DNA of 64,000 nt, from assembly GCA_020720045.1 (NCBI GenBank), contig DYPH01000008.1:1-64000 (forward strand). Direction: 5' to 3'. Below are positions 1-64,000 of the stretch, piece after piece. The stretch is from Sorangium cellulosum. Lineage in GTDB: Bacteria; Myxococcota_A; Polyangia; Polyangiales; Polyangiaceae. Both the position numbers and the translations under genes were made by a program. Numbering within the stretch: position 1 is the first letter of the stretch; every line of letters starts with the position of its first letter. Below the pieces are notes generated by a model. It did not search any database. It was not told the DNA's origin and was given only the letters and a program-made list of their open reading frames with translations.

Positions 1-428
1 CCTAGGCGGTGGGCTTCGTAGAGCCCTTCGCACGCCTGCAAAACGCAATCGACCGCTCGCGAAATTTCAAACGGCCCTTCGGCCTTCAAAACCTGAGAAA
101 GATCAAGACCTTCGAGGCGCTCCATGACCATGTACGGAACGCCGTCGGCCATCTCGCCTACGTCCAGCACCCGACAGACGTGCTCGGAACGGATGCGAAC
201 GCAGGCACGTGCTTCGCGCGCGAAGCGGGCTCGTGTCGCGTCGTCGCCGACGAGTTCTTGCTTGAGAAACTTAATGGCGACCGGCTGATCGAGGGCCACA
301 TGGGTTGCCGCAGCGACGAGTCCCATCCCGCCGCGCCCCAAAATGCCGTCGATTCGGTACTTTCCGTCGACGACGTCGCCAACGCGGTACGGTACGCCTG
401 CCGCCAAGAGGGTTCCAACCGCTGCCAT
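1..428 (-). CDS. Serine/threonine protein kinase, N-terminal part (cut by window edge)
   Basis: Reading the minus strand from the ATG at 428 gives 142 residues that continue past the window start. The N-terminal lobe of a Hanks-type kinase is visible: a glycine-rich loop GRGGMGLV (residues 31-38), the ATP-orienting lysine in VAIKFL (K53), and the hinge region near VPYMVMERL. These kinases phosphorylate Ser/Thr on partner proteins; the many copies in Myxococcota often carry C-terminal sensor or TM regions, which cannot be seen here. The catalytic loop HRD and DFG motifs also lie outside the window, so activity cannot be judged. It is divergent from the RCC1 lipoprotein at 645, and about 216 bases between them must hold both promoters. 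Confidence 0.9.
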   Translation of the reverse strand, partial: MAAVGTLLAAGVPYRVGDVVDGKYRIDGILGRGGMGLVAAATHVALDQPVAIKFLKQELVGDDATRARFAREARACVRIRSEHVCRVLDVGEMADGVPYMVMERLEGLDLSQVLKAEGPFEISRAVDCVLQACEGLYEAHRL

Positions 429-644
429 AGATGGGCAGGCTAACACCGTCGGACGGAAGTCGCGCAATACGCTTCGAACGGTTGACTTACCGGCCCCCCT
501 TCGCCGACTCTCCGCTCCCGCCATAATTGCGCTCGCCGCGTCCGAGTCGGAGAAATTCCCCCTTTGCGGCACCGGAAGATCGGCGCAGAATGGCGTCTTG
601 CGCCTGCGGATTTCCGCGCAATCGCCCCCCTTCGAACGGTGCCC

Positions 645-2876
645 ATGATCTCCTTGCGTCGCTGCGCGCTTCTCCTTCCCTTCCTCGCCGCCCCTTTTCT
701 GACGCAAGCCTGCGCCGACGAACGGGCCCCCGGAATCCTGATCGCTCTTGATGTCGACAGCGACATTCCGAAGGATATTGACAGCTTGCGCCTCGTCGTG
801 AAGGCCGGCGGACAAATCGTCTACGACCAATCGACGAGCGTCGGCGCCAATGCGCAGCGCGTGCCCGCGACGTTCAAGCTCGTGAAGACTGGCGACGATC
901 CGACCGTTCCGATCACAGCGCGGGCGATCGCCTACTCGGGTGCGACGGCAATCGTCGTGAACCAGCTCACCGCCACGGCGCCCACCGACCGCGTTGCGTT
1001 GTTGCGGCTGCCGGTCCATTTCCTTTGCTTCGGACAGACACGGTCGGAAGCGACGACCGACGGCACTCCCCTCGCTACCGTCGCCTGTGCGGACGACGAA
1101 ACCTGCCAAGCGGGAAGCTGCGTCAAGATGGCGACGGTCCTCGACCGGGCCGACAAGCAATTCGGCAACGGAGTTGGCCTCGCCCCGCAGCCGGCCTCCG
1201 CGGGGAGCATTTCCACGGAATCGCTCCCGACGGTGGCGCCGGGCGACGTGTTCGGTGGAACCGATGGCGACGGAAGCGGAACCTGCTTCGACGTCCCTGC
1301 GGCATTCAAGAATGCGCGCGAGGTCGTCCCCGACGCTGCGTGCACGATCGACGCGTTTGCTGGCGTTCGCAACATCGGCCTCGTGACCGGCGCGCCGGCG
1401 GGGAAGTCGCGGCCGGGCATCGTCGACGCGCTCGGGCGGAGCATCGTGCCGCTCTGGATGGAGAGCGATTGGGGCGCCTATACCGAAGGCGCCCGCCTGC
1501 GTTTGCCGCCAGCGGTTTGCCAAAGGATGGCGGCCGGCGCTGTCACGGCTGTACTCGCGTCGGACGGCTATTTCGTTGAAAAATCAGCAAAATATGCAAA
1601 CTGCGGCGCCTGGTCTTCCGTCCGAAAGCCGGCAAGCGCCGAAGACCAAGAAGGTCGGCGGATCGGACCGACGCTCGGGGCCGACAGCGGCACCGTCACG
1701 GACGCCGGCGACGCTTCCGTCGACAGCGGCGACGGCGGACTTTCCGGAACGAGCGATCTCGCCCTCTTGACGGCAGGCTCGGCCCACGCATGTGCCGCGG
1801 CGCGCACTGGCGAGGTCTATTGCTGGGGGGCAAACAAAAACGGCCAGTTAGGGAGCGCTGCACCGGCGCTGAGCCCGCGCGCACTGCTCGTCCCCGCCGT
1901 CGGTGGCGCGACTGCGATCGCTGCGGGCGCGTCGCATACGTGTGCGCTCGTTGCCAACGGTCGTGTTCTTTGTTGGGGCGGCAACGAGGTCGGCCAGCTT
2001 GGGCGGGGCACCGCGACGGCAACCGACGCTCCGGGTGCCGTTTTGCTCGGTGCCGGCAAAGAACTGACCGGAATGACCTACCTCGCCGCCGGCGAGTCAC
2101 ACACATGCGCCGGTGGCCCAAGCGGCCTCTTCTGTTGGGGCAATAATCGCGCGCAACAGCTGGGAATTGCTGGTGGAAACCAGCTCTTCGCCGCCCTCAT
2201 CGCGCTCCCGGAAGGCGCGTCGATCGCCGCCATCCCTGGTGGCTCCCCGCTCGCAGCGGGGCGCGACTACACGTGTGCGCTCTTTTCGGCCCCCGCCGGC
2301 ACCGTCGGTTGCTGGGGGACCAACACGAGCGGCGAATTCGGAACCGGTGCTGTCCCCGCAGCGACCGTAGTCGCGACCAGCGTCAAGTCGGTCTCGTTCC
2401 CGCTTCAGGGCGACGGAGCCGCTGCGATTTCGGGAGGAACCTCAAGCATTTGCGTACGGTCGGTGGCCAACCACGTCTACTGCTGGGGCGCAAACAAGCA
2501 GGGCCTCCTTGGGGTCTCCTCGGTAACGCTCCCGTCGAGTGGCAAAGCTCTCGATCTCCGCGCGGACGCCACCTCGGTGGTCGTAGGGCAAAACCACCTG
2601 CTGCTCGCGTCGGTCGCCGGCGGCGGCGCCGTAAGCGGTCTTGGCAGCAACGACCGCTTCGAAATTTCGAGCGTGGGGGGCAAAGAGAATATCGTCCCGA
2701 TTGCCGCCGAATTTCCGAGACTCTCCGGACTTGCTGCAGGCGTCGGCTTCAGCTGCGGCATCGTGGCAACCGCCGGGAAGCGCGTTGTTTGCCGTGGCGA
2801 AAACGGCAATGGCCAACGCGGAAGCGACCCGGCAACGTCACCCGCAAACGCGACCGGCGAAGTCTCTTTCCCGTGA
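645..2876 (+). CDS. RCC1-repeat outer-membrane/surface lipoprotein
   Basis: A 743-residue protein. The ATG at 645 is preferred over longer in-frame starts because it begins a signal peptide ending in the lipobox-like LTQAC (Cys23). Residues 24-115 look like a beta-sandwich, followed by a Cys-rich stretch (about 128-160) of the type common in Myxococcota lipoproteins and an Asp/Ser/Gly linker (about 345-370). The C-terminal half carries about seven RCC1/BNR-like units, most with the signature 'AAG..HTCA......CWG.N..GQLG', which should fold as a seven-bladed propeller. In bacteria such exported propellers are usually of unknown function, probably protein or ligand binding at the cell surface. 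Transcription appears to end at the hairpin at 2891. The RCC1 assignment is firm; the role is not. Confidence 0.88.
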   Translation: MISLRRCALLLPFLAAPFLTQACADERAPGILIALDVDSDIPKDIDSLRLVVKAGGQIVYDQSTSVGANAQRVPATFKLVKTGDDPTVPITARAIAYSGATAIVVNQLTATAPTDRVALLRLPVHFLCFGQTRSEATTDGTPLATVACADDETCQAGSCVKMATVLDRADKQFGNGVGLAPQPASAGSISTESLPTVAPGDVFGGTDGDGSGTCFDVPAAFKNAREVVPDAACTIDAFAGVRNIGLVTGAPAGKSRPGIVDALGRSIVPLWMESDWGAYTEGARLRLPPAVCQRMAAGAVTAVLASDGYFVEKSAKYANCGAWSSVRKPASAEDQEGRRIGPTLGADSGTVTDAGDASVDSGDGGLSGTSDLALLTAGSAHACAAARTGEVYCWGANKNGQLGSAAPALSPRALLVPAVGGATAIAAGASHTCALVANGRVLCWGGNEVGQLGRGTATATDAPGAVLLGAGKELTGMTYLAAGESHTCAGGPSGLFCWGNNRAQQLGIAGGNQLFAALIALPEGASIAAIPGGSPLAAGRDYTCALFSAPAGTVGCWGTNTSGEFGTGAVPAATVVATSVKSVSFPLQGDGAAAISGGTSSICVRSVANHVYCWGANKQGLLGVSSVTLPSSGKALDLRADATSVVVGQNHLLLASVAGGGAVSGLGSNDRFEISSVGGKENIVPIAAEFPRLSGLAAGVGFSCGIVATAGKRVVCRGENGNGQRGSDPATSPANATGEVSFP

Positions 2877-2890
2877 ATTCAAAGAAGAGA

Positions 2891-2919
2891 GGCTCGGAAG
2901 GCGTTCGCGCTTCCGAGCC
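2891..2919. terminator. Bidirectional intrinsic terminator between RCC1 lipoprotein and cold-shock gene
   Basis: A perfect 10-bp stem (GGCTCGGAAG / CTTCCGAGCC) with a 9-nt loop is followed on the plus strand by CTTTTCTT and, read on the minus strand, by TCTCTTCTTT. It lies between the convergent stops at 2876 and 2942, so it can serve both genes. Confidence 0.8.
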
Positions 2920-2941
2920 CTTTTCTTGAACGACGCGACCG

Positions 2942-3178
2942 TCAGTTGAGCGAGGCGTCGGGTGCGGAGGCCTCTCCATCAACACGACGCACATCGACCG
3001 CTTGCAACCCCTTCGGGCCTTCCTTCAGCTCAAACTGAACAAGCTCGTCTTCGTAGAGGCGCTTTCGGCCGTCCCCGGCGATCTGGGAATAGTGAACAAA
3101 AACATCAGGCCCCTCGTCCTGCTTGATGAAACCCCACCCCTTCTCGTCGTTGAACCACTTCACACGGCCGACTGCCAT
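2942..3178 (-). CDS. Cold-shock domain protein (CspA family)
   Basis: A 78-residue single cold-shock domain that binds single-stranded RNA/DNA and acts as an RNA chaperone. RNP1 is KGWGFIKQ (13-20) and RNP2 is DVFVHYS (25-31). The start is fixed by an AGGAGG Shine-Dalgarno seven bases before ATG 3178; an ATG nine bases further upstream overlaps the Shine-Dalgarno and is unlikely. The protein has a short extra tail rich in Asp, Ala and Ser after the usual end of the domain (about residue 66). It is monocistronic, with a long upstream region and a shared terminator downstream. Confidence 0.95.
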   Translation of the reverse strand: MAVGRVKWFNDEKGWGFIKQDEGPDVFVHYSQIAGDGRKRLYEDELVQFELKEGPKGLQAVDVRRVDGEASAPDASLN

Positions 3179-3501
3179 CTCTCTCATCCTCCTGAAGCCT
3201 TTCCACGGTGTCGGCTGAGCGAGGCGACTCACCCAGGACGGGACGAACCTAACGAAGCGCGAAAACGACCGCCTGAGCCGCGCGCACTCGCACAGCCAGC
3301 AGGGTCAAGAATGCGCTGCGCCCACGCCAACGGCTGGGCGACGCTGCTGAGATGCCGGAACCTAGGAGAACGCTCGGAGGGGGGTCAAGCCGTCGACGCC
3401 GCACTGCGAAACGTTTGGAGGTGGGAGTCGCACCTTGTAGCCGATCGTCGTCGGCCGACCATCCGTAGAAAATTCCAGGTTTTTCAACGACCCCGGAATC
3501 G
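3179..3501. other. 323-base gene-free stretch upstream of the cold-shock gene
   Basis: No credible coding region is seen. It holds the AGGAGG ribosome-binding site of the cold-shock gene (minus strand, about 3186-3191), presumably its promoter and a long 5' leader, and at its far end the terminator of the TPR lipoprotein operon. No tRNA fold was found. Confidence 0.5.
3467..3499 (-). terminator. Intrinsic terminator of the YeaH-SpoVR operon
   Basis: Immediately after the stop codon at 3502 the minus strand can form an 8-bp stem ATTCCGGG/CCTGGAAT (one G-T pair, 3492-3499 with 3472-3479) with a 12-nt loop, then runs into TTTTC. This fits a Rho-independent terminator for the four-gene minus-strand operon. 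Confidence 0.6.
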
Positions 3502-4665
3502 TCAACGGGTCTCGTGCCCCTTTTCGAGCGCATCCAATTCCTCAAGATTTGCCTTCACACGAGGATCGGTCGCATCGAGAGCCTGCGCCTTCAGGAGCGC
3601 CTTTCGTGCGTCCCCCCGGGTCGCAGGCGACTTCGCCAAGAGCGTCGCAAGATTGATCCACGCGCTAGCGAGCTTCGGGTCGATGGCAAGGGCCGCGTCA
3701 TACTCGGCCTTCGCGGCCGCAAGTTTCCCCTGGGACTGGTAGGCGTACCCGAGATTATTCTTGAAACTCGCACGCTTCGGTTCTTGGGCGATCGCCTTCC
3801 CGAGTTCCAATTCGGCGCGCCGAAAGTCCCCAGAAGCGAGCAATGCCGTCCCCAAGTCGGCGTGCGTCTTCGCGTCGTTCGGAGCGATGCGGACCGAAGC
3901 ATCGTACTCGCCGATCGCGTCAGGAACACGGCCAAGCAGGAAGTAGAGCGTCCCCAAATTTCCGTGCCGCGCCGAACTCCCCGGATCCAGGTTGCGCGCA
4001 CGCACCAAGTACTTTTCGGCCGCGGCGGCATCCCCCGTTGCCAGGAGCGCGACGCCAAGCGCAGAGGCCGCCTCAGGCTCGTTTGGAAGCAGGCGGTACC
4101 CCTCGCGAAGCGCCGCGAGCGCGCCCGGGGCATCCCCGAGCAGAAGCCGCGCGCGCCCCGCCTCCACCCAAGCAGGACCAAAGTCTTCAAATTTCTTACA
4201 AATTACGTCGAGCTTCCCAGCGACGACTTGCAATTTCTTGTTGCCCTTGGCGACCGCATAGTCGGTCGGGAGGTCGAGGAGTGCAATCGCCGTGCGAGCG
4301 AGTCCGGTCTCGCCGCCGGGGTGCTTCTCATCCGCCTTTCGAGCCGCCTCGTAGGCCTTTTGTGCACCGGCAAAGTCATCTTTTTCAAATGCCGCATCAC
4401 CGAGCTCCAAATGAGGATCCGCCGCGCCCCGTGACGCTCGGCTTAGCGAAATAGTAACCGGTCGCGGAGGAATGTCTGCGACGGGCGGCGGGGGAATCGC
4501 CACGGAGACCGCCGGAACCGGAGCCATCGTCGCAACAGGATGTGGGCTTTCATCGGCCGCAACAACCGTTGGCGGTGCCCCCTCAAACGTGGCCATCGAT
4601 CGATTCGTATTGGCTCCACAAGAAATGGCACCGACGGTAAGTATCGAAAAAAACAAACGGTTCAT
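3502..4665 (-). CDS. TPR-repeat lipoprotein
   Basis: 387 residues. The ATG at 4665 begins a short signal peptide ending in AISC (Cys16), so this is probably a lipoprotein; an in-frame extension upstream is antisense-like Arg/Gly/Pro sequence and was rejected. After a Pro-rich linker (about 30-78) come roughly eight tetratricopeptide units (about 85-380) with typical helices such as 'AWINLATLLA'. TPR arrays bind proteins; in Myxococcota, lipoproteins of this type scaffold envelope assemblies. The start overlaps the stop of the preceding gene by four bases (ATGA), so it is translationally coupled to the small helical protein and SpoVR. Its relation to SpoVR function is unknown. Confidence 0.85.
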   Translation of the reverse strand: MNRLFFSILTVGAISCGANTNRSMATFEGAPPTVVAADESPHPVATMAPVPAVSVAIPPPPVADIPPRPVTISLSRASRGAADPHLELGDAAFEKDDFAGAQKAYEAARKADEKHPGGETGLARTAIALLDLPTDYAVAKGNKKLQVVAGKLDVICKKFEDFGPAWVEAGRARLLLGDAPGALAALREGYRLLPNEPEAASALGVALLATGDAAAAEKYLVRARNLDPGSSARHGNLGTLYFLLGRVPDAIGEYDASVRIAPNDAKTHADLGTALLASGDFRRAELELGKAIAQEPKRASFKNNLGYAYQSQGKLAAAKAEYDAALAIDPKLASAWINLATLLAKSPATRGDARKALLKAQALDATDPRVKANLEELDALEKGHETR

Positions 4666-5105
4666 GACAACTCGCCCGTCACTGCCGGCGCCGCACCGTC
4701 GACCTCCCCATGAAGGACGCAGGTATAGGCGTGGGCCAAGACGTCGCGGGTCGCTTCGAGGAGGCGCTCGTCGTTGGCCGGCGTGCGAAGCACGACCACG
4801 TTCCCCGTTGGCGACGGTACCCGCAGCAGCATCGCAGCCGCTTCGCGGACCGCCGGAGGGAGGGAGGGGTCTTGCTGCGCCGCGGTCAAATGGTCCATGT
4901 AGGTTCGACCGTATTCCGCGTCTGATTTTACGCGCAAAATCGCATTGAATCCCATGCCGGCCGCTCTTCGAAGACCGGCGATTCCCGCCTTTCCCTGCCG
5001 TACGCGGAACGCCGTTTCTGCTTGCCGAAGCTCGCCAAGGGCCGCACGCAGCCACTCGCGCGGCGAATAGCGTGAGAGCCATTCCTCGGAAACGCGCTCG
5101 TTCAT
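4662..5105 (-). CDS. Small alpha-helical protein, HEPN-like, in SpoVR operon
   Basis: 147 residues, predicted almost entirely helical, without signal peptide or TM segment. The N-terminal part (WLSRYSPREWLRAALGEL, then repeated Ala/Arg-rich helices) resembles HEPN-type or other four-helix bundles, but the HEPN RNase motif RxxxxH is not evident, so no nuclease activity is claimed. It overlaps the SpoVR stop by four bases at its start and the TPR lipoprotein start by four bases at its end. That coupling suggests stoichiometric expression with both. It could be an adaptor; no family can be named with certainty. Confidence 0.7.
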   Translation of the reverse strand: MNERVSEEWLSRYSPREWLRAALGELRQAETAFRVRQGKAGIAGLRRAAGMGFNAILRVKSDAEYGRTYMDHLTAAQQDPSLPPAVREAAAMLLRVPSPTGNVVVLRTPANDERLLEATRDVLAHAYTCVLHGEVDGAAPAVTGELS

Positions 5106-6691
5106 TTCCCCTTCTCTTTGCTTTCTGCCGGAGCCGCGGCTTGGGCGTGTTCCCGCCCGTCATAGCGGAGAATCGTCGGTTTGTGATCGACGACAGTGCG
5201 AATCAGGACTGGCCGCTTCCAGATACGCTGAAGGCTACGAAGGACCTCGCGCGCATAGTCGACCTTCAGGTCGAGGCCATCGTGCTCGTGAACAAGGCGG
5301 AGCTCCCCGCGGTTTTCGTGGTTTGCGTCGTCGACAAAAATAAATGGATTTCCCGAATTCGTAAGCTGAAAAAGAAGCTTCTCTTTCACCTTCTTGAACT
5401 CGCGCGTTTCGATTTCGAAGCGGTCCGCTTTGTTCGACCATTGAATGGCGAAGAGCTTGTGCCGCGCACAGAACTCCGGAGTCAGGAACTCATCGAGGAA
5501 CGTCAGGTCGTTGTAGAGCGATCGGACTTCAAAAATCTTCTTTCGCCCAAGGCCGAGGCGCAAGTTCCAATTCCGCTTGGCATCGAGGTCGTCACAATCC
5601 TCCCATTCCTTGCCGAACTGCCCCTTGTCCCAACGCTCCTCAACATCCCGAAGCAGCTCGACCCCAAGCTTGTAGGGATTTAGGCGCCCCCCACTTGTTG
5701 CAAGCACCCCCGCTGCATTATCGGCGTAATCGATAATTTCGGAAGCATCGAGAATTCGCTCGGTCAGCAGGCGTGAATGCCAGTAAGTGGCCCAGCCTTC
5801 ATTCATAATCTTTGTCTGCATCTGAGGCAGGAAATAGAGCGCCTCCTCCCGGATGACTTCCAGACAATCCCGCTCCCAGCGTTCCAGGGGCGCGTGCTCA
5901 AGAAGGAAACCGAGAACATCCCGCTCCCGTTCGCGAGGGAACTTCTTACTCTTTTCGCGCTCGGCAACGATCTTTCGCCGCTGCTCATCAAGGTATTCTT
6001 GGGGATTGATGAACGACTCCATGTAGTCCTTCGACTTCAGTCGCGGGACGTCCATGGTTTCGGGGTTTTCCTCGTCCTCCGCCGCAACCTCTTTCGGACC
6101 TTTTCCGCGGAAAGCGGCATGAGGATCGACGAGGTTCTCCAGGGACAAGCAGTGATCGATAAATTCTCCGACCTTCGTCGTGCCCCATCGTGAGGCATGC
6201 CTTCGAATCCGCGTCCCGTGATTGGCCATCTTATCGATCCAGCGACGGTTGGGATCGTAGGTAGCGGGCCGTTGGGCGGGGTCGACGGTCTTGCCCCCTT
6301 GGTCGAGATCGGTCGTGCGGAAACAAAAGTTATTCTTAAAGAAGTCTACGTGCCCATAGACGTGGGCCATGACCATCCGTTGGTCGGTGAGGGAATTCCC
6401 CTCCAGGAGATAAGCGACCGAAGGATTGTTGTTGATGACCATCTCGTAAATCTTCGAGAGGCCGTACTCATAGCTCTTCGCCAGATGTTCGTATTCCATA
6501 CCAAAACGCCAGTGTGGATAGCGGTTTGGAAAGCCGCCGTAAGCGGCGATTTCATTCATCTGGTCGTAGGAGAGCATTTCGAAGACGGTTGGGAAGAAGT
6601 CGAGCCCATACTCCTCCGCGACTTTGCGAATGCGGTCCTGCTCGGTCCGAAGGTAGGACGGAAGCTGCGTCTTAAGCGCGAACTCGTTCAT
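5102..6691 (-). CDS. spoVR: SpoVR family protein
   Basis: 529 residues, close to the usual SpoVR/YcgB length of about 510. The ATG at 6691 is one base after the stop of the YeaH gene; the longer in-frame extension lies inside yeaH and is discarded. Typical SpoVR stretches are present, including YGLDFFPTVFEM, the HWRFGMEYE segment, the HVYGHVDFFKNN histidine cluster, and the NEGWATYWHSRLL motif, whose His/Glu residues resemble a metal site. SpoVR is needed for spore cortex formation in Bacillus and is a stress/stationary-phase protein elsewhere; its biochemistry is unsettled. In most bacteria it sits with PrkA and YeaH; only YeaH is here. Sporulation-related use would suit a myxobacterium, but this is inference. 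Confidence 0.95.
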   Translation of the reverse strand: MNEFALKTQLPSYLRTEQDRIRKVAEEYGLDFFPTVFEMLSYDQMNEIAAYGGFPNRYPHWRFGMEYEHLAKSYEYGLSKIYEMVINNNPSVAYLLEGNSLTDQRMVMAHVYGHVDFFKNNFCFRTTDLDQGGKTVDPAQRPATYDPNRRWIDKMANHGTRIRRHASRWGTTKVGEFIDHCLSLENLVDPHAAFRGKGPKEVAAEDEENPETMDVPRLKSKDYMESFINPQEYLDEQRRKIVAEREKSKKFPRERERDVLGFLLEHAPLERWERDCLEVIREEALYFLPQMQTKIMNEGWATYWHSRLLTERILDASEIIDYADNAAGVLATSGGRLNPYKLGVELLRDVEERWDKGQFGKEWEDCDDLDAKRNWNLRLGLGRKKIFEVRSLYNDLTFLDEFLTPEFCARHKLFAIQWSNKADRFEIETREFKKVKEKLLFQLTNSGNPFIFVDDANHENRGELRLVHEHDGLDLKVDYAREVLRSLQRIWKRPVLIRTVVDHKPTILRYDGREHAQAAAPAESKEKGK

Positions 6692-6692
6692 G

Positions 6693-7805
6693 TCACTTCC
6701 CCTTTCCGAGAAAATCCTTGATCGATTGCATGATCGCGTCGCGATCACGAATCTCGGAGAGAACCACCCGGTCATCCGCCTTGAATTGCTCTCGAAGATC
6801 CTTGATAAACTGCCCAGATCCGTAGGGACTATCCACTTGACCATACGCGAACATATTCACGTAAGGAAGGATGCGCTTCTTCAAGATATCGACACTTTGG
6901 AGGGTGTCATCCATGCTCCAATTGTCGCCATCACTAAAGTGAAACGGGTAGATATTCCATTCCGAGGGTGGGTAGTTCGCTTCGATCATGTCGGCGCAAA
7001 CCTTGTAGGCGCTCGAGATCATTGTGCCGCCGCTTTCGCGGGTGTGAAAGAAGGTATGTTCATCGACTTCCTTCGCATTGGCGTCGTGAATGATGTAGCG
7101 ACTCTCAATCCCCTTGTACTGGCGCTTCAACCACGTATCGAGCCAGAAGGATTCGATGCGAACGATCTCCTTTTGCTCGTCCCCCATCGAGCCGGAAACG
7201 TCCATCATATAGATGATGACCGCATTGGCCACCGGCTCCGGTTCCGTCTTCCAGGAGCGGAATCGGCGGTCGTCGGGAACGGGGACAACCACCGGGCGCG
7301 AAGGATCGTAAGATCCTACCGAGATTTGCCGTTTGAGAGCCTCGCGATAGGTTCGCCGAAAGTGGCGCAAGGACTCGGGGCCGACGCGGCGAATCCCCGT
7401 GTAGCGGTCTTTCGCACTAATGATCTTTGACTTGCCCTTATCCTCGATATCCGGGAGAGCGAGCTCTTCGCTCAAGATATCGGCAAGTTCGTCAAGCGTG
7501 AGATCGACATCGAGGGAGTGCTCCCCGCCCCCCTCGCCAGCCTTCTTCCCCTGCCCCGGCTGATCGCCTGGGTCGCCCCCCACGGGATCGCCGGGCTTTC
7601 CGTCCCCCTGCCCGACTCCGCCCTGCTGCTTTTCGCCGTAGCGAAAGCGGGGAATATCGATCTGAGGCAATGGGATCGTGACGATATCTTTGCCCTTCCG
7701 CCCGATCAATTCACCGTTTGAGACGTACTTCTTAAGGTTCTCCCGGACCTTCCCCTTGACGATATGTCGAAACCGCGAATGGTCCTGGTCGATTTTTAGG
7801 GACAT
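6693..7805 (-). CDS. yeaH: DUF444 / YeaH family protein with VWA-like MIDAS
   Basis: 370 residues, somewhat shorter than E. coli YeaH (427). N-terminal residues include the conserved RFRYG segment (about 53-57), then a Gly/Pro-rich linker (58-95), and a VWA-like C-terminal half with the MIDAS motif DVSGSMG (202-208). The start ATG 7805 has GGAG eight bases upstream. YeaH works with the kinase PrkA/YeaG in nitrogen-starvation and stress responses in enterobacteria, and with SpoVR in sporulating relatives. It is the first gene of the minus-strand operon leading to spoVR, the helical protein and the TPR lipoprotein. No prkA is adjacent, so the kinase must be encoded elsewhere or be missing. Confidence 0.93.
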
Positions 7806-7883
7806 AGAGGGTTCTCCGAAAAGAATAACAGAAGTGCGGCAAAGCGAGAGCTATCGGCACCTGAACGACGCACAAAACGAAAG

Positions 7884-7915
7884 AAAGCGGCGCCCTCGGT
7901 AGAGGGCACCGCTTT
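7884..7915 (-). terminator. Intrinsic terminator after the subtilisin-like protease gene
   Basis: A 14-bp stem (AAAGCGGxGCCCTC with its complement, one G-T pair) closed by a 4-nt loop lies 17 bases beyond the protease stop at 7933. On the minus strand it is followed by CTTTCGTTTTGTG. It separates the recQ-lipA-protease unit from the YeaH operon. Confidence 0.8.
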
Positions 7916-7932
7916 AGGAAGAGAGTCCGCGT

Positions 7933-9654
7933 TCAGGCCGTCTTCTCGTCGAGCGCAACGCGCGCGATCCAGAGGCATGCGACGGTCCCGGCGCTCGCAA
8001 GCGCGGTCAGCACCGTCGTCCCCAAGAAGAACGACTGCTCACGGAAGACCACCATACTGACGAGGTAGGCCGCCTGGCCCAGGGCGAGCCCACCGATAAT
8101 CGGACGGAAGCTCTTCGCTTGGAAACCGAGCAGGAAGGCAGCGAGCGTCGGGAGCGGGAGCGCCAAGAGTGCGAACTTGTGAAAGGAAACGTCGCTCACG
8201 AGGTCCATGTCACCGAGCGGCCGCCCGAGCAAATCGACGATGCGCGCCGCCGGTCCCGCAATTCCGGGGAGGCCGAGCGTGTGGGCGAACGGCACCAAAC
8301 CGGTCGCGCCAAAAAGCGCAGCGCCGATCCACGGTCCCGCCTTTGCGAAGGTGCCGCGCTTCTGGTGAATCCAGCGTGCGAGGCCAATTCCAAGGAACGC
8401 AAGGGCCAGCGCCCGAACGACATCGTGGAGCATTGCGGTTCGCCCGACGGCCGCGCCTGCGTCGAGGATGCCCGCGCCAAAGAGTTTCGGGTCGTCTTTG
8501 GGACGGGCGGTGTCGTAGAGGCGCGCCTTGACGGCGTCCGGTGCGGTGACCCCCTGAGAAATGAGAAGGGCTGCCGCGCCGGCGACATGGGGGGACGCCA
8601 TGCTCGTCCCGTTAAAGGAGCCAAAAACCTCGCACTTTTCCTGACCCCCATTGCAAATGGTCTGCTGGAGCACTGCTACGCCGGGCGCCGCGATACCGAC
8701 CTCGGGCCCCCGTGACGAGAACCAGGCAAGGCCGTCGTTGCGATCCGAAGCGCTCACCGCGATAACGCCCGGAAAGCCGGCCGGATACCCGACAGCTCGC
8801 CCACTGTTTCCGGCAGCTGCAACGACAAGTACGCCCTTTTTCTGGGCGTACTTCACGGCATTTCCGACGACTGACGAAGGGAACGGCCCACCGAGCGACA
8901 AATTGATGACCTGCGCGCCGTGGTCGGCAGCCCAGCGAATACCGTCGGCGACTTGTGCGTTTGAGCCCGAGCCGTTCTTTGCGAGCACCTTCACCGGCAT
9001 GAGCGCTGCGCCAAAGGCGAGCCCGGCGGTGCCGACGCCGTTGTTCGTCGTTTGTGCAATTGTTCCAGCAACATGGCTCCCGTGACCGTGGTCGTCCCAA
9101 GGCTTGTCGTCGTCGGTAACGAAGTTCCAGCCGGCCACACAGGGGGTTCCGTGGAGGTCGGTCCCCTTCGTGAAGCCGCCATCATCGGCGCAAGCGACGC
9201 CGGTATCAATGACGGCAACGACGACGCCAGTACCGGTCGAGCGATTCCATGCGCTCTCAGCGCCGACGCGGCTCAAATGCCATTGTTCCGCAAACCGTGG
9301 GTCGTCTGGCGTAAAAAGCGCGTCAAACGCCATGAGCCGCTCGACCTCCTCGACACGTGTGTCCCCGCGCAGTTTCTCCAGGATCGCGGCGCGCCGGGAA
9401 GCGCCCGCGTGGGTGAGGAAGATCTGCCCATCATCGGTGACGTGGGGACTCGCGTCCACGAGCTCCCCGCCGATCTCCGCAGCGAGCGCATTTCGCTCGT
9501 CTTGGGAAAGGTCGTCGCGAAGGTCGAGAACAAGCGTGTCGGCACCGTCGGTGTGGTCGGGCGCGAGGAAGCTCGGTCCTTCGGCCGACGAGGCGGTCGA
9601 CGCAAAGGCGAGCACCGAAATTCCGACGACCGTTGCTAGGCGGGACTTCTTCAT
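7933..9654 (-). CDS. Secreted subtilisin-like serine protease (S8) with C-terminal membrane domain
   Basis: 573 residues from ATG 9654, chosen because it starts a clean signal peptide (MKKSRLATVVGISVLAFAS). A propeptide-like region (about 38-110) precedes an S8 catalytic domain with Asp150 (AVIDTGV), His191 (HGHGSHVAGT), oxyanion Asn283 (AAAGNSG) and Ser351 (NGTSMASPHVAGA), so the enzyme should be active. After the catalytic domain ends near residue 405, about 165 residues form four to five hydrophobic helices (about 412-428, 443-460, 493-512, 518-537, 545-567). A polytopic C-terminal membrane tail is unusual for S8 proteases and would anchor the catalytic domain on the periplasmic face. It is downstream of lipA with a 49-base gap. 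Confidence 0.92.
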   Translation of the reverse strand: MKKSRLATVVGISVLAFASTASSAEGPSFLAPDHTDGADTLVLDLRDDLSQDERNALAAEIGGELVDASPHVTDDGQIFLTHAGASRRAAILEKLRGDTRVEEVERLMAFDALFTPDDPRFAEQWHLSRVGAESAWNRSTGTGVVVAVIDTGVACADDGGFTKGTDLHGTPCVAGWNFVTDDDKPWDDHGHGSHVAGTIAQTTNNGVGTAGLAFGAALMPVKVLAKNGSGSNAQVADGIRWAADHGAQVINLSLGGPFPSSVVGNAVKYAQKKGVLVVAAAGNSGRAVGYPAGFPGVIAVSASDRNDGLAWFSSRGPEVGIAAPGVAVLQQTICNGGQEKCEVFGSFNGTSMASPHVAGAAALLISQGVTAPDAVKARLYDTARPKDDPKLFGAGILDAGAAVGRTAMLHDVVRALALAFLGIGLARWIHQKRGTFAKAGPWIGAALFGATGLVPFAHTLGLPGIAGPAARIVDLLGRPLGDMDLVSDVSFHKFALLALPLPTLAAFLLGFQAKSFRPIIGGLALGQAAYLVSMVVFREQSFFLGTTVLTALASAGTVACLWIARVALDEKTA

Positions 9655-9703
9655 CGACGCGATGTTCCCCCCGCCATCGGTTCGGGGCAAGCGCGGCGTG
9701 GCG

Positions 9704-10789
9704 TCAGGAGGGCTTTCGTCGAAGGGAAGCCGCCGGGATGAGCGCCGAGGCCCCGACAAGGTCTTGCGTGGCCTTCGACGCGAGCTCGCTCGTCGTTTGC
9801 GGCGCCTCGATGTCGTTCCCGAACTCGGCCGCATTTTTTGCTGCGTTTTCGCGCGCTTGAACCAAGCGATCGGCGAGCGCGGCTTCGGCGGCGGTGGCAT
9901 CGCCGGGGTGGAGGATGCTCTTCACAAACACCTCAGCCGCTTTGTAGCTCGAACGAACCAGCGGGCCCGACGCGCAAAAGGCGAACCCGAGCGCTTCGGC
10001 CTCACTCTGAAAGCGCGCGAAGGTGTACGGGTCGACAAAACGGTCAACTTCCGCATGCTTGGGCGACGGGCGCAGGTACTGCCCGAGGGTAACAATATCG
10101 ACGCCGGCGCTGCGAAGATCGCGCAGCGTTTTGATGACTTCGTCGTCTGTTTCGCCGATTCCGACCATGATGCTCGATTTGATCACTCGCGACGGATCGC
10201 GCTGCTTTGCGCGCTCCAGCACACCAAGAGAACGCTCGTAAGAGCAGCGAACATCTCGAATTTGCCGTTGAAGTCGCTCGACCACTTCAATATTGTGAGC
10301 CCAGACATGGGGCTTTGCGTCGACGGTAACGTCGACATAATCGTGATTTCCGCCGAAATCGCCGAGGAGGGTTTCGACCAGAATATCCGGCCTCAATTCA
10401 CGAAGCCGTGTCACCGTCTTTGCGACGTGAGCGGCACCACCATCAAGCAAATCGTCGCGGTCGACCATCGTCAAGACGACGTACTGGAGGCCCATGCTCG
10501 CAATCGCGCGGGCGACGTGCTCGGGTTCGCGGACGTCGATCGCGCCACGCGGATTGCCGGTCGTCACCGCACAAAAACGGCAACCGCGCGTGCACGTATC
10601 GCCCAAGAGCATGACGGTGGCCGTCCCCTCACGCCAGCATTCGCCGACGTTCGGACAACGCGCCTCTTCGCAGACGGTGAACAGGTCGAGCTTCCGAAAG
10701 GTACTCTTCAGGCGCTCATAGTTCTCGCCGCCGGGGGCGCGTACTTTGAGCCAGGCCGGTTTCGGGGCGAAGCGATTGGGTTCGGTCAC
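9704..10789 (-). CDS. lipA: Lipoyl synthase LipA
   Basis: 361 residues from a GTG start. This radical SAM enzyme inserts two sulfurs into protein-bound octanoyl chains to make lipoyl cofactors for the 2-oxoacid dehydrogenase and glycine-cleavage complexes. Both Fe-S clusters are visible: the auxiliary cluster CEEARCPNVGEC (Cys40, 45, 51) and the SAM cluster CTRGCRFC (Cys66, 70, 73). The conserved RSSYKA near the C terminus supplies the serine ligand of the auxiliary cluster. The C-terminal tail after RSSYKA is about 65 residues, longer than in E. coli LipA, with Ala-rich helical sequence. lipB is not in the window. Confidence 0.97.
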   Translation of the reverse strand: MTEPNRFAPKPAWLKVRAPGGENYERLKSTFRKLDLFTVCEEARCPNVGECWREGTATVMLLGDTCTRGCRFCAVTTGNPRGAIDVREPEHVARAIASMGLQYVVLTMVDRDDLLDGGAAHVAKTVTRLRELRPDILVETLLGDFGGNHDYVDVTVDAKPHVWAHNIEVVERLQRQIRDVRCSYERSLGVLERAKQRDPSRVIKSSIMVGIGETDDEVIKTLRDLRSAGVDIVTLGQYLRPSPKHAEVDRFVDPYTFARFQSEAEALGFAFCASGPLVRSSYKAAEVFVKSILHPGDATAAEAALADRLVQARENAAKNAAEFGNDIEAPQTTSELASKATQDLVGASALIPAASLRRKPS

Positions 10790-10837
10790 GCGAAGGCGCT
10801 TAGCGCGCTTTTTGGGCGGTCGAAAGGTCGGCGATGC

Positions 10838-11086
10838 TCAGGACGGCAAGTCTGCGTCGTGGCCGCGAAGACGCGCAAAAATTTCCTCGCCGACGGTCGT
10901 CAAGTCCTCAGCAGCCTCGGCTTTTTTGCCGGCAAAATAGGCGCGAAGTCCATTCGCGGCGACGATCGCCAGCGAGACGTTAATGCCGGCGTCGGAGAGC
11001 GCAGCCACGGTGTCGCCTCGTTTCAGGAGCAATTCGAGTTCGTCCATGAGGTCGTCGATTTCGCGAAGAGCGGGAGAATTTGACAT
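10838..11086 (-). CDS. Hypothetical 82-residue helical protein between recQ and lipA
   Basis: Starts at ATG 11086, 18 bases after the recQ stop, and ends 48 bases before the lipA start, so it is probably co-transcribed with both. The sequence is helical and mildly acidic with a leading 'EIDDLMDELELLLKRGDTVAAL' type amphipathic helix, no Cys and no TM segment. I do not recognise a family. Confidence 0.65.
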   Translation of the reverse strand: MSNSPALREIDDLMDELELLLKRGDTVAALSDAGINVSLAIVAANGLRAYFAGKKAEAAEDLTTVGEEIFARLRGHDADLPS

Positions 11087-11104
11087 AAAGGAACTCGATT
11101 TGAT

Positions 11105-13171
11105 TCAGCAGGATGCTTCTATAATTTCGAGAATGGTCGTCCCATACTTCTTCACAATGTGCTTGCCGACGCCGGCGCAGGCCCCGAGCGCCTCCAGGGT
11201 AGCTGGCGAGTCTTCCGCGATCGCGGCAAGCGTGCGGTCAGTAAGGATACGAAATGCTGGCAAACGAGCCGTCTTCGCCTCTTCGCGGCGCCAAGCGCGC
11301 AGAGCAACCTCAAGTCGACTGCCGCTCTCGGGGGCCGGACGGGGACGCTTCGGATCAGGGAGCTTTTTGACTTCGCCAGGTGATTTCTGCGCCCCCTTCT
11401 CGCGCCGAATCACGGCGCTTCTCGGGGAATCATCGAGAACGGTGAATCGGGTCGCGCCCCCACCACCTACGCGGCGGAGACGCTGAAAGACGACCGTCTT
11501 TCCGTCTTTTTCAAAGCTCGCCTGTTCCACAGCAAGTACGCCACGACGAACGAGGCCGTCGACGACGTGGGCGAACGCGTCGCGCCCAAGCGCCTCACCG
11601 AAGCGCCGGAAGAGCTGCCCCATCGGCCGCGAACGCTCACCAATTTCCTCAAGAAGATCAGCGGCAAGCTTCTCCTCCTCTGTCGACGCGTCGCGAAACC
11701 GTTTCGCGATACAGTCGCTGTCGCGGCAGGCGTCACAGAGCCCACACGGGCCGCCATCATCGGCAGCATCGCCAAAGTGGCGAATAATTGCCTGCATTCT
11801 GCAACCGTGACCGTCGGCGAACGCGAGCATCGCCTTCAGTTGGCCAAAACGATGGGCTCGTTGGGCGGTATACGACTTCCGGAACGCCGGGTCGCCGCGC
11901 AGGACTGCCCCGTCGGCGTCGAAGGCAATTCCTCCATTGATAAAGAGCTGATCAAGAGCCTTTTCGAAGCTCTCTCCATCCATATCGACGTCTGCCGCAA
12001 GGACGTCCTGAGGGATCGGTCTCGGCCCGATTCGCGTGTACACTGCATCGAGAACCTCGAGCTCGGGATAGCTCTTCGCGAGGAGGAACTCATGCATGCG
12101 AACGTCGGCGTACGAGTGAAAAAGCACTGCGCGGGAGGGTTTCCCGTCGCGGCCCGCGCGTCCGATTTCCTGGTAGTAGCCCTCAAGGCTCTGGGGGATC
12201 CCTGCGTGGACGACGAGGCGGACGTCCCCCTTATCAATTCCCATTCCGAAGGCAACCGTCGCCACAACGACGTCGATTTCTGAATTGGAGAAGCCTCGCT
12301 GGACACTCTCGCGCGTCTCGGCGGGCATTCCGGCATGGTAGGCGGCGGCGCGAATCTTTTTCTTCAGCAGGGCGCCAGCGAGGTCTTCCGTTCCGGCGCG
12401 AGTGTTCGTGTAGACGATGGCGGGCCGCTGCTCGGGCTTCGAAAGCAGGTCGACGACGGCGGCAGCGCGGCGTGTCGGAAGCAACGACAGCACTTCGAGC
12501 GCCAAATTGTCCCGGCGGAATCCCTGAATGAAACGACGGGGTTTGGGGAGCGCCAACTGCTCGCAAATATCATCTTGAACGGCGGGCGTCGCCGTCGCCG
12601 TGAGGGCGACGATGGGCGCCGGTCGAAACAGCGGCAGACGCTGCCCAAGCATCCGATATTCCGGCCGAAAATCGTGCCCCCAGTGGCTGATACAATGGGC
12701 TTCGTCAATCGCAACAAGACCGAGCGGTCGCTTCGCCAACATTTCCGGAAAACCCGCGACGGCAAGGCGCTCCGGCGCGATAAAGAGAAAGTCGAGATCC
12801 CCAGAAAGGTACCGTCGACAAACCTCGCGGGATGCCAGGCGATCGCGGCCGGAATGGATGCGCTCTGCACGGAGTCCGAGGGCCTGAAGCTTGGCGACCT
12901 GGTCTTCGATGAGTGCAACAAGCGGGCTAACGACGAGCGTCGTCCCCTCGCGGGCCAAGCCAGGCAGCTGATAACACAGAGATTTTCCCGCCCCGGTCGG
13001 CATCACGAGGAGCACGTCCTCGCCGCCGGCAACCGCCTCACAAACGTCTCGCTGAGGGCCACGGAAGGCGTCGTGGTGGAATACGTCCCGCAGGAGCCCC
13101 TCCAACGACGCCCGCGGCACGCGCGCCCCTGCCGGTCGCGGCTCAGTTCGGTGGGGCACGACGGCGGTCAC
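11105..13171 (-). CDS. recQ: ATP-dependent DNA helicase RecQ
   Basis: About 688 residues when started at GTG 13171; a GTG at 13225 is possible but adds an Arg/Pro stretch that looks non-coding. This is a 3'-5' SF2 helicase of recombination and fork repair. It shows the Walker A MPTGAGKSLCYQLP, the DEAH box with RecQ loop (DEAHCISHWGHDFRPEY), motif VI QEIGRAGRDG, a Zn-binding region with CGLCDACRDSDC, a winged-helix region, and a C-terminal HRDC domain (last 70 residues, starting near LEVALRAWRREEAK). It is the first clear gene of the minus-strand unit leading to lipA. Confidence 0.95.
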   Translation of the reverse strand: MTAVVPHRTEPRPAGARVPRASLEGLLRDVFHHDAFRGPQRDVCEAVAGGEDVLLVMPTGAGKSLCYQLPGLAREGTTLVVSPLVALIEDQVAKLQALGLRAERIHSGRDRLASREVCRRYLSGDLDFLFIAPERLAVAGFPEMLAKRPLGLVAIDEAHCISHWGHDFRPEYRMLGQRLPLFRPAPIVALTATATPAVQDDICEQLALPKPRRFIQGFRRDNLALEVLSLLPTRRAAAVVDLLSKPEQRPAIVYTNTRAGTEDLAGALLKKKIRAAAYHAGMPAETRESVQRGFSNSEIDVVVATVAFGMGIDKGDVRLVVHAGIPQSLEGYYQEIGRAGRDGKPSRAVLFHSYADVRMHEFLLAKSYPELEVLDAVYTRIGPRPIPQDVLAADVDMDGESFEKALDQLFINGGIAFDADGAVLRGDPAFRKSYTAQRAHRFGQLKAMLAFADGHGCRMQAIIRHFGDAADDGGPCGLCDACRDSDCIAKRFRDASTEEEKLAADLLEEIGERSRPMGQLFRRFGEALGRDAFAHVVDGLVRRGVLAVEQASFEKDGKTVVFQRLRRVGGGGATRFTVLDDSPRSAVIRREKGAQKSPGEVKKLPDPKRPRPAPESGSRLEVALRAWRREEAKTARLPAFRILTDRTLAAIAEDSPATLEALGACAGVGKHIVKKYGTTILEIIEASC

Positions 13172-13337
13172 GGGACGGCTTCTTTCCCATCTCCTCGGAA
13201 ACGGCAAGCGGAACGACGACGGCACTTCCGTCAGAAGGCAGGATCGATCGCCGGTAGGCCGTCTTTGCTTCGTCGCGACGTCCCCCCTTGGAGTACGGTC
13301 TGCCGCCGAACGCGCACCGCAGTCCCCCCTGCGGCAT
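13143..13337 (-). CDS. Possible small protein upstream of and overlapping recQ
   Basis: A 64-residue frame from ATG 13337 reads as a hydrophilic, lysine/arginine-rich protein and overlaps the preferred recQ start by 29 bases. No clear Shine-Dalgarno precedes it and no family is recognised. It is given because this stretch would otherwise be empty, but it may be chance. Confidence 0.25.
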   Translation of the reverse strand: MPQGGLRCAFGGRPYSKGGRRDEAKTAYRRSILPSDGSAVVVPLAVSEEMGKKPSRDRRRAPPN

Positions 13338-13402
13338 CAAACGCGATTTCCTGAACGCGGCGAGGGCCGCAGCGTACCCACACACAACGGTCAAACGAGG
13401 AA

Positions 13403-14311
13403 ATGATGACGATCGAGATTCGAACGGTAGGTGTTCTCGGCGCAGGTCAAATGGGATCGGGGATTGCCCAGGTCGCCGCAACGGCCGGCTACACGGTGAA
13501 GCTCGCCGACGTCGATCTGGAACGGGCAACGAAGGCGACCAGCAAAATCGCTGCGATGCTCGGAAAGCTCGTCGAGAAGGGCAAGCTCACCGCCGAGGCC
13601 GCTGAGGCGACGGCAAAGCGTTTGATTCCCGTCGCGGGCATCGCCGACTTTGGCGATTGTGACCTCGTGATTGAGGCCGCGACCGAGAACGTCGATCTCA
13701 AATTGAAGCTCTTCGCTGCTTGCGATGCTGCGATGAAGCCCGACGCGCTCCTCGCAAGCAATACCTCCAGCATCTCGGTGACGAAGCTCGCCGCCGTCAC
13801 CAAGCGCCCTGGCAAGGTCCTCGGGATGCATTTCATGAACCCGGTGCCGCTCATGCGCCTCGTCGAGATCGTGAAGGCGGTCCAGACGGAGCCGGACACG
13901 TACACGACCATCAAGGAAGCTGCCGAAAAGATGGGTAAAACCGTCGTCACGTCGAACGACGCCCCCGGCTTCCTCGTCAACCGCATCCTCGTTCCGATGC
14001 TGTGCGAGGCGATGTTCGCCGTGCAGGAAGGGGTCGGAACGCCCGAGGACATCGACACGGGCGCCAAGCTCGGTCTGAATCACCCGATGGGGCCCCTCGA
14101 ACTTGCCGATTTGATCGGTCTGGATACTGTGCTCGCTATCGCCAATGTGCTTTATACGGACATTGGCGATACGAAATACCGCGCACCGACACTCCTCAAA
14201 AACCTCGTGACGGCCGGATGGGTCGGAAAGAAGGGGGGCCGCGGCTTCTACGTCTATGACGAAAAGGGGCAAAAGGTCCCGGGAGCGAGCACGATCGGGG
14301 GGGCGAAATGA
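13403..14311 (+). CDS. hbd: 3-hydroxybutyryl-CoA (3-hydroxyacyl-CoA) dehydrogenase
   Basis: 302 residues, the normal length for stand-alone Hbd/PaaH. It oxidises 3-hydroxyacyl-CoA to 3-oxoacyl-CoA with NAD(P), or the reverse in butanoate/PHB-type routes. The N-terminal dinucleotide fold has GAGQMGSG (13-20); catalytic-site segments NTSSIS, GMHFMNPVPLM and NDAPGFLVNR are all present, and the C-terminal dimerisation domain is complete (GLNHPMGPLELADLIGLD). The start is the first of two ATGs behind a GAGGAA ribosome-binding site. The enoyl-CoA hydratase gene begins inside its stop codon region (ATGA overlap), giving two consecutive beta-oxidation steps in one operon. Confidence 0.95.
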   Translation: MMTIEIRTVGVLGAGQMGSGIAQVAATAGYTVKLADVDLERATKATSKIAAMLGKLVEKGKLTAEAAEATAKRLIPVAGIADFGDCDLVIEAATENVDLKLKLFAACDAAMKPDALLASNTSSISVTKLAAVTKRPGKVLGMHFMNPVPLMRLVEIVKAVQTEPDTYTTIKEAAEKMGKTVVTSNDAPGFLVNRILVPMLCEAMFAVQEGVGTPEDIDTGAKLGLNHPMGPLELADLIGLDTVLAIANVLYTDIGDTKYRAPTLLKNLVTAGWVGKKGGRGFYVYDEKGQKVPGASTIGGAK

Positions 14312-15084
14312 GCACCGTTCTCTTTGAAAAAGAAGGTTTCGTCGGGACGGTTACGCTCAATCGCCCTGACAAACTCAATGCGCTGAATGCGGAACTCGTC
14401 GGCGAGCTTCACCGTGTGCTTGCCGAGGTCCGGCGCGACAAGGATCTGCGCGCACTCATCGTCACCGGCGCCGGCGACAAGGCCTTTGCGGCCGGCGCCG
14501 ACATCGCCGCGATGAGCACGATGACCGGGCCGGAAGCCAAAGCATTTGGAGAGCTTGGCCACGCGGTCGGCGCGCAGATGGAGACGCTTGCGATCCCGGT
14601 GATCGCCGCCGTCAACGGCTTCGCCCTCGGCGGTGGCTGCGAGATGGCGCTCGCCTGCGACTTCATCCACGCCAGCACCAAGGCAAAGTTCGGCCAGCCG
14701 GAGGTCAACCTCGGTGTGATTCCTGGCTTTGGTGGAACGAACCGGCTCGCACGCCGCGTCGGAATTGGGCGGGCGCGCGAGCTCTGCTTCACCGGCGACG
14801 TTATCGGCGCCGAGGAAGCGCTGCGCATCGGCCTCATCAACGGCATTCACGCCCCCGAAGACCTCCTCGGAAAAGTGAAAGAAATCGCTGCAAAGATCGC
14901 GACGAAGGGGCCGCTCGCCGTCGCTCAGGCCAAGCGCGTGCTCCTCCGCGGGCTCGACGTCCCGCTTCCGACGGCAAACGAGTTGGAAGTCCAAGCGTTC
15001 GCGGCACTTTTCGGCTCTGAAGACCAGCGCGAAGGTATGGCAGCCTTCCTCGGAAAGCGCCCGGCTAACTTCGTCGGTCGCTGA
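14308..15084 (+). CDS. Enoyl-CoA hydratase (crotonase family)
   Basis: 258 residues. It adds water to trans-2-enoyl-CoA to give (S)-3-hydroxyacyl-CoA, the substrate of the dehydrogenase encoded just upstream. The oxyanion-hole and catalytic segments are intact: AFAAGADIAAM, then NGFALGGGCEMALACDF with the first catalytic Glu, and PEVNLGVIPGFGG with the second. Start ATG overlaps the hbd stop by four bases, so the two are translationally coupled. The operon ends at the strong hairpin at 15106. Substrate chain length cannot be told from sequence; short-chain (crotonyl-CoA) is likely given the partner. Confidence 0.95.
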   Translation: MSTVLFEKEGFVGTVTLNRPDKLNALNAELVGELHRVLAEVRRDKDLRALIVTGAGDKAFAAGADIAAMSTMTGPEAKAFGELGHAVGAQMETLAIPVIAAVNGFALGGGCEMALACDFIHASTKAKFGQPEVNLGVIPGFGGTNRLARRVGIGRARELCFTGDVIGAEEALRIGLINGIHAPEDLLGKVKEIAAKIATKGPLAVAQAKRVLLRGLDVPLPTANELEVQAFAALFGSEDQREGMAAFLGKRPANFVGR

Positions 15085-15105
15085 TCGCGGCAACGCCATC
15101 GACAC

Positions 15106-15132
15106 GCCCTCGTGCGATCTCCGCACGGGGGC
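15106..15132 (+). terminator. Intrinsic terminator of hbd-enoyl-CoA hydratase operon
   Basis: An 11-bp stem (GCCCTCGTGCG / CGCACGGGGGC, one G-T pair) with loop ATCTC is followed by CCTTTTTT, 21 bases after the hydratase stop codon. Confidence 0.9.
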
Positions 15133-15197
15133 CCTTTTTTGCCGATTCCTTGCGAATTGTCGGGCGTCCAACCCGACGGTCGACGTAGGTTCGCGCC

Positions 15198-15857
15198 GTG
15201 CGTCTTCGCTCCGCCTCTTCGCTGTTTTTCGCCGCATTTGCGATGTTCTCGGTTGCGCCGCTCGCCGCCTGCTCCGTCGAGGGGGAAGGTACGAGTGAAG
15301 GGGGCGACGAACTGACCGGTGGCGGGAGCTACGTCGGAACCGCCGTCATCGCACGCCTCCGCGCGGAACATGCGACGGAGGAGGGGATCACCTGGAGCGA
15401 CAGCAACGATGCCCGCTTCGACGCCGACTGGCTCCAACAAATTCCCGCTGTAAATACGTGGGGTTCGAGCAATTTGCCGGCGGCGCCGACCTGCATTGGG
15501 AGCAGCTGCGACAGCGACTTTGCTCTTCGAAACTGCACCAGCAACGCCGACTGCGACGGCTCCTCCTGTGCGCCGCTTCGCGCGACGGTCGCCCACGAAG
15601 GGGATGCACCGCGACGCCTATGCGTCGGACCGAGCGACGAAACGCTCGACACCCTCTACGACATGATTGTCTCGGCAAAACAATCGGTCGATGTGAGTTC
15701 GCTCACCGGGCCCGACGGGCGCTTCGAAGCGATGCTGAGAAACGCAACAACGCGCACTTCAGAACGCGCAAACCTGCCAACTGTTCGTTACATTTTCGGG
15801 TCTTTTCCCGGCGGCTATCTGAACGTGAGCGAAACGCTCCGTACCCTCAACGCGTGA
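15198..15857 (+). CDS. Phospholipase D-like lipoprotein, N-terminal part (frameshifted gene)
   Basis: 219 residues from a GTG start: signal peptide with lipobox PLAAC (Cys25), a Cys-containing segment (about 107-125) typical of Myxococcota exported proteins, then the first lobe of a PLD-superfamily fold (DTLYDMIVSAKQSVDVSS). The frame ends in a TGA at 15855-15857. The next frame (+1) continues the same fold without a start codon and holds both catalytic HKD motifs, so this piece alone cannot be catalytic. The break is a one-base frame change near 15850-15860. A sequencing error, a recent mutation, or recoding at GCG-TGA-C are all possible. Confidence 0.75.
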   Translation: MRLRSASSLFFAAFAMFSVAPLAACSVEGEGTSEGGDELTGGGSYVGTAVIARLRAEHATEEGITWSDSNDARFDADWLQQIPAVNTWGSSNLPAAPTCIGSSCDSDFALRNCTSNADCDGSSCAPLRATVAHEGDAPRRLCVGPSDETLDTLYDMIVSAKQSVDVSSLTGPDGRFEAMLRNATTRTSERANLPTVRYIFGSFPGGYLNVSETLRTLNA

Positions 15858-16827
15858 CGTAAAAAATCCGCAATTTCAGTTCGTTGTCGGGAGCTACAAC
15901 ACGGGCCCCACGACGTGGAATCACGCAAAGATCGTTACGATTGACGGCGAAAAGGTCTTTACGGGTGGCATGAACATGTGGACTCCCCACTACCTGGAGG
16001 CGAGTCCCGTTCATGATTTGAATATCGCCGTTCACGGCTCTGCGGCGCGCGCAGCAGCCATCTTCGTCGACACGCTTTGGGACGGCATCTGCAATACGCC
16101 GAACACGGCGGCTGCCTATCCGGACGGCGGCGATCGATGCCTCCCCTCCTTCGCGAAGCGCGTACCGGCGGCGAAGGGGTCCGGATCGAAGCGTGTAATT
16201 TCCGTCGGACGCCTCGGAAATCGCGGTGACAATCCGGGCGACGATGCGCTCGTTGCTTTGATTGATGCGGCCAAAGGGAACGTAAAAATCTCCCAACAGG
16301 ACGTCGCGCCGATCAAGCGGGCTGGCTTGACGTTTGGGTCGTGGAACTACGAGGTCTTCGACGCCATAAACCGCGCAACACTTCGCGGGGTTGACGTCGA
16401 TATCGTCGTCTCGAACGAGGGGGCATTTGCGGGGGCCTCGGCGAGCCTCGCAAACAGCTATTTCAATGGGTTTACGATCGGCGACGTGTGGAACGTCGCG
16501 CGCGCCCGCGCCGTCGATACGCAGGCCCGACAATCAGGAACCGATCCGACGAGTGCACTCTGCAAACACCTTCGGGTCATGTACTTCCGTTCGTCGGCGA
16601 ACGCCGCATGGGCCAGCGGGACGCCTCAGGCAAACCACGCCAAGAACATCTTCGTCGACGATCGTGCATTTTACGTAGGCTCGCAGAACATCTACAAGGC
16701 GAACCTCGCGGAATTCGGCGTTATTATTGACGATTCGCTCGCGTCCGAGGAACTCACGAAGAGCTATTGGACGCCGCTCCTCAAGTACGCGCGAGCGACG
16801 ACCTATATCGATGCGCGCTGCCGCTGA
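15858..16827 (+). CDS. Phospholipase D-like protein, C-terminal catalytic part (frameshifted gene)
   Basis: The +1 frame directly after the stop of the previous fragment reads GTA AAA AAT CCG and continues for about 322 residues. It contains two HxK(x4)D motifs of the PLD superfamily: NHAKIVTID about 25 residues in, followed by GGMNMW, and NHAKNIFVDD near the end, followed by VGSQNIY. This enzyme class cleaves or transfers phosphodiester bonds in phospholipids, nucleic acids or related substrates. The first ATG in this frame is at 15970, after the first HKD, so independent translation would give a half-enzyme. Upstream and downstream fragments clearly belong to one gene of about 540 residues. 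Confidence 0.75.
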
Positions 16828-16828
16828 C

Positions 16829-17245
16829 TCACGCCGCTGCGACCGCTACGCCGAGCGCCACGACGACCCAGGCGAGGAGTGCTGCGGCGGCGAAGGCGCG
16901 CTGGGCGGCAACGCGGACGCGCGCCTCAGAGACATCCCGCGGACCGCTCTGAAGGAGCGCTCCGGCGACGGCGAGCGTCACGACGGCGACCGCGAGGTGC
17001 TCTTTCCGTTCGAAGGCCCAGCCAAGCGCCGGGTGGGCGACGAATAGCGCCCGCCGGACCGTCTTCCGATAGTCGGGGTAGATGAAAAGACCGCCGCCGA
17101 AGGCAACGGCCGCAAGGGCGGCGGCCCCCCAAGAGGCGCCATTGGCCCGGCGGCGGGTCCGAAGGAGCAGCGCGGGATGAACGAGCGCAGCGGCAGCCAA
17201 GACGCCGAAATGGCCATGAATATGGGCGAGTAGCGAAAAGTTCAT
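16829..17245 (-). CDS. Small histidine-containing four-helix membrane protein
   Basis: 138 residues from ATG 17245. Four hydrophobic helices are visible (about 5-28, 40-56, 84-103, 115-136). Histidines cluster in helix 1 (LAHIHGHFG, His8, 10, 12, and HPALLL, His23) and between helices 2 and 4 (VAHPALGWAF, KEHLAV). The layout recalls small haem-b or copper-handling membrane proteins, but no family signature is certain. It is convergent with the PLD gene (one-base gap) and divergent from holB (77 bases). Confidence 0.7.
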   Translation of the reverse strand: MNFSLLAHIHGHFGVLAAAALVHPALLLRTRRRANGASWGAAALAAVAFGGGLFIYPDYRKTVRRALFVAHPALGWAFERKEHLAVAVVTLAVAGALLQSGPRDVSEARVRVAAQRAFAAAALLAWVVVALGVAVAAA

Positions 17246-17322
17246 GGACTCAAGTAGCGACCGTGCCCCCGCCTGGGAGGATTGCACCAGGCGGCCTAAA
17301 AAATGCGCTAGCACGACGCCCC

Positions 17323-18366
17323 ATGCCCGGCCTCCTCGATACACTTCTCGGCCAAGAACCGGCCGTGGCCACTCTGCGTCGTGCGCTCGCGGCCGACAAG
17401 GTGCATCATGCATACGTTTTCGACGGACCAGACGGCGTCGGGAAGGAAATGGCCGCCTTCGGCCTCGCGCAAGCCTTGCTTTGCGAACGGCGCGGGACGA
17501 CCGTCGAAGGGGCGCGCGGACTGTTCGGCCCTGAGCCGCCGATCGTTTTTCCAACGACCGAAGCGTGCGGCACATGCAGCGCGTGCACTCGATCTCTTCT
17601 GCGCGCGGGTGAAAAGCGCCCGGTCCACCCGGACCTCGTCGTGCTCGAGCGCGGCCTGTATGAGCCATCGCAGATCGGCCGGCGAACGCCAGAAACACAA
17701 GATATTTCCGTCGACCAAGTCCGAACGCTCGTCCTCGCACGCGCTGCCTTCGGCCCCCATGAGGGGCGGGCGAAGGTCTTCATCATCCGCCGCGCGGAAG
17801 AGCTCGGGATCTCGGCGGCGAATGCCCTCCTGAAGACGCTGGAGGAGCCTGGAAATCGCGTCCACTTCCTGCTGCTTTCGTCGGTCCCCGACCGCCTTTT
17901 GCCGACGATTCGGTCGCGCACGCAACGCCTCCGATTTGCGCCGCTGCCGGCCGCAACGGTCGCACAAATTCTTGAAAAGGAGGGCAAATCAAACGAGGAA
18001 GCCCTTCGACTTTCGGCACGCTCGGAGGGCTCGCTTGCGCGCGCGAGGCAACTCGGCGACCCCGCGGCAACCGCGACACGTGACGAATTTGTTGCTCGTG
18101 CGCGCGACGCCCTCCGTCAGAACTCTATTCTCCCGGCTCTTGCGATTGCGGAAGAGGGGAAGAAGGAAAAAGCCGAGCTCGGCGTCCTTCTGGATGCGCT
18201 CGCGATCGCGTTTGCCGAAGAGGGGCGTGCCGCGGCGCTCGACGGGGACGGGGCCGACCGGGCCGCCGTCCGTTTTTCACGCGTCCTTCGTGCCACCCGC
18301 GAACTCGACCGGAACGCCTCCCCCCAACTCACCGTCGAAGCGCTCTTCCTCGAACTCCGCGGGTAA
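17323..18366 (+). CDS. holB: DNA polymerase III subunit delta' (clamp loader)
   Basis: 347 residues from ATG 17323; an in-frame extension upstream overlaps the promoter region and was not used. Delta' is the stator of the clamp-loader complex that opens the beta clamp. Features in order: MPGLLDTLLGQEPAVATL start of AAA+ domain, P-loop GPDGVGK, Zn-site cysteines CGTCSAC, SANALLKTLEEP (the DnaX/HolB signature), and sensor-1/SRC-like LPTIRSRTQRLRF. The C-terminal collar domain follows. The last 90 bases overlap the predicted end of the minus-strand membrane protein fragment. Confidence 0.93.
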   Translation: MPGLLDTLLGQEPAVATLRRALAADKVHHAYVFDGPDGVGKEMAAFGLAQALLCERRGTTVEGARGLFGPEPPIVFPTTEACGTCSACTRSLLRAGEKRPVHPDLVVLERGLYEPSQIGRRTPETQDISVDQVRTLVLARAAFGPHEGRAKVFIIRRAEELGISAANALLKTLEEPGNRVHFLLLSSVPDRLLPTIRSRTQRLRFAPLPAATVAQILEKEGKSNEEALRLSARSEGSLARARQLGDPAATATRDEFVARARDALRQNSILPALAIAEEGKKEKAELGVLLDALAIAFAEEGRAAALDGDGADRAAVRFSRVLRATRELDRNASPQLTVEALFLELRG

Positions 18367-18645
18367 CGGTTCGGCGAGGATGGGAGGCTCTATCGCCATT
18401 TCTCGAGCGAAAAAGCGCGCTTCGATATCATTATCGGCGAGGATTCGTCCCGCAGCGACCGGCATGATCGGGCGAAAAATTAGATAAAAGAACGGTGGCG
18501 CGAGGAGCAGCCGAAAGAGCGCCAGTCCGACGAACGGGAGGGGGCTGCGCTCGAAGGCTTGGCAGGGGCCATGGACCGATTTCGTGACCCGATGGGCAAG
18601 GCGGAGGTACCCGCGCACCGGCGCGAACACGAATTGTTTCGGCAT
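18277..18645 (-). CDS. C-terminal fragment of frameshifted membrane protein
   Basis: In-frame from ATG 18645 this gives 122 residues, but the frame is coding from about 18681 (AAPPWFLRPFEP). It continues the protein encoded by the 19555 frame after a one-base shift. It contains one long hydrophobic segment (PLPFVGLALFRLLLAPPFF) and an acidic, Pro/Glu-rich tail. The stop at 18277 lies inside the 3' end of holB, a 90-base convergent overlap. See the N-terminal entry for the combined gene. Confidence 0.55.
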   Translation of the reverse strand: MPKQFVFAPVRGYLRLAHRVTKSVHGPCQAFERSPLPFVGLALFRLLLAPPFFYLIFRPIMPVAAGRILADNDIEARFFAREMAIEPPILAEPLPAEFEEERFDGELGGGVPVEFAGGTKDA

Positions 18646-19555
18646 CGGCTCGAAGGGGCGGAGGAACCACGGTGGGGCGGCCGTCGTCGGCCCACGCGTG
18701 TGCGTTCTTTGCGGCAACGAATACGGCACTCCAGTAGAAGCCCCAGAGCGCAAAGAGCGCGTTGGAGAGCCAGCCGAAACGCCCGAAGGCGATCGCGAGT
18801 GCCAGCGGAAGTGCTCCGATACCGAAGAGCAAAATTCCGCGAAACTTACGTTTGTATTTCTTCCACAACCACGACGGCGAAAATCGCAAGCGGGGGGACG
18901 GTCGTTCGCCTTCGGGGAGGATACCCGCGTCGACGGAAAGTTCGTGAGAGACGACGTCGTCAAAATCGCGTGTAAACGCGATCGCAATCCATTCGGCGGC
19001 CCCCAGGAACGCAAGAAGCGTCGCCAGGCGCTTTTTCCAGGAGACCGCCGGTGCGATGACCGGCGCCGCGGCCCCTTCCCGCTCGACGACGTCGGCAACG
19101 ACCGCGCCGAGCGCCGCCTCTACGCGGTCCCCTTCGGCGGCTTCGCGCGCGTTCTCTTCGCGGAGGGCCTTCACCGCCTTCTTGAGGTCTTTTTCACTCC
19201 CGCGAATGTGGATGCCGCCATTCTCGACGACGATGTCTGACGACTCGGCCGCTGGGCGGTCTTCGGTGAAGCCGACCGCGAGCATTCCGACCACGGTAAA
19301 CAGGACGACAAAGAGCGCCCGGGCGAGGAAGAGGCGGCCTGCGGCGCGGCGCAGCTCTGGCACGGTAACGAGCCGCGCAAACAGTTGAAAGGGCAGCAAG
19401 AACCCGTAGGTAAGGCGCCGACCGCCGCTCACCCGCGACGGCGGGAGCGGCCGACGCCCGCGAACGTGTCCGTAAATCCGACGGACAGCCTCGCGTTCAT
19501 CCAGAAGCGGCGCGGTCACCAGTGTGCGGAGCTTTCGGCTTCCGTCGGCCGTCAT
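18431..19555 (-). CDS. Polytopic membrane protein, N-terminal part (frameshifted gene)
   Basis: Starts at ATG 19555 overlapping the stop of the previous gene (ATGA). Residues 1-291 (down to about 18683) are coding-like: a hydrophobic helix (about 76-97), a charged coiled segment (about 105-160), then helices near 178-194, 240-258 and 262-283. After HAWADD the frame becomes Arg/Pro-rich antisense-like sequence to 18431, whereas the next frame carries membrane-protein sequence. One extra G in GACGACGGCC would explain the break. The restored protein would have about 425 residues. No family is recognised. It ends the Rsm22-thiE operon. Confidence 0.6.
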   Translation of the reverse strand: MTADGSRKLRTLVTAPLLDEREAVRRIYGHVRGRRPLPPSRVSGGRRLTYGFLLPFQLFARLVTVPELRRAAGRLFLARALFVVLFTVVGMLAVGFTEDRPAAESSDIVVENGGIHIRGSEKDLKKAVKALREENAREAAEGDRVEAALGAVVADVVEREGAAAPVIAPAVSWKKRLATLLAFLGAAEWIAIAFTRDFDDVVSHELSVDAGILPEGERPSPRLRFSPSWLWKKYKRKFRGILLFGIGALPLALAIAFGRFGWLSNALFALWGFYWSAVFVAAKNAHAWADDGRPTVVPPPLRADAETIRVRAGARVPPPCPSGHEIGPWPLPSLRAQPPPVRRTGALSAAPRATVLLSNFSPDHAGRCGTNPRR

Positions 19556-20175
19556 GACGCGGATGGATCCCCACCGAGGAGATCATACATGCCTTCGGCG
19601 AGCGTAACGCCACGCCACGCGCGCGTCTGGCCGGGCGCAACAAACGCCCAAAGCCGTTCCCCTACCGGCCCCGAAAACTCGACGAGCGTCCCCTCTTCGG
19701 GCGCCTCCGGGGCCGCACCGAAACGGCGAACACCAAAGGGTCTTTTTCGCAGCCGCTCAAACCGAATATCGTCGATTTCCAACGTCGAAGGCGGGACACC
19801 ATCAATAGGGACCGGGAGATCCAGCCAAAGAATTTCTTTGGAAGAATCGCCACTTAACACAACAAGAACGTCTTTGCCTGCCTCCGGCGCGAAAAAGATC
19901 GCGAAGACCGCACGAGCGTCTCTGCCGCGCCCCTCTTCGAGGATCCAGGCGCCGGCAAGCCACGCCTCCTCGTTTCCTCGGAGGACGACATCCCCTGGCT
20001 TTGCGGCAAACAATTCGGTCGGAAATCCGTCCAACTTTGGCTTCGGAAGTGCCGCTGCGGCAACGACCGACGCCGCAGTCTCCTTCGGGGGCGGCGAAGC
20101 GGAAAGACGACCGTAGACGAACCGACCTAGCGCCGCGCCGAGCGCCGTGAGGCCGGCGATGGCGAGCAGGCTCAC
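19552..20175 (-). CDS. Membrane-anchored DUF4178-like protein
   Basis: 207 residues from GTG 20175, whose GTGA overlaps the thiE stop; a GTG at 20220 is possible but would overlap thiE by 49 bases. One N-terminal TM helix (SLLAIAGLTALGAALGRFV) is followed by a beta-rich domain starting KPGDVVLRGNEEAWLAGAWI, which resembles DUF4178 (a 'GD' turn, then alternating strands, and a late WAFVAPG strand). DUF4178 proteins often lie beside membrane proteins of unknown function. Here the next gene, overlapping by four bases, is also a membrane protein. The DUF4178 call is from pattern only. Confidence 0.65.
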   Translation of the reverse strand: MSLLAIAGLTALGAALGRFVYGRLSASPPPKETAASVVAAAALPKPKLDGFPTELFAAKPGDVVLRGNEEAWLAGAWILEEGRGRDARAVFAIFFAPEAGKDVLVVLSGDSSKEILWLDLPVPIDGVPPSTLEIDDIRFERLRKRPFGVRRFGAAPEAPEEGTLVEFSGPVGERLWAFVAPGQTRAWRGVTLAEGMYDLLGGDPSAS

Positions 20176-20843
20176 GGCCGCTCCAGCAGCAACGAAAACT
20201 GCCGCGCGCGCTCCGTGCACTCTGCAGGTGTCTCGCCGACGAGGGCGCCGACAAGCGCGATCAACGGCGCGTGCTTGGCAACGTACGGAAACTTCCGGGC
20301 GTCGATCCCACCGATCGCGCAGAGCGGAATTCCAAGGGATTCCGAGCGCTCCGCGACCTTCGCGAGGCGTTCGAGGCCTACGGCAGGCTCGGCGTTCTCT
20401 TTAGTAGATGTAGCATACACAGGTCCGAAGGCGAGATAGTCCGGTCGGAGGAGGAGCGCCGCCTCGGCCTGCTCTTCGGTGTGCGTCGAGACCCCCACGC
20501 GAAGGCCCGGATAGCGGCGACGGACGTCCTTCAGCGACGTGTCCCCTTGGCCGACGTGCACGAAAGGAGCGCCAAATTCCTCTGCCAAATCGGGGCGATC
20601 GTTTACCACCAACGGGACGCCCACGGCTGCACAACGAGGCGCGATCGCAGCAAGGAGCGTGCGAAACCGGGGCTCATCGACGTGCTTGGCGCGGAGCTGA
20701 AGGAGCGCCGGTTGCGCGGCGAGGAACGCCGCAGCGACGTCGACGGCGTCAAGCCCCGCCGCGTCGAGGGTCGTCACATCGACGAGCGGGTAGAGGCCTC
20801 GAAGCGGGGGCGTGCTGCGGGAAATGCGGGTGCCTCGGGTCAT
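20172..20843 (-). CDS. thiE: Thiamine-phosphate synthase ThiE
   Basis: 223 residues, normal for ThiE. It joins hydroxymethylpyrimidine diphosphate and carboxythiazole phosphate to make thiamine monophosphate. The TIM-barrel phosphate and substrate motifs are present: LLQLRAKH, VVNDRPDLA, VHVGQGD, GPVYATSTKEN and AIGGID. No other thiamine gene and no TPP riboswitch are seen nearby; the gene sits ten bases after an Rsm22-type methyltransferase and overlaps the next membrane-protein gene by four bases. Confidence 0.93.
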   Translation of the reverse strand: MTRGTRISRSTPPLRGLYPLVDVTTLDAAGLDAVDVAAAFLAAQPALLQLRAKHVDEPRFRTLLAAIAPRCAAVGVPLVVNDRPDLAEEFGAPFVHVGQGDTSLKDVRRRYPGLRVGVSTHTEEQAEAALLLRPDYLAFGPVYATSTKENAEPAVGLERLAKVAERSESLGIPLCAIGGIDARKFPYVAKHAPLIALVGALVGETPAECTERARQFSLLLERP

Positions 20844-20853
20844 GGTTGCGAGC

Positions 20854-22185
20854 CTACACCGGATTCGCGCGGCTCACCGTCGTCTCCGGGCCGATTCGAT
20901 CGGGACGAACCATCGGCCCTTCGAGAACGACAAGGTCGCCGCGGGAGAGCTCGTCAAACGCTTCGTTGTTCTCCCGGCGATCGCGGTCGATGCGCATGAC
21001 GCGCACACGTTGGGGCCCCTCCCCCTCGGGCCCATCGCCGCAGACCTGCGCCTCAACTTTCCCCTTTGTCGGCGTGACGTCGCCAACGACCCGGAGCGTA
21101 CGATTCCCGTTTGTTGCTAGCGTGCTTCGCAGGGTGACTCCGTCTTTTCGGAGGAGGAGCGGCGAGAAGGTTACCCCTTCCCAGCGGAGTCCCGCGGCGC
21201 GCGCTACGGGGACGAGCCAGGCGGGGAGCACGTCGGGTCGATCTTCGTGGCACCAGTCCGTTTCCTTGGCGAGCGCCGGGCAGGCTTCTCGATGGAGACA
21301 CGGGCCGAAGAGGGTCACGCTTTCGTTGGTGCACAAACGATCGCGAACCGCATGCAGATGCCGCGTGCGCTCCTTCAATGCCGGCTCAACGACGACAAGC
21401 GTCCCTTTCGGGGCCAAGCGCGTCGCCAATACCCGCTCCAACAAAGCGACATGGCGCGCAATTCGTGCATCCGAATCGAGGCCCCGATCGAGCTCGGAGA
21501 GGACCTGGCCAAATAGAACCAGGTCGAACCCCTGCCCCTCCTTTACCGGGCGAAACGTCGACGGTTTCCCTGCGGCGCGCATCGACTCCGCCCGCTCGGG
21601 ATGGGCCTTCGCCGAGGCTTCCGCGAAGCCAAAGGGCTCGTCGCCGAACCAGGGCAGGAGGTCCGGTTGGATGCTGCCGTCCGGCGAAATCCCATGCTTC
21701 GACACAACTACTTTGAGGTCAAACGATCCCTTGAGCCCTTCGAGGAAGGTCTTCGCAAGGGCGGTCGCCCCCTCCTCGGGGTCGACGAGCGTCACCTCGA
21801 CTTTGCCGCGCCCCTGGCCCGGCGCCGCCCCTTCGAGGGCCTGAAGGGCGCCGAGGGTCGTGGCGCCAAAGCCGGCGCCGACGTCCAAAATACGAAGCGG
21901 GCGCCCTTCAGGAAGCGTGAGCGCCTTCGCCGCGACGAGTTCGCGCACCGCGTGGGCCGCCTTCGGAACGTCCCGGGGCAGCGAAAACGCGAGGCGCGCC
22001 GCGTAGTGGGCCTTCCCGGCGGCGACGCCAGCCGTGTTGTAGGATGCAGACAAAGTGGCCACCGCCTTGCCGAGAGCAGGCACGTCGTCGTAGCCACGAT
22101 GGATGCCGAGTCGCGGCAGGAGCGCCTCGATGGGGGCGCGGAGCGACGAGGGGGCGTAAGCGGACGTGGCTTTCGGGGCGACCAT
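20854..22185 (-). CDS. Rsm22-family small-subunit rRNA methyltransferase-like protein
   Basis: 443 residues. A Rossmann-type SAM-binding site is visible (ILDVGAGFGATTLGA), followed after the methyltransferase core by the Cys cluster CLHREACPALAKETDWCHED characteristic of the Rsm22/METTL17 family, in which these cysteines bind an Fe-S cluster or zinc. The C-terminal 60 residues look like an OB-type strand region. Mitochondrial members act in small ribosomal subunit assembly; the bacterial role is inferred. Start ATG 22185 is divergent from the lipoprotein gene at 22249 (63 bases). It heads the operon with thiE. Confidence 0.85.
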   Translation of the reverse strand: MVAPKATSAYAPSSLRAPIEALLPRLGIHRGYDDVPALGKAVATLSASYNTAGVAAGKAHYAARLAFSLPRDVPKAAHAVRELVAAKALTLPEGRPLRILDVGAGFGATTLGALQALEGAAPGQGRGKVEVTLVDPEEGATALAKTFLEGLKGSFDLKVVVSKHGISPDGSIQPDLLPWFGDEPFGFAEASAKAHPERAESMRAAGKPSTFRPVKEGQGFDLVLFGQVLSELDRGLDSDARIARHVALLERVLATRLAPKGTLVVVEPALKERTRHLHAVRDRLCTNESVTLFGPCLHREACPALAKETDWCHEDRPDVLPAWLVPVARAAGLRWEGVTFSPLLLRKDGVTLRSTLATNGNRTLRVVGDVTPTKGKVEAQVCGDGPEGEGPQRVRVMRIDRDRRENNEAFDELSRGDLVVLEGPMVRPDRIGPETTVSRANPV

Positions 22186-22248
22186 GGCGCGTCTCTACTC
22201 GAAGATCCCGACGACCGACCTCGGAAGTTCCGGTACGGTCGCGCGCCT

Positions 22249-23139
22249 ATGAGCCGGAACGCGCTTCGCTTGCTCCCCTTTCTTGCCGCCCCGCTGCTCC
22301 TCGGCTGCCCGAGCGTCGCACCGCCGAAGTCGACGTTTCCGAGCGTCGACGATGCGCTCTCCCGAATGCACGAAACGGTCGCCTGCGGAAACGGGATTCA
22401 TGCCACGGCGAAGCTCGATCAATTCGCAAAAGAGGGGCGCGTACGCGGCGAAGTTCTTCTGTTTGCCCACCGGCCGGCAAAGCTGCGTCTCGACGCCGTC
22501 GCGTTCGGCGTAAACGTCCTCTCGCTCGGCTCCGACGGTCAGAACTTCCAGGTCGCCGATTTGCGAAATAAAGTCTTTTATCAAGGACCTGCAAAGGCTT
22601 GCAACCTGCGACAGGCGACCGGCGTGCCGATCCCTGGTCATGCGCTCGTCGGCTTCCTCCGGGGGGAAGCACCGGTCCTCGTCCACCAGAAAGGGTCGGG
22701 TACGATCCAGTGGAACAAACGCGGGTTCTACGAACTCGTCATTCCTTCGACGCGCGACGCCCAACAAACGCTGCATCTTGGGATTCATCCCGACGACTTC
22801 GGCAAGCCCTGGAACGAGCAGCGGACCCGCGTCCTCGACGTGGTCGTCACGCAGAAGGGGGGCGTGCTCTACCACGCAGAACTTGAAGGCTACAGCGCCG
22901 GCAAGATGGCCGAGGCGCGCATCGATCCGGAAAACATCGAACCGCCGATCCCGCCGAGCGGTCCGATGTGCACGGCGGAGTTGCCGAAGACCCTGCATGT
23001 GGAAGTCCCCGGCAAGAACGAAGACGTCGTCTTCAAGTACGAAGAAGTCGAATGGAATCCGCCGATTCCGGAGGGGGCCTTCTCCGTCGAGCGACCGGCG
23101 GGAATGCCGCGCCAGTTCCTCGACTGTGACGGCGAGTAG
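22249..23139 (+). CDS. LolA/LolB-like outer-membrane lipoprotein
   Basis: 296 residues. The ATG at 22249 starts a signal peptide with lipobox LLLGC (Cys20). The mature part reads as repeated beta strands (KEGRVRGEVLLFAHRPAKLRLDA, then KGSGTIQW, RGFYELVIPS), a pattern of LolA/LolB or DUF4292-type half-barrels that hold lipoprotein acyl chains or other lipids. Similarity is structural rather than by a definite motif, so it could be another lipid-binding lipoprotein. A longer in-frame extension upstream is antisense to the Rsm22 gene and was rejected. Confidence 0.75.
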   Translation: MSRNALRLLPFLAAPLLLGCPSVAPPKSTFPSVDDALSRMHETVACGNGIHATAKLDQFAKEGRVRGEVLLFAHRPAKLRLDAVAFGVNVLSLGSDGQNFQVADLRNKVFYQGPAKACNLRQATGVPIPGHALVGFLRGEAPVLVHQKGSGTIQWNKRGFYELVIPSTRDAQQTLHLGIHPDDFGKPWNEQRTRVLDVVVTQKGGVLYHAELEGYSAGKMAEARIDPENIEPPIPPSGPMCTAELPKTLHVEVPGKNEDVVFKYEEVEWNPPIPEGAFSVERPAGMPRQFLDCDGE

Positions 23140-23197
23140 CTGGAGATCCTGCGCGCCGTTTCCGCACCGCGTCCGGCGGTTCCGGGCGGACGCTCGG

Positions 23198-24205
23198 CTA
23201 CGCCCGCGCGAGTTCGTCGGAAATAGCGCGCGCGAGCTCTTGGGCCCGCGCCACCTCCCCGGGCGGAAGCGCGATCGCGCCGACCACCGGATGACCGCCG
23301 CCGCCGTGGCGTTCGCAGATCTTCGCGATGTCGTGTTTCCGCGTCTGTCCGCACCACGGATTGAAGCCGATGCTGAGTTTGATCTTCTTCAAACCACGCG
23401 TAACCACGACCGAATAGGCCGAGTCCGGGTAGAGCGCGTAGGTGACAAACTTCGGTGCAGCGTCTGAGAGTTCGTCGGTCAGATCGACCAGGACGGCGCC
23501 GGTCGCTCCGCCGACAAGCTTCGCGCGCGCCTTCACGCGCGCTTCGTAGGGGGCCGCCGTCGCCTGCCATTGCGTGTAGCTTGCAACCACCTCCGGGTCG
23601 TTGGCGACGTCGTCGAGGGGGCGTTCCGTCAGGGCAGGAACAAAGCGCGAGATCAGTTCCGCTTCTCCCGATTGCTCAATAAGAGTCATGAGGCGCAACG
23701 CCGGCTCTTGGCGCGCAACGGCAATGGCCGCACTTGGGAACGCAGCACGATCAATGATATCGGCCCAGTAGACGAGGTCACCGAGCGGTTCCGGATTGAA
23801 ATCAAAGAACTTCGCTCCGATATCGACCAAGAACTTGGTGCACGATCCGTAGGTTCCGTCGTGAAAGAACCGACCGTTGCCACGCGATTCCTCGAAGGTC
23901 CTACGCTCCGCGTCTGACGTAAATGCACTCACGTGGTGGTCGAAATACCAGGTCAACTTCGAAGACCGGGAGAACTTGTAATCAAGAATAGCGTTCTCGT
24001 CGCCATCAAGAAGCGCATCGAAATCGGGTCCTGCCCCCGCTCCGTAACCCATCGCAAGGTATTTGAAGGAGAGTTCACTGCCAGCTTTGATATGGCGGAG
24101 GAGCTTCGTAAAAATGACGGCGGAGGCGAGGCCATCGAAGCAATGACCGTGGGTGGCAACGGTCACGTGAGTGGGGGCGGTGGTGAGTTTTTCCGAGGAA
24201 GTCAC
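23198..24205 (-). CDS. DHH/DHHA1 family phosphoesterase
   Basis: 335 residues from a GTG start. The DHH-superfamily metal motifs are recognisable: HGHCFDGLASA (motif I, with His and Asp), DYKFS (motif II), FDHHV (motif III, DHH), and a later acidic YWADIIDRA (motif IV). The C-terminal DHHA1 substrate-binding signature is GGGGHPVVGAIAL. Relatives include NrnA nano-RNases, c-di-AMP/pGpG phosphodiesterases and pyrophosphatases; the exact substrate is not evident. No TM or signal segment, so it is cytoplasmic. It is divergent from a small VOC gene with only 23 bases between starts. Confidence 0.88.
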   Translation of the reverse strand: MTSSEKLTTAPTHVTVATHGHCFDGLASAVIFTKLLRHIKAGSELSFKYLAMGYGAGAGPDFDALLDGDENAILDYKFSRSSKLTWYFDHHVSAFTSDAERRTFEESRGNGRFFHDGTYGSCTKFLVDIGAKFFDFNPEPLGDLVYWADIIDRAAFPSAAIAVARQEPALRLMTLIEQSGEAELISRFVPALTERPLDDVANDPEVVASYTQWQATAAPYEARVKARAKLVGGATGAVLVDLTDELSDAAPKFVTYALYPDSAYSVVVTRGLKKIKLSIGFNPWCGQTRKHDIAKICERHGGGGHPVVGAIALPPGEVARAQELARAISDELARA

Positions 24206-24228
24206 GGGCCGTGAGTACCATTCGCGGG

Positions 24229-24579
24229 ATGCGACTGCACCATCTCGCCTTCCGGAGCGGCGACGTTCCGCGATTGGTTGCGTTCTACACCGGTCTCTTC
24301 GGGTTCCGAACGCAGAAATCCTTTGACGGCCGGAGCGCGTGGCTGGCCATCAAAGATGGCGTATTGATGCTCGAAGTTGCACTCCCCGAGGAACCAGAAA
24401 TTCCGCGCGGGAGCCTTGAGTGCGTGATCTTTGCGACCGATGTCGCCGGGCGGGATGCTTTTCGTGCATCCTGCATGCAAAACGCGGTCCCCCTCGACGG
24501 GGAGACCGCGTTTACGACCTACGTTCGCGACCCCGACGGGCGCCGGGTCGGCGTGAGCCACTACCCACTAACAGACTGA
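24229..24579 (+). CDS. VOC (glyoxalase/dioxygenase-fold) protein
   Basis: 116 residues, one vicinal-oxygen-chelate unit: N-terminal LHHLAFRSGDVPRLVAFYTG followed by LFGF, and the closing YVRDPDGRRVGVSHYPL. VOC proteins bind a divalent metal and act on small molecules or confer resistance; His3/His4 and Glu residues could be metal ligands but the substrate is unknown. The ATG at 24229 is preferred; a GTG 18 bases upstream would nearly abut the divergent gene. It converges with hutU. Confidence 0.85.
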   Translation: MRLHHLAFRSGDVPRLVAFYTGLFGFRTQKSFDGRSAWLAIKDGVLMLEVALPEEPEIPRGSLECVIFATDVAGRDAFRASCMQNAVPLDGETAFTTYVRDPDGRRVGVSHYPLTD

Positions 24580-24586
24580 ACTTCTG

Positions 24587-26251
24587 TCACTTTACGAGAT
24601 GGGGAATGTGAACCCCCTTCTCTTCCGCGCAGGCGATCGCCTCTTCGTAGCCGGCGTCCGCGTGGCGAACGACCCCCATACCGGGATCGCTGGTTAGGAC
24701 CCGCTCGATGCGTCGGGCAGCGTCTTCGGTGCCATCGGCGACGACGACCATGCCGGCGTGGAGGCTCATGCCCATGCCGACGCCGCCACCATGGTGAAAG
24801 CTCACCCAGGAGGCCCCACAGGCGGTGTTCACAAGGGCGTTTAGGATGGCGAAGTCGGCGATGGCATCCGAGCCGTCCTTCATCGCTTCCGTCTCCCGAT
24901 TCGGCGACGCGACCGACCCGCAGTCGAGGTGGTCGCGACCGATAACGATGGGCCCCTTGACCTTGCCGGTGCGGACGAGTTCATTAAATATTCCGCCAAC
25001 TTTCGCGCGGTCGCCGTAGCCAAGCCAGCAGATGCGGGACGGGAGCCCCTGGAAGGCGACCCGCTCCTGGGCCATCGTGATCCAGCGGTGAAGATCGGGG
25101 TCGTTCGGGACCGCTTCGAGGACCGCCTGATCGGTGACTTTGATGTCTTCCGGATCGCCAGAGAGGGCGACCCAGCGGAACGGCCCTTTGCCGACGCAGA
25201 ACAGCGGCCGGATATATGCGGGGACGAAACCCTCGATATCAAACGCATTTTTGCAGCCAGCTTCGACGGCGCCGGCGCGAATGTTGTTCCCGTAGTCGAA
25301 GACTTCGGCCCCCGAGCGCTTCATGGCGAGCATCGCTTCCACGGTCCGCGCCATCGTCTCCTTCGCGCGCTTCACGTAGGTGACCGGGTCGTCGCGACGG
25401 AGGGCATCGGCCTGTTCCCAGGAAAGACCGTCGGGAATATACCCATTGAGCGGGTCGTGGGCGGACGTTTGTTCGGTGACAAGATCGGGCGTAATGCCGC
25501 GGCGGACGAGCTCGGCGTAGACATCGGCGCCGTTGCCAACCAGCCCAATCGAAACAGGTTTTCCGTCGGCGGTCGCCTTTTCAATGCGTGCAAGTGCCGC
25601 ATCCAGGTCGTCGATTTGCTCGTCGACGTAGCGCGTATCGATGCGCTTCTGAATGCGCGAAGGATCGATATCGACGCCGAGGCAGGACATCCCCGCCATC
25701 GTCGCGGCGAGCGGCTGCGCGCCCCCCATGCCGCCGACGCCGGCCGTCAGCACCCACGTTGCTTGCTTCCCGGTGCGCGCTTCGAAGGCCTTCCGCGCAG
25801 CAACGAAGGTCTCATAGGTCCCCTGGAGGATCCCCTGGGTGCCGATGTAGATCCACGAACCGGCCGTCATCTGGCCGTACATCGTGAGCCCCATCTTCTC
25901 GAGGCGCCGAAAGTCGTCCCAATTTGCCCACTTGCCGACGAGATTCGAGTTTGCAATCAGGACGCGAGGGGCATCTTTGTGGGTGCGGAAGCGGCCGACC
26001 GCTTTTCCGCTCTGCACAAGGAGCGTCTCCTCATCGCCGAGGTCTCGAAGCTCGCGGCAGATCACTTCAAAGGCGTCCCAGCTGCGCGCCGCTTTGCCGG
26101 TGCCGCCGTAGACGACGAGGTCGTCGGGGCGTTCAGCGACGTCCGGATCGAGGTTGTTGTGGAGCATCCGGAGGGCGGCCTCCTGCACCCACCCCTTGCA
26201 GCTCAGCGTGGTCCCTTGCGGCGAACGAACGGTGCGCGGTCCTGCGGTCAT
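24587..26251 (-). CDS. hutU: Urocanate hydratase HutU
   Basis: 554 residues from ATG 26251 (an ATG six codons upstream is equally possible; neither has a clear ribosome-binding site). It converts urocanate to imidazolone propionate in histidine breakdown using a tightly bound NAD. Conserved stretches include [14 protein letters not shown], the NAD-binding [21 protein letters not shown], the region [15 protein letters not shown] with the catalytic Cys, and [11 protein letters not shown]. No other hut gene is in the window, so the pathway is dispersed. Confidence 0.97.
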
Positions 26252-26367
26252 GGCACCGCGGGTTAGCATGGGCGAACGGCCGCGCGGAAGGCGCCCCGCA
26301 AAGAAAATCCATGACTGATTGCGTCGTAGCCGACGGGACCGCCGCCCTCGAGCCGGGCAAATTCGCT

Positions 26368-26388
26368 CGCAGCCCTACTTGGGCTGCG
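26368..26388 (-). terminator. Hairpin downstream of hflX, possible terminator
   Basis: A perfect 8-bp stem CGCAGCCC/GGGCTGCG with a 5-nt loop lies seven bases beyond the hflX stop. The following minus-strand sequence AGCGAATTT has only a weak T tract, so termination is uncertain. Confidence 0.4.
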
Positions 26389-26394
26389 CAGGTG

Positions 26395-28215
26395 CTACTC
26401 GCCGGCGAAGCTTGCCTCAATCGCCGCTTGCGCCGCTTCAATCGCCTTTTGTGCGACCTCGGAATCGACGGTGCCTGCGATCGAAATCCCGTCCGCAATC
26501 GGTGTTTCGCGCGGGCGCGCGGCGTCGACCCATTTTTCCGCGAGCTCTTCGGCGATCTTTTCGACGAGCGACCGCGTCGTGTCCCGTTCGACGGCAGACA
26601 CCCAAATGGCATCCCGGTAACGTCTCGAAAGCATGCGCTGATCGAGGGTGCCGGTTGCGTCGGCCTTGTTGAAAACGAGGAGGCGCGGAATGTCTCCGAG
26701 GCCAAGCTCCTCCAGCAGTTCCGCGGTCACATCAAGCTGCGCTTCCGCCGCCGGATCCGACCCGTCGACGACATGAAGCAGGAGATCGGCGTCGGCCGCC
26801 TCTTCAAACGTCGCCCGGAACGCGGCAAAGAGGTCCTTCGGCAAATTCCGAATAAATCCAACGGTGTCGGTGACCACAACTTCGCGGCCGCCGTGCCCCG
26901 CCCAGCCGACGCGGAGGACCCGCGACCGCGTATCGAGGGTCGCGAAGAGTTTGTCTTCCGCGAGGACGTCGGCGCCCGTCATTGCGTTGAGGAGCGTCGA
27001 TTTTCCCGCATTGGTATAGCCAACAATTGCGACTGTAGGGATTTCCGCGCGGGCACGACGACGACGACGCTCGACGCGCTGTTTCGCGAGTTGTTGGAGC
27101 TCCCGCTCGAGGTGGGCGACCCGGTCTTTCGCACGACGACGCCCGACTTCGAGCTTCGTTTCGCCGGGACCGCGACCGCCAATGCCACCGGAAAGACGCG
27201 AAAGAGCATCATCTTTCTGGGCGAGCCGCGGCAAGCTGTACTTCAACTGGGCGAGTTCCACTTGAAGTTTGCCGTCACGCCCCTGGGCGCGTTGCGCGAA
27301 GACGTCGAGAATCAACTGAGACCGATCGATCACCTTCAAATCGGAGACTTCCGCGATCGCAAGCGCCTGCGCGGGCGATAGATTGCGGTCAAAGACCAAG
27401 AGATCGGCGTCAAGGTCAATCGCGCGAAGGACGACGTCTTCAAGACGCCCCTTCCCGAGCAGGTACTTCGCGTCGAAGCGCTCGCGGATTTGAACAAGCG
27501 TATCGACGACTTCCACGCCCGCCGTCCGCGCGAGCTCGACCAGCTCCCGCATGCTTGCCGCCCCTTCCGCGGCGGCGTTCATCTTTGCCTGCTTGGCATC
27601 TCCTTGCGAGCGGTCAGGCGCGCCGACGTGGACCAGAATGGCGCGACCGTCTTTCGCGCGAACCTCGCGCCCTGAGGAACGACGCGCGAATTCGGCTTCG
27701 AGATCGGCCATCAGCCGGCCGACGTCGACCTCCAGAAGTGCGGGCGAAATTGGCGGATGGAGGCGGTACGGAAGCGCCTGCGGGTCGTCCGGGTGGGTGG
27801 GGACGTTGCACGCCCAATGAATGGTCTTCGGTTCGCCGCTTGGGGTGAGCTGAAGCGCCGCTACGAGGTCGAGCCGAAGCCGTACGAGGTCGACGAGGTC
27901 GTCGCGCGTGAGCGGTTCCCCGTGAATATGCGTGTGAATGAGCCGGAGGCCACGAAACCGCCCGGCAGCCGCACGAAGGCGGCCGATATCCGGCAACATG
28001 AGCCGGTGGGCATCGCCAACAATCACATAGTCGACATCGCCAGAACGGTGAACAAGAACGCCTACTTGGCGCCCGGCCTCCCGGCTCGCTTCGGCGAGTC
28101 CCCGGTAGAGTTCCGGCGTTCCGACGTTCGTCGCCGGGACGCGCCGGCGAAGGAGGCGTTCGAGGGATTTGACCGCGGTCGGCGAGAGACCGGAAGTATT
28201 GCCGTGGAGCGTAAT
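26395..28215 (-). CDS. hflX: GTPase HflX, long form, with apparent non-canonical start
   Basis: HflX splits stalled ribosomes and binds 50S subunits. Seen: the HflX N-terminal domain with GKGRLEDVVLRA, the glycine-rich GGIGGRGPGETKLE linker and coiled region, then the G domain with G1 VGYTNAGKST, G3 DTVGF, G4 NKAD. The first ATG/GTG/TTG in frame is GTG 28026, but coding-like sequence continues 63 residues upstream (HGNTSGLSPTAVKSLERLL and on) and resembles the extra N-terminal domain of long HflX proteins. The frame is open up to a TAG at 28291-28293 and has no standard start there; ATT at 28215, with AGG six bases upstream, is the best candidate. The start is therefore uncertain; the identity is not. 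Confidence 0.88.
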   Translation of the reverse strand: MTLHGNTSGLSPTAVKSLERLLRRRVPATNVGTPELYRGLAEASREAGRQVGVLVHRSGDVDYVIVGDAHRLMLPDIGRLRAAAGRFRGLRLIHTHIHGEPLTRDDLVDLVRLRLDLVAALQLTPSGEPKTIHWACNVPTHPDDPQALPYRLHPPISPALLEVDVGRLMADLEAEFARRSSGREVRAKDGRAILVHVGAPDRSQGDAKQAKMNAAAEGAASMRELVELARTAGVEVVDTLVQIRERFDAKYLLGKGRLEDVVLRAIDLDADLLVFDRNLSPAQALAIAEVSDLKVIDRSQLILDVFAQRAQGRDGKLQVELAQLKYSLPRLAQKDDALSRLSGGIGGRGPGETKLEVGRRRAKDRVAHLERELQQLAKQRVERRRRRARAEIPTVAIVGYTNAGKSTLLNAMTGADVLAEDKLFATLDTRSRVLRVGWAGHGGREVVVTDTVGFIRNLPKDLFAAFRATFEEAADADLLLHVVDGSDPAAEAQLDVTAELLEELGLGDIPRLLVFNKADATGTLDQRMLSRRYRDAIWVSAVERDTTRSLVEKIAEELAEKWVDAARPRETPIADGISIAGTVDSEVAQKAIEAAQAAIEASFAGE

Positions 28216-28312
28216 GGGGAACCTGTTGCGACCCGTGTAACGTACACCGGTCGCCGAAGACTCAGTCGCCGAGGTACTCCCTCGATCGACCTACAGGAGC
28301 GTCACGAACGGG

Positions 28313-29602
28313 TCAGGGAGTCGGCGTGTTCGTGCACTTGGAGATGGCTGCCGGGACGGCCCAGTTCCACTGGGGGCTCGTGATCTTCGGGTAGTACATC
28401 GTGAACGAGAAGCACATCTCGTCGCCGGTTTTTTCACCGAAGGAAATCGGTTGGTTGCTCGGGTTCTTCCAGGCACATCGCGTCGTGACGGTGTCCCCGG
28501 CCTTGACGACGTGATCGACGGGGAACCAAGGCTGGTTGTTGAAGTTCCAGTTGGCGACGCTCCCAAGATCGACCCCCTTAGAGGTCGTCGAAATCGTCGT
28601 CCCGTATTCGTGCATATGCGGGAAAGCGGCCACGAGGTGGATGTCCGGCAACCCCGACGGTACTTGCAAATTACAAGTAATGTCCTTCGTCGACATCGGC
28701 GGTACCGAGAAGTTCATCGAACCAAAGGCGAGAACGTCGGCATCGTTCGGGCGGATCTTGTTCGTCGTGCAAAGCGACACGCCGCTGCGATCGGTCTGAC
28801 CGACGAGGCCGCGGGCGTTGTTGTAGTGGACCTGAACGACGTAGTGGGCCGTCGCGTCCATCGGGTAGCCGGCCTCCGGGGGGAGCTCGACGGCCTGGCC
28901 GCCAGGCGCCCACCCGTAGATGATCTTCCAATCCCGCTCGCCGCCAAAGGCGCAGGAGGCCGGCTTGGAGGAGACCGCCTTCGGAGCCTGAAACAGCAAG
29001 ATATGATGGACGATTTCCTTGTTGTCGATCCGCGGAAGGAAGGCGATCGCCTGGCGCTTCTCGGTTACCGGGACGTCGACGCCGTAGCAAATGTAGTCGT
29101 CGGCCGAGTCGGCCGGCTGCGTCCACGTGTCGGGAGACGCCAGCTCGACGTCGGGCGTGCAGGTTGCACCAATTCCGCCGCCGTCAGACCCGGCATCGAC
29201 GCCGCCCACGCATGCATTTCCCGCAGGGGCCCCCTGCGAAACCCAATCGTCAAACGTCTTTGCGTCGGCGTCGGAGAGCGGTGCATTTGGCGGCTGCGGC
29301 ATCCGACGTGCCGGGTCGTGAATCCGCGTCTGCGAGAGCTGGTAGGTCGTCGTCCCGGCGCGCGATGCTTTGAAGTCGTCGAGGGTCACGAGCGGCATCG
29401 GGGCGCCGAAGGTCGGCGTACTCCCGTGGCACTGGCGGCAGTTTTTCTCAACAATTGTGTCGATGGCGCACGGAAGAGCCGTGCTGGCGCCCCCATCGGC
29501 CCCTCCGTCGACGTCGGCGACGGAGGTGACGCCTCCGCTGCAAGCAAACGCAAACGCAAACGCGGGGACGAGAGCAAGGAGCGGAAGCCACGGGGTGCGC
29601 AT
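28313..29602 (-). CDS. Copper type II ascorbate-dependent monooxygenase-like lipoprotein with c-type haem motif
   Basis: 429 residues from ATG 29602, which begins a signal peptide with lipobox FAFAC (Cys21). An N-terminal domain has a haem c motif CRQCH (55-59) with a possible Met ligand in RRMPQPP (Met101). A PHM/DBM-like two-domain copper enzyme follows: His199-His200 (VHHILLF) and His259 (VQVHY) for one copper, HMH (329-331) and Met396 (TGDEMC) for the other. Eukaryotic relatives hydroxylate peptidyl-glycine or dopamine; bacterial members are uncharacterised. The haem domain could deliver electrons in place of ascorbate. Copper-ligand conservation suggests it is active. Confidence 0.88.
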   Translation of the reverse strand: MRTPWLPLLALVPAFAFAFACSGGVTSVADVDGGADGGASTALPCAIDTIVEKNCRQCHGSTPTFGAPMPLVTLDDFKASRAGTTTYQLSQTRIHDPARRMPQPPNAPLSDADAKTFDDWVSQGAPAGNACVGGVDAGSDGGGIGATCTPDVELASPDTWTQPADSADDYICYGVDVPVTEKRQAIAFLPRIDNKEIVHHILLFQAPKAVSSKPASCAFGGERDWKIIYGWAPGGQAVELPPEAGYPMDATAHYVVQVHYNNARGLVGQTDRSGVSLCTTNKIRPNDADVLAFGSMNFSVPPMSTKDITCNLQVPSGLPDIHLVAAFPHMHEYGTTISTTSKGVDLGSVANWNFNNQPWFPVDHVVKAGDTVTTRCAWKNPSNQPISFGEKTGDEMCFSFTMYYPKITSPQWNWAVPAAISKCTNTPTP

Positions 29603-29739
29603 GGAAGACCTCGACGGGGATGAAGACTGCGTGAGTCGACGAACCGCCACCGGCCCCCCTCACGTGCGAACGAGCAGGGGAGTGTCCGCTTTGATGTCGA
29701 TCGGCGCAATCCCGAAATCGAGAAAGAAAAGCGCGTCCG

Positions 29740-30939
29740 TCACCCTTCGCCGGCAAATCGCACCAGCAAAAGACTCTCCTCCGCCGGGACGCCGAGACGA
29801 ATCGGAAATCCGTAATGGCCGGTACCGCGGTGGGCGTACAGAAGGTCACGCCCGCGGGACCACAATCCGTGATCGATCACATTTAACAACGAGAGAAACG
29901 TCCCGTTGCCGCCGGCAAACACGAAACCGAGCTGGCCACCGTGCATGTGGCCGGAAAAGATAAGGTCCCCCTCGCCCTCCGGCAGATCACGAATCGCGCT
30001 CGGATCATGGAGCAGCACAAGCCGCGGCACTCCAGGGCGCCGCGGAAATTTTGTGCAGACTGCAGCCATTGCCTCTGCACGTGCTCGGCCCCGGCGGAAC
30101 TCAAACCCCACAAATTGCACGCTTCCAACGCGGGTCTCAAGCACCACCTCGTCGTCCTTCAGGACGATCGCACCACAGTGGGCGAGAGCCTCTTCGACGA
30201 CCGCGGGCGACTCGTAGTCGTGGTTTCCCCAGCAGGCGACGACCTTTCCCGAAAGCGCGCGAAGCGGCTCAAGGGCTTCCCGAAGGTGCCTCGCGTCCCC
30301 CTGGGACTCCATCGTGAGGAAGTCCCCGGTTAGCAGCACCACGTCCGGCTCCCGCGCGACGGCTCTTTCGACGAATCCACGGAGCGCCGGAACCGACATG
30401 AATGGACCAAGGTGCGTATCCGTGAGCTGTACAATACGAAAAGCTTCGCGATCGTCAGACGCCTTCCTGTCGATCGCGACACGCGCAAGCGGTCCCCGAT
30501 CTTTCCGATCTACCGCGATCGGAACGGTCTCACGCCGGGGAGCAAATGAGCTAAGAATTCCAATGAATGCGAGAAGGTAGGGAATCCAAGCGCCGGCAGT
30601 AATCCCAAACGGCCGGAGGACTGCCCAGGGCAAGCCGAGGAGAGTCCCCGCCAGCATGAATGACGCAGAAAAGCTGACGAGTACTCGGTACAGGTTCCCG
30701 CGGAACCTGGGCTTCGCGAGCATAAAAAAGTGCAAATAGACCGCACTATGAAGGTAGTAAAAGAGTCCGGAGAGCGCCGTTTGAACCGGCGTCGAAGGCG
30801 CCGGTGGACGAAGCCCGACCGCGAGAAGCGTGTAGACGCCAACCATCACGCCGCCAAAGATGGCGAAGATTTTGCCGCGCGAGATGCGCGCGCGAAGCAC
30901 AACCGCGAACCAGCCGAGCGCACACAATGCGAAGAACAT
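29740..30939 (-). CDS. Membrane-anchored metallophosphoesterase (YaeI/YkuE-like)
   Basis: 399 residues from ATG 30939. About four to five N-terminal hydrophobic helices (residues 1-17, 24-43, 56-74, 86-104, 115-132) precede a calcineurin-like phosphoesterase domain with LTDTHLG (Asp174, His176), LTGDF (Asp206), WGNHD (Asn239, His240), a His in LLHDPS, and GHMHGGQ. YkuE-type enzymes act on UDP-diacylglucosamine or related envelope lipids, so an envelope role is possible. It lies 18 bases after the TPR/coiled-coil gene and is probably in the same operon. Confidence 0.9.
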   Translation of the reverse strand: MFFALCALGWFAVVLRARISRGKIFAIFGGVMVGVYTLLAVGLRPPAPSTPVQTALSGLFYYLHSAVYLHFFMLAKPRFRGNLYRVLVSFSASFMLAGTLLGLPWAVLRPFGITAGAWIPYLLAFIGILSSFAPRRETVPIAVDRKDRGPLARVAIDRKASDDREAFRIVQLTDTHLGPFMSVPALRGFVERAVAREPDVVLLTGDFLTMESQGDARHLREALEPLRALSGKVVACWGNHDYESPAVVEEALAHCGAIVLKDDEVVLETRVGSVQFVGFEFRRGRARAEAMAAVCTKFPRRPGVPRLVLLHDPSAIRDLPEGEGDLIFSGHMHGGQLGFVFAGGNGTFLSLLNVIDHGLWSRGRDLLYAHRGTGHYGFPIRLGVPAEESLLLVRFAGEG

Positions 30940-30957
30940 ACTGCTCCGTCGGTCGCG

Positions 30958-31818
30958 TCAATGGATCACGTTCAGCTGCGCCAAATACATTTTTGCCTGC
31001 GGGGCAAACGAACTATCGGGGAAGCGCCGAATCAGATTCCGGTAGGCCTCTTTGGCATCATTCCACGACTGAAGCTCGGTGTGGCATTGGGCGAGCAGGT
31101 AGAGGGCGTCGTCCTGAACTTCGCGATCGACGGTCCCCTCGGAGAGGGCGGTCAGCGTCGGAATCGCATCCTTAAAGCGCCCAAGCTTCTTCAGCGATTC
31201 TGCAAGCGACAGGCGCACGCGGGGAGTCCCCTCCCCTTCCCCCTTCAGCCGCAGCGACTCCTCGAAGAGATTCACCGCCTCTTGCCAGCGCTGAAGCTTC
31301 ATCTTGTCGAGGCCCTGCAGCCAAAGTGAAATCGCGAGTTCTGCCTTTGTACGACCGACGATGTCTGTATAGAAAGCCCGCTCCGCTTTCGACAGAGGCT
31401 CTTTTTCGAGGCTCGCCCACTGCTCGACGACGTCCTGGCGCTTCCCTTGGCGAACAAGGTCGTAAAACGCGAGCGCCTTGGCTTCTGCGCGGGCGCGATC
31501 TTCATCGCGTGCGTTCGCGTCCTTCACCTCTTTGCGAAGGCGCGTTGCTTCCTGAGCGTGCCCTTCAGTCTCCGCCTTGATTTGGTCGACGCGCGCGTCC
31601 CAGGTCAATTTCAGGGCGCCAAATACGACGACGACGAACACGACGTACGCAGTCGCACTGTTCCAACGAATGCGCCCTTCGTAGGTCGCTTGCCGCTTTG
31701 CAATGCTCTTGACGTCGGCCGAGAGGGCGTTCGTCAGGTTGTTCGTCTTGATGACGAGCGCCCGCGACTCGATGATCTCTCGCTTGATTTCGCCAAGCTC
31801 TTCGTCGGTCTCACGCAT
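30958..31818 (-). CDS. Inner-membrane protein with coiled coil and C-terminal TPR repeats
   Basis: 286 residues from ATG 31818. A charged N-terminal coil (about 1-45) leads to one TM helix (YVVFVVVVFGALKLTW, about 57-73), a second coiled coil rich in Glu/Lys/Arg, and a TPR region with typical helix pairs (ALYLLAQCHTELQSWNDAK) ending FAPQAKMYLAQL. The topology resembles YbgF/CpoB-type or other envelope scaffold proteins, but YbgF is periplasmic and lacks this arrangement. It is divergent from efp and upstream of the metallophosphoesterase. Confidence 0.75.
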   Translation of the reverse strand: MRETDEELGEIKREIIESRALVIKTNNLTNALSADVKSIAKRQATYEGRIRWNSATAYVVFVVVVFGALKLTWDARVDQIKAETEGHAQEATRLRKEVKDANARDEDRARAEAKALAFYDLVRQGKRQDVVEQWASLEKEPLSKAERAFYTDIVGRTKAELAISLWLQGLDKMKLQRWQEAVNLFEESLRLKGEGEGTPRVRLSLAESLKKLGRFKDAIPTLTALSEGTVDREVQDDALYLLAQCHTELQSWNDAKEAYRNLIRRFPDSSFAPQAKMYLAQLNVIH

Positions 31819-31913
31819 TCGCGGCCGATTACCATGATTCCCGGAAAGGGCGCGCGCCGCGTCGCACAATCCCTCAGCTCGCCAGGTTGGGGCCGGTGAA
31901 CCGTGCTTGCGCA

Positions 31914-31928
31914 CACCGTCGTACGGTG
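31914..31928. promoter_or_regulatory. Small dyad in the leader of efp
   Basis: CACCGT-CGT-ACGGTG is a perfect 6-bp inverted repeat 17 bases before the efp start, between divergent genes. It might be an operator or leader hairpin; its length is near chance level in this GC-rich DNA. Confidence 0.2.
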
Positions 31929-31945
31929 CTACGGACCGCGCCGAA

Positions 31946-32509
31946 ATGGCCAGCACGACCGACATCCGCAAGGGGCTCAAGATTCAGATCGACGGCGTTC
32001 CCTACCACGTCGTTGAACACACCTTCGTGAAGCCCGGCAAAGGCCAGGCGTTCACGCGTTGCATGGTGCGTAACCTCACCAACGGCAAGGTCATCGAGCG
32101 CACCTGGAAGTCAGGCGATTCCGTCGAACTCGCCGACGTCGAGACCCGCGCGATGAACTTCTCCTGGGAAGAGGGCGACACCTACGTGTTCATGGACACC
32201 CTCACCGGCGACCAGATCTACGTCGAGAAGAACAAGCTCGGCAACGAAGCACGCTTCCTCGCGGAGAGCCTCACCTGCGACCTCACCCTTTACAATGGCA
32301 ACGCGATCGCGGTCGACCTCCCGGCCAACGTCATCATGCAGGTCGTCTCCAGCGAACCGGGCGTGAAGGGCGACACGGCGAGCGGTGCAACCAAGCCGGC
32401 GACGCTCGTGACGGGCGCGACGGTCAACGTCCCGCTCTTCATCAAAGAAGGCGAATGGATCAAAATCGACACGACCTCGGGCAACTACCTCGAGCGCGTC
32501 AATCGCTGA
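31946..32509 (+). CDS. efp: Elongation factor P
   Basis: 187 residues, the standard EF-P length, from ATG 31946 rather than the in-frame GTG at 31907. EF-P enters the ribosomal E site and rescues stalls at polyproline runs. All three domains are present; the tip loop is VKPGKGQAF with Lys32, the residue beta-lysylated by EpmA/EpmB in enterobacteria. Modifying enzymes are not in the window. A terminator follows at 32534. Confidence 0.97.
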   Translation: MASTTDIRKGLKIQIDGVPYHVVEHTFVKPGKGQAFTRCMVRNLTNGKVIERTWKSGDSVELADVETRAMNFSWEEGDTYVFMDTLTGDQIYVEKNKLGNEARFLAESLTCDLTLYNGNAIAVDLPANVIMQVVSSEPGVKGDTASGATKPATLVTGATVNVPLFIKEGEWIKIDTTSGNYLERVNR

Positions 32510-32533
32510 TTCTGGAGATTTCTCGGGAAATCT

Positions 32534-32563
32534 GAGGGGTTCGCGAGCAATCGCGAGCCTCTC
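32534..32563 (+). terminator. Intrinsic terminator of efp
   Basis: A 12-bp stem GAGGGGTTCGCG/CGCGAGCCTCTC with two G-T pairs and a 6-nt loop begins 24 bases after the efp stop and is followed by TTCCGTTT. Confidence 0.75.
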
Positions 32564-32597
32564 TTCCGTTTGTACCCCTGACTCGGGGCTCCCTCCG

Positions 32598-33284
32598 TCA
32601 CGACGCGATGAGCACCCGATAGGCCTCGACGATCGCGCGAAGTTCCGCGTTTCGTTTCTGAATCACCCCCTCCCCGTCCCGCGCGTTCCGGTCGGGATGG
32701 CGATCGGCGACGAGGCGGCGAAAAGCGCGAGTCACCGTCGCGCGATCGGCAGTTGCGGGGACGCCCAGGCAGGCTGCCGCCTCTGTGCGCGCGCTCGCTT
32801 CCACGCCGTTGTTGATTCGTAGCCGGCGACGCCTTCGGCCGGCGAGCATCTCCGCCGTCCCGAGGGGCGCTGTGGAGCTCCGCGGGGGACGGATCGCGGC
32901 GCGGAAGCGTAGGGTCGCGTCGGAGAGCCCTTCAAGGACGCTCAAACGGGCAAGGATCTGGGCGCGAAGCGCGCGATCCACTCGTCTTTCGTCGATTTCC
33001 CAGCGCGTTACGAGCACGCGGCCGTGGAGTTCCCCGGCGGCGACCGCCTGCTGGAGCGACTGGCGGAGCACCGCCGCGTCGACGCCGTCCCGAAGGAGCC
33101 ACTCGGACAGGCGCAGGCCGCGCGGGCTCTCGCAGGCGGTGACGGAACCACCTGCAAGATACACGCGATGCACCGCGCCGAAGCCCGGCTCGGTGAGCTC
33201 AAGGACGCCTGTTGCGCCGCCACGGTGGAGCGTTCCGAGGACGTCGCCGAGGGTCGTGTCGCGAAGACGCCTGGGAAGCTGCAT
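32598..33284 (-). CDS. DUF4388 (PATAN) protein with C-terminal J domain
   Basis: 228 residues. The N-terminal 150 residues match the DUF4388/PATAN layout (LGDVLGTLHRGGATGVLEL, then RVYLAGGSVTACESP and LLRDGVDAAVL), a domain common in Myxococcota regulatory and polarity proteins. The C-terminal 60 residues form a DnaJ-like unit: a short helix, TRAFRRLVADRHPDRN with the HPD tripeptide that activates Hsp70 ATPases, and a closing helix (AELRAIVEAYRVL). A basic linker (RRRRR) sits between. It would couple a DUF4388 sensor/partner domain to DnaK recruitment. Confidence 0.85.
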   Translation of the reverse strand: MQLPRRLRDTTLGDVLGTLHRGGATGVLELTEPGFGAVHRVYLAGGSVTACESPRGLRLSEWLLRDGVDAAVLRQSLQQAVAAGELHGRVLVTRWEIDERRVDRALRAQILARLSVLEGLSDATLRFRAAIRPPRSSTAPLGTAEMLAGRRRRRLRINNGVEASARTEAAACLGVPATADRATVTRAFRRLVADRHPDRNARDGEGVIQKRNAELRAIVEAYRVLIAS

Positions 33285-33337
33285 GCCCGTGCGCTACTGG
33301 AACTGCACCGCTCAAGCCAAATTTGCGGCGTTCGCCG

Positions 33338-35119
33338 TCAGAGATGGCCGACGATCGCGCGCCCCTTTTGAACGCACGCAACAAACGTCCCATCGTCGTT
33401 CGTCGTGCAGTGGCTCAGCGGACCGTCTTTGGGGTCCCCGAAGCCGACGAGGAAGCTCGTGAGCGCCGTCGCGCTTCCGACTTTCGCCTTGGCGACGACA
33501 ACACCAAAGCGCCCACCGACCGCGATCGCACCCCCTTTTGGAGCCAGCGGCGCGCCAAAAGGTGCTGGATTCGCGAGGAAATTTCGAGTGCTCGACGGCT
33601 CCGCGTTCGCGTAAGGGGCGGCGAATTTCAACGGTTCACCATCGACGTAGGCATAGAGCGCATCCCCGAGGCGCACCGGGAGGACCGGCAGGATGACCCC
33701 GTGATTGCCACAATTTTTTGGACGGAGTCGCGGCACGATCGGCAAGAGGGGATCCTTCGTGTCGGCCCCTTTTTCCGGGGCGAGCGTTGCACGGCCGGTC
33801 ACCCCGTCGCAGTTGTCCCATGCTTCGACCAGGGAAAACGCGCCGTCGGGCGTCTTGGCGCTCCGATCCCAAGGGATGGCATCGGCCAGGACCGCCTCAA
33901 CATCGGTCGCCGCCTCGACGCGCGTCGTGCGCGCCGCTTCGCGGACGAGAAGCGCCCCATCGGCGCCAAACGCGAGCGGTCCAAAGGAAGGATCCCCGAC
34001 CATCAAATCGGGAACTGCCGTCAAGAACTTCGCCGTCAATGGCGCTTTCTTCGGGGCAACTTTCGTGAGGGCTGCCAGAAAGACCTTTTCGTCAGCGGCC
34101 GTTGCCCCCTCGGCCGCAGCCCGCTCATAAAGCAGAATCGCCGACGGCGGGTCGCTCGGAAGCGTGGCCAGCGCGTGCCCGAGGTTCAAATCGACAACTG
34201 CACGCTCCCCACAGGACGGACGGGCATCCGGATAGGTCACCACAAATGCCTTAGGGCCACAGAGCGCTCCGTGAAGGGCCGCGAGCTCACGTGCCTTTGT
34301 GAGCGAGGCGTCACGGGCGACCATCCGGACCACCGATGCCTCTTTCGCAAAGGTTTTCGAGGGCTCCGCGCGATCGACGACGAGTCCACCCGCGCGATCG
34401 AGGTAGGCGATCGGAAGCTCGGTCTTTCCGACAGCGAGGGTGAGCGTGACGTCGGGACTTCCATCGTTGTCGCGATCCTCGACGCGCCCATCGACGGTAA
34501 AGCGATCATCGTTCCGAGCGATCGTGAGCGATGCTCGCGCCTGTAGATCCCCGGTTTTCGCCGTAAAAATCGTCGTTTGACGGGCCGAGTTATTTCCTGG
34601 GGATGCGTCGCAAACCGCAGAAACTTCGACGCGAACACCGCCCAAGACCGTCGAAATTTTTGCGCCAGGGATGCAGCTATCGCCCCCCCCAAATTTTGGA
34701 GCCGGCTGAATAATCTTCGGCGCACCGAGGGAAGCACCGGCACCGGGAAAAAAGAGGACGTCCGGCGGAATGTGGGCCCCGGTTCGGGCGGCGGCGGCGA
34801 CGAGGTCGTCTTTGCCGTCGCCGTCGACGTCGGCGAAGACGCCCGCCAGGAACTGCCCGCCGTCGGGGGCGTCTGCGGCAAGCGTGCCATGTTCCAAGTG
34901 TTTTCCGCCGCCGGACGGAGCGACCGCCGTCCCCGCCCCGGCATCAAGAACGAAGGGTGCCGTCGCTGCGAGGGCGTCTCCGCCAGCGTCGTGGACGGAG
35001 GGCTGCACCGTGTACGGGGGATTCGGATCACCGCCACATTTGCCGCTGCAAGCCGCGAGAAGGAGCGGAAGGCAAGCACGCGCCCAAAGGCGAGTCGACG
35101 ACGCGGTGCGGAAAGTCAT
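33338..35119 (-). CDS. FG-GAP/calcium-loop repeat lipoprotein
   Basis: 593 residues from ATG 35119, which begins a signal peptide with lipobox LLLAAC (Cys24). Two EF-loop-like FG-GAP motifs are visible, FADVDGDGKDDLVAAA and DRDNDGSPDVTL, which in this family bind Ca2+ in beta-propeller blades. The remainder is beta-rich and Ala/Gly/Pro-rich with scattered Cys, without a recognisable catalytic motif. It is probably a surface or periplasmic lipoprotein of unknown function. It is divergent from the operon at 35190, with 70 bases between starts. Confidence 0.75.
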   Translation of the reverse strand: MTFRTASSTRLWARACLPLLLAACSGKCGGDPNPPYTVQPSVHDAGGDALAATAPFVLDAGAGTAVAPSGGGKHLEHGTLAADAPDGGQFLAGVFADVDGDGKDDLVAAAARTGAHIPPDVLFFPGAGASLGAPKIIQPAPKFGGGDSCIPGAKISTVLGGVRVEVSAVCDASPGNNSARQTTIFTAKTGDLQARASLTIARNDDRFTVDGRVEDRDNDGSPDVTLTLAVGKTELPIAYLDRAGGLVVDRAEPSKTFAKEASVVRMVARDASLTKARELAALHGALCGPKAFVVTYPDARPSCGERAVVDLNLGHALATLPSDPPSAILLYERAAAEGATAADEKVFLAALTKVAPKKAPLTAKFLTAVPDLMVGDPSFGPLAFGADGALLVREAARTTRVEAATDVEAVLADAIPWDRSAKTPDGAFSLVEAWDNCDGVTGRATLAPEKGADTKDPLLPIVPRLRPKNCGNHGVILPVLPVRLGDALYAYVDGEPLKFAAPYANAEPSSTRNFLANPAPFGAPLAPKGGAIAVGGRFGVVVAKAKVGSATALTSFLVGFGDPKDGPLSHCTTNDDGTFVACVQKGRAIVGHL

Positions 35120-35189
35120 GGTCGGTGAAGAATCGGAATCTGGCCGAATTGTCCATGCGAATCGCGTGAGCGAGGTAGGGATCCTCCCG

Positions 35190-35993
35190 ATGCGCGCCGC
35201 TGCGCTCTTGGCGCTTGTATTCGTCGGGCTCTCCTCAGCCACCGGAACTCCCGGAACCGGCTGCATTTATGGCCCCCCGGCAGGCGGCGAACCCCGCCAG
35301 GAACCGGCAGAGTTACCTGCATCATGCACGGAAGCGGGCAACATGAACGGAGCGGACGCCTTCGCGTGCGGGGATGCGGCCCTCCGGGCCCAAGATCCCG
35401 AGCGCGCCTATCGCTTCCACGTGCGCGCCCTCGAAACGCTCGACGATCGCACGCTTGCTGAGCTCGCTTTCACCCGAGCCATCGACGACGCGCTGAGCCT
35501 TGACGACCTCACGGCGGCACAATCGCTCCTTGAGCGGCGTCCCGATCTCGACGACGGAGATCGTCGGCGCGTCGTTCGTCAGCGTCGCCGTGCGCGATTG
35601 CTCGCGCGCCTAGCTTTCGGCTTTCTTTTGCTTTTTCTCGGTTGCGGCGCTTGGCTCTCGGCCCGCAAGGGTCGAGAAACGCGGCCGTCCGCGAAGTCGA
35701 TCCAAGTGCGTACGTGGATCATTGCGCCGGCGGCCGGCGCGCTGTGGATCGGCATCGCGACCGGCTGGCTCGCCCCCCACTTTTCCGAAGGGACCTCCCC
35801 TCGCCCATTCTGGCTCTTTTCCGCAGCGATTCCCGTCGTTTCTCTCGTCGCTATCCCCTACGCACGAGCCGCAAACACCCGACGGTTTGCCGCCCCGCTC
35901 GCAGCCGTCGCAGTGCTCGCGGCGGCAATTCTTGTACTCTACACAAGCGATCGCGCCTGGCTCGCGACGCTGCTGCCCGGGCGAACGCCATGA
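35190..35993 (+). CDS. Secreted-domain/four-TM protein heading the radical SAM operon
   Basis: 267 residues from ATG 35190 (a GTG at 35166 is an alternative). Signal-peptide-like helix 1-18, then a roughly 115-residue extracytoplasmic part with paired Cys (25, 46, 60) and TPR-like helices (YRFHVRALETLDDRTLAELAF), then four TM helices (about 139-157, 173-193, 206-224, 234-251). No family is recognised. Its stop overlaps the start of the 87-residue candidate precursor by four bases, so the two are coupled. It could be a receptor, immunity or maturation/export partner for the peptide; this is inference from position. Confidence 0.75.
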   Translation: MRAAALLALVFVGLSSATGTPGTGCIYGPPAGGEPRQEPAELPASCTEAGNMNGADAFACGDAALRAQDPERAYRFHVRALETLDDRTLAELAFTRAIDDALSLDDLTAAQSLLERRPDLDDGDRRRVVRQRRRARLLARLAFGFLLLFLGCGAWLSARKGRETRPSAKSIQVRTWIIAPAAGALWIGIATGWLAPHFSEGTSPRPFWLFSAAIPVVSLVAIPYARAANTRRFAAPLAAVAVLAAAILVLYTSDRAWLATLLPGRTP

Positions 35994-36253
35994 CAAACCG
36001 CGACGACTCAACCTCCCCTCTTTCTTCGCGAATATCTGCGAACGTCCGCGCCGCGCGGAGCGGTCCCGGCGCAAACTGCTCAAGCCTCGGCAGCGCCGTC
36101 GATGCGCTCTTCCTCGGGTCTGTCGCCGTCGGCGCCCTGCTCGCGAGCGCTGCTACCGCCCTCGCCGCGGCGGAAGCGGCGGCCGCCGAAGCGAAGGAAG
36201 TGGGCGACGGGTCCGAGCCCGATCGACGAACCGAAAGTGAGGAGACGCCATGA
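35990..36253 (+). CDS. Short single-Cys peptide, candidate RiPP precursor
   Basis: 87 residues, start ATG 35990 overlapping the previous stop (ATGA); its own stop overlaps the radical SAM start. Layout: hydrophilic Ser/Arg-rich leader (1-24), a GPGANCSSLG turn with the only Cys (Cys30), an Ala/Val/Leu-rich hydrophobic stretch (about 37-63), a poly-Ala/Glu helix and an acidic tail. Small size, a distinct leader, a Cys-containing motif and direct coupling to a SPASM radical SAM enzyme match the precursor-plus-maturase arrangement of RiPP systems. The hydrophobic stretch could instead be a TM anchor. It is not a known family to me. Confidence 0.65.
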   Translation: MTNRDDSTSPLSSRISANVRAARSGPGANCSSLGSAVDALFLGSVAVGALLASAATALAAAEAAAAEAKEVGDGSEPDRRTESEETP

Positions 36254-37341
36254 TCGGCGTCCGCCCCCCGGGAAGCGACGTCGTTTGGTTTCGCGCAGGG
36301 AATTTCCTCGTCGCCGTCGATCCTGCGTCGGTCGATAGCGCCCGCGATCAGGTCCTTGAAGGGCCGGTCGAAATGCATGTATCCCTCACCGATGCCTGCG
36401 GCGTTGGATGCCCGGCCTGCTACGTCGATGCACGCCCCGACGGAGCTACACCCCCACTCGCAACCATCCTGGAGCGCGTCCGCGCCATCGCGGCCGAAGG
36501 GGTACGCACGGTTGCGTTCGGCGGCGGCGAGCCGCTGCTCCGGGCAGATCTTTATGAAATTGCTGAAGAAGCACGCCGGCTCGGTCTCGTTGCGGTCATC
36601 ACCACGAGCGGCTTCGGCCCTAGCGGAGCCGACGTCGTTCACCAGCTCGCGCACTTCGATCAAGTGAACCTAAGCCACGACGGCGTCGACGGCGGCTACG
36701 CGGCCGTGCGCGGCCGAGATGGCAGCGAGCGCGTCGCGGGCCTCACGACACGCCTCGTCGATGCGGGCGTACGCGTCGGCTGGAACGTCGTCCTAACACG
36801 CAATAATTTTAATATGTTGCGTGCCACGGTCGCGGCGGCGGCCGAACTCGGCGTCGCCGACGTCCAGCTGCTGCGGGTGAAGCCGGCGGGGCGCGCGACC
36901 GATCTCATTTATCGATCACTCCGTCTTACCGCGGAACAGGTCGCTGCGCTCCCGGGACTCCTCGCCGAGCTCGTCGCCGGCGCTCCGTCGATCCGCATCG
37001 ATTGCGCACTCATCCCCTTCCTTTTGTCGATCGATGCCACCGACGAGGTGGCTCGGAACTTCGCACAAAGAATGAAACAAACCGGGGTCTTCGGCTGCGA
37101 AGCCGGTCGATCCCTTGCGGCGCTCCGGACGGACGGAACGCGTGCAGGATGCAGCTTTGAGCCCCGTGCAGAGGCGAGCCACGCGCCGGCGTTTCATCAG
37201 GCACTCCCGGCCCCGTGCAATACGTGTACTTTGCAAGAAGTCTGTCGCGGCGGCTGCCGCATCGTCGCCGCGCGTTCCGGCGACCCAGAAGGGCGCGATC
37301 TGGAGTGCCCGCGAGTCCTTGCGCACCGAGACCGACCGTGA
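36250..37341 (+). CDS. Radical SAM/SPASM domain enzyme, probable peptide maturase
   Basis: 363 residues. The SAM cluster motif is CGVGCPAC (Cys50, 54, 57); GGGEP (91-95) helps bind SAM. The C-terminal part has a SPASM-type auxiliary-cluster set: Cys252, Cys283, Cys301, then CNTCTLQEVCRGGC (Cys323, 326, 332, 336) and Cys353. SPASM enzymes usually modify ribosomal peptides (thioether, C-C or other crosslinks). About 45 residues precede the barrel and lack a clear RRE fold. It overlaps both neighbours by four bases. The family is firm; the substrate is inferred to be the peptide encoded just upstream. Confidence 0.92.
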   Translation: MIGVRPPGSDVVWFRAGNFLVAVDPASVDSARDQVLEGPVEMHVSLTDACGVGCPACYVDARPDGATPPLATILERVRAIAAEGVRTVAFGGGEPLLRADLYEIAEEARRLGLVAVITTSGFGPSGADVVHQLAHFDQVNLSHDGVDGGYAAVRGRDGSERVAGLTTRLVDAGVRVGWNVVLTRNNFNMLRATVAAAAELGVADVQLLRVKPAGRATDLIYRSLRLTAEQVAALPGLLAELVAGAPSIRIDCALIPFLLSIDATDEVARNFAQRMKQTGVFGCEAGRSLAALRTDGTRAGCSFEPRAEASHAPAFHQALPAPCNTCTLQEVCRGGCRIVAARSGDPEGRDLECPRVLAHRDRP

Positions 37342-37640
37342 CGACCTCACGAGGTGATTTCCTGCGCGCGGGCGCGTTTGCGATGCTGGTGGCTCCGCTC
37401 TTGTACGCGCTCCTCCGGGCCGCTGAGGCAGTGCTTCATCCCGGCGGCGTCGACCCGACGCAGATCGTCATCGTCGGCCCGAGCGCCTACCTGCGACGTT
37501 GCCTGATGGTCGCGGTGTTTCTGCCGCCCGTCGCGGTCGCCGGCGCGCTTCTCCCCGCGAAAAACGTGCTACGCGCGCTCCCCGTGCTCACCGTCGCCGC
37601 CCCCCTCGCCGTTGTGCTCGTCGCGGTTTTTGCGCCGTGA
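37338..37640 (+). CDS. Small three-TM membrane protein in the radical SAM operon
   Basis: 100 residues from a GTG whose GTGA overlaps the radical SAM stop. Three hydrophobic helices (about 11-27, 56-72, 80-98) with a short extramembrane loop (HPGGVDPTQIVIVGPSA). No motif identifies it. It could be an immunity or transport accessory protein of the peptide system; this is positional inference. Confidence 0.7.
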   Translation: MTTSRGDFLRAGAFAMLVAPLLYALLRAAEAVLHPGGVDPTQIVIVGPSAYLRRCLMVAVFLPPVAVAGALLPAKNVLRALPVLTVAAPLAVVLVAVFAP

Positions 37641-40189
37641 CGCCGCTCCCGATCGATGCCGAAATGCCGCGGCTCCTCGCCGAACTCGACGCGCGAAAGA
37701 CGCTCGTCGTCGTCGCCGAACCGGGCGCCGGAAAGACCACACGCCTCCCCCGTGCACTTCTAGACCTTGATTTACCAGGGGAAATCATTGTGTTGGAGCC
37801 GCGACGAATCGCGGCGCGAATGGCGGCACGCCGGGTGGCGGAAGAGGCCGGCGAACGCATCGGGGAGCGTGTAGGATACACCGTTCGCTTCGAAGACGTC
37901 TCTTCATCGAAGACGCGACTCCGCTTCGTCACCGAGGGGATCCTGACTCGGCGCTTTGCCACCGATCCCGATTTGAAGGGGGTCTCTGCCGTCGTGCTCG
38001 ACGAGTTTCACGAGCGTCATCTCCACGGCGATCTCGCGGCGGCGTGGCTCCGCGACCTCCGCCTGCGACGGCCCGATTTGCTGGTCTGCGTAATGTCGGC
38101 AACCCTCGACGCCGCGGCGGTCGCGACTTGGTTCGATGCGCCGATCGCAACGGTAGGAGGCCGCACCTACCCCGTCGCGGTGACCTACCTCGGCGCCGAC
38201 GAGCGCCCGCTGGAAGCGCAGGTCGTGAGTGGCGTTCGTGGGGCGCTTGCCGCAACCACTGGAGATATCCTCGTTTTTTTGCCAGGGGCCGGCGAGATTC
38301 GGCGGGCCGAGGAGGCACTTGCCGGGCTCGCAGGGAAAGAGGGGCTTCGGATCTTTCCGCTCCACGGGGACCTGCCGCCGGAAGCCCAAGATCTGGCGGT
38401 CCGCAAAGGGCCTGCCGGCGCCGGCCGGAAGGTCGTCCTCGCGACAAACGTCGCCGAGTCGTCGCTCACGATCGATGGGGTGACGGCCGTCGTCGACAGC
38501 GGTTTGGAGCGTATCGCCGGCTTCGACGCGTGGAGCGGCCTGTCGACGCTGGAACTCGCCAAGTCATCGCGTGCATCGTGCATTCAACGTGCCGGTCGCG
38601 CCGGCCGCACGCAGGCCGGCACCGCCTTTCGCCTGTACGCCGAGGCCGACTTCGAACGCCGACCGATGCACGGAACGCCCGAATTCGCGCGTGCCGACCT
38701 CACCGACGTCGAACTCCTCCTCGCATCACTCCGTAAACGCGACCTGCCGCTCCTCGATCCGCCCAAAGCGGAAGTGCGCGCGCAGGCTCGTGCGCTCCTG
38801 GAACGGCTCGGCACGACAACCGCGGACGGCGAAGCGACGCCTCTCGGACGAAAGGTCCTTCCGCTTCCTGTACCCGTTCGCCTCGGATGCTTGATTCACC
38901 AAGGAATTTCGGTCGGTATCGGAGGGACGGCGATCCTCGCGGCGGCGATCCTTAGCGAGCGCGATCTTCGCCGCGAAACGCGGGTTTCTTTTGGAAATCA
39001 AGCACGTAGCTTCGGTGACCGAGGTGCAGACAGCTCCGATGTCGAGACCCTGATCGACCTCTTCCGGGAGGTCGCGTTTGCGATTTTTTCCGGCAGTGCA
39101 ATTCGCGCCGCCGAGCTCGACCCCGGCGCCGTCGCACGCGTGCGAAAGGGCGTCGAGGCGCTTTCGAGGCACGGAAGCCTCCGCGGACAGGGGACCGAAG
39201 ACGAAGGCGATTTCGGAACGACGGGGGAGCGCCTCCGGCGATGCCTGCTTGCCGCCTTCCCCGATCGGGTCGCAAAGCGGAAAAAGGCGGGCGGGCGTGA
39301 CCTCGCGCTCGCGGGCGTGGGCGTCGCAACGCTTGCGGAAGCCTCCGTCGTGCGCCACGCGGAATGGATGATTTGTGCGTCGGCGAGCGTGCGCCGCGGG
39401 CGGCTTGAGGTGGAGAGCGCCGCCGAAATCGACCCGTTCTGGCTCGTCGAACTCTTTCCGGAAAAGCTTGTGGAAGAGAAGCTCGTGACGTTCAACGACG
39501 CAACGGGGCGAGCGGTCGGCCTCGCGCGCACGCTCTACGACGGCATCGTCCTCGACGAGGCGAAGTTCACGCCGCCGCCGGAATTGCTGGCCCGCACGCT
39601 TGCAAAGGCGCTCCTGGCCAAGGGGGCCCACCGACTCGCAAAAGAAGGTGCCCTCGACCGCCTCGTCCATCGCGTCGCCTTTGCGCGGCGTGTTCTCCGA
39701 TCGGGTGTCTCGCTGGGCGGAGACAGCCGCGATTCGCCGGAACTCGCACCCCTCGACGATGCTGCCATCGAAGATGCAGTGTCCCGCGCCTGCGAAGGCT
39801 GCACAAGTCTGAACGATCTCAAGGATTTCGACCTCGCCGACTGGCTCACAAACACGCTGCCGCGGAGCGTCGAGTCGGCCGCCCCCGAGACGGTGAAGCT
39901 TCCGAGCGGACGCGTCGTTCCCGTCCACTACGAGCGCGACCAGGACCCGTGGGTTGCGTCGTACCTGCAGGATTTCTGCGGCGGCGGCGATCGTGTACTC
40001 GCCGTGAACGGCACGCCGCTCGTGGCCCACCTCCTCGCCCCGAACAAGCGATCGGTGCAAATTACACGCGACCTACCGAACTTCTTCCGGACCCACTACC
40101 CGGCGATCCGGAAGGAGCTGATGCGCAAGTATCCAAAACATGCGTGGCCCGAGGACCCGTCGGTACCGATTCCACCACGCTTTCGGTGA
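37637..40189 (+). CDS. hrpB: ATP-dependent helicase HrpB
   Basis: 850 residues from a GTG that overlaps the previous stop (GTGA). HrpB is a DEAH/RHA-family SF2 helicase. Present: Walker A GAGKTT (30-35), the DEFH box DEFHERHL (121-128), SATLD, motif V TNVAESSLTIDGV, motif VI IQRAGRAGRTQAG, the HA2 helicase-associated region, and the HrpB C-terminal domain (HYERDQDPWVASYLQDFCG, YPKHAWPEDPS). Its role in bacteria is poorly defined. Its place at the end of the peptide operon is probably read-through co-transcription rather than function. Confidence 0.95.
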   Translation: MTPLPIDAEMPRLLAELDARKTLVVVAEPGAGKTTRLPRALLDLDLPGEIIVLEPRRIAARMAARRVAEEAGERIGERVGYTVRFEDVSSSKTRLRFVTEGILTRRFATDPDLKGVSAVVLDEFHERHLHGDLAAAWLRDLRLRRPDLLVCVMSATLDAAAVATWFDAPIATVGGRTYPVAVTYLGADERPLEAQVVSGVRGALAATTGDILVFLPGAGEIRRAEEALAGLAGKEGLRIFPLHGDLPPEAQDLAVRKGPAGAGRKVVLATNVAESSLTIDGVTAVVDSGLERIAGFDAWSGLSTLELAKSSRASCIQRAGRAGRTQAGTAFRLYAEADFERRPMHGTPEFARADLTDVELLLASLRKRDLPLLDPPKAEVRAQARALLERLGTTTADGEATPLGRKVLPLPVPVRLGCLIHQGISVGIGGTAILAAAILSERDLRRETRVSFGNQARSFGDRGADSSDVETLIDLFREVAFAIFSGSAIRAAELDPGAVARVRKGVEALSRHGSLRGQGTEDEGDFGTTGERLRRCLLAAFPDRVAKRKKAGGRDLALAGVGVATLAEASVVRHAEWMICASASVRRGRLEVESAAEIDPFWLVELFPEKLVEEKLVTFNDATGRAVGLARTLYDGIVLDEAKFTPPPELLARTLAKALLAKGAHRLAKEGALDRLVHRVAFARRVLRSGVSLGGDSRDSPELAPLDDAAIEDAVSRACEGCTSLNDLKDFDLADWLTNTLPRSVESAAPETVKLPSGRVVPVHYERDQDPWVASYLQDFCGGGDRVLAVNGTPLVAHLLAPNKRSVQITRDLPNFFRTHYPAIRKELMRKYPKHAWPEDPSVPIPPRFR

Positions 40190-40214
40190 AACTGACCGTG
40201 CCCTTCCGCCACGA

Positions 40215-40724
40215 TCAATGCCCCGAACGGAACACGAGGACGAGAACGCCACCGACCGCCGCGAGAAGAACGAGGAGCACCGCGACGATGACCTTTTCGA
40301 CCGACCTGCTTCGGTCGGCGGTCGGTCGAGGCGGTGCGAGGGACGCACGTTGGGGGGCGTTCAGGTCGACTTCAAACGTCATCGGCGCCGACGGAGGACT
40401 GGCCGACGCCGGTGCCGTTTCCAGAATGATCGCGGGCGCTTCGGCGCGGGTTCGCGGTCCAACATCGACATGTTTCGACTTGCCGCCAGGAACGAACACC
40501 TCGACGACGTCGGCCCCAAGGACCTCGGCGTCGTCCATCAGACTGCGGCGAAGCATGACCGCCGGCTCGTCGGTCCGTGACATGTACGGGGCTGGCGCGG
40601 CCCGAGCGCCCGTCGACGCGTAGGCGGCCCCCTTCGCGGTCGCTATTTCCGACGATCCAGGTTTGATCGGCACGCTTGGCGGCGCGTCGGGCGTTTCCCC
40701 CTGCTTCGAATCCCGGTCGACCAT
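40215..40724 (-). CDS. Hypothetical tail-anchored protein
   Basis: 169 residues from ATG 40724. A long hydrophilic Pro/Ala/Asp-rich cytoplasmic part ends in a basic cluster and one C-terminal TM helix (VIVAVLLVLLAAVGGVLVLVF), the topology of a tail-anchored protein. It is convergent with hrpB (25-base gap) and divergent from the nucleotide-sugar SDR at 40932. No domain is recognised. Confidence 0.6.
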   Translation of the reverse strand: MVDRDSKQGETPDAPPSVPIKPGSSEIATAKGAAYASTGARAAPAPYMSRTDEPAVMLRRSLMDDAEVLGADVVEVFVPGGKSKHVDVGPRTRAEAPAIILETAPASASPPSAPMTFEVDLNAPQRASLAPPRPTADRSRSVEKVIVAVLLVLLAAVGGVLVLVFRSGH

Positions 40725-40931
40725 GGCGGGGCGAAGATGGCACGACCCGGCAAAGAAGAGCAATCCGTTTGTCCCCATGCGACCGAGCGGGGGCGTCGGC
40801 GTGGAAACGGAATGACCGGCCTTCGGAGCCATCGACGCGCCGGTCGCTTCCGTGTAAATCGCGCCGTCCCGACCGGTTACCGCGAAGCTGTCGAACGTCG
40901 CGCACCGCCCGGGCAACGGAGAGATCGATCC

Positions 40932-41903
40932 ATGAGGTATTTCATCACCGGCGGCGCAGGTTTTGTGGGCTCCCACCTCGCGGAGGAACTCCTCGAAAAG
41001 GGTCACCACGTGACCGTGCTCGACGACCTGTCAACAGGCTCCATCGAGAACATCGAGCACCTCAAGCCGCATCCGAAATTCCGCTATTATATCGATACAG
41101 TAGCGAATGTCCCGCTCACCGCCGAGTTCATCGATGGCGCCGACATTGTCTACCACTTGGCCGCCGCCGTCGGCGTGAAGCTCATCGTCGAGAGTCCCGT
41201 ACGGACCATCGAGACCAACATCCGTCTCACGGAAGTTGTGCTTGAGCAGGCGGCGAAAAAGAAGCGCCCCGTGTTCGTCGCATCGACGAGCGAAGTGTAC
41301 GGGAAGAGCACTCAATTCCCGTTCCGCGAAGACGGCGACCTCGTCATGGGCCCGACGAACAAAGGGCGGTGGAGCTATGCGTGCTCCAAAGCAATCGATG
41401 AGTTCTTGGCGATTGCCTACTACCGCGAAAAGAAGCTCCCGACGGTTGTGGGGCGCCTTTTCAATACCGTCGGGCCGCGCCAGACCGGCATGTACGGCAT
41501 GGTCGTTCCCAACTTTGTGATTCAGGGGCTTCAGGGCAAACCGATCACGGTGTTTGGTGACGGCACTCAAAGCCGCTGTTTCACCCATGTGAAGGACGTC
41601 GTCCGTGCCCTTGCCGGCGTGATGGAAACCGACAAGACGCTCGGTGAAGTCTACAACTTCGGAAACGACCACGAAATTACGATCACCGACCTCGCGAAGA
41701 AGGTCCGCGACATGACCGGCGGGAAGTCGGAAATCGTCTATATCCCGTACGACAAGGCCTACGAAGTTGGCTTTGAGGATATGCATCGTCGCGTCCCTTG
41801 CATCGACAAGGTGACGAATGCGATTGGCTGGCGTCCGACCCGCAACCTCGACCAAATCTTGAACGACGTCATCGATTTCTACCGACCCCGCGTTGGGGTT
41901 TGA
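40932..41903 (+). CDS. NAD-dependent extended SDR, nucleotide-sugar epimerase/decarboxylase
   Basis: 323 residues from ATG 40932, with GGAGAG eight bases upstream. An extended short-chain dehydrogenase/reductase with GGAGFVGSHLAEEL, the catalytic triad region ASTSEVYG and YACSK (YxxxK), and the downstream RLFNTVGPRQTGMYGMV typical of UDP-glucuronate decarboxylase/UDP-glucose epimerase relatives. It supplies an activated sugar for the polysaccharide genes that follow. Which sugar is made cannot be read from the sequence. The next gene begins 19 bases later, so the two are likely co-transcribed. Confidence 0.9.
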   Translation: MRYFITGGAGFVGSHLAEELLEKGHHVTVLDDLSTGSIENIEHLKPHPKFRYYIDTVANVPLTAEFIDGADIVYHLAAAVGVKLIVESPVRTIETNIRLTEVVLEQAAKKKRPVFVASTSEVYGKSTQFPFREDGDLVMGPTNKGRWSYACSKAIDEFLAIAYYREKKLPTVVGRLFNTVGPRQTGMYGMVVPNFVIQGLQGKPITVFGDGTQSRCFTHVKDVVRALAGVMETDKTLGEVYNFGNDHEITITDLAKKVRDMTGGKSEIVYIPYDKAYEVGFEDMHRRVPCIDKVTNAIGWRPTRNLDQILNDVIDFYRPRVGV

Positions 41904-41922
41904 CCGGCACGGAGGGCGAAGC

Positions 41923-43713
41923 ATGGCTACGGGGATTCTGCTCTACGTAGGACTCGGGCTCCTCTTCGCTCTCGGAACGGTTCCGGTCACGCGCGCGATC
42001 GCGCGACGGACCGGCTTTGTGGCAAAGCCTCGCGCCGACCGCTGGCACAGTAAGCCGACCGCACTCATGGGGGGCGTCGGTATCATTGCTGCGTTTTTGG
42101 TCGCGTGGGGGATCGCCCACTTCCGGGGGAGCGTCGACCGCGGTGGGTTGTTGGTCGCGTGCGCGGTTTCCATGGGCGTGCTCGGCTTCGTGGATGACAT
42201 CGTCCAACTGAAGCCGTACGCGAAGCTCGTCTTTCAGCTTCTCGCAGCGATCACCCTAACGTCCTTCGGCAACGTCCTGCCCTGGACGCCGTGGATGCCG
42301 GTCAACCACGCCGTCACCGTGTTTTGGCTCGTGGGAGTCACCAACGCCTTGAACCTGCTCGACAATATCGACGGCCTATCCGCCGGGATTGCGTCGATTG
42401 CAGGTTTGTTTATGGCGTACTTCTTCCACATGACCGGCCAAGACGGACTGGCGGTCGTCCTCGCCTGCTTCGCCGGTGCGACGCTCGGATTTCTGGTTTT
42501 CAATTTCCATCCTGCGTCGATCTTTATGGGCGACTCCGGGTCGCTCTTCTTGGGCTTTCTCCTTGGAGGGGCCGCCCTCTACCAAAACACGCATCGATCC
42601 CGGGGGCTCGTCGCGGTTCTCGCCCCACCTGTACTGATTCTTGCGATCCCGATTCTCGATACGACGCTCGTCACGATCACGCGCAAGCTTCACGGGCGCT
42701 CGGTTTCTCAAGGGGGGCGCGACCACACCTCGCACCGACTGGTCGCACTCGGTCTCTCCGAAAGGGACGCAACATTAACCCTTTATGGACTCGCAGTCCT
42801 TTCGGGAATATGCGCAACCGTCGCCTTCCACGCCCGCCAAAGCGTCGCCTATGCGCTGATCCCGGCTTTCGCCATCGCGATCGCCATCGTGGCCGCCTAC
42901 CTCGGCCGCGTGAACGTCTACGCACCCGTTGTCGACGAAAACAAACCGGCAAAGCGGGCACTCCTCCCGACGCTCGCAGACTTTTCTTACAAGCGCCGGA
43001 TCTTTGAGGTCATCTTCGACTTCACGCTGATCCTCCTCGCCTACTATTCGGCATTTCTCCTCCGCTTCGACGGCGATCTGACCGAGCCTTTCTGGCAGCG
43101 ATTCAGCACATCTATTCCCGTTCTCGCCGGCGCGCAAATGGCACTCTTGCTTGCAACGGGTCTCTACGGCGGCCTCTGGCGCTATACGAGCCTTGCCGAC
43201 CTGCGGCGAATTTTTACATCGTCGGTCGTCGCGGCACTCGGCGGGGTCGTCGCGGTCGCCATTGCGTTTCGCGGACTGGCTGGGTTCTCGCGCGCCGTCT
43301 TCATCATCGACGGGATGCTCGTCTTCCTCTTCCTTGCGGGGCTCCGCGTGAGCTTCCGCGTGATCCGTGACTGGCTCGTCGCCCGCATGGACGTCCAGCA
43401 GCGACGACGCGTCATCATCTACGGCGCCGGGGACGCCGGCGAGCTGCTCCTTCGGGAAATCCGAAACAACGGCGAACTGAACTTGCTCCCCGTTGGCTTC
43501 GTCGATGACGACCCCCAAAAAGAGGGAGTCGTCATCCACGGTCTGCGCGTCCTCGGAAGTGGGGCTAACCTCGCGAATTTACTTCCGTCGCTTCGCGTTC
43601 AAGAGATCGTGCTCTCCACGGGGCACATCGATGCAGAGCGCCTGGCCGCGCTCGACGCCGTGTGCGAGCACGGGAACGTCAAGCTACGGCGCGCCCGCAT
43701 CGACTGGCACTGA
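41923..43713 (+). CDS. Fusion: WecA/MraY-type phosphoglycosyl transferase + CapD-type N-terminal half
   Basis: 596 residues. Residues 1-330 are a polyprenyl-phosphate N-acetylhexosamine-1-phosphate transferase: about ten TM helices with FVDDIVQLKP (Asp91-Asp92), NLLDNIDGLSAG (145-155), GDSGSLFLGF (203-212) and GGRDHTSHRL (264-273). Residues about 355-490 add four TM helices, and 495-596 a Rossmann-like domain with YGAGDAGELLL, as in the N-terminal part of CapD/WbpM polysaccharide epimerases. The C-terminal catalytic SDR half of those enzymes is missing. The transferase starts the lipid-linked repeat unit; the added domain may bind a nucleotide-sugar or CoA/NAD-type ligand and regulate or tether. 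Confidence 0.88.
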   Translation: MATGILLYVGLGLLFALGTVPVTRAIARRTGFVAKPRADRWHSKPTALMGGVGIIAAFLVAWGIAHFRGSVDRGGLLVACAVSMGVLGFVDDIVQLKPYAKLVFQLLAAITLTSFGNVLPWTPWMPVNHAVTVFWLVGVTNALNLLDNIDGLSAGIASIAGLFMAYFFHMTGQDGLAVVLACFAGATLGFLVFNFHPASIFMGDSGSLFLGFLLGGAALYQNTHRSRGLVAVLAPPVLILAIPILDTTLVTITRKLHGRSVSQGGRDHTSHRLVALGLSERDATLTLYGLAVLSGICATVAFHARQSVAYALIPAFAIAIAIVAAYLGRVNVYAPVVDENKPAKRALLPTLADFSYKRRIFEVIFDFTLILLAYYSAFLLRFDGDLTEPFWQRFSTSIPVLAGAQMALLLATGLYGGLWRYTSLADLRRIFTSSVVAALGGVVAVAIAFRGLAGFSRAVFIIDGMLVFLFLAGLRVSFRVIRDWLVARMDVQQRRRVIIYGAGDAGELLLREIRNNGELNLLPVGFVDDDPQKEGVVIHGLRVLGSGANLANLLPSLRVQEIVLSTGHIDAERLAALDAVCEHGNVKLRRARIDWH

Positions 43714-45567
43714 CTACCGCTTCCGGCGGAGCCAGAGTTCCAGCGTGAGCAGCAGGAAGAGGCGCTGGCCATGGTCCATGGTCTCTGCATCGTGTTCCGC
43801 GCGAAGACGATCAATCACGCCCGGCTGAAGGAGCCGGCGCACCTCCGCGGAGGGGCCAAACAGGTCGTCGAGCGCATGTCGCAGCGGGCCGCGGAACCAG
43901 GTGCCGAGCGGCACGCCAAAGCCCATTTTCGGCCGGCGGGCGATGTTTGAGGGGAGGAGATCTTCGAACGCCTTCTTGAAAAGCCATTTTCCGGTGGTTC
44001 CCCGCCGGTGGAAGCGCGCCGGGAGCCGAAATGCGTATTCGGTAAGCGCCTTGTCCAAGAGGGGTGCACGGACCTCAAGGCTATGGTGCATGCTGGAACG
44101 GTCCGTCTTTACGAGAAGATCGCCAGGCAGGTAGGAACGATAGTTGTTCGCCAAAATTCGATGCGCGGCAAAGTCATCCGCATCGTCAATGCGGGAAACA
44201 AATCGACGAACGCTTGAACCAGAATCCCGAAATTCCGGACGGAGAACATCATCCGTCTTGCCCGCGAAGTACGGCATGTACCCAACGAGGCGCTCGCCAA
44301 GCGGCAAAGCCGCGCGGGTGAGGAAGCGCACCGCCTTCCCTTGCAGGGTCCTCTCACTCGCGCCCATCGGAAGCCGACGGGCAACCAGGGACAGGCCATC
44401 ACGCACAAGCACCGGGACGTGTTCCGTCGCCTCGGCGGCAAAAAAACGCTGATACCCGTAGAAGAGCTCGTCCCCACCGTCGCCGGAGAGCGCAACGGTC
44501 ACGTGCTCACGGGTGAGACGCGAAACGACACTCGTCGGGATCGCCGACGAATCGCCAAAGGGGCCGTCATGGGCGCCGACGAGATCGTCGAGAAGGTCAA
44601 GGCTCGACGGTTCAATGCGGAATTCGGTGTGGTGGGCACCGAAACGGCCAGCGACGTCGCGGGCAAACGCCGTTTCGTCGTAGCGGGCGTCGCCGGCAAA
44701 GCCGATGGAGAACGTCTTGACTCCGGGCCCCTTCGCCTTCGCCAAAAGTCCAACAATAACGGTAGAATCGACGCCCCCCGACAGGAATGCGCCGAGCGGA
44801 ACGTCTGCCTCAAGGCGCCGCTCGACCGCCGACGTGACAAGGCGACGAAGCTCGGCCGCCGCCGTCGGCACGTCCAACGCCTCAAGCGACGGATCAACGG
44901 AGGGAAGATCCCAGTAACGGGAAACGTGAGGAACAGCGCCCGCGTCGAGCACGAGAATATGGGCCGGCGGAACCTCGAGCACCCCCTCGTGGAAGGTCTC
45001 GGGCCCGGGGACGTAGCCGAGCGCGAGAAGGCCGGCGAGCGCAGAGAGCTTTGGACGCAGCGCGATCCCTGACGCTTCCAGCGCTTTCGGCTCGGAACCG
45101 AAGCGTAATTCCTGACCGTCAAACGTATAAAAGAGCGGCTTCTTCCCCGCGCGGTCGCGGCCCAACAGAGCGCGCCGCTTGGTTCCGTCAAAGATGCAGA
45201 AAGCGAACATTCCGTCGAGCCGGTCGACAATCGAATCGCCAAATGCTCGATACCCCTCGAGAATCACCTCACTGTCGCTACGCCCTCGGAACTGGTGCCC
45301 CCGTGCACGGAGCTCCTCGCGAATCTCGTGATGGTTATAGATCTCGCCATTGAATACGAGAACCGTCGCGCCATCCACCGACACCATCGGCTGATGCCCG
45401 GCGGGCGTCAAATCGAGAATTGAAAGGCGCGCAAAGCCGAGAATTGCGTCCTTCCCTCGGTAGGAGCTTGCGTGATCGGGGCCGCGGCGATGCAGCGCAG
45501 CGAGAGCCGCGTCGACATCTACCCGTTCCGGGTCCCGCGGAAAGAGGCAACCGAAGATGCCGCACAT
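43714..45567 (-). CDS. Asparagine synthase-like amidotransferase (first copy)
   Basis: 617 residues with the N-terminal glutaminase (catalytic Cys2 in MCGIFG, RRGPDH, NGEIYNH) and the C-terminal synthetase PP-loop domain (FLSGGVDST, then SGDGGDELF). In general AsnB makes asparagine; in polysaccharide loci close relatives amidate uronic acids (e.g. WbpS-like) or act in exopolysaccharide pathways. It is followed on the same strand by a second copy 69 bases upstream. Genomic position favours sugar amidation over amino-acid synthesis, but a housekeeping role is not excluded. Confidence 0.92.
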   Translation of the reverse strand: MCGIFGCLFPRDPERVDVDAALAALHRRGPDHASSYRGKDAILGFARLSILDLTPAGHQPMVSVDGATVLVFNGEIYNHHEIREELRARGHQFRGRSDSEVILEGYRAFGDSIVDRLDGMFAFCIFDGTKRRALLGRDRAGKKPLFYTFDGQELRFGSEPKALEASGIALRPKLSALAGLLALGYVPGPETFHEGVLEVPPAHILVLDAGAVPHVSRYWDLPSVDPSLEALDVPTAAAELRRLVTSAVERRLEADVPLGAFLSGGVDSTVIVGLLAKAKGPGVKTFSIGFAGDARYDETAFARDVAGRFGAHHTEFRIEPSSLDLLDDLVGAHDGPFGDSSAIPTSVVSRLTREHVTVALSGDGGDELFYGYQRFFAAEATEHVPVLVRDGLSLVARRLPMGASERTLQGKAVRFLTRAALPLGERLVGYMPYFAGKTDDVLRPEFRDSGSSVRRFVSRIDDADDFAAHRILANNYRSYLPGDLLVKTDRSSMHHSLEVRAPLLDKALTEYAFRLPARFHRRGTTGKWLFKKAFEDLLPSNIARRPKMGFGVPLGTWFRGPLRHALDDLFGPSAEVRRLLQPGVIDRLRAEHDAETMDHGQRLFLLLTLELWLRRKR

Positions 45568-45636
45568 CGTTTCGTCCTGTCGCTAAGGGGAAAAGTCAGC
45601 GAACTTCGACGCTTGACCGAATCCAGCGCCGCGTCG

Positions 45637-47565
45637 TCAGAGGTGCGCACCGTAGCGGAGCGCGGGGGGCGCCGCACGACGTTTCTGGAGCCCGCTGAGC
45701 CAGATGTGGAAGGTCAAGAGGAGGAAAACGCGGAACCCGTGGTCGGCGCGCCCATCTTGCTGTTCTTTGAGGAGCTGGCGGACGAAATCGCGACTGATGT
45801 AATCCCAGATCGGGCTCGAATCGGCGAAAGAATCTTCGACCAGGCTTCGCAGCGGACCATTCAGCCACGTCACGAGTGGAACGCCGAAGCCCATTTTTGC
45901 GCGGTGGACGATTTCCGTCGGGATCAGGTCTTCGTAAGCCCGCTTCAAGATCCACTTCGTCGCCAGCCCGCGACGGAGGAGGCGATCGGGCAATCGCGCC
46001 GCAAACTCAATGACAGCGCGATCGAGGAAGGGCGACCGGAGTTCGACACCGTGAAGCATGCTTGCGCGGTCGGCCTTAAGGAGGAGATCGTCCGGAAGGT
46101 ACGTCTCAAAATTATAGGCAAGAATTCCAGCCAGTTGCGTGGCACCAGGGTTCGCCGCAACGAGCGAAGCGACCGACCGGCGCGGCCCGAAGGTGTCGAT
46201 CGCTGCGGCGACCTCGGGCCGGAACAGGCGATCGAGGTCGAACGCAAAGATGTTGCACCAAGAAAGCAGGAGGTCGCCGGTCGGGAGCTGCGCTTTCCGG
46301 ATGGCACGAGCGGCACGAGCGCCGATCGCCGTGCTCCCCTCGCCCGCGTCTGAAAGGCGTGCGATTTGCGCGCCGAAATCTCGAAGGAACCGCGGGGTTC
46401 GCTCGGAGGCCTCTGCATATACAAAACGGGAATAGCCACAAAAGACTTCGTCGCCGCCGTCGCCGGAAAGAGCAACTGTTACAGTCTGCTTGGCGCGCTT
46501 TGCGATCGCAGCCATTGGGATCGCAGATGCATCGGCGAATGGCCCGTCGTGAAGCTCAACGAGACGCGGCAGCGATGCGAACGACGATGGTTCAAGAATT
46601 AATTCGTGATGTTCCGTTCCGAAACGCGAGGAAGCCAAACGCGCGTAGCTCGTCTCGTCAAAGCGCGAATCGCCAGAAAACCCGACAGCAAATGTGTGGA
46701 GTCGTGAGCCGATCGCGCGCGCCATCACGCCAGCAGTAATCGTCGAATCGACGCCGCCGGAGAGCAGCGCGCCCACCGGGACGTCGGCCTGAATGCGGCG
46801 CTCGACGGCGGCGTCGACCAAGCGACGAACTTCCCGCGCCGCTTCCTCCTCGTCAATGAACAAGCGCGGAGCATGGAAGGGCGGGCTCCAGTAGCGACGA
46901 ATCTCCTGGGTGCCGTGCGCGTTGACGACCATGAGATGCGCAGGCGGCAGTTGCGCGATGCCGTGGTACATCGTAGCGGGCGCGCGAACGCTGCCGCCCG
47001 AAAAAACACTCGGAAATGCGGCGAGATTTGGCTCACAAGGGATTCCGGCCGCGAACAGTGCGTCCGTCTCCGACGCAAAGGCGAGCGCCTGCCCGGCGCC
47101 AGGCTCAGTGTAGAATACAGGTTTTTTTCCTACACGATCTCGAGCCAGCACAAGGCGCTTCTCGCGGACGTCCCAGATGGCGATCGCAAACATCCCGTCG
47201 AGGCGCTGAATGACATCGACCCCCCACTCGCGATACCCTTCGAGCACAACCTCCGTGTCGCTTCGCGAGCGGAACGAGTGCCCCGCTTCGACAAGCTGGT
47301 CGCGAAGTTCTCGAAAGTTGTAAATCTCCCCGTTGAGGAGGACGACTACCGATGCGTCGGCGGCGACCATCGGCTGATGCCCTGCCGGCGACAGGTCGAC
47401 GATGGAAAGGCGCGTGTGGCCGAAGGCGGCGTCGTCCGAACGCCACCGCCCCGCATAGTCGGGGCCACGATGCTCAAGCGCATGGAGCGCAGCATCGACG
47501 TCCACCGCCGCGCCGCGGGGGAATTTGCCGTTCTGGAGAAACACCGCACCAAAAATGCCGCACAT
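45637..47565 (-). CDS. Asparagine synthase-like amidotransferase (second copy)
   Basis: 642 residues, the same domain order as its neighbour: Cys2 in MCGIFGAVF, EHRGPDY, NGEIYNF, PP-loop LSGGVDST and SGDGGDEVF. It is clearly paralogous but diverged (different N-terminal insert NGKFPRGAA and an extended C-terminal tail GLQKRRAAPPAL), so this is an old duplication rather than a recent repeat. It lies between the GT4 gene and the first copy, all on the minus strand, probably one operon. Confidence 0.92.
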   Translation of the reverse strand: MCGIFGAVFLQNGKFPRGAAVDVDAALHALEHRGPDYAGRWRSDDAAFGHTRLSIVDLSPAGHQPMVAADASVVVLLNGEIYNFRELRDQLVEAGHSFRSRSDTEVVLEGYREWGVDVIQRLDGMFAIAIWDVREKRLVLARDRVGKKPVFYTEPGAGQALAFASETDALFAAGIPCEPNLAAFPSVFSGGSVRAPATMYHGIAQLPPAHLMVVNAHGTQEIRRYWSPPFHAPRLFIDEEEAAREVRRLVDAAVERRIQADVPVGALLSGGVDSTITAGVMARAIGSRLHTFAVGFSGDSRFDETSYARLASSRFGTEHHELILEPSSFASLPRLVELHDGPFADASAIPMAAIAKRAKQTVTVALSGDGGDEVFCGYSRFVYAEASERTPRFLRDFGAQIARLSDAGEGSTAIGARAARAIRKAQLPTGDLLLSWCNIFAFDLDRLFRPEVAAAIDTFGPRRSVASLVAANPGATQLAGILAYNFETYLPDDLLLKADRASMLHGVELRSPFLDRAVIEFAARLPDRLLRRGLATKWILKRAYEDLIPTEIVHRAKMGFGVPLVTWLNGPLRSLVEDSFADSSPIWDYISRDFVRQLLKEQQDGRADHGFRVFLLLTFHIWLSGLQKRRAAPPALRYGAHL

Positions 47566-47737
47566 TCGAAGACAACCTTCAGCAGAGCTTAGGGGACTAT
47601 TCCCGGCTTCGATTTCCGCAGGCCCCGCTTGGTAAGCATGGACGCACCTACAGTCATTTCACGAAAGCAACATACCCGACTCGCCGACGGATGATCGATT
47701 TTTCGCGGTGGACAGTGCGGCGAAGCTGCCGCCGTCT

Positions 47738-48973
47738 TCAATCAAGCGGACGCCCAAACGCAAGTGCCTCGTACAGCGCGCGGTAGCGGGGCCCGCCGAT
47801 CGTCGCGAGGCTGAAGTGGCGCTCTGCGGAGGCACGCGTTTTTACAGAGCGCTGTGAAAAGGCCTGCTCTGCAAGCGGAAGGATTCTTGAAACTGCGTCC
47901 GCAATCGAAACGGCGGAAAAGTCATTGACGACCACCGCCGACTCCGTTTCGGAAGCGAGCTCGCCCTGATCGCCGATATCGCCATTGAGCACAGCGGGCA
48001 TCCCTGCAGCGAAGTACTCGGCGACTTTCGTTGGGCTCGAACCCATTTTTGAGAAACTCGAAATAATAAATGATAGCCCAATATCACCGATGAGGAGCGT
48101 CTTCCCCATCGCTTCGGGCGCGACCTTGCGTGTCATAAACGCATCCTCGGGGACACCACGGGCAAGAAGCGACGAACGCAACTTCGTCGTATCATCCCGA
48201 GTTAATGCGAGAAATAGTGCATCTGGGCGCACCTGCCGAAGGTGAGCAAAGAAATGCGCCATGTCGTCTTCGCGATAGAACGTCCCGAGGGAGCCCGAGT
48301 AGAGACATACGAGCCTGTCAGGCGCAATTCCGAAAGATGCTCGCGCAGCCTCCCGGTCACTCTCGCGTGTCGAAAAACGCTCGAGATCGGCGCAACACGG
48401 AATAACCTGGACCTGGGTCTTCGCCCCGAACACGCCCTCTTGACGAAGATGCGCAGCAAGCTTCTTGGTGAGAACAACGACCCCATCGGCGCGACGAAAG
48501 AGTCGCCGCTCCACCTGCTTGAGGAGCTTGTATTCAACGCGGTCCTTGGTCCAATGCCCGACGTCGACATATTCGTCGCCGAGCATGCCGCGACAATCAA
48601 AAAGAAGCTTCGTGCGCGGGAGCGAGGTCGCAAGGACGTCGGCGACGGCTGCCGGAAGGTAGCTCCGAGCGTGGACGATGTCCGGGCGTTCCTTCAACGC
48701 GATCCGGAGGCCTCGAAACACTCCGTCGCTTGCCTCGCGCACCTTGGTTAGAAGACCATGGGCCGGGCTTCGAAATGCGGGCGACCAGCGAATTCCCTCG
48801 CGGCGAAGAAAAGCCGCCGTTTGTTCAATTGCGTCTTCCGTCGTTGCGGCAGGCTCGAACGAGACGATATGAATCTCCACACCTGCTCGCGCAAGGCTGA
48901 CGAGATAGGGAAGAACTTGGGAGCGACCGAGCGGCTCGGTCATCCCCGCATGGGCGAGATAGAGAGAACGCAT
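47738..48973 (-). CDS. Glycosyltransferase family 4 protein
   Basis: 411 residues, GT-B fold of the GT4 type. N-terminal domain begins LYLAHAGMTEPLGRSQVLPYL; the C-terminal nucleotide-sugar domain shows VCLYSGSLG and the GT4 acceptor/donor stretch SSFSKMGSSPTKVAEYFAAGMPAVLNG, where Lys and Glu hold the donor. No TM helix, so it works on the cytoplasmic face, adding a sugar to a lipid-linked acceptor. Sugar specificity is unknown. It heads a likely operon with the two amidotransferases. Confidence 0.88.
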   Translation of the reverse strand: MRSLYLAHAGMTEPLGRSQVLPYLVSLARAGVEIHIVSFEPAATTEDAIEQTAAFLRREGIRWSPAFRSPAHGLLTKVREASDGVFRGLRIALKERPDIVHARSYLPAAVADVLATSLPRTKLLFDCRGMLGDEYVDVGHWTKDRVEYKLLKQVERRLFRRADGVVVLTKKLAAHLRQEGVFGAKTQVQVIPCCADLERFSTRESDREAARASFGIAPDRLVCLYSGSLGTFYREDDMAHFFAHLRQVRPDALFLALTRDDTTKLRSSLLARGVPEDAFMTRKVAPEAMGKTLLIGDIGLSFIISSFSKMGSSPTKVAEYFAAGMPAVLNGDIGDQGELASETESAVVVNDFSAVSIADAVSRILPLAEQAFSQRSVKTRASAERHFSLATIGGPRYRALYEALAFGRPLD

Positions 48974-49219
48974 CAGGGCGGTGGCGTATCAGAACGGCCC
49001 CAAACCGCGGGCGCGATTTGACGCGCGGGGGAAAGAATCACCCGAAAGCGTGATGAATGCGCCCCGAGCGGTCGGCACCCGACCCAACCGAGCCCGTTTT
49101 CCGCTAGGTCTATCGCGGACGCCACGCTCCACGCGGCCATTGCCGTCAGCGCCAATACGTCCAAACTCGCTTCAAATCTGCGCCCAACGTTTGGGTGCCG
49201 CCCGCGCAAGTACCCACCG

Positions 49220-50512
49220 ATGCTCGGAATCCTCCTCGCCCTTGCCCTCCCTGTGCTCCTCGTCGTGATGGCGAATGCACTCGTCGCCCCCGCCGACCGC
49301 GCGCGGTTTGTAGGATTACTGCTGGCCGCGTATGTCGCACGACTTGCAGCGTTCTGGATTTCGATGAATGTCGAGTTCTTTACGAATGGCGGCACCAGCG
49401 GCGATTGGGTCCAGTACCAAGTACTGGGGGATATGACCGCAAAGATGTGGAATCTTCGTGGTTTCTTTTATGCGACAAAGGAAGACATCATCTGGATTGG
49501 GCACGCCTCCCTTCCCGTCAACATATTCGCATTTGTATTCTATTTGAATGGCGAAGTAACGATGATCGGCGGCGCGGTCATTGTAGTATTCTTCACCTGC
49601 CTAAACTCGCTTAACGCCTATTCGCTTGCGATCGAGTGTGGGGCAAATAGGGAGAAGGCATTTCGCATTACTGCGGTCATGCTCTTCCTTCCATCCTTCG
49701 TCCTTTACACGTGCCACATGTACAAGGACGGACTGGTTATTTTCTTCGTGTTTGGGGCACTTGCGGCGGCGATTCGGCTCTCGAAAAAGTTCTCGGTGCT
49801 CCAACTCGCTATCGCCGCCACATGCTTCGTGAGCCTGTACCTCGTCCGAAATTATCTTCTTTTCGTTGCCGCCGGGCCGGTCCTCGTCGGACTCGTGGGC
49901 CTCAACGGCAAGGCATTCGGAAGGACGCTCGTCGCAATCTTTGCGCTCTCCATCATCGGTCTCGCGATCGCTGCCGCATCGAATATCTTCACCGATCTCG
50001 CCACCGAGGCGCAGACGACATTTGAGATGGGGACGAGCGCGAACGTCGTCAAATCGAACGCGCAAGGTGGTTCTGGCGTTCAATTCGATGATGGCGGAAA
50101 TCCCTGGGCGACGCTCCCCATTCGGATCATCGTGACTCTGTTCGCCCCGTTCCCTTGGGAAGGGGGTTCGCTCGGATTTCATATTGGAAAGATCGACGCT
50201 GCTGTGACCACATTCCTTGCCTACAAGGCCTTTCGCGGCCTTCCCCAATTGTGGAGGAAGGATCGGACGTTGGTGGCGATCATTCTGCTTTTCGTCGTCC
50301 CGCTTACGGTCGCGTATGCGCTCGGTCTCGCGAATGTTGGGCTAGTTCTCCGGCAGCGGATGCCGATCGTGTTCGTATTTTCGTTCCTGGCGGCGATTGT
50401 CTGGAAGTCTGAGGAAGAATGGGGCGCGTACGCGAGCAAGATTGAGGCGGACGACGAAGGCGACGACGAGAAACCGGAAGGCAGCGCGGACAGCGTTGGG
50501 CAGGAAACCTAG
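49220..50512 (+). CDS. Multi-pass membrane protein, polysaccharide polymerase (Wzy-like) candidate
   Basis: 430 residues with about ten hydrophobic helices spread from residue 2 to 398, followed by a hydrophilic acidic tail (EADDEGDDEKPEG). A large loop near residues 260-300 (NAQGGSGVQFDDGG) would be periplasmic. Wzy-type polymerases share such topology but little sequence, so the call rests on context: it directly precedes (2-base gap) an O-antigen-ligase-domain protein and is surrounded by exopolysaccharide genes. A transporter role is the alternative. Confidence 0.65.
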   Translation: MLGILLALALPVLLVVMANALVAPADRARFVGLLLAAYVARLAAFWISMNVEFFTNGGTSGDWVQYQVLGDMTAKMWNLRGFFYATKEDIIWIGHASLPVNIFAFVFYLNGEVTMIGGAVIVVFFTCLNSLNAYSLAIECGANREKAFRITAVMLFLPSFVLYTCHMYKDGLVIFFVFGALAAAIRLSKKFSVLQLAIAATCFVSLYLVRNYLLFVAAGPVLVGLVGLNGKAFGRTLVAIFALSIIGLAIAAASNIFTDLATEAQTTFEMGTSANVVKSNAQGGSGVQFDDGGNPWATLPIRIIVTLFAPFPWEGGSLGFHIGKIDAAVTTFLAYKAFRGLPQLWRKDRTLVAIILLFVVPLTVAYALGLANVGLVLRQRMPIVFVFSFLAAIVWKSEEEWGAYASKIEADDEGDDEKPEGSADSVGQET

Positions 50513-50514
50513 CC

Positions 50515-53259
50515 GTGGCGCGCCGTCGAGCATCGCTGGACCACCAGCTCCCCCAGGACCGAAGAATGGAACCGGAGGATGGGGAGAGCGAACGGCCGCG
50601 CGAGCCGCGCGCAGCTCCGCGGGCGATGCCGCGCGCCCCATTTTTTCTCGCGGCCACGCTCCTCGTTGCGGCCCAGTGGATCGGTGGACTCTACACCGAA
50701 GGGCTCGTGGTTGCGGGTGTGCTTGCGCTCGCAACACTCTTTGTCGCGTGGCGGGAAAATCCGACCTGGGAGCCACGGCCGGGCGCCGCCGCAATCGTGC
50801 TCCTCGGCATCGGAACGCTCGCTTTTACCGCGTTTCAGTTGGTGCCCCTCCCTCCCGGAGTCCTGCGCATGCTCGCGCCGGACACCGCAGCGATCTACGC
50901 CGATGCCTTGTGGCCTTTGGGTGCGACGAACCTCGGGATGCATCCGATCTCTCTCGATCCCGCTTCGACCCGGGTCGCTCTCGCTCAAGGGGCTTTTCTT
51001 CTTGTTCTTTTTCTTGCAACGGTGCGAATCGCGGACAAGCGAGAAGACATTTTTCTGCTCGAGCGCGTGCTCGTCGTCTCCGCCGTCGCAATGGGGATTG
51101 CTGCCCTGATTCACCCGGCATTCGGGATGACAAAAGTCTTTGGGATCTACGCTCCGGAAATGGAGAAAGGTGCCCACACAGCCCCTCTGCTAAATAGCAA
51201 CCACCTCGCGGCCTACTTGAACGGCGGTGCGATCCTCTGCTTCGGAATTGTACTCTCTGCGAATCCGTCAATTCCACGTTCGATCGCTGCCGTCATCTCG
51301 CTGCTGCTTGTCGCCGCGTCGGTAGCGACCGGCTCACGCGGCGGCTTTCTCTCCTTGGGAATCGGCCTCGCCGCGGTGGCGATCGTCGCAAGGCATGGCA
51401 AGCGCCGCCATGAGAGCTTCGCGCGCTATGCGCTCCCCGCCCTGATTCTGGCGGGACTCGTCGCCCTTCTTGCCATCGCGGCCTTCGACCCGGTCTCGGT
51501 CGAACTCCTCGACCGCGACACCAGCAAGCTAAGTCTCGCCAAGCAAGCACTCGCGTATGGCTGGACCCAGCGTTGGGTCGGTGTCGGGCGCGGCGCCTTT
51601 GAGCCTGCTTTCGTCGGCTTTCTGGGGACCCGCGACAATTACGTTTTCACCCATCCGGAGAATCTTCCCGCCCAGCTCCTGACCGAGTGGGGGCTTCCGG
51701 TCGCCCTTCTCTTCGTCGTAACGCTCCTCACAGCGCTCCGACCTCGAAACGTCTTTGAGCGCTCCCACTTGCCAGCAGGTGCGTACGGAGCACTCGTAGC
51801 GGCCGGGATTCACAACCTCGTCGACTTCAACTCAGAAGTACCTGGAATCGCGGCAATATTCGCCGTATGTGCGGCTCTCGTCGTCGGCGGGAGGACCGCG
51901 CGACCGACAACGATCACGACGGCCGCCCGTCGCGTGGGCGATAGCTTTGGCCTTGGCGGGGTCGCCGCCGTCAGCGCGCTGATTTTTATCGTCGCGTTTG
52001 CCGGGCGCTCGAAAGAACGCTCCCGGGAGGCCATGGAACTTCGGGTTGCCTCAGATGCAGTATTCGAAAAGCACGCGCCGCTCGCACCGTTTCTTGATGC
52101 CCTCGGCCCCGCCCTCGCCCGTCACCCCGCCGATGGCTACTTTGCGCTGCTCGGCGCATCGGCGGCCGGCGCTTCCGGCGATCCCCGGGCGCTCGCGTTT
52201 GCAGATCGCGCCCTGGCGCGCAATCCGCATTCGGGTCGCGTGCACCTCATCCTCGCCCGCTGGTTCTTTCGCCGAAATCCCTCCCAAGCGCGGCTTGAGT
52301 ATCGCCTTTCCTTTCAAGAAGATCGCACGACTTTTCCGTATGTTTCCGCCGAGTCACCGTTTCTCGTAGGCAGCTACTTTCACGCGATGGAATTGGTTCC
52401 CCGCGGTGGCACGTCGGTAACCGGCGAAGAGACGAACGAACTCGGAAACGGAACGAAAGGGGCTCTCGCGGGCCCGGAAGTCCAGGAGCGCGCGCTCCTC
52501 ATGTTGGACGCGATCTCAAGCGCAATCGCGAATCGACTCCCGGCGACACGAACGCGGATTGATGCAGAAATTTCTCGTCGCGACCCGCGCAGGAATGACC
52601 TCGTTGAACGCCGCGCGAACGACCTGTTCCACGATGTAAAGACGCCTGAAGCGTGGTGCGCCGCTTCAGCGACGGCGAACGCCGATCCCCGTGCGCTTTG
52701 CATTCAAACGGGGCTCGCTCTCGCGGCCACATTGCGCGAACGGGAGCCCCGAAAATGCCGGGGCCATGCACTGACGGCCGCATTTGAAGCGGCGGCTGGA
52801 AATCGCGGAGCGCTGGCGACATTTGCCACCCACGTCGACGAGGTCGACGACCGAGCCTTCTGTTTGCGCGCGCTCGCCGATCGCTATGCAGAAGTCGGTG
52901 ACGACGCGCACCTGGAGAACGCGAACGATCGACTCGGGCGGCTGGGTTGCAACCAACCGGAGGAGTGCGTCGAAAACCTGATGCATGCCGCCACCCTCGA
53001 GCGCTCCCGAAAGCGGCTCGTTCGCGCGATTTCGTTCGTTAAAAAGGCGGCAGAACGGGCTTCGGAGCGAGATGACCTGTACGAAACTTGGGCCGCTTGG
53101 GCCGAGGAGAGCGGGGCATGGGGGGAGGCGGCAACGCTTTGGTCAAAGCTCGGTGCACGCCACCCGGAGGGCCCGTTCCTCCAGCGTGCTGCCGAAGCAC
53201 GCGCCCATGTGGCAGCCCCCGCCGTCCTCCCGACGAGCACCCGATCGGCATCCCCGTAA
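50515..53259 (+). CDS. O-antigen ligase/polymerase-like membrane protein with C-terminal TPR-like domain
   Basis: 914 residues from a GTG; internal starts at 50566 or later are possible. After a charged N-terminus come about eleven TM helices to residue ~495, including the Wzy_C/WaaL signature region with SNHLAAYLNGG and HPENLPAQLLTEWGLPVALLF. The final 400 residues are soluble and helical with TPR-like pairs (DPRALAFADRALARNPHSGRVHLILARWFF). Bacterial Wzy_C proteins with TPR tails link or transfer glycans, sometimes to proteins. It is probably co-transcribed with the preceding gene and trmN6-like gene (17-base gap). Confidence 0.82.
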   Translation: MARRRASLDHQLPQDRRMEPEDGESERPREPRAAPRAMPRAPFFLAATLLVAAQWIGGLYTEGLVVAGVLALATLFVAWRENPTWEPRPGAAAIVLLGIGTLAFTAFQLVPLPPGVLRMLAPDTAAIYADALWPLGATNLGMHPISLDPASTRVALAQGAFLLVLFLATVRIADKREDIFLLERVLVVSAVAMGIAALIHPAFGMTKVFGIYAPEMEKGAHTAPLLNSNHLAAYLNGGAILCFGIVLSANPSIPRSIAAVISLLLVAASVATGSRGGFLSLGIGLAAVAIVARHGKRRHESFARYALPALILAGLVALLAIAAFDPVSVELLDRDTSKLSLAKQALAYGWTQRWVGVGRGAFEPAFVGFLGTRDNYVFTHPENLPAQLLTEWGLPVALLFVVTLLTALRPRNVFERSHLPAGAYGALVAAGIHNLVDFNSEVPGIAAIFAVCAALVVGGRTARPTTITTAARRVGDSFGLGGVAAVSALIFIVAFAGRSKERSREAMELRVASDAVFEKHAPLAPFLDALGPALARHPADGYFALLGASAAGASGDPRALAFADRALARNPHSGRVHLILARWFFRRNPSQARLEYRLSFQEDRTTFPYVSAESPFLVGSYFHAMELVPRGGTSVTGEETNELGNGTKGALAGPEVQERALLMLDAISSAIANRLPATRTRIDAEISRRDPRRNDLVERRANDLFHDVKTPEAWCAASATANADPRALCIQTGLALAATLREREPRKCRGHALTAAFEAAAGNRGALATFATHVDEVDDRAFCLRALADRYAEVGDDAHLENANDRLGRLGCNQPEECVENLMHAATLERSRKRLVRAISFVKKAAERASERDDLYETWAAWAEESGAWGEAATLWSKLGARHPEGPFLQRAAEARAHVAAPAVLPTSTRSASP

Positions 53260-53276
53260 GCCGACAAACGCGCTAG

Positions 53277-54113
53277 ATGCGCCGAATGCCCCCGCGCGTC
53301 ATCGCCGTCGATCCCGCCCTTGGTCCGTTGACGTGCGATGCACTGACGAAAGACTTTAACGTCTTCCAACGGGCAAAGGGGCATCGCTTCTCCGTCGATG
53401 ACGTAGCCACCGCCTACGTAGCCTACCGGGCCCGCGAGGGTGTCGCACCGAGCGACGCCCTCGACCTCGGCTGCGGACTCGGCTCGGTCCTGCTTCACCT
53501 TGCGTGGAAGTGGCCAGAAACGCGATTTGTCGGCGTGGAAGCGCAAGAACTCTCTTTCGCATTGGTCACGAAGAATATCGCGCACAATCAATTGCCCGAA
53601 TCGCGGGCAAGAGCGTTCCTTGGCGATCTCCGGAATCGCGACGTCTATGCTTCTGCCGTCCCACCCGACGGGTTTTCACTCATCACCGGTACCCCCCCGT
53701 ACTTCCCGCCAGATACGGCGGTCGATGCCCTCGACGTTCAGCGCGCGTATGCTCGGATCGAGTACCGCGGCGGGGTCGAAGCATACATTGAAGCGGCTGC
53801 CGGAGTCCTCGCCGATGATGGGATTTTCGTCCTTTGTGGGGACGCGCGTGCGACCCCGCGCGTTGCGAACTCCGCGGGAAAATTTCAGCTTTGTATCGTC
53901 GATGAAACCGTCATTGTTGCACGCGAAGGGAAGCCGGCCCTCTTCGCCGTTTGGACGCTCCGGCGGAACTCGGTCACCACCGCAGCGCCTTCGGCGCGAG
54001 CGCTGGTCATTCGGGATCTGCAAGGCGAACGTGCCCAGGGTTCGAGGGACCTTCGCGCCTTTTCCGGATTCCCCGAGGTCGAACGCACCGTCGAGTCACA
54101 CAAGCAGGGATGA
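53277..54113 (+). CDS. TrmN6-like adenine N6-methyltransferase (YfiC family)
   Basis: 278 residues. A class I SAM methyltransferase: GHRFSVDDVATAYVA, DLGCGLGSVLLHLA for SAM binding, and the catalytic TGTPPYFPP, matching the (N/D)PPY motif of N6-adenine methyltransferases. In E. coli TrmN6 modifies A37 of tRNA1(Val). The start is ATG 53277 or ATG 53286. It has no evident link to polysaccharide synthesis and overlaps the convergent DUF1294 gene by 18 bases. Confidence 0.87.
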   Translation: MRRMPPRVIAVDPALGPLTCDALTKDFNVFQRAKGHRFSVDDVATAYVAYRAREGVAPSDALDLGCGLGSVLLHLAWKWPETRFVGVEAQELSFALVTKNIAHNQLPESRARAFLGDLRNRDVYASAVPPDGFSLITGTPPYFPPDTAVDALDVQRAYARIEYRGGVEAYIEAAAGVLADDGIFVLCGDARATPRVANSAGKFQLCIVDETVIVAREGKPALFAVWTLRRNSVTTAAPSARALVIRDLQGERAQGSRDLRAFSGFPEVERTVESHKQG

Positions 54114-54515
54114 AAGCAGGAGGGCGTGAACGACCAGCGCTGTGCCGACGCCAAACCAGAAGACCGGCCGCGACGTCTTGTGGCGAAAGAGAACCATCGC
54201 AAAGGCGGCGCCAAGGCTTCCGAAGAGCCAGGCGGCTGCGAGCAGCGACGCCTCAGGGATTCGGAAACGGTCGCGCATTGCGAGCCGCTTGTCCCACGCG
54301 AAAAATAGAAATGCGGTCGCCTGACTCGTTGCCACGAAGAAAAGACCACTCGAAAGCGGGTCGGGCCGCTGGAGCGCACCACGGAGAAACGCGGCGAGCG
54401 CGGCCGCGAAAAGAACATGGAGGGTGAAGAAAAAAAGGACAGGCGCCCGCCGGACAAAGCGGGGCGCCTTCGAAGCCTCTGACGGGGATCGGGGTGCAGA
54501 CGGGGCGCGTGCCAT
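54096..54515 (-). CDS. DUF1294 small membrane protein
   Basis: 139 residues with four hydrophobic helices (about 25-43, 55-73, 88-107, 118-137). The DUF1294 hallmarks are present: FFAWDKRLAMRDRFRIPE, then LFGSLGAAFAMVLFRHKT and a final FWFGVGTALVVHALLL. The function of the family is unknown; it often accompanies cold-shock domains, here absent. It lies eight bases before the wzc-like stop, on the same strand, but probably separate. Confidence 0.85.
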   Translation of the reverse strand: MARAPSAPRSPSEASKAPRFVRRAPVLFFFTLHVLFAAALAAFLRGALQRPDPLSSGLFFVATSQATAFLFFAWDKRLAMRDRFRIPEASLLAAAWLFGSLGAAFAMVLFRHKTSRPVFWFGVGTALVVHALLLSSLLV

Positions 54516-54523
54516 GTCGCGCC

Positions 54524-56788
54524 TCAGTTCGGCGGCGGGGCGGCGTCGCCCCCCTCTTCCATCCCGGGAATGGTGCCAGCAGCATGACGGGGCGCGTAAC
54601 CTTCCCGCTTGTAATAATAATACTGGTAGTAGCCCTCTTCTTTTGCCAAATCGACGGCATTCAGGAGGGCCCCGAGCACCGGCGCGTCCACGTCGCGCAA
54701 GGCACGCATCCCCTGTTTTCCAAGAGCTCTTGTCGTCTGGAAGGCGCGGATCACGAAGATGACTCCGTCCACGAGCGTGGAGATGATCGCACTGTCAGCA
54801 ACGGCGGCGATCGGCGGGCTATCGAGAATGACCTTGTCGTAGCGCTGACCAAGAGCCTCCACGAACTGGCGAAACTTCACCGAGTGAAGCACGTCCCCGG
54901 GGTTGGGCGGAATCGGCCCCGAAGGCACACAGTCAAGATTCTCGACGATGGTCGGAAGCGCCACTTCGTCGAGCGTCGCCTCGCCAACAAGAACGTTTGT
55001 AATTCCGGCGTCACCAAGGCGGTCGAAGATTCGATGCAGACGCGGGCGACGCATGTCGCAATCGACGATGCACACGCGCTTCCCCGATTGGGCGAGCGAA
55101 ATCGCGAGTGAGCAGGCGACGGTGGTTTTCCCCTCCGACGGTGCCGCGCTCGTCACAAGGATGAGTCGGTGCGGGTTGTCCGGGTTCATGAAGAGGAGGT
55201 TCGTACGAACGGTACGCGCCGCCTCGGCAAGGCCGCTCAAAGGCCGCTCATGCACGTAGAGCTCAGGAGGAAGTACCGTCGGAGTCTCCTGGCGGCGCTT
55301 GCGCTTCTTCTTCGCCGTACGGTCGGCGCCGCCGAAGTCCTCGGCAGAGAGCGGCAGAAGGCCGAGGAACGTCGTCCCAAGGTAGGTCTCGACGTCATTC
55401 GGCGTGCGGATGGTGTTGTCGAGCTGCTCACGACCAATGGCGACGGCTAGTCCGACGAGAATGCCGACAACAAAGCCTACAAGTACATTCGTAGCAACTT
55501 TCGGCCGAATCGGAAATTTCGGCTCCGCGGGCGGGTCGACGAGACGAACATTATTGATGTTCATCATACGCGCCAGGTCCGCATTCTTCATTTGTTCAAT
55601 GAGAACGCCGTAGACCTTTTCATTCTGCGCGCGGTTACGATCGAGCCGGTGGTACTCGAGCTCTTTCAGGTTGAGGTCGACGGCGCGCTTTTTGGACTCT
55701 TCGTAGAGCCCCGACTCGCCGGACTCTTGGCGCTGAATCTGGGCGAGGTCGCGAGCGAGCGCCCCCTGAATGTTCTTAACTTCTTCGAGGAGGTCCTTCT
55801 TCGCCTGAGAGATCTTCTCGTCGACCCGCTTCACACTGGGGTGGTTGTCCCCCTTCCCCTCCGCAATCGCTTCGCGACGATCGCGGACAGCATCTTGGTA
55901 GTTCTTTCGAAGCTGCGCGAGAAACGCGTTGGAAAGGAGCTCGGAGGCGGGGAGTTGATCGGGATTTCCGTCGTTGACCTTCGCCAGTTCCGTGTATCGT
56001 GCAGACAATTCCTGGCGTTTGATGCGCGTCCGAGAGAGCGCCTCATCGTAGTGCTGCATCTCCAAGCGAATCATCTTCGAGACGTCTTCGGGAGAAGACG
56101 ACGGAAGGTCATTTTTTTTGCGGAATTCGTGAAGCTGATTCTCGTTCGTCTCGAGTTCGCCTTTGAAGTGTTCAAGCTGGGACGAGAGCCAAACGACAGC
56201 ATCGCTCGTTGCTGAGACCTGCTTGTCAAGATTCTGGGCGACATAGCCCCGCGCAACGGCGTCGCAAAGCTTCCGCGCCTGCGCAGGATTTCCGTCCTCG
56301 ACGTGGATCGTCACGAGGCGGCTTCCACGGGTCGGGTCGACGCGAAGGCGGGCTCGGAGCGCCCCGACCGCGTCTTCCATCGGGAGCGGGAGGACCGCCC
56401 CTTTTCCGGCGAAGTTCGCGTCCGTCGTAAGGGAAAGATCGCGGACCACTTGGGAGAGGACCCGGTCCGAAGAAATCAGGAGATACTGCGTTTCGTAATA
56501 CTCACGAATGTCGACGAATGCGCCGAAGAAGCGGGACTGATCCCCTTTCTCACCCATCGGCCGAATCACGTCCGGATCGAACTCGACGGTCGCCGACGCC
56601 TCATAAACGCGCGGAAGTGTTTTCGAATACAGCATCGAGCCGCCGCCGCCCAAGAGCGTGAGCGCAAGCACGAGGGGCCAGCTCTTTTTCAGCACAGTGA
56701 CGATCCAGAGGAAAGTCAGTGGTGAATCGTGGGCGAGCGCCTGCTGATCGGCTTTTTTTCGCTCTTTGGACGGGGTATTCGTCGACAT
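54524..56788 (-). CDS. Polysaccharide co-polymerase/BY-type tyrosine autokinase (Wzc/ExoP-like)
   Basis: 754 residues from ATG 56788 (a TTG 30 codons upstream is less likely). N-terminal Wzz domain with TM helices near 36-54 and 432-450 flanking a large periplasmic coiled-coil region, then a cytoplasmic kinase with Walker A SAAPSEGKTT (548-556), Walker A' IVDCDMRRPR (574-583) and Walker B KVILDSPPI (652-660). A C-terminal tyrosine cluster (Tyr720, 721, 723-726, 731) is the usual autophosphorylation site. BY kinases control chain length and export in Wzx/Wzy-dependent capsule and EPS synthesis. The promoter region is shared with the nucleotidyltransferase gene. Confidence 0.93.
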   Translation of the reverse strand: MSTNTPSKERKKADQQALAHDSPLTFLWIVTVLKKSWPLVLALTLLGGGGSMLYSKTLPRVYEASATVEFDPDVIRPMGEKGDQSRFFGAFVDIREYYETQYLLISSDRVLSQVVRDLSLTTDANFAGKGAVLPLPMEDAVGALRARLRVDPTRGSRLVTIHVEDGNPAQARKLCDAVARGYVAQNLDKQVSATSDAVVWLSSQLEHFKGELETNENQLHEFRKKNDLPSSSPEDVSKMIRLEMQHYDEALSRTRIKRQELSARYTELAKVNDGNPDQLPASELLSNAFLAQLRKNYQDAVRDRREAIAEGKGDNHPSVKRVDEKISQAKKDLLEEVKNIQGALARDLAQIQRQESGESGLYEESKKRAVDLNLKELEYHRLDRNRAQNEKVYGVLIEQMKNADLARMMNINNVRLVDPPAEPKFPIRPKVATNVLVGFVVGILVGLAVAIGREQLDNTIRTPNDVETYLGTTFLGLLPLSAEDFGGADRTAKKKRKRRQETPTVLPPELYVHERPLSGLAEAARTVRTNLLFMNPDNPHRLILVTSAAPSEGKTTVACSLAISLAQSGKRVCIVDCDMRRPRLHRIFDRLGDAGITNVLVGEATLDEVALPTIVENLDCVPSGPIPPNPGDVLHSVKFRQFVEALGQRYDKVILDSPPIAAVADSAIISTLVDGVIFVIRAFQTTRALGKQGMRALRDVDAPVLGALLNAVDLAKEEGYYQYYYYKREGYAPRHAAGTIPGMEEGGDAAPPPN

Positions 56789-56896
56789 GGTAAGGGTCCC
56801 TGGCCGGATGGTTCCGGAGGTAGCTGCCGCATTCGTTGCGGGAGTCCCCTTCGGTGTTCGCCGGTAGGTGGATGTCAAACTCCTTCAGGCTCCGCC

Positions 56897-56962
56897 CACT
56901 CTCAGGAGGGGCGGCGGCTCCGCGAGAGTGTGTCCCCGCGAACCCCGGTCACCGAAGTGACC
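56897..56962. promoter_or_regulatory. Dyad-containing region between wzc-like and nucleotidyltransferase genes
   Basis: Two inverted repeats lie in the 196-base divergent region: CACTCTC/GAGAGTG (56897-56903 with 56934-56940, extended by GGAG/CTCC inside) and GGTCAC-CGAA-GTGACC (56947-56962). They could be operators or leader hairpins for the BY-kinase gene or the divergent gene; no promoter consensus was assigned. Confidence 0.35.
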
Positions 56963-56984
56963 GTTCCAAAACCAAGTTCGGCCG

Positions 56985-57833
56985 ATGCCCCATACCACTC
57001 CTCTCCCATCGCCCCAAGCGTGGATTCTGCAAGCGAAGGGGGCCCGCGTCGCCGCTCGTGTTGTCCGCCTCTTGGAAGGGGCGGAAGTCCCTGCGCTCGT
57101 CGTGAAGGGCATCGCGACAGCCCATCTCCTCTACGCCGACCCCGCCCAGCGCCCCGTCTCTGACGTCGACCTCCGAATCCCGCCGTTTGCCTTCCGGCGC
57201 GCCCGGGAAGTCATCGCACTTTCGGGGTTTTCGGTCCGTTGGCATTCGAAGGCCTACGACAATCTCGTCTTCGATGTGGAGGGGGTCCCCGTCGACCTGG
57301 AGGCCCACATCGGGCCGCCAGGCCTTTGCCGACTTACCGTATTTGATCTGCTCGCTCGGGGGCGACGATTGTCGATTGGTGGCGAACTCGTGCGCATCCC
57401 AGAAACGACCGATCATGCGCTCTATTCGGCGGTAAATCTGTTCAAAGACAAGATCGAAGCGGCGTCCCCATGGGCGCGGGAAGACTTTCGTCGCCTCATA
57501 CTTGCCAATGATTTCAGCCCCTTAGCTTTCATCGAGCGCGCCGAGCGCGCCTCGATGGCTGCGATTGTCGCCTCCGTACTTAGCTATTTCACAGCGGATG
57601 AAGACGCGGCGGTCGCCGCGATGGCGTCAGAACTATTGGGGCGCCTGGCGCCGCCAGGATACGCGGCGCGTGCCCATCGCGCGATCTTGGCCGCAACGCG
57701 CGGTGCGCCAACCTCGTTCGCGGCGCGCGTTGCGACGCGGGCTGGCTCCGACGATCCGCGCCAGTGGCTCGGTGCGCTGCGGGCTGCCGCCTCCTTCGAA
57801 CGCGAAAAACGTCGAGCAAAATCAGACAATTAG
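56985..57833 (+). CDS. Nucleotidyltransferase-fold protein (NTP_transf_5-like)
   Basis: 282 residues. LVVKGIATAHLLYADPAQR and PVSDVDLRIPP carry the 'KG' and 'SDxDLR' signatures of uncharacterised nucleotidyltransferases found in exopolysaccharide and lasso-peptide loci. The two Asp in DVDLR would hold metal. Positioned between wzc and the ABC exporter, it probably belongs to polymer assembly or its regulation, though its substrate is unknown. The stop is 5 bases from the convergent ABC transporter stop. Confidence 0.8.
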   Translation: MPHTTPLPSPQAWILQAKGARVAARVVRLLEGAEVPALVVKGIATAHLLYADPAQRPVSDVDLRIPPFAFRRAREVIALSGFSVRWHSKAYDNLVFDVEGVPVDLEAHIGPPGLCRLTVFDLLARGRRLSIGGELVRIPETTDHALYSAVNLFKDKIEAASPWAREDFRRLILANDFSPLAFIERAERASMAAIVASVLSYFTADEDAAVAAMASELLGRLAPPGYAARAHRAILAATRGAPTSFAARVATRAGSDDPRQWLGALRAAASFEREKRRAKSDN

Positions 57834-57838
57834 GGGTA

Positions 57839-59590
57839 CTAGCCGTTTCCTAGACGGACCGTCTCGTCCGCATACGTGAGTATTCCGGCCCGGTGACTGA
57901 CGAGGATCGTCGTGCAGCGGCCGCGGAGGGCACGCAGCGACGAGGCGATCTCAAGCTCGGTCGCCTCGTCGAGATTCGCTGAGGCTTCGTCGAGAATGAG
58001 GACTTGCGGACGATTGAGGAGCGCGCGCGCGAGGCACAAACGCTGTTTTTGCCCGGCACTCAAACCCGAACCGTCTTCTTCAAGCGGGTGCTCGAGCCCG
58101 CGGTCCATCGCACGCACGGCGACGTCCAGTTTCGCTTCAGCAAGCGCCGCCCAGATGAGGTCGTCGGCCACCTCCCCTGCGAGGCCGTAGGTGAGGTTTT
58201 CGCGAAGCGTGCCTTCAATCAAAAAGGCTTCTGCACCGACGTAGCCAACCCGAACATCGGTTCGCGCGAAGTAGGTTGCCGGGCTGTCGCCATCAAGAGT
58301 GACCGCTCCAGTGGTCGGCTCTGCAAGGCCCAAAACCAGCGAAAGTAGCGTACTTTTCCCGACGCCGCTCGGCCCAACAATGGCGAACTGGGTTCCGCTT
58401 GGGATCGCCAAGGAGATCCCTGAGAATACCTCGTCGCGCGCGCCTGGGTACCGATAGCCGACGGTAGAAAGAAGGATTTCCGGCGGCGCAATGTTTGTTG
58501 CGAAGGAAGCGGCTCGATCGATCGGCGGTTTAGCTTCTTTCGTTGCCTGCTCGATCTCTTCGGGCGTGAAGCCTGCGAGAAAGTCGAGGCACGAGAAAAG
58601 CTGTGGCGAATACTGATTGGCGATTGAAAAATGCTGCACACTCCCACTGAGTGACTGCACAAACCGCATAAAAAGGTAGAGAAACGAAAGGAGCACGAGG
58701 CCCGGTGTGTGGAAAACCGCACGGCCGACAAGGACAATCCCAAGAATGAGAAGGACGCCGACGAACGGAGGCGTCACGCTCACCAAGTTCCCGAGATGAG
58801 TCGCGCGTACCGCGTGCCCTGCATACGCGTCGACGTTCCCAACAAGGCGCCGGTGCTCGTCGGGCTCGGTTCGCAGCGTACGTACGAGAAACTGATTGCG
58901 CGCGATACGCACGATTCCTTCGGTAAGCGCCGAAAGTTCCTCAGGAACTCGGCTGGCGATCTGATTTGCTTTTCGCCCCAACACCTTCGTGACGACGCCG
59001 ATCACGACGAGTCCAACAAGGGAACACAGCGCCTCTTTCCACGCCGCGGCAAGGAGGATCAGAAACAGGCAACTCGCCTGAATCAAATACGAAAAGCTGT
59101 TCGCCCCGGAGAACGAGGCCTGCGAGGCCTTGATGAAATACTCACCGACGCGGCTCGACACTTCTGCGGCAGAAACGGCACGTTTGCCCTTCCGGAGGAG
59201 CATGTCGAAGACGGCGATGCGACGAAGGCGCGCCGTGATCGATTCCTGCGCGACATAGGTCGACTGCCAGGAGAGGTACTGGGCCGTCGCTCGAAGGAAG
59301 GCGGCGAGCGTCAGGAAGATGCCGAAGGAGATCGGTGTAAGATGCAGGCGTTCCAGGAAGCCGATCGTCTTGATGTCGGCCTGCAAGATATCGAGACTCT
59401 TCAAAAATAATTGCAAGAAGAGTGCAACCGCCAGTTCAATAGCGGCCAGCGAGATCGACCCGACGACGCCAACGGAGAGCCACGTCAACGCCTTCCGACC
59501 GAGGAGCGATGGGACCAGACGCACCCGTGCGCCGACGGTGCGAGGGAGGGGGCGCGCGAGCGGTTCGGTCGAAGACGAAAGTTCTGCCAC
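57839..59590 (-). CDS. ABC transporter, fused membrane and ATPase domains
   Basis: 583 residues from a GTG. An N-terminal six-helix exporter domain (about 36-330) and a nucleotide-binding domain with Walker A GPSGVGKST, signature LSAGQKQR (the usual second Gly is Ala), Walker B VLILDEASANLD and H-loop VSHR. Half-transporters of this type work as homodimers exporting lipid-linked sugars, peptides or lipids. Here it could flip the polysaccharide repeat unit, as no Wzx is seen. It is divergent from a GT4 gene. Confidence 0.9.
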   Translation of the reverse strand: MAELSSSTEPLARPLPRTVGARVRLVPSLLGRKALTWLSVGVVGSISLAAIELAVALFLQLFLKSLDILQADIKTIGFLERLHLTPISFGIFLTLAAFLRATAQYLSWQSTYVAQESITARLRRIAVFDMLLRKGKRAVSAAEVSSRVGEYFIKASQASFSGANSFSYLIQASCLFLILLAAAWKEALCSLVGLVVIGVVTKVLGRKANQIASRVPEELSALTEGIVRIARNQFLVRTLRTEPDEHRRLVGNVDAYAGHAVRATHLGNLVSVTPPFVGVLLILGIVLVGRAVFHTPGLVLLSFLYLFMRFVQSLSGSVQHFSIANQYSPQLFSCLDFLAGFTPEEIEQATKEAKPPIDRAASFATNIAPPEILLSTVGYRYPGARDEVFSGISLAIPSGTQFAIVGPSGVGKSTLLSLVLGLAEPTTGAVTLDGDSPATYFARTDVRVGYVGAEAFLIEGTLRENLTYGLAGEVADDLIWAALAEAKLDVAVRAMDRGLEHPLEEDGSGLSAGQKQRLCLARALLNRPQVLILDEASANLDEATELEIASSLRALRGRCTTILVSHRAGILTYADETVRLGNG

Positions 59591-59653
59591 AAGGCCGTTC
59601 GAGGTATCGCGAAGCGCGCCCGCAACGCTAGCGAGATCGGCTAAGAGGCGTCC

Positions 59654-60775
59654 GTGGCTCGCCTACTGTACGTCGTCAATCATACGGGATTCTTCCTCTC
59701 CCACCGTCTCCCCTTAGCGCTCGCCGCCCGCGCAGCTGGCCACGATGTCCATGTGGCGACCGGTCCCGACGGCCGCGAAGACGAACTCCGCGCCACCGGT
59801 CTCCCCTACCACGAGCTCCCGCTTTCACGGACGGGGCGCGACCCTGCCGCGGAAGCACGGACCGTCGGCGCGCTCGTCTATCTTTACCGTAAAATTCGGC
59901 CGGATATCGTGCATCACGTCACGATTAAGCCGGTACTCTACGGCGGAATCGCAGCAAAGATCGCGCGCGTTCCGGGTGTAGTTCATGCAGTTTCCGGACT
60001 TGGCTACGTGTTCCTCGCTCCCGGAAAAGCGGCAGAAGTTCGGCGCCGTGCAATCCTTGCAGGATACAAGCTCTCACTTGCGGGACGCAAGACATTTACC
60101 ATCTTTCAAAACGAAGATGACCGCGGGCTCTTTCTTCGCGCTGGCGCCGTAAAGACCGCGCAAACGGTATTGATTCGGGGCTCTGGTGTCGACATTGAAA
60201 CGTTTGCCCCGACGCCGGAACCGGAAGGGACCCCCGTCATCGTTTTGCCGAGCCGACTCCTCCGTGACAAGGGGGTTGGGGAGTTTGTCGAAGCGGCGCG
60301 AATCCTTAAGCGTGGCGGCCTCGAAGCACGATTCGTCCTCGTCGGCGATACCGACCGGAACCCCGCCTCCTTTGCTCCGTCAGAAATCGACGCGTGGGTT
60401 CGCGAAGGCGTCGTTGAGTGGTGGGGGCACCGCCGCGACATGCCGACGGTGCTCGCGGCGAGCCACATCGTCTGCCTCCCGTCCTATCGCGAGGGAATGC
60501 CAAAGGCCCTCCTGGAGGGGATGGCGGCCGGACGACCGATCGTGACGACCGATGTGCCGGGCTGCAGGGACGTTGTCACCGATGGGGACAACGGCCTCCT
60601 GGTTCCCGCGAAATCCTCAGAACAACTCGCGAAAGCGCTCGATCGCCTGGTCGGCGATCAAGCACTCCGTGCTCGCCTTGGCGCTCGAAGCCGGAGCCGG
60701 GCCGTCGAGGAATTCTCGCTCGCGAAAGTCGTCACGGAACAGCTTGCACTTTACACGCGAATCCTCGCGATGTAG
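59654..60775 (+). CDS. Glycosyltransferase family 4 protein
   Basis: 373 residues from a GTG. N-terminal VNHTGFFLSHRLPLALAARA and the GT-B donor domain with PSRLLRDKGVGEFVEAA and PSYREGMPKALLEGMAAG then GRPIVTTDVPGC (E-x7-E donor motif present). It resembles PglA-type N-acetylgalactosaminyl transferases, which add the second sugar to an undecaprenyl-linked acceptor. Sugar identity is not certain. It converges with the ferritin-like gene (6 bases). Confidence 0.9.
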   Translation: MARLLYVVNHTGFFLSHRLPLALAARAAGHDVHVATGPDGREDELRATGLPYHELPLSRTGRDPAAEARTVGALVYLYRKIRPDIVHHVTIKPVLYGGIAAKIARVPGVVHAVSGLGYVFLAPGKAAEVRRRAILAGYKLSLAGRKTFTIFQNEDDRGLFLRAGAVKTAQTVLIRGSGVDIETFAPTPEPEGTPVIVLPSRLLRDKGVGEFVEAARILKRGGLEARFVLVGDTDRNPASFAPSEIDAWVREGVVEWWGHRRDMPTVLAASHIVCLPSYREGMPKALLEGMAAGRPIVTTDVPGCRDVVTDGDNGLLVPAKSSEQLAKALDRLVGDQALRARLGARSRSRAVEEFSLAKVVTEQLALYTRILAM

Positions 60776-60781
60776 GCGCTC

Positions 60782-61555
60782 TCAGCGGGACCAAATCGAG
60801 GCAGCGACCTGTTCCAGCAGCGCTTCGGCGGCGGCCCGGTTGGGGACTCCGGCGACCGCTTCGACGACCGGCACCAACTCGACGACCACAATGCTGCGGA
60901 GTTCCGCGATGGCGGCCCGTTCCGCGCGCATCAGTGTCCCGCGGGCTTCGGGGGTAAGCCGGGCGTCGAACCACGCACGCAATTCGCAAGCAAACTCCAC
61001 ATGGGCCGTCCCGTCGTGGGCCAAAATCGCAAAGACTTTCCGCACGAGCGAGTCATCGGCCGCGAGCGCTTGATGCCACGCGACGACGGCGCCGTACCCT
61101 TCGCGCACGCAGCCTTGAACGACGTTCTCGCGCGCGCGCTCAAGGAGGGGCCGGAGGAGGTCATCTTCCACGAGGGGCGGAGGCGCACAAACTGGCGGAA
61201 CTTCAACAGCATGACGTGCGGCAAGCTCACCAAGGAGCGAAGCGTGATTCGTCGCGGCTCGGGCGCACGCACGAGCGCGGACGTGAAGCTGCGGGGGCGC
61301 CTCGTCGGCCGCGAGCTCGGCCGCGATGCGGTCAAAGTCGTGGACGCTGGCGTGCGCGAAGTAGGCCAGACCGGCGTAGAAGGTCCCGAGGGCACGGTCG
61401 TCGTCGATGGACGCGCCCGCCAAAATCGAAGGAAGTGGGGGCGCTTCCAAGCCATTCGGCCGACGCGGCACTGCCAGGAAACCCGGGCGGAGCACGGAGC
61501 CAAGGTCACGCAGATGGGGTTCAGCGTTCGATTCCGGTTCCTTCGGCGCGTTCAT
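60782..61555 (-). CDS. Ferritin-like fold protein
   Basis: 257 residues from ATG 61555. The central and C-terminal regions form long amphipathic helices with His/Glu pairs spaced as in ferritin-like di-iron folds: FAHASVHDFDRIAAELAAD, then RAATNHASLLGELA, then GYGAVVAWHQAL, then DGTAHVEFACELRAWFD. Similar proteins are common in Myxococcota with no tested function. The longer in-frame upstream extension is Cys/Arg-rich and rejected. The iron ligands are not certain enough to claim activity. Confidence 0.65.
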   Translation of the reverse strand: MNAPKEPESNAEPHLRDLGSVLRPGFLAVPRRPNGLEAPPLPSILAGASIDDDRALGTFYAGLAYFAHASVHDFDRIAAELAADEAPPQLHVRARACARAATNHASLLGELAARHAVEVPPVCAPPPLVEDDLLRPLLERARENVVQGCVREGYGAVVAWHQALAADDSLVRKVFAILAHDGTAHVEFACELRAWFDARLTPEARGTLMRAERAAIAELRSIVVVELVPVVEAVAGVPNRAAAEALLEQVAASIWSR

Positions 61556-61700
61556 CGCGGGACAGCATACGTGATTTCGCACCGGCCACTCCAGAGACCG
61601 TGAATGCGGGCCGCCAGAAGTGCACCGAGAAGGCGGAGAACGGCAGAAGATTGCCCCCAAAAACCGAGCTACTTGCGATTGTTCAATTCGCGAAAACACG

Positions 61701-63071
61701 ATGGAAATTTCCGACAAATCGACGTTGCGGGAAATTTCGACCCGTGCGAGTGTCCCGCCGATGCAGCCCCCCACTGATGGCTCCGAAACTTGGGTAGGAA
61801 TGGTCGGTCTTGGCTACGTCGGGTTGCCCGTCGCGGCGCTGTTGGCCGCTAGCGGACTCCGTGTCGTTGGCCTCGATCGCGACGCAGCACGCATCGCGCG
61901 TATCCAGGCGGGCGAGTGTCCGATCGAAGGTCGCGAACCGGAACTTCCGGAACTTCTTGCGGATGTCGTCCAGAAGAAGGCGCTCCAGGCGACGACCGAC
62001 CCCGCATCGCTCGCGACCTGCGACGTCATCTTGGTCGCCGTCGAAACGCCGGTCGACGAAACAAACGTCCCCCGCTACGTCGCCCTTCAGGGCGCCGTCG
62101 AAACGGTCGGTAAACACATGAAGACGGGGGCACTTGTCGTCATTGAATCGACGATCGCCCCCGGGACGATGCGGCGACTCGTGATTCCGACGCTCGAGCG
62201 CGTCAGCGGGAAAAAATTCAATGAGGAGTTTTTCGTCGGCCACTGCCCCGAGCGTGTGATGCCGGGCCGCCTGCTCCGCAACTTGCGCGAAATGAGTCGG
62301 GTTTGCGGCGGTTCAACGCCTGAGGCGGCGTCCCGCATGGTTGCTCTCTATTCGCGCTTCGTCGGGGGCGAGATCGACGTCGCCTCCTGCGAGGAGGCTG
62401 AGCTGACGAAAACCGGTGAGAACGCATTCCGGGACGTGAGCATCGCGTTTGCAAACGAGCTTGCTCAAATTTGCGAACGCGTAGGTGCCGATTTTCTCCG
62501 GGTCCGCGCGTTGATCAACAAGTCGCCAGGGCGAAACGTTCTCTTGGCGGGCGGAGGCGTCGGGGGCCACTGCATCCCGAAGGACCCTTGGCTCCTCGCG
62601 TATGGCGCCCCCGATCTCGATCCGCTCCTTCTGAGGGCGTCACGCGCGCGGAACGAGGGGATGCCGATCCATGTCGCCGACCTCGTCGCGGCGGTGCTCT
62701 CCGACGGGAAGAAGTCGATTTCTGGGGCGCGCATCGCCGTCCTCGGCATGAGCTACCTCGAAGACTCGGACGACATGCGGCACACACCGAGCGAAGCGCT
62801 CGTCGCAGAACTCGAAGCACGCGGCGCGACCGTCGTGCCCCACGATCCATACGTGCACCGGTTTGCGGGACACCTCGGTACGGCCGTCACCGGGACCGAT
62901 TGCATCGTGATCATGGTCGCCCACACCGAATACAAGAGTCTCGATTGGAAGCAGCTCGGATCCCTTGTTGCTCATCGCGCGGTCGTCGACGCGCGGTTCG
63001 TGATTGACGGCGCTCAAATGGCCCAGAACAACTTTTCTTTTCGAGGGGTTGGTCGCCCCCGAGGTCACTGA
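61701..63071 (+). CDS. UDP-glucose/GDP-mannose dehydrogenase family protein (UDP-ManNAc dehydrogenase-like)
   Basis: 456 residues from ATG 61701. NAD-binding MVGLGYVGLPVAALLAASG, a substrate segment with FFVGHCPERVMPG, and the catalytic Cys291 in GGHCIPKDP. 'CPERVMPG' is the form seen in UDP-N-acetyl-mannosamine/galactosamine dehydrogenases that make uronic acids, rather than Ugd. It would make the acidic sugar for the polymer; the two AsnB-like amidotransferases could then amidate it. The next gene starts two bases later. Confidence 0.92.
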   Translation: MEISDKSTLREISTRASVPPMQPPTDGSETWVGMVGLGYVGLPVAALLAASGLRVVGLDRDAARIARIQAGECPIEGREPELPELLADVVQKKALQATTDPASLATCDVILVAVETPVDETNVPRYVALQGAVETVGKHMKTGALVVIESTIAPGTMRRLVIPTLERVSGKKFNEEFFVGHCPERVMPGRLLRNLREMSRVCGGSTPEAASRMVALYSRFVGGEIDVASCEEAELTKTGENAFRDVSIAFANELAQICERVGADFLRVRALINKSPGRNVLLAGGGVGGHCIPKDPWLLAYGAPDLDPLLLRASRARNEGMPIHVADLVAAVLSDGKKSISGARIAVLGMSYLEDSDDMRHTPSEALVAELEARGATVVPHDPYVHRFAGHLGTAVTGTDCIVIMVAHTEYKSLDWKQLGSLVAHRAVVDARFVIDGAQMAQNNFSFRGVGRPRGH

Positions 63072-63073
63072 TC

Positions 63074-64000
63074 ATGCTCAAGAACAAACACATCTTCATC
63101 ACGGGCGGCGCTGGATTCATTGGGTCGACCCTCGCCGGTCTGCTCCTCGAAGACAACAAGGTCACCGTCTTCGACACCTTCCAGCGGGACTCGCTGTCCG
63201 CGCGCCCCTTCGCCAAACATCCCAACCTCCGCACGATTCGCGGCGACATCCTCGACGCGCCAGCAGTGCGCGAAGCGATGACCGGCGCAACGCATGTCGT
63301 TCATTGCGCGGCGATCGCCGGAATCGACACGGTTACCAAGAGCCCGTGCACGACGCTCCGCGTCAACATGATCGGCTCGGCGAACGTCCTTGAGGCGGCA
63401 CAAGCGGTCGGCGGGCTTGAGCGCGTTGTCTGCTTTTCGACGAGCGAAATCTTTGGCGCCCGCGCTTTCCGCGTCGACGAGAAATCACCGGCAATTGTCG
63501 GCGCCGTCGGGGAGCCGCGCTGGACCTACGCCGTAGGAAAGCTCGCGGAAGAGCATCTTGCGATCGCGTACCACGCCGAGTTCGGCCTTCCGACGACGGT
63601 CGTCCGCCCCTTCAACGTCTATGGGCCGGGGCAGGTAGGCGAAGGGGCGATCCGCAACTTTATGATCGCCGCGCTTAGCGGTGCGCCGATCACGATCCAT
63701 GGAGATGGCGCGCAGATTCGGGCGTGGTGTTACGTCGACGACATGATCGACTGCGTCCTCCGCGCCTTGGAGCGCCCGGAGGCGGTCGGTGAGACGTTCA
63801 ACGTTGGCCATCCCGCGTCTGCCAGCAGCATTTATGCACTCGCGGAAGCGATCGTGCGTGTGACCGGCTCAAAGAGCCAAATCACCCGCATCGAGCGTGC
63901 CGGGGCCGACGTAGAGCTTCGCGTTCCAGACGTTGCGAAAGCGAAGAAATTGCTCGGTTTCGAGGCGCAAGTCGGCCTCGAAGAGGGCATCCGACGCACC
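63074..64000 (+). CDS. NAD-dependent nucleotide-sugar epimerase/dehydratase (cut by window end)
   Basis: 309 residues to the window edge with no stop. An extended SDR: ITGGAGFIGSTLAG at the N-terminus, CAAIAGID, FSTSEIFG, and YAVGKLAEEHLA (YxxxK). Downstream VVRPFNVYGPGQVGEGAI and HGDGAQIRAWCYVDDM are standard for the family. The start ATG is two bases after the dehydrogenase stop, so they form one operon, and the pair likely makes a modified uronic sugar. Substrate cannot be told from sequence. Confidence 0.92.
   Translation, partial: MLKNKHIFITGGAGFIGSTLAGLLLEDNKVTVFDTFQRDSLSARPFAKHPNLRTIRGDILDAPAVREAMTGATHVVHCAAIAGIDTVTKSPCTTLRVNMIGSANVLEAAQAVGGLERVVCFSTSEIFGARAFRVDEKSPAIVGAVGEPRWTYAVGKLAEEHLAIAYHAEFGLPTTVVRPFNVYGPGQVGEGAIRNFMIAALSGAPITIHGDGAQIRAWCYVDDMIDCVLRALERPEAVGETFNVGHPASASSIYALAEAIVRVTGSKSQITRIERAGADVELRVPDVAKAKKLLGFEAQVGLEEGIRRT

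Follow-up and report, generated by a model that had tools for sequence, protein, structure and literature searches.

A radical SAM/SPASM enzyme (here called C) and a short peptide encoded immediately upstream of it (B) very probably form a real pair of enzyme and substrate, and very probably represent a peptide and enzyme family undescribed in Pfam, NCBIfam or the searched literature. The reading we favor is that C modifies the core of B, and that B is a membrane-held subunit of an envelope complex with the membrane protein A, usually joined by two further membrane proteins, D and D2. Whether such loci define a hitherto undescribed class of membrane peptides modified by radical SAM enzymes, marked by a Cys/Ser-centered modification in an envelope-complex subunit, by natural fusions and by occurrence in Myxococcota and scattered phyla, we consider an even call. 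The genes lie in a 64,000-nucleotide stretch of Sorangium cellulosum DNA (contig DYPH01000008.1; "the window"), and their coordinates are collected in Table 1.

Table 1 Genes, motifs and segments of the B/C locus and of the detached D2 gene, in window positions.
Feature	Position	Strand	Basis or remark
A, exported protein (N-terminal signal, about 4 TM segments)	35190..35993	+	sequence, homology
B, 87-aa peptide with one Cys, proposed substrate	35990..36253	+	ATGA at 35990
B core, residues 25-35 (GPGANCSSLGS)	36062..36094	+	alignment of distinct copies
B hydrophobic segment, residues 40-58	36107..36163	+	Kyte-Doolittle 1.99
C, radical SAM/SPASM enzyme, 363 aa, proposed maturase of B	36250..37341	+	ATGA at 36250
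C50-x3-C54-x2-C57, radical SAM cluster motif	36397..36420	+	invariant in alignment A2
SPASM cysteines C283, C301, C323, C326, C332, C336, C353	37096..37308	+	invariant in A2
D, 100-aa membrane protein with about 3 hydrophobic segments, weakly conserved	37338..37640	+	GTGA at 37338
hrpB helicase gene, neighbor outside the system	37637..40189	+	GTGA at 37637
D2, His-containing membrane protein of about 139 aa with about 4 TM segments	16829..17248	-	HMM match 16832-17242, E 1.2e-37

Four 4-base overlaps connect A, B, C, D and hrpB, and the five-gene chain described in the initial annotation was confirmed in the window sequence. The A-B, B-C and C-D overlaps are found again in relatives (for example at 1764/1761, 2003/2000 and 3166/3163 in L042) and are therefore not a product of chance. 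No recurrence of the D-hrpB overlap was seen in the relatives examined. The identity of HrpB itself is clear (TIGR01970, 596.6 bits against a cut-off of 546), and in six relatives (L034, L039, L040, L042, L049, L065) its gene is preceded by an opposite-strand gene of 344-355 aa, which we take to be murB; at most other loci beyond those six no hrpB stands at that place. Since its overlap with D is unrepeated and an opposite-strand gene sets it apart in relatives, hrpB is a neighbor. It was rejected as a member of the system, although the initial annotation had counted it among the five linked genes of its candidate system. Upstream, window positions 30958-35266 hold a TPR gene, efp, a DnaJ-like gene and an FG-GAP lipoprotein gene, a set also present upstream in several relatives, with parts of it seen in L034, L038, L043, L049 and L054. 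This recurrence suggests that the locus is vertically inherited.

The association of B with C extends across the order, whose named loci (Polyangium, Minicystis, Labilithrix, Sandaracinus) place it in Myxococcota. B was detected with profile A1 in 61 of 184 genomes and C with profile A2 in 63; both occur together in 59, leaving two genomes with B only and four with C only (Fisher p=1e-40, uncorrected for genome relatedness). Several of these exceptions are contig ends or partial matches. A search of 79 related genomes returned about thirty close C orthologues (40-53% identity), most of them with a short B-type gene in the upstream flank. When genomes were chosen for having no obvious peptide adjoining the enzyme, a genome-wide search with the B profile found the peptide in 21/21. 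The 87-residue single-Cys gene is thus real, conserved and tied to the SPASM enzyme, as had been proposed from the window: homologues of the enzyme mostly come with the short gene, beside them or elsewhere in the genome, and the short gene is conserved among close relatives.

Conservation in B is concentrated in a near-invariant core, G-x3-N-[C/S]-S-[S/A]-x-G, lying just N-terminal of a hydrophobic helix. Among 81 distinct copies (window numbering), Asn occupies position 29 in 80, and all 81 have Ser at position 31. Position 32 holds Ser (74 copies) or Ala (7), and Gly fills position 34 in 79. At position 30 there are 64 copies with Cys and 17 with Ser, and no other residue was found. In close relatives the core reads GANCSS(I/V/L)GS and is followed by the hydrophobic segment, whose Kyte-Doolittle values range from 1.5 to 2.6 across all copies tested; the topology signal from charge bias is ambiguous. 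A copy about 1.1 kb upstream of its radical SAM match in L100 is the only one to carry Ser for the core Asn (AASCSSVGS). No Pfam or NCBIfam family matched B, D or D2 above its cut-off. The motifs "NPNSSS" and "GANCSS" were absent from the searched literature, a body of text that mostly leaves out subscription journals, and a broader search returned no title or abstract describing the B/C system among the portions of the literature it reached.

C scores 63.2 bits against PF04055 (cut-off 29.5) and carries a complete SPASM pattern (C-x9-15-G-x4-C, C-x2-C-x5-C-x3-C, C). A PF13186 scan of its own genome did not list the window C locus; TIGR04085 is above its cut-off in the relative L067. C matches no named NCBIfam equivalog: the nearest include StsB, NirJ, MftC, PqqE and GeoRSP, every one of them scoring well below cut-off (67.4 against 265 bits for MftC, TIGR03962; 65.4 against 381.35 bits for PqqE, TIGR02109). 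The fold was compared using AlphaFold models of two relatives in which B and C are fused, L124 (pLDDT 93, pTM 0.91) and L127 (91, 0.92), rather than a model of window C. Against these two models, solved peptide-maturase folds give Z scores of 21-29, led by SuiB (29.1, 371 aligned), SkfB (27.8) and PqqE (25.4) and followed by ChlB (25.2), CteB (25.1) and anSME (24.7). The C family, as modeled, thus resembles the peptide maturases SuiB, SkfB, CteB, PqqE and anSME in fold. Only general radical SAM proteins were matched in a viral structure library.

Natural fusions also join the two genes. Seventeen distinct copies of B are attached to the N-terminal end of C; among them is a third group of enzymes, 15 of which had seemingly lacked a peptide, that proved to carry B at the enzyme N-terminus. 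On the enzyme tree the fusion was gained or lost at least twice, with a separate fusion (L051) positioned inside Polyangiales. L061 also looks fused, with stops in its frame, and was left out of the tree. A fused enzyme from a MAG record titled Klebsiella pneumoniae (L135) groups with Myxococcota-type fusions, and the label of that MAG is probably wrong. In the L127 model the peptide forms a strand at residues 5-10 (pLDDT 85), hydrogen-bonded according to DSSP, and a helix at 30-48 (pLDDT 91-94); the motif loop between them is less certain (66-73), and the linker is poorly ordered, with pLDDT down to below 50. Where an RRE, an N-terminal winged-helix peptide-binding domain, would be sought, model residues from about 51 to 120 can be aligned to the N-terminal portion of SuiB, a short region that is shorter still in window C. 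The ordered strand and helix fit substrate binding by strand addition, with the qualification that an isolated helix may likewise receive high confidence in such models.

A is a regular partner of B and C. An A-family gene stands directly upstream of 33 of 64 distinct separate B genes and of 10 of 17 fused ones. The family in relatives combines a TPR region with 4-5 TM segments and a C-terminal "FGL"-like end, and its profile recovers mainly TPR proteins from the PDB; the window protein is a divergent, shortened member (phmmer E 9.7e-10 to the L042 protein). The extreme C-termini of two of the membrane proteins are conserved, with FGL-like residues in A (alignment A5) and a proline in D (alignment A6). 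Of the two membrane proteins that the initial annotation had suggested as partners, A holds up as a regular partner, and D, missing from L034 and L039, was rejected as an obligate member; it is a frequent partner nonetheless.

In many relatives the D2 gene directly follows D. D2 was likewise rejected as an obligate member: 53 genomes with C contain it and 10 with C do not, and it is present without either B or C in 11 genomes. A match to COX15/CtaA (E 0.0068) is too weak for assignment, and a PDB profile search returned no solved relative. Where the enzyme is encoded apart, whether on the opposite strand or at another site, A-B-D-D2 are kept in a row (L207-L211, L214). Stand-alone second copies of B occur in Polyangium-type genomes (L202-L205, L212, L213), where a 4-base overlap couples them to the gene for an exported protein of 1,247 aa; TPR, DUF3857 and transglutaminase-like domains make up that protein's recognizable parts. 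An M14 carboxypeptidase gene lies upstream of B in L059. Among A-D and their recurrent neighbors we found no protease or transporter for leader removal and export, and the locus has no variable immunity gene; processing could still fall to genes elsewhere.

More distant C enzymes (33-43% identity) occur in MAGs labeled Planctomycetota, Spirochaetales, Chitinispirillaceae and Desulfobacteraceae, where the B core is GYNPNSSS(M/V/I)GS or a close variant, with Ser replacing Cys. Ser-form B corresponds to a single well-supported clade of the enzyme tree that also includes MAGs labeled Fibrobacterota, such labels being fallible. Each of four loci outside Myxococcota encodes two B-type peptides and one detected radical SAM enzyme of the C family. 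Besides their pair of NPNSSS peptides, the rows at L128, L131, L138 and L143 encode a lipoprotein of TlpA/ResA-like type, a multi-TM protein that is phosphoesterase-like and bears CxxC motifs, and a 200-aa protein that has a single TM segment and matches DUF2950 weakly. From its Cys motifs we take the second region of the phosphoesterase-like protein to be CcdA/DsbD-like; Pfam offers only a sub-threshold SfLAP match there.

Conservation, co-occurrence, gene coupling, fusion and the enzyme fold in models of relatives are the direct observations from which we infer a chemical change of B, the residue concerned, a membrane-spanning helix and a role in a complex. C would bind B and introduce a radical-dependent change at N29-C30-S31, where the other clade has Ser at 30. 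With Cys and Ser the sole residues seen at position 30, both having sulfur or oxygen side chains that can be oxidized or linked, the chemistry is probably located there; the leading candidate is a cross-link (thioether or ether) to a carbon close by, and an anSME-like oxidation ranks second. B would then stay unreleased, held in or at the membrane by its hydrophobic helix, and act as a small envelope-complex subunit alongside A and, in most cases, D and D2. One objection is that in fusions a spanning helix would place the motif across the membrane from the cytosolic enzyme; either modification precedes insertion or the helix does not span.

Alternatively, B could be a docking or membrane-anchoring subunit of C, the true substrate being something else, such as the conserved C-terminus of A. 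Repeated fusion of B to the N-terminus of C would suit an anchor, as would the high-confidence helix modeled beside the N-terminal beta domain of the enzyme and the FGL-like tail of A. We nevertheless think it unlikely that B is an anchor, given that conservation peaks in the short N-[C/S]-S loop and not in the helix, that B remains beside A, D and D2 when C is detached, and that other phyla have two peptides per locus. A precursor of a peptide-derived cofactor, in the manner of MftA (mycofactocin) or PqqA (PQQ), would share the invariant core of B, and MftC, PqqE and GeoRSP do rank among the best-scoring NCBIfam profiles when C and its relatives are searched. Every such score is far under its cut-off, however; the genes that come next at the locus encode neither a peptidase nor an oxidoreductase, the core is placed mid-peptide ahead of a hydrophobic helix, and B is paired with membrane proteins, which together make a cofactor precursor quite improbable.

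An exported antimicrobial or signaling RiPP, for which A and D would provide export or immunity, is what a short peptide and membrane proteins beside a SPASM enzyme would ordinarily bring to mind, and the initial annotation leaned toward a membrane-active product or a membrane-displayed one. The core barely changes between phyla, and the locus holds no transporter, protease or variable immunity gene, so a secreted or toxin-like product does not fit. The peptide is moreover fused to the enzyme in places, and the gene order around the locus is common to several relatives. We therefore give an exported RiPP very little credence: the membrane-active, toxin-like option finds no support, and a membrane-held subunit is the more likely product of B. 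Radical-SAM-modified peptides known so far are mostly toxins, signals or cofactor precursors; a near-invariant, apparently membrane-held substrate retained across phyla would point to a structural or redox role instead.

Several known systems share features with B/C. Streptide (SuiA/SuiB) and the sporulation killing factor (SkfA/SkfB) likewise combine a SPASM enzyme with an adjoining short peptide gene, and SuiB and SkfB are the closest folds to the C-family models, the alignment reaching into part of the N-terminal peptide-binding region. They differ in sequence (16-20% identity), in the invariant mid-peptide core and hydrophobic helix of B, in the lack of secretion genes at B/C loci and in the occasional fusion of B to C. 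MftA/MftC and PqqA/PqqE resemble B/C in having a conserved precursor without toxin-like diversification and in supplying some of the best profiles for C, but C falls far under those family cut-offs and B/C loci lack cofactor-processing genes. The anaerobic sulfatase maturase anSME has a SPASM fold in common with the C-family models (Z 21-25) and acts on either Cys or Ser, a choice matching the exchange at B position 30. In contrast to anSME, the B/C system has a small-peptide substrate with the core N-[CS]-S-[SA]-x-G and no CxPxR/SxPxR motif, and no sulfatase. Borosins also unite modifying enzyme and peptide in one chain; there the enzyme is an N-methyltransferase and the peptide is C-terminal, whereas here a radical SAM enzyme carries the peptide at its N-terminus. 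With enzyme and substrate in one chain, the natural B-C fusions would let mass spectrometry test the chemistry directly, and the conserved motif provides a simple handle for genome mining.

The window copy is intact yet divergent. Its C has the longest terminal branch of the tree (1.08; median 0.27), and this long branch, the short A and the displaced D2 make relatives the better experimental material. The sister genome G001, the only other genome of the genus, is without B and C and has kept D2. In the window, D2 lies 18 kb upstream of the other genes on the opposite strand, isolated, with a phospholipase-D-like gene on one side and a DNA polymerase III delta-prime-like gene on the other.
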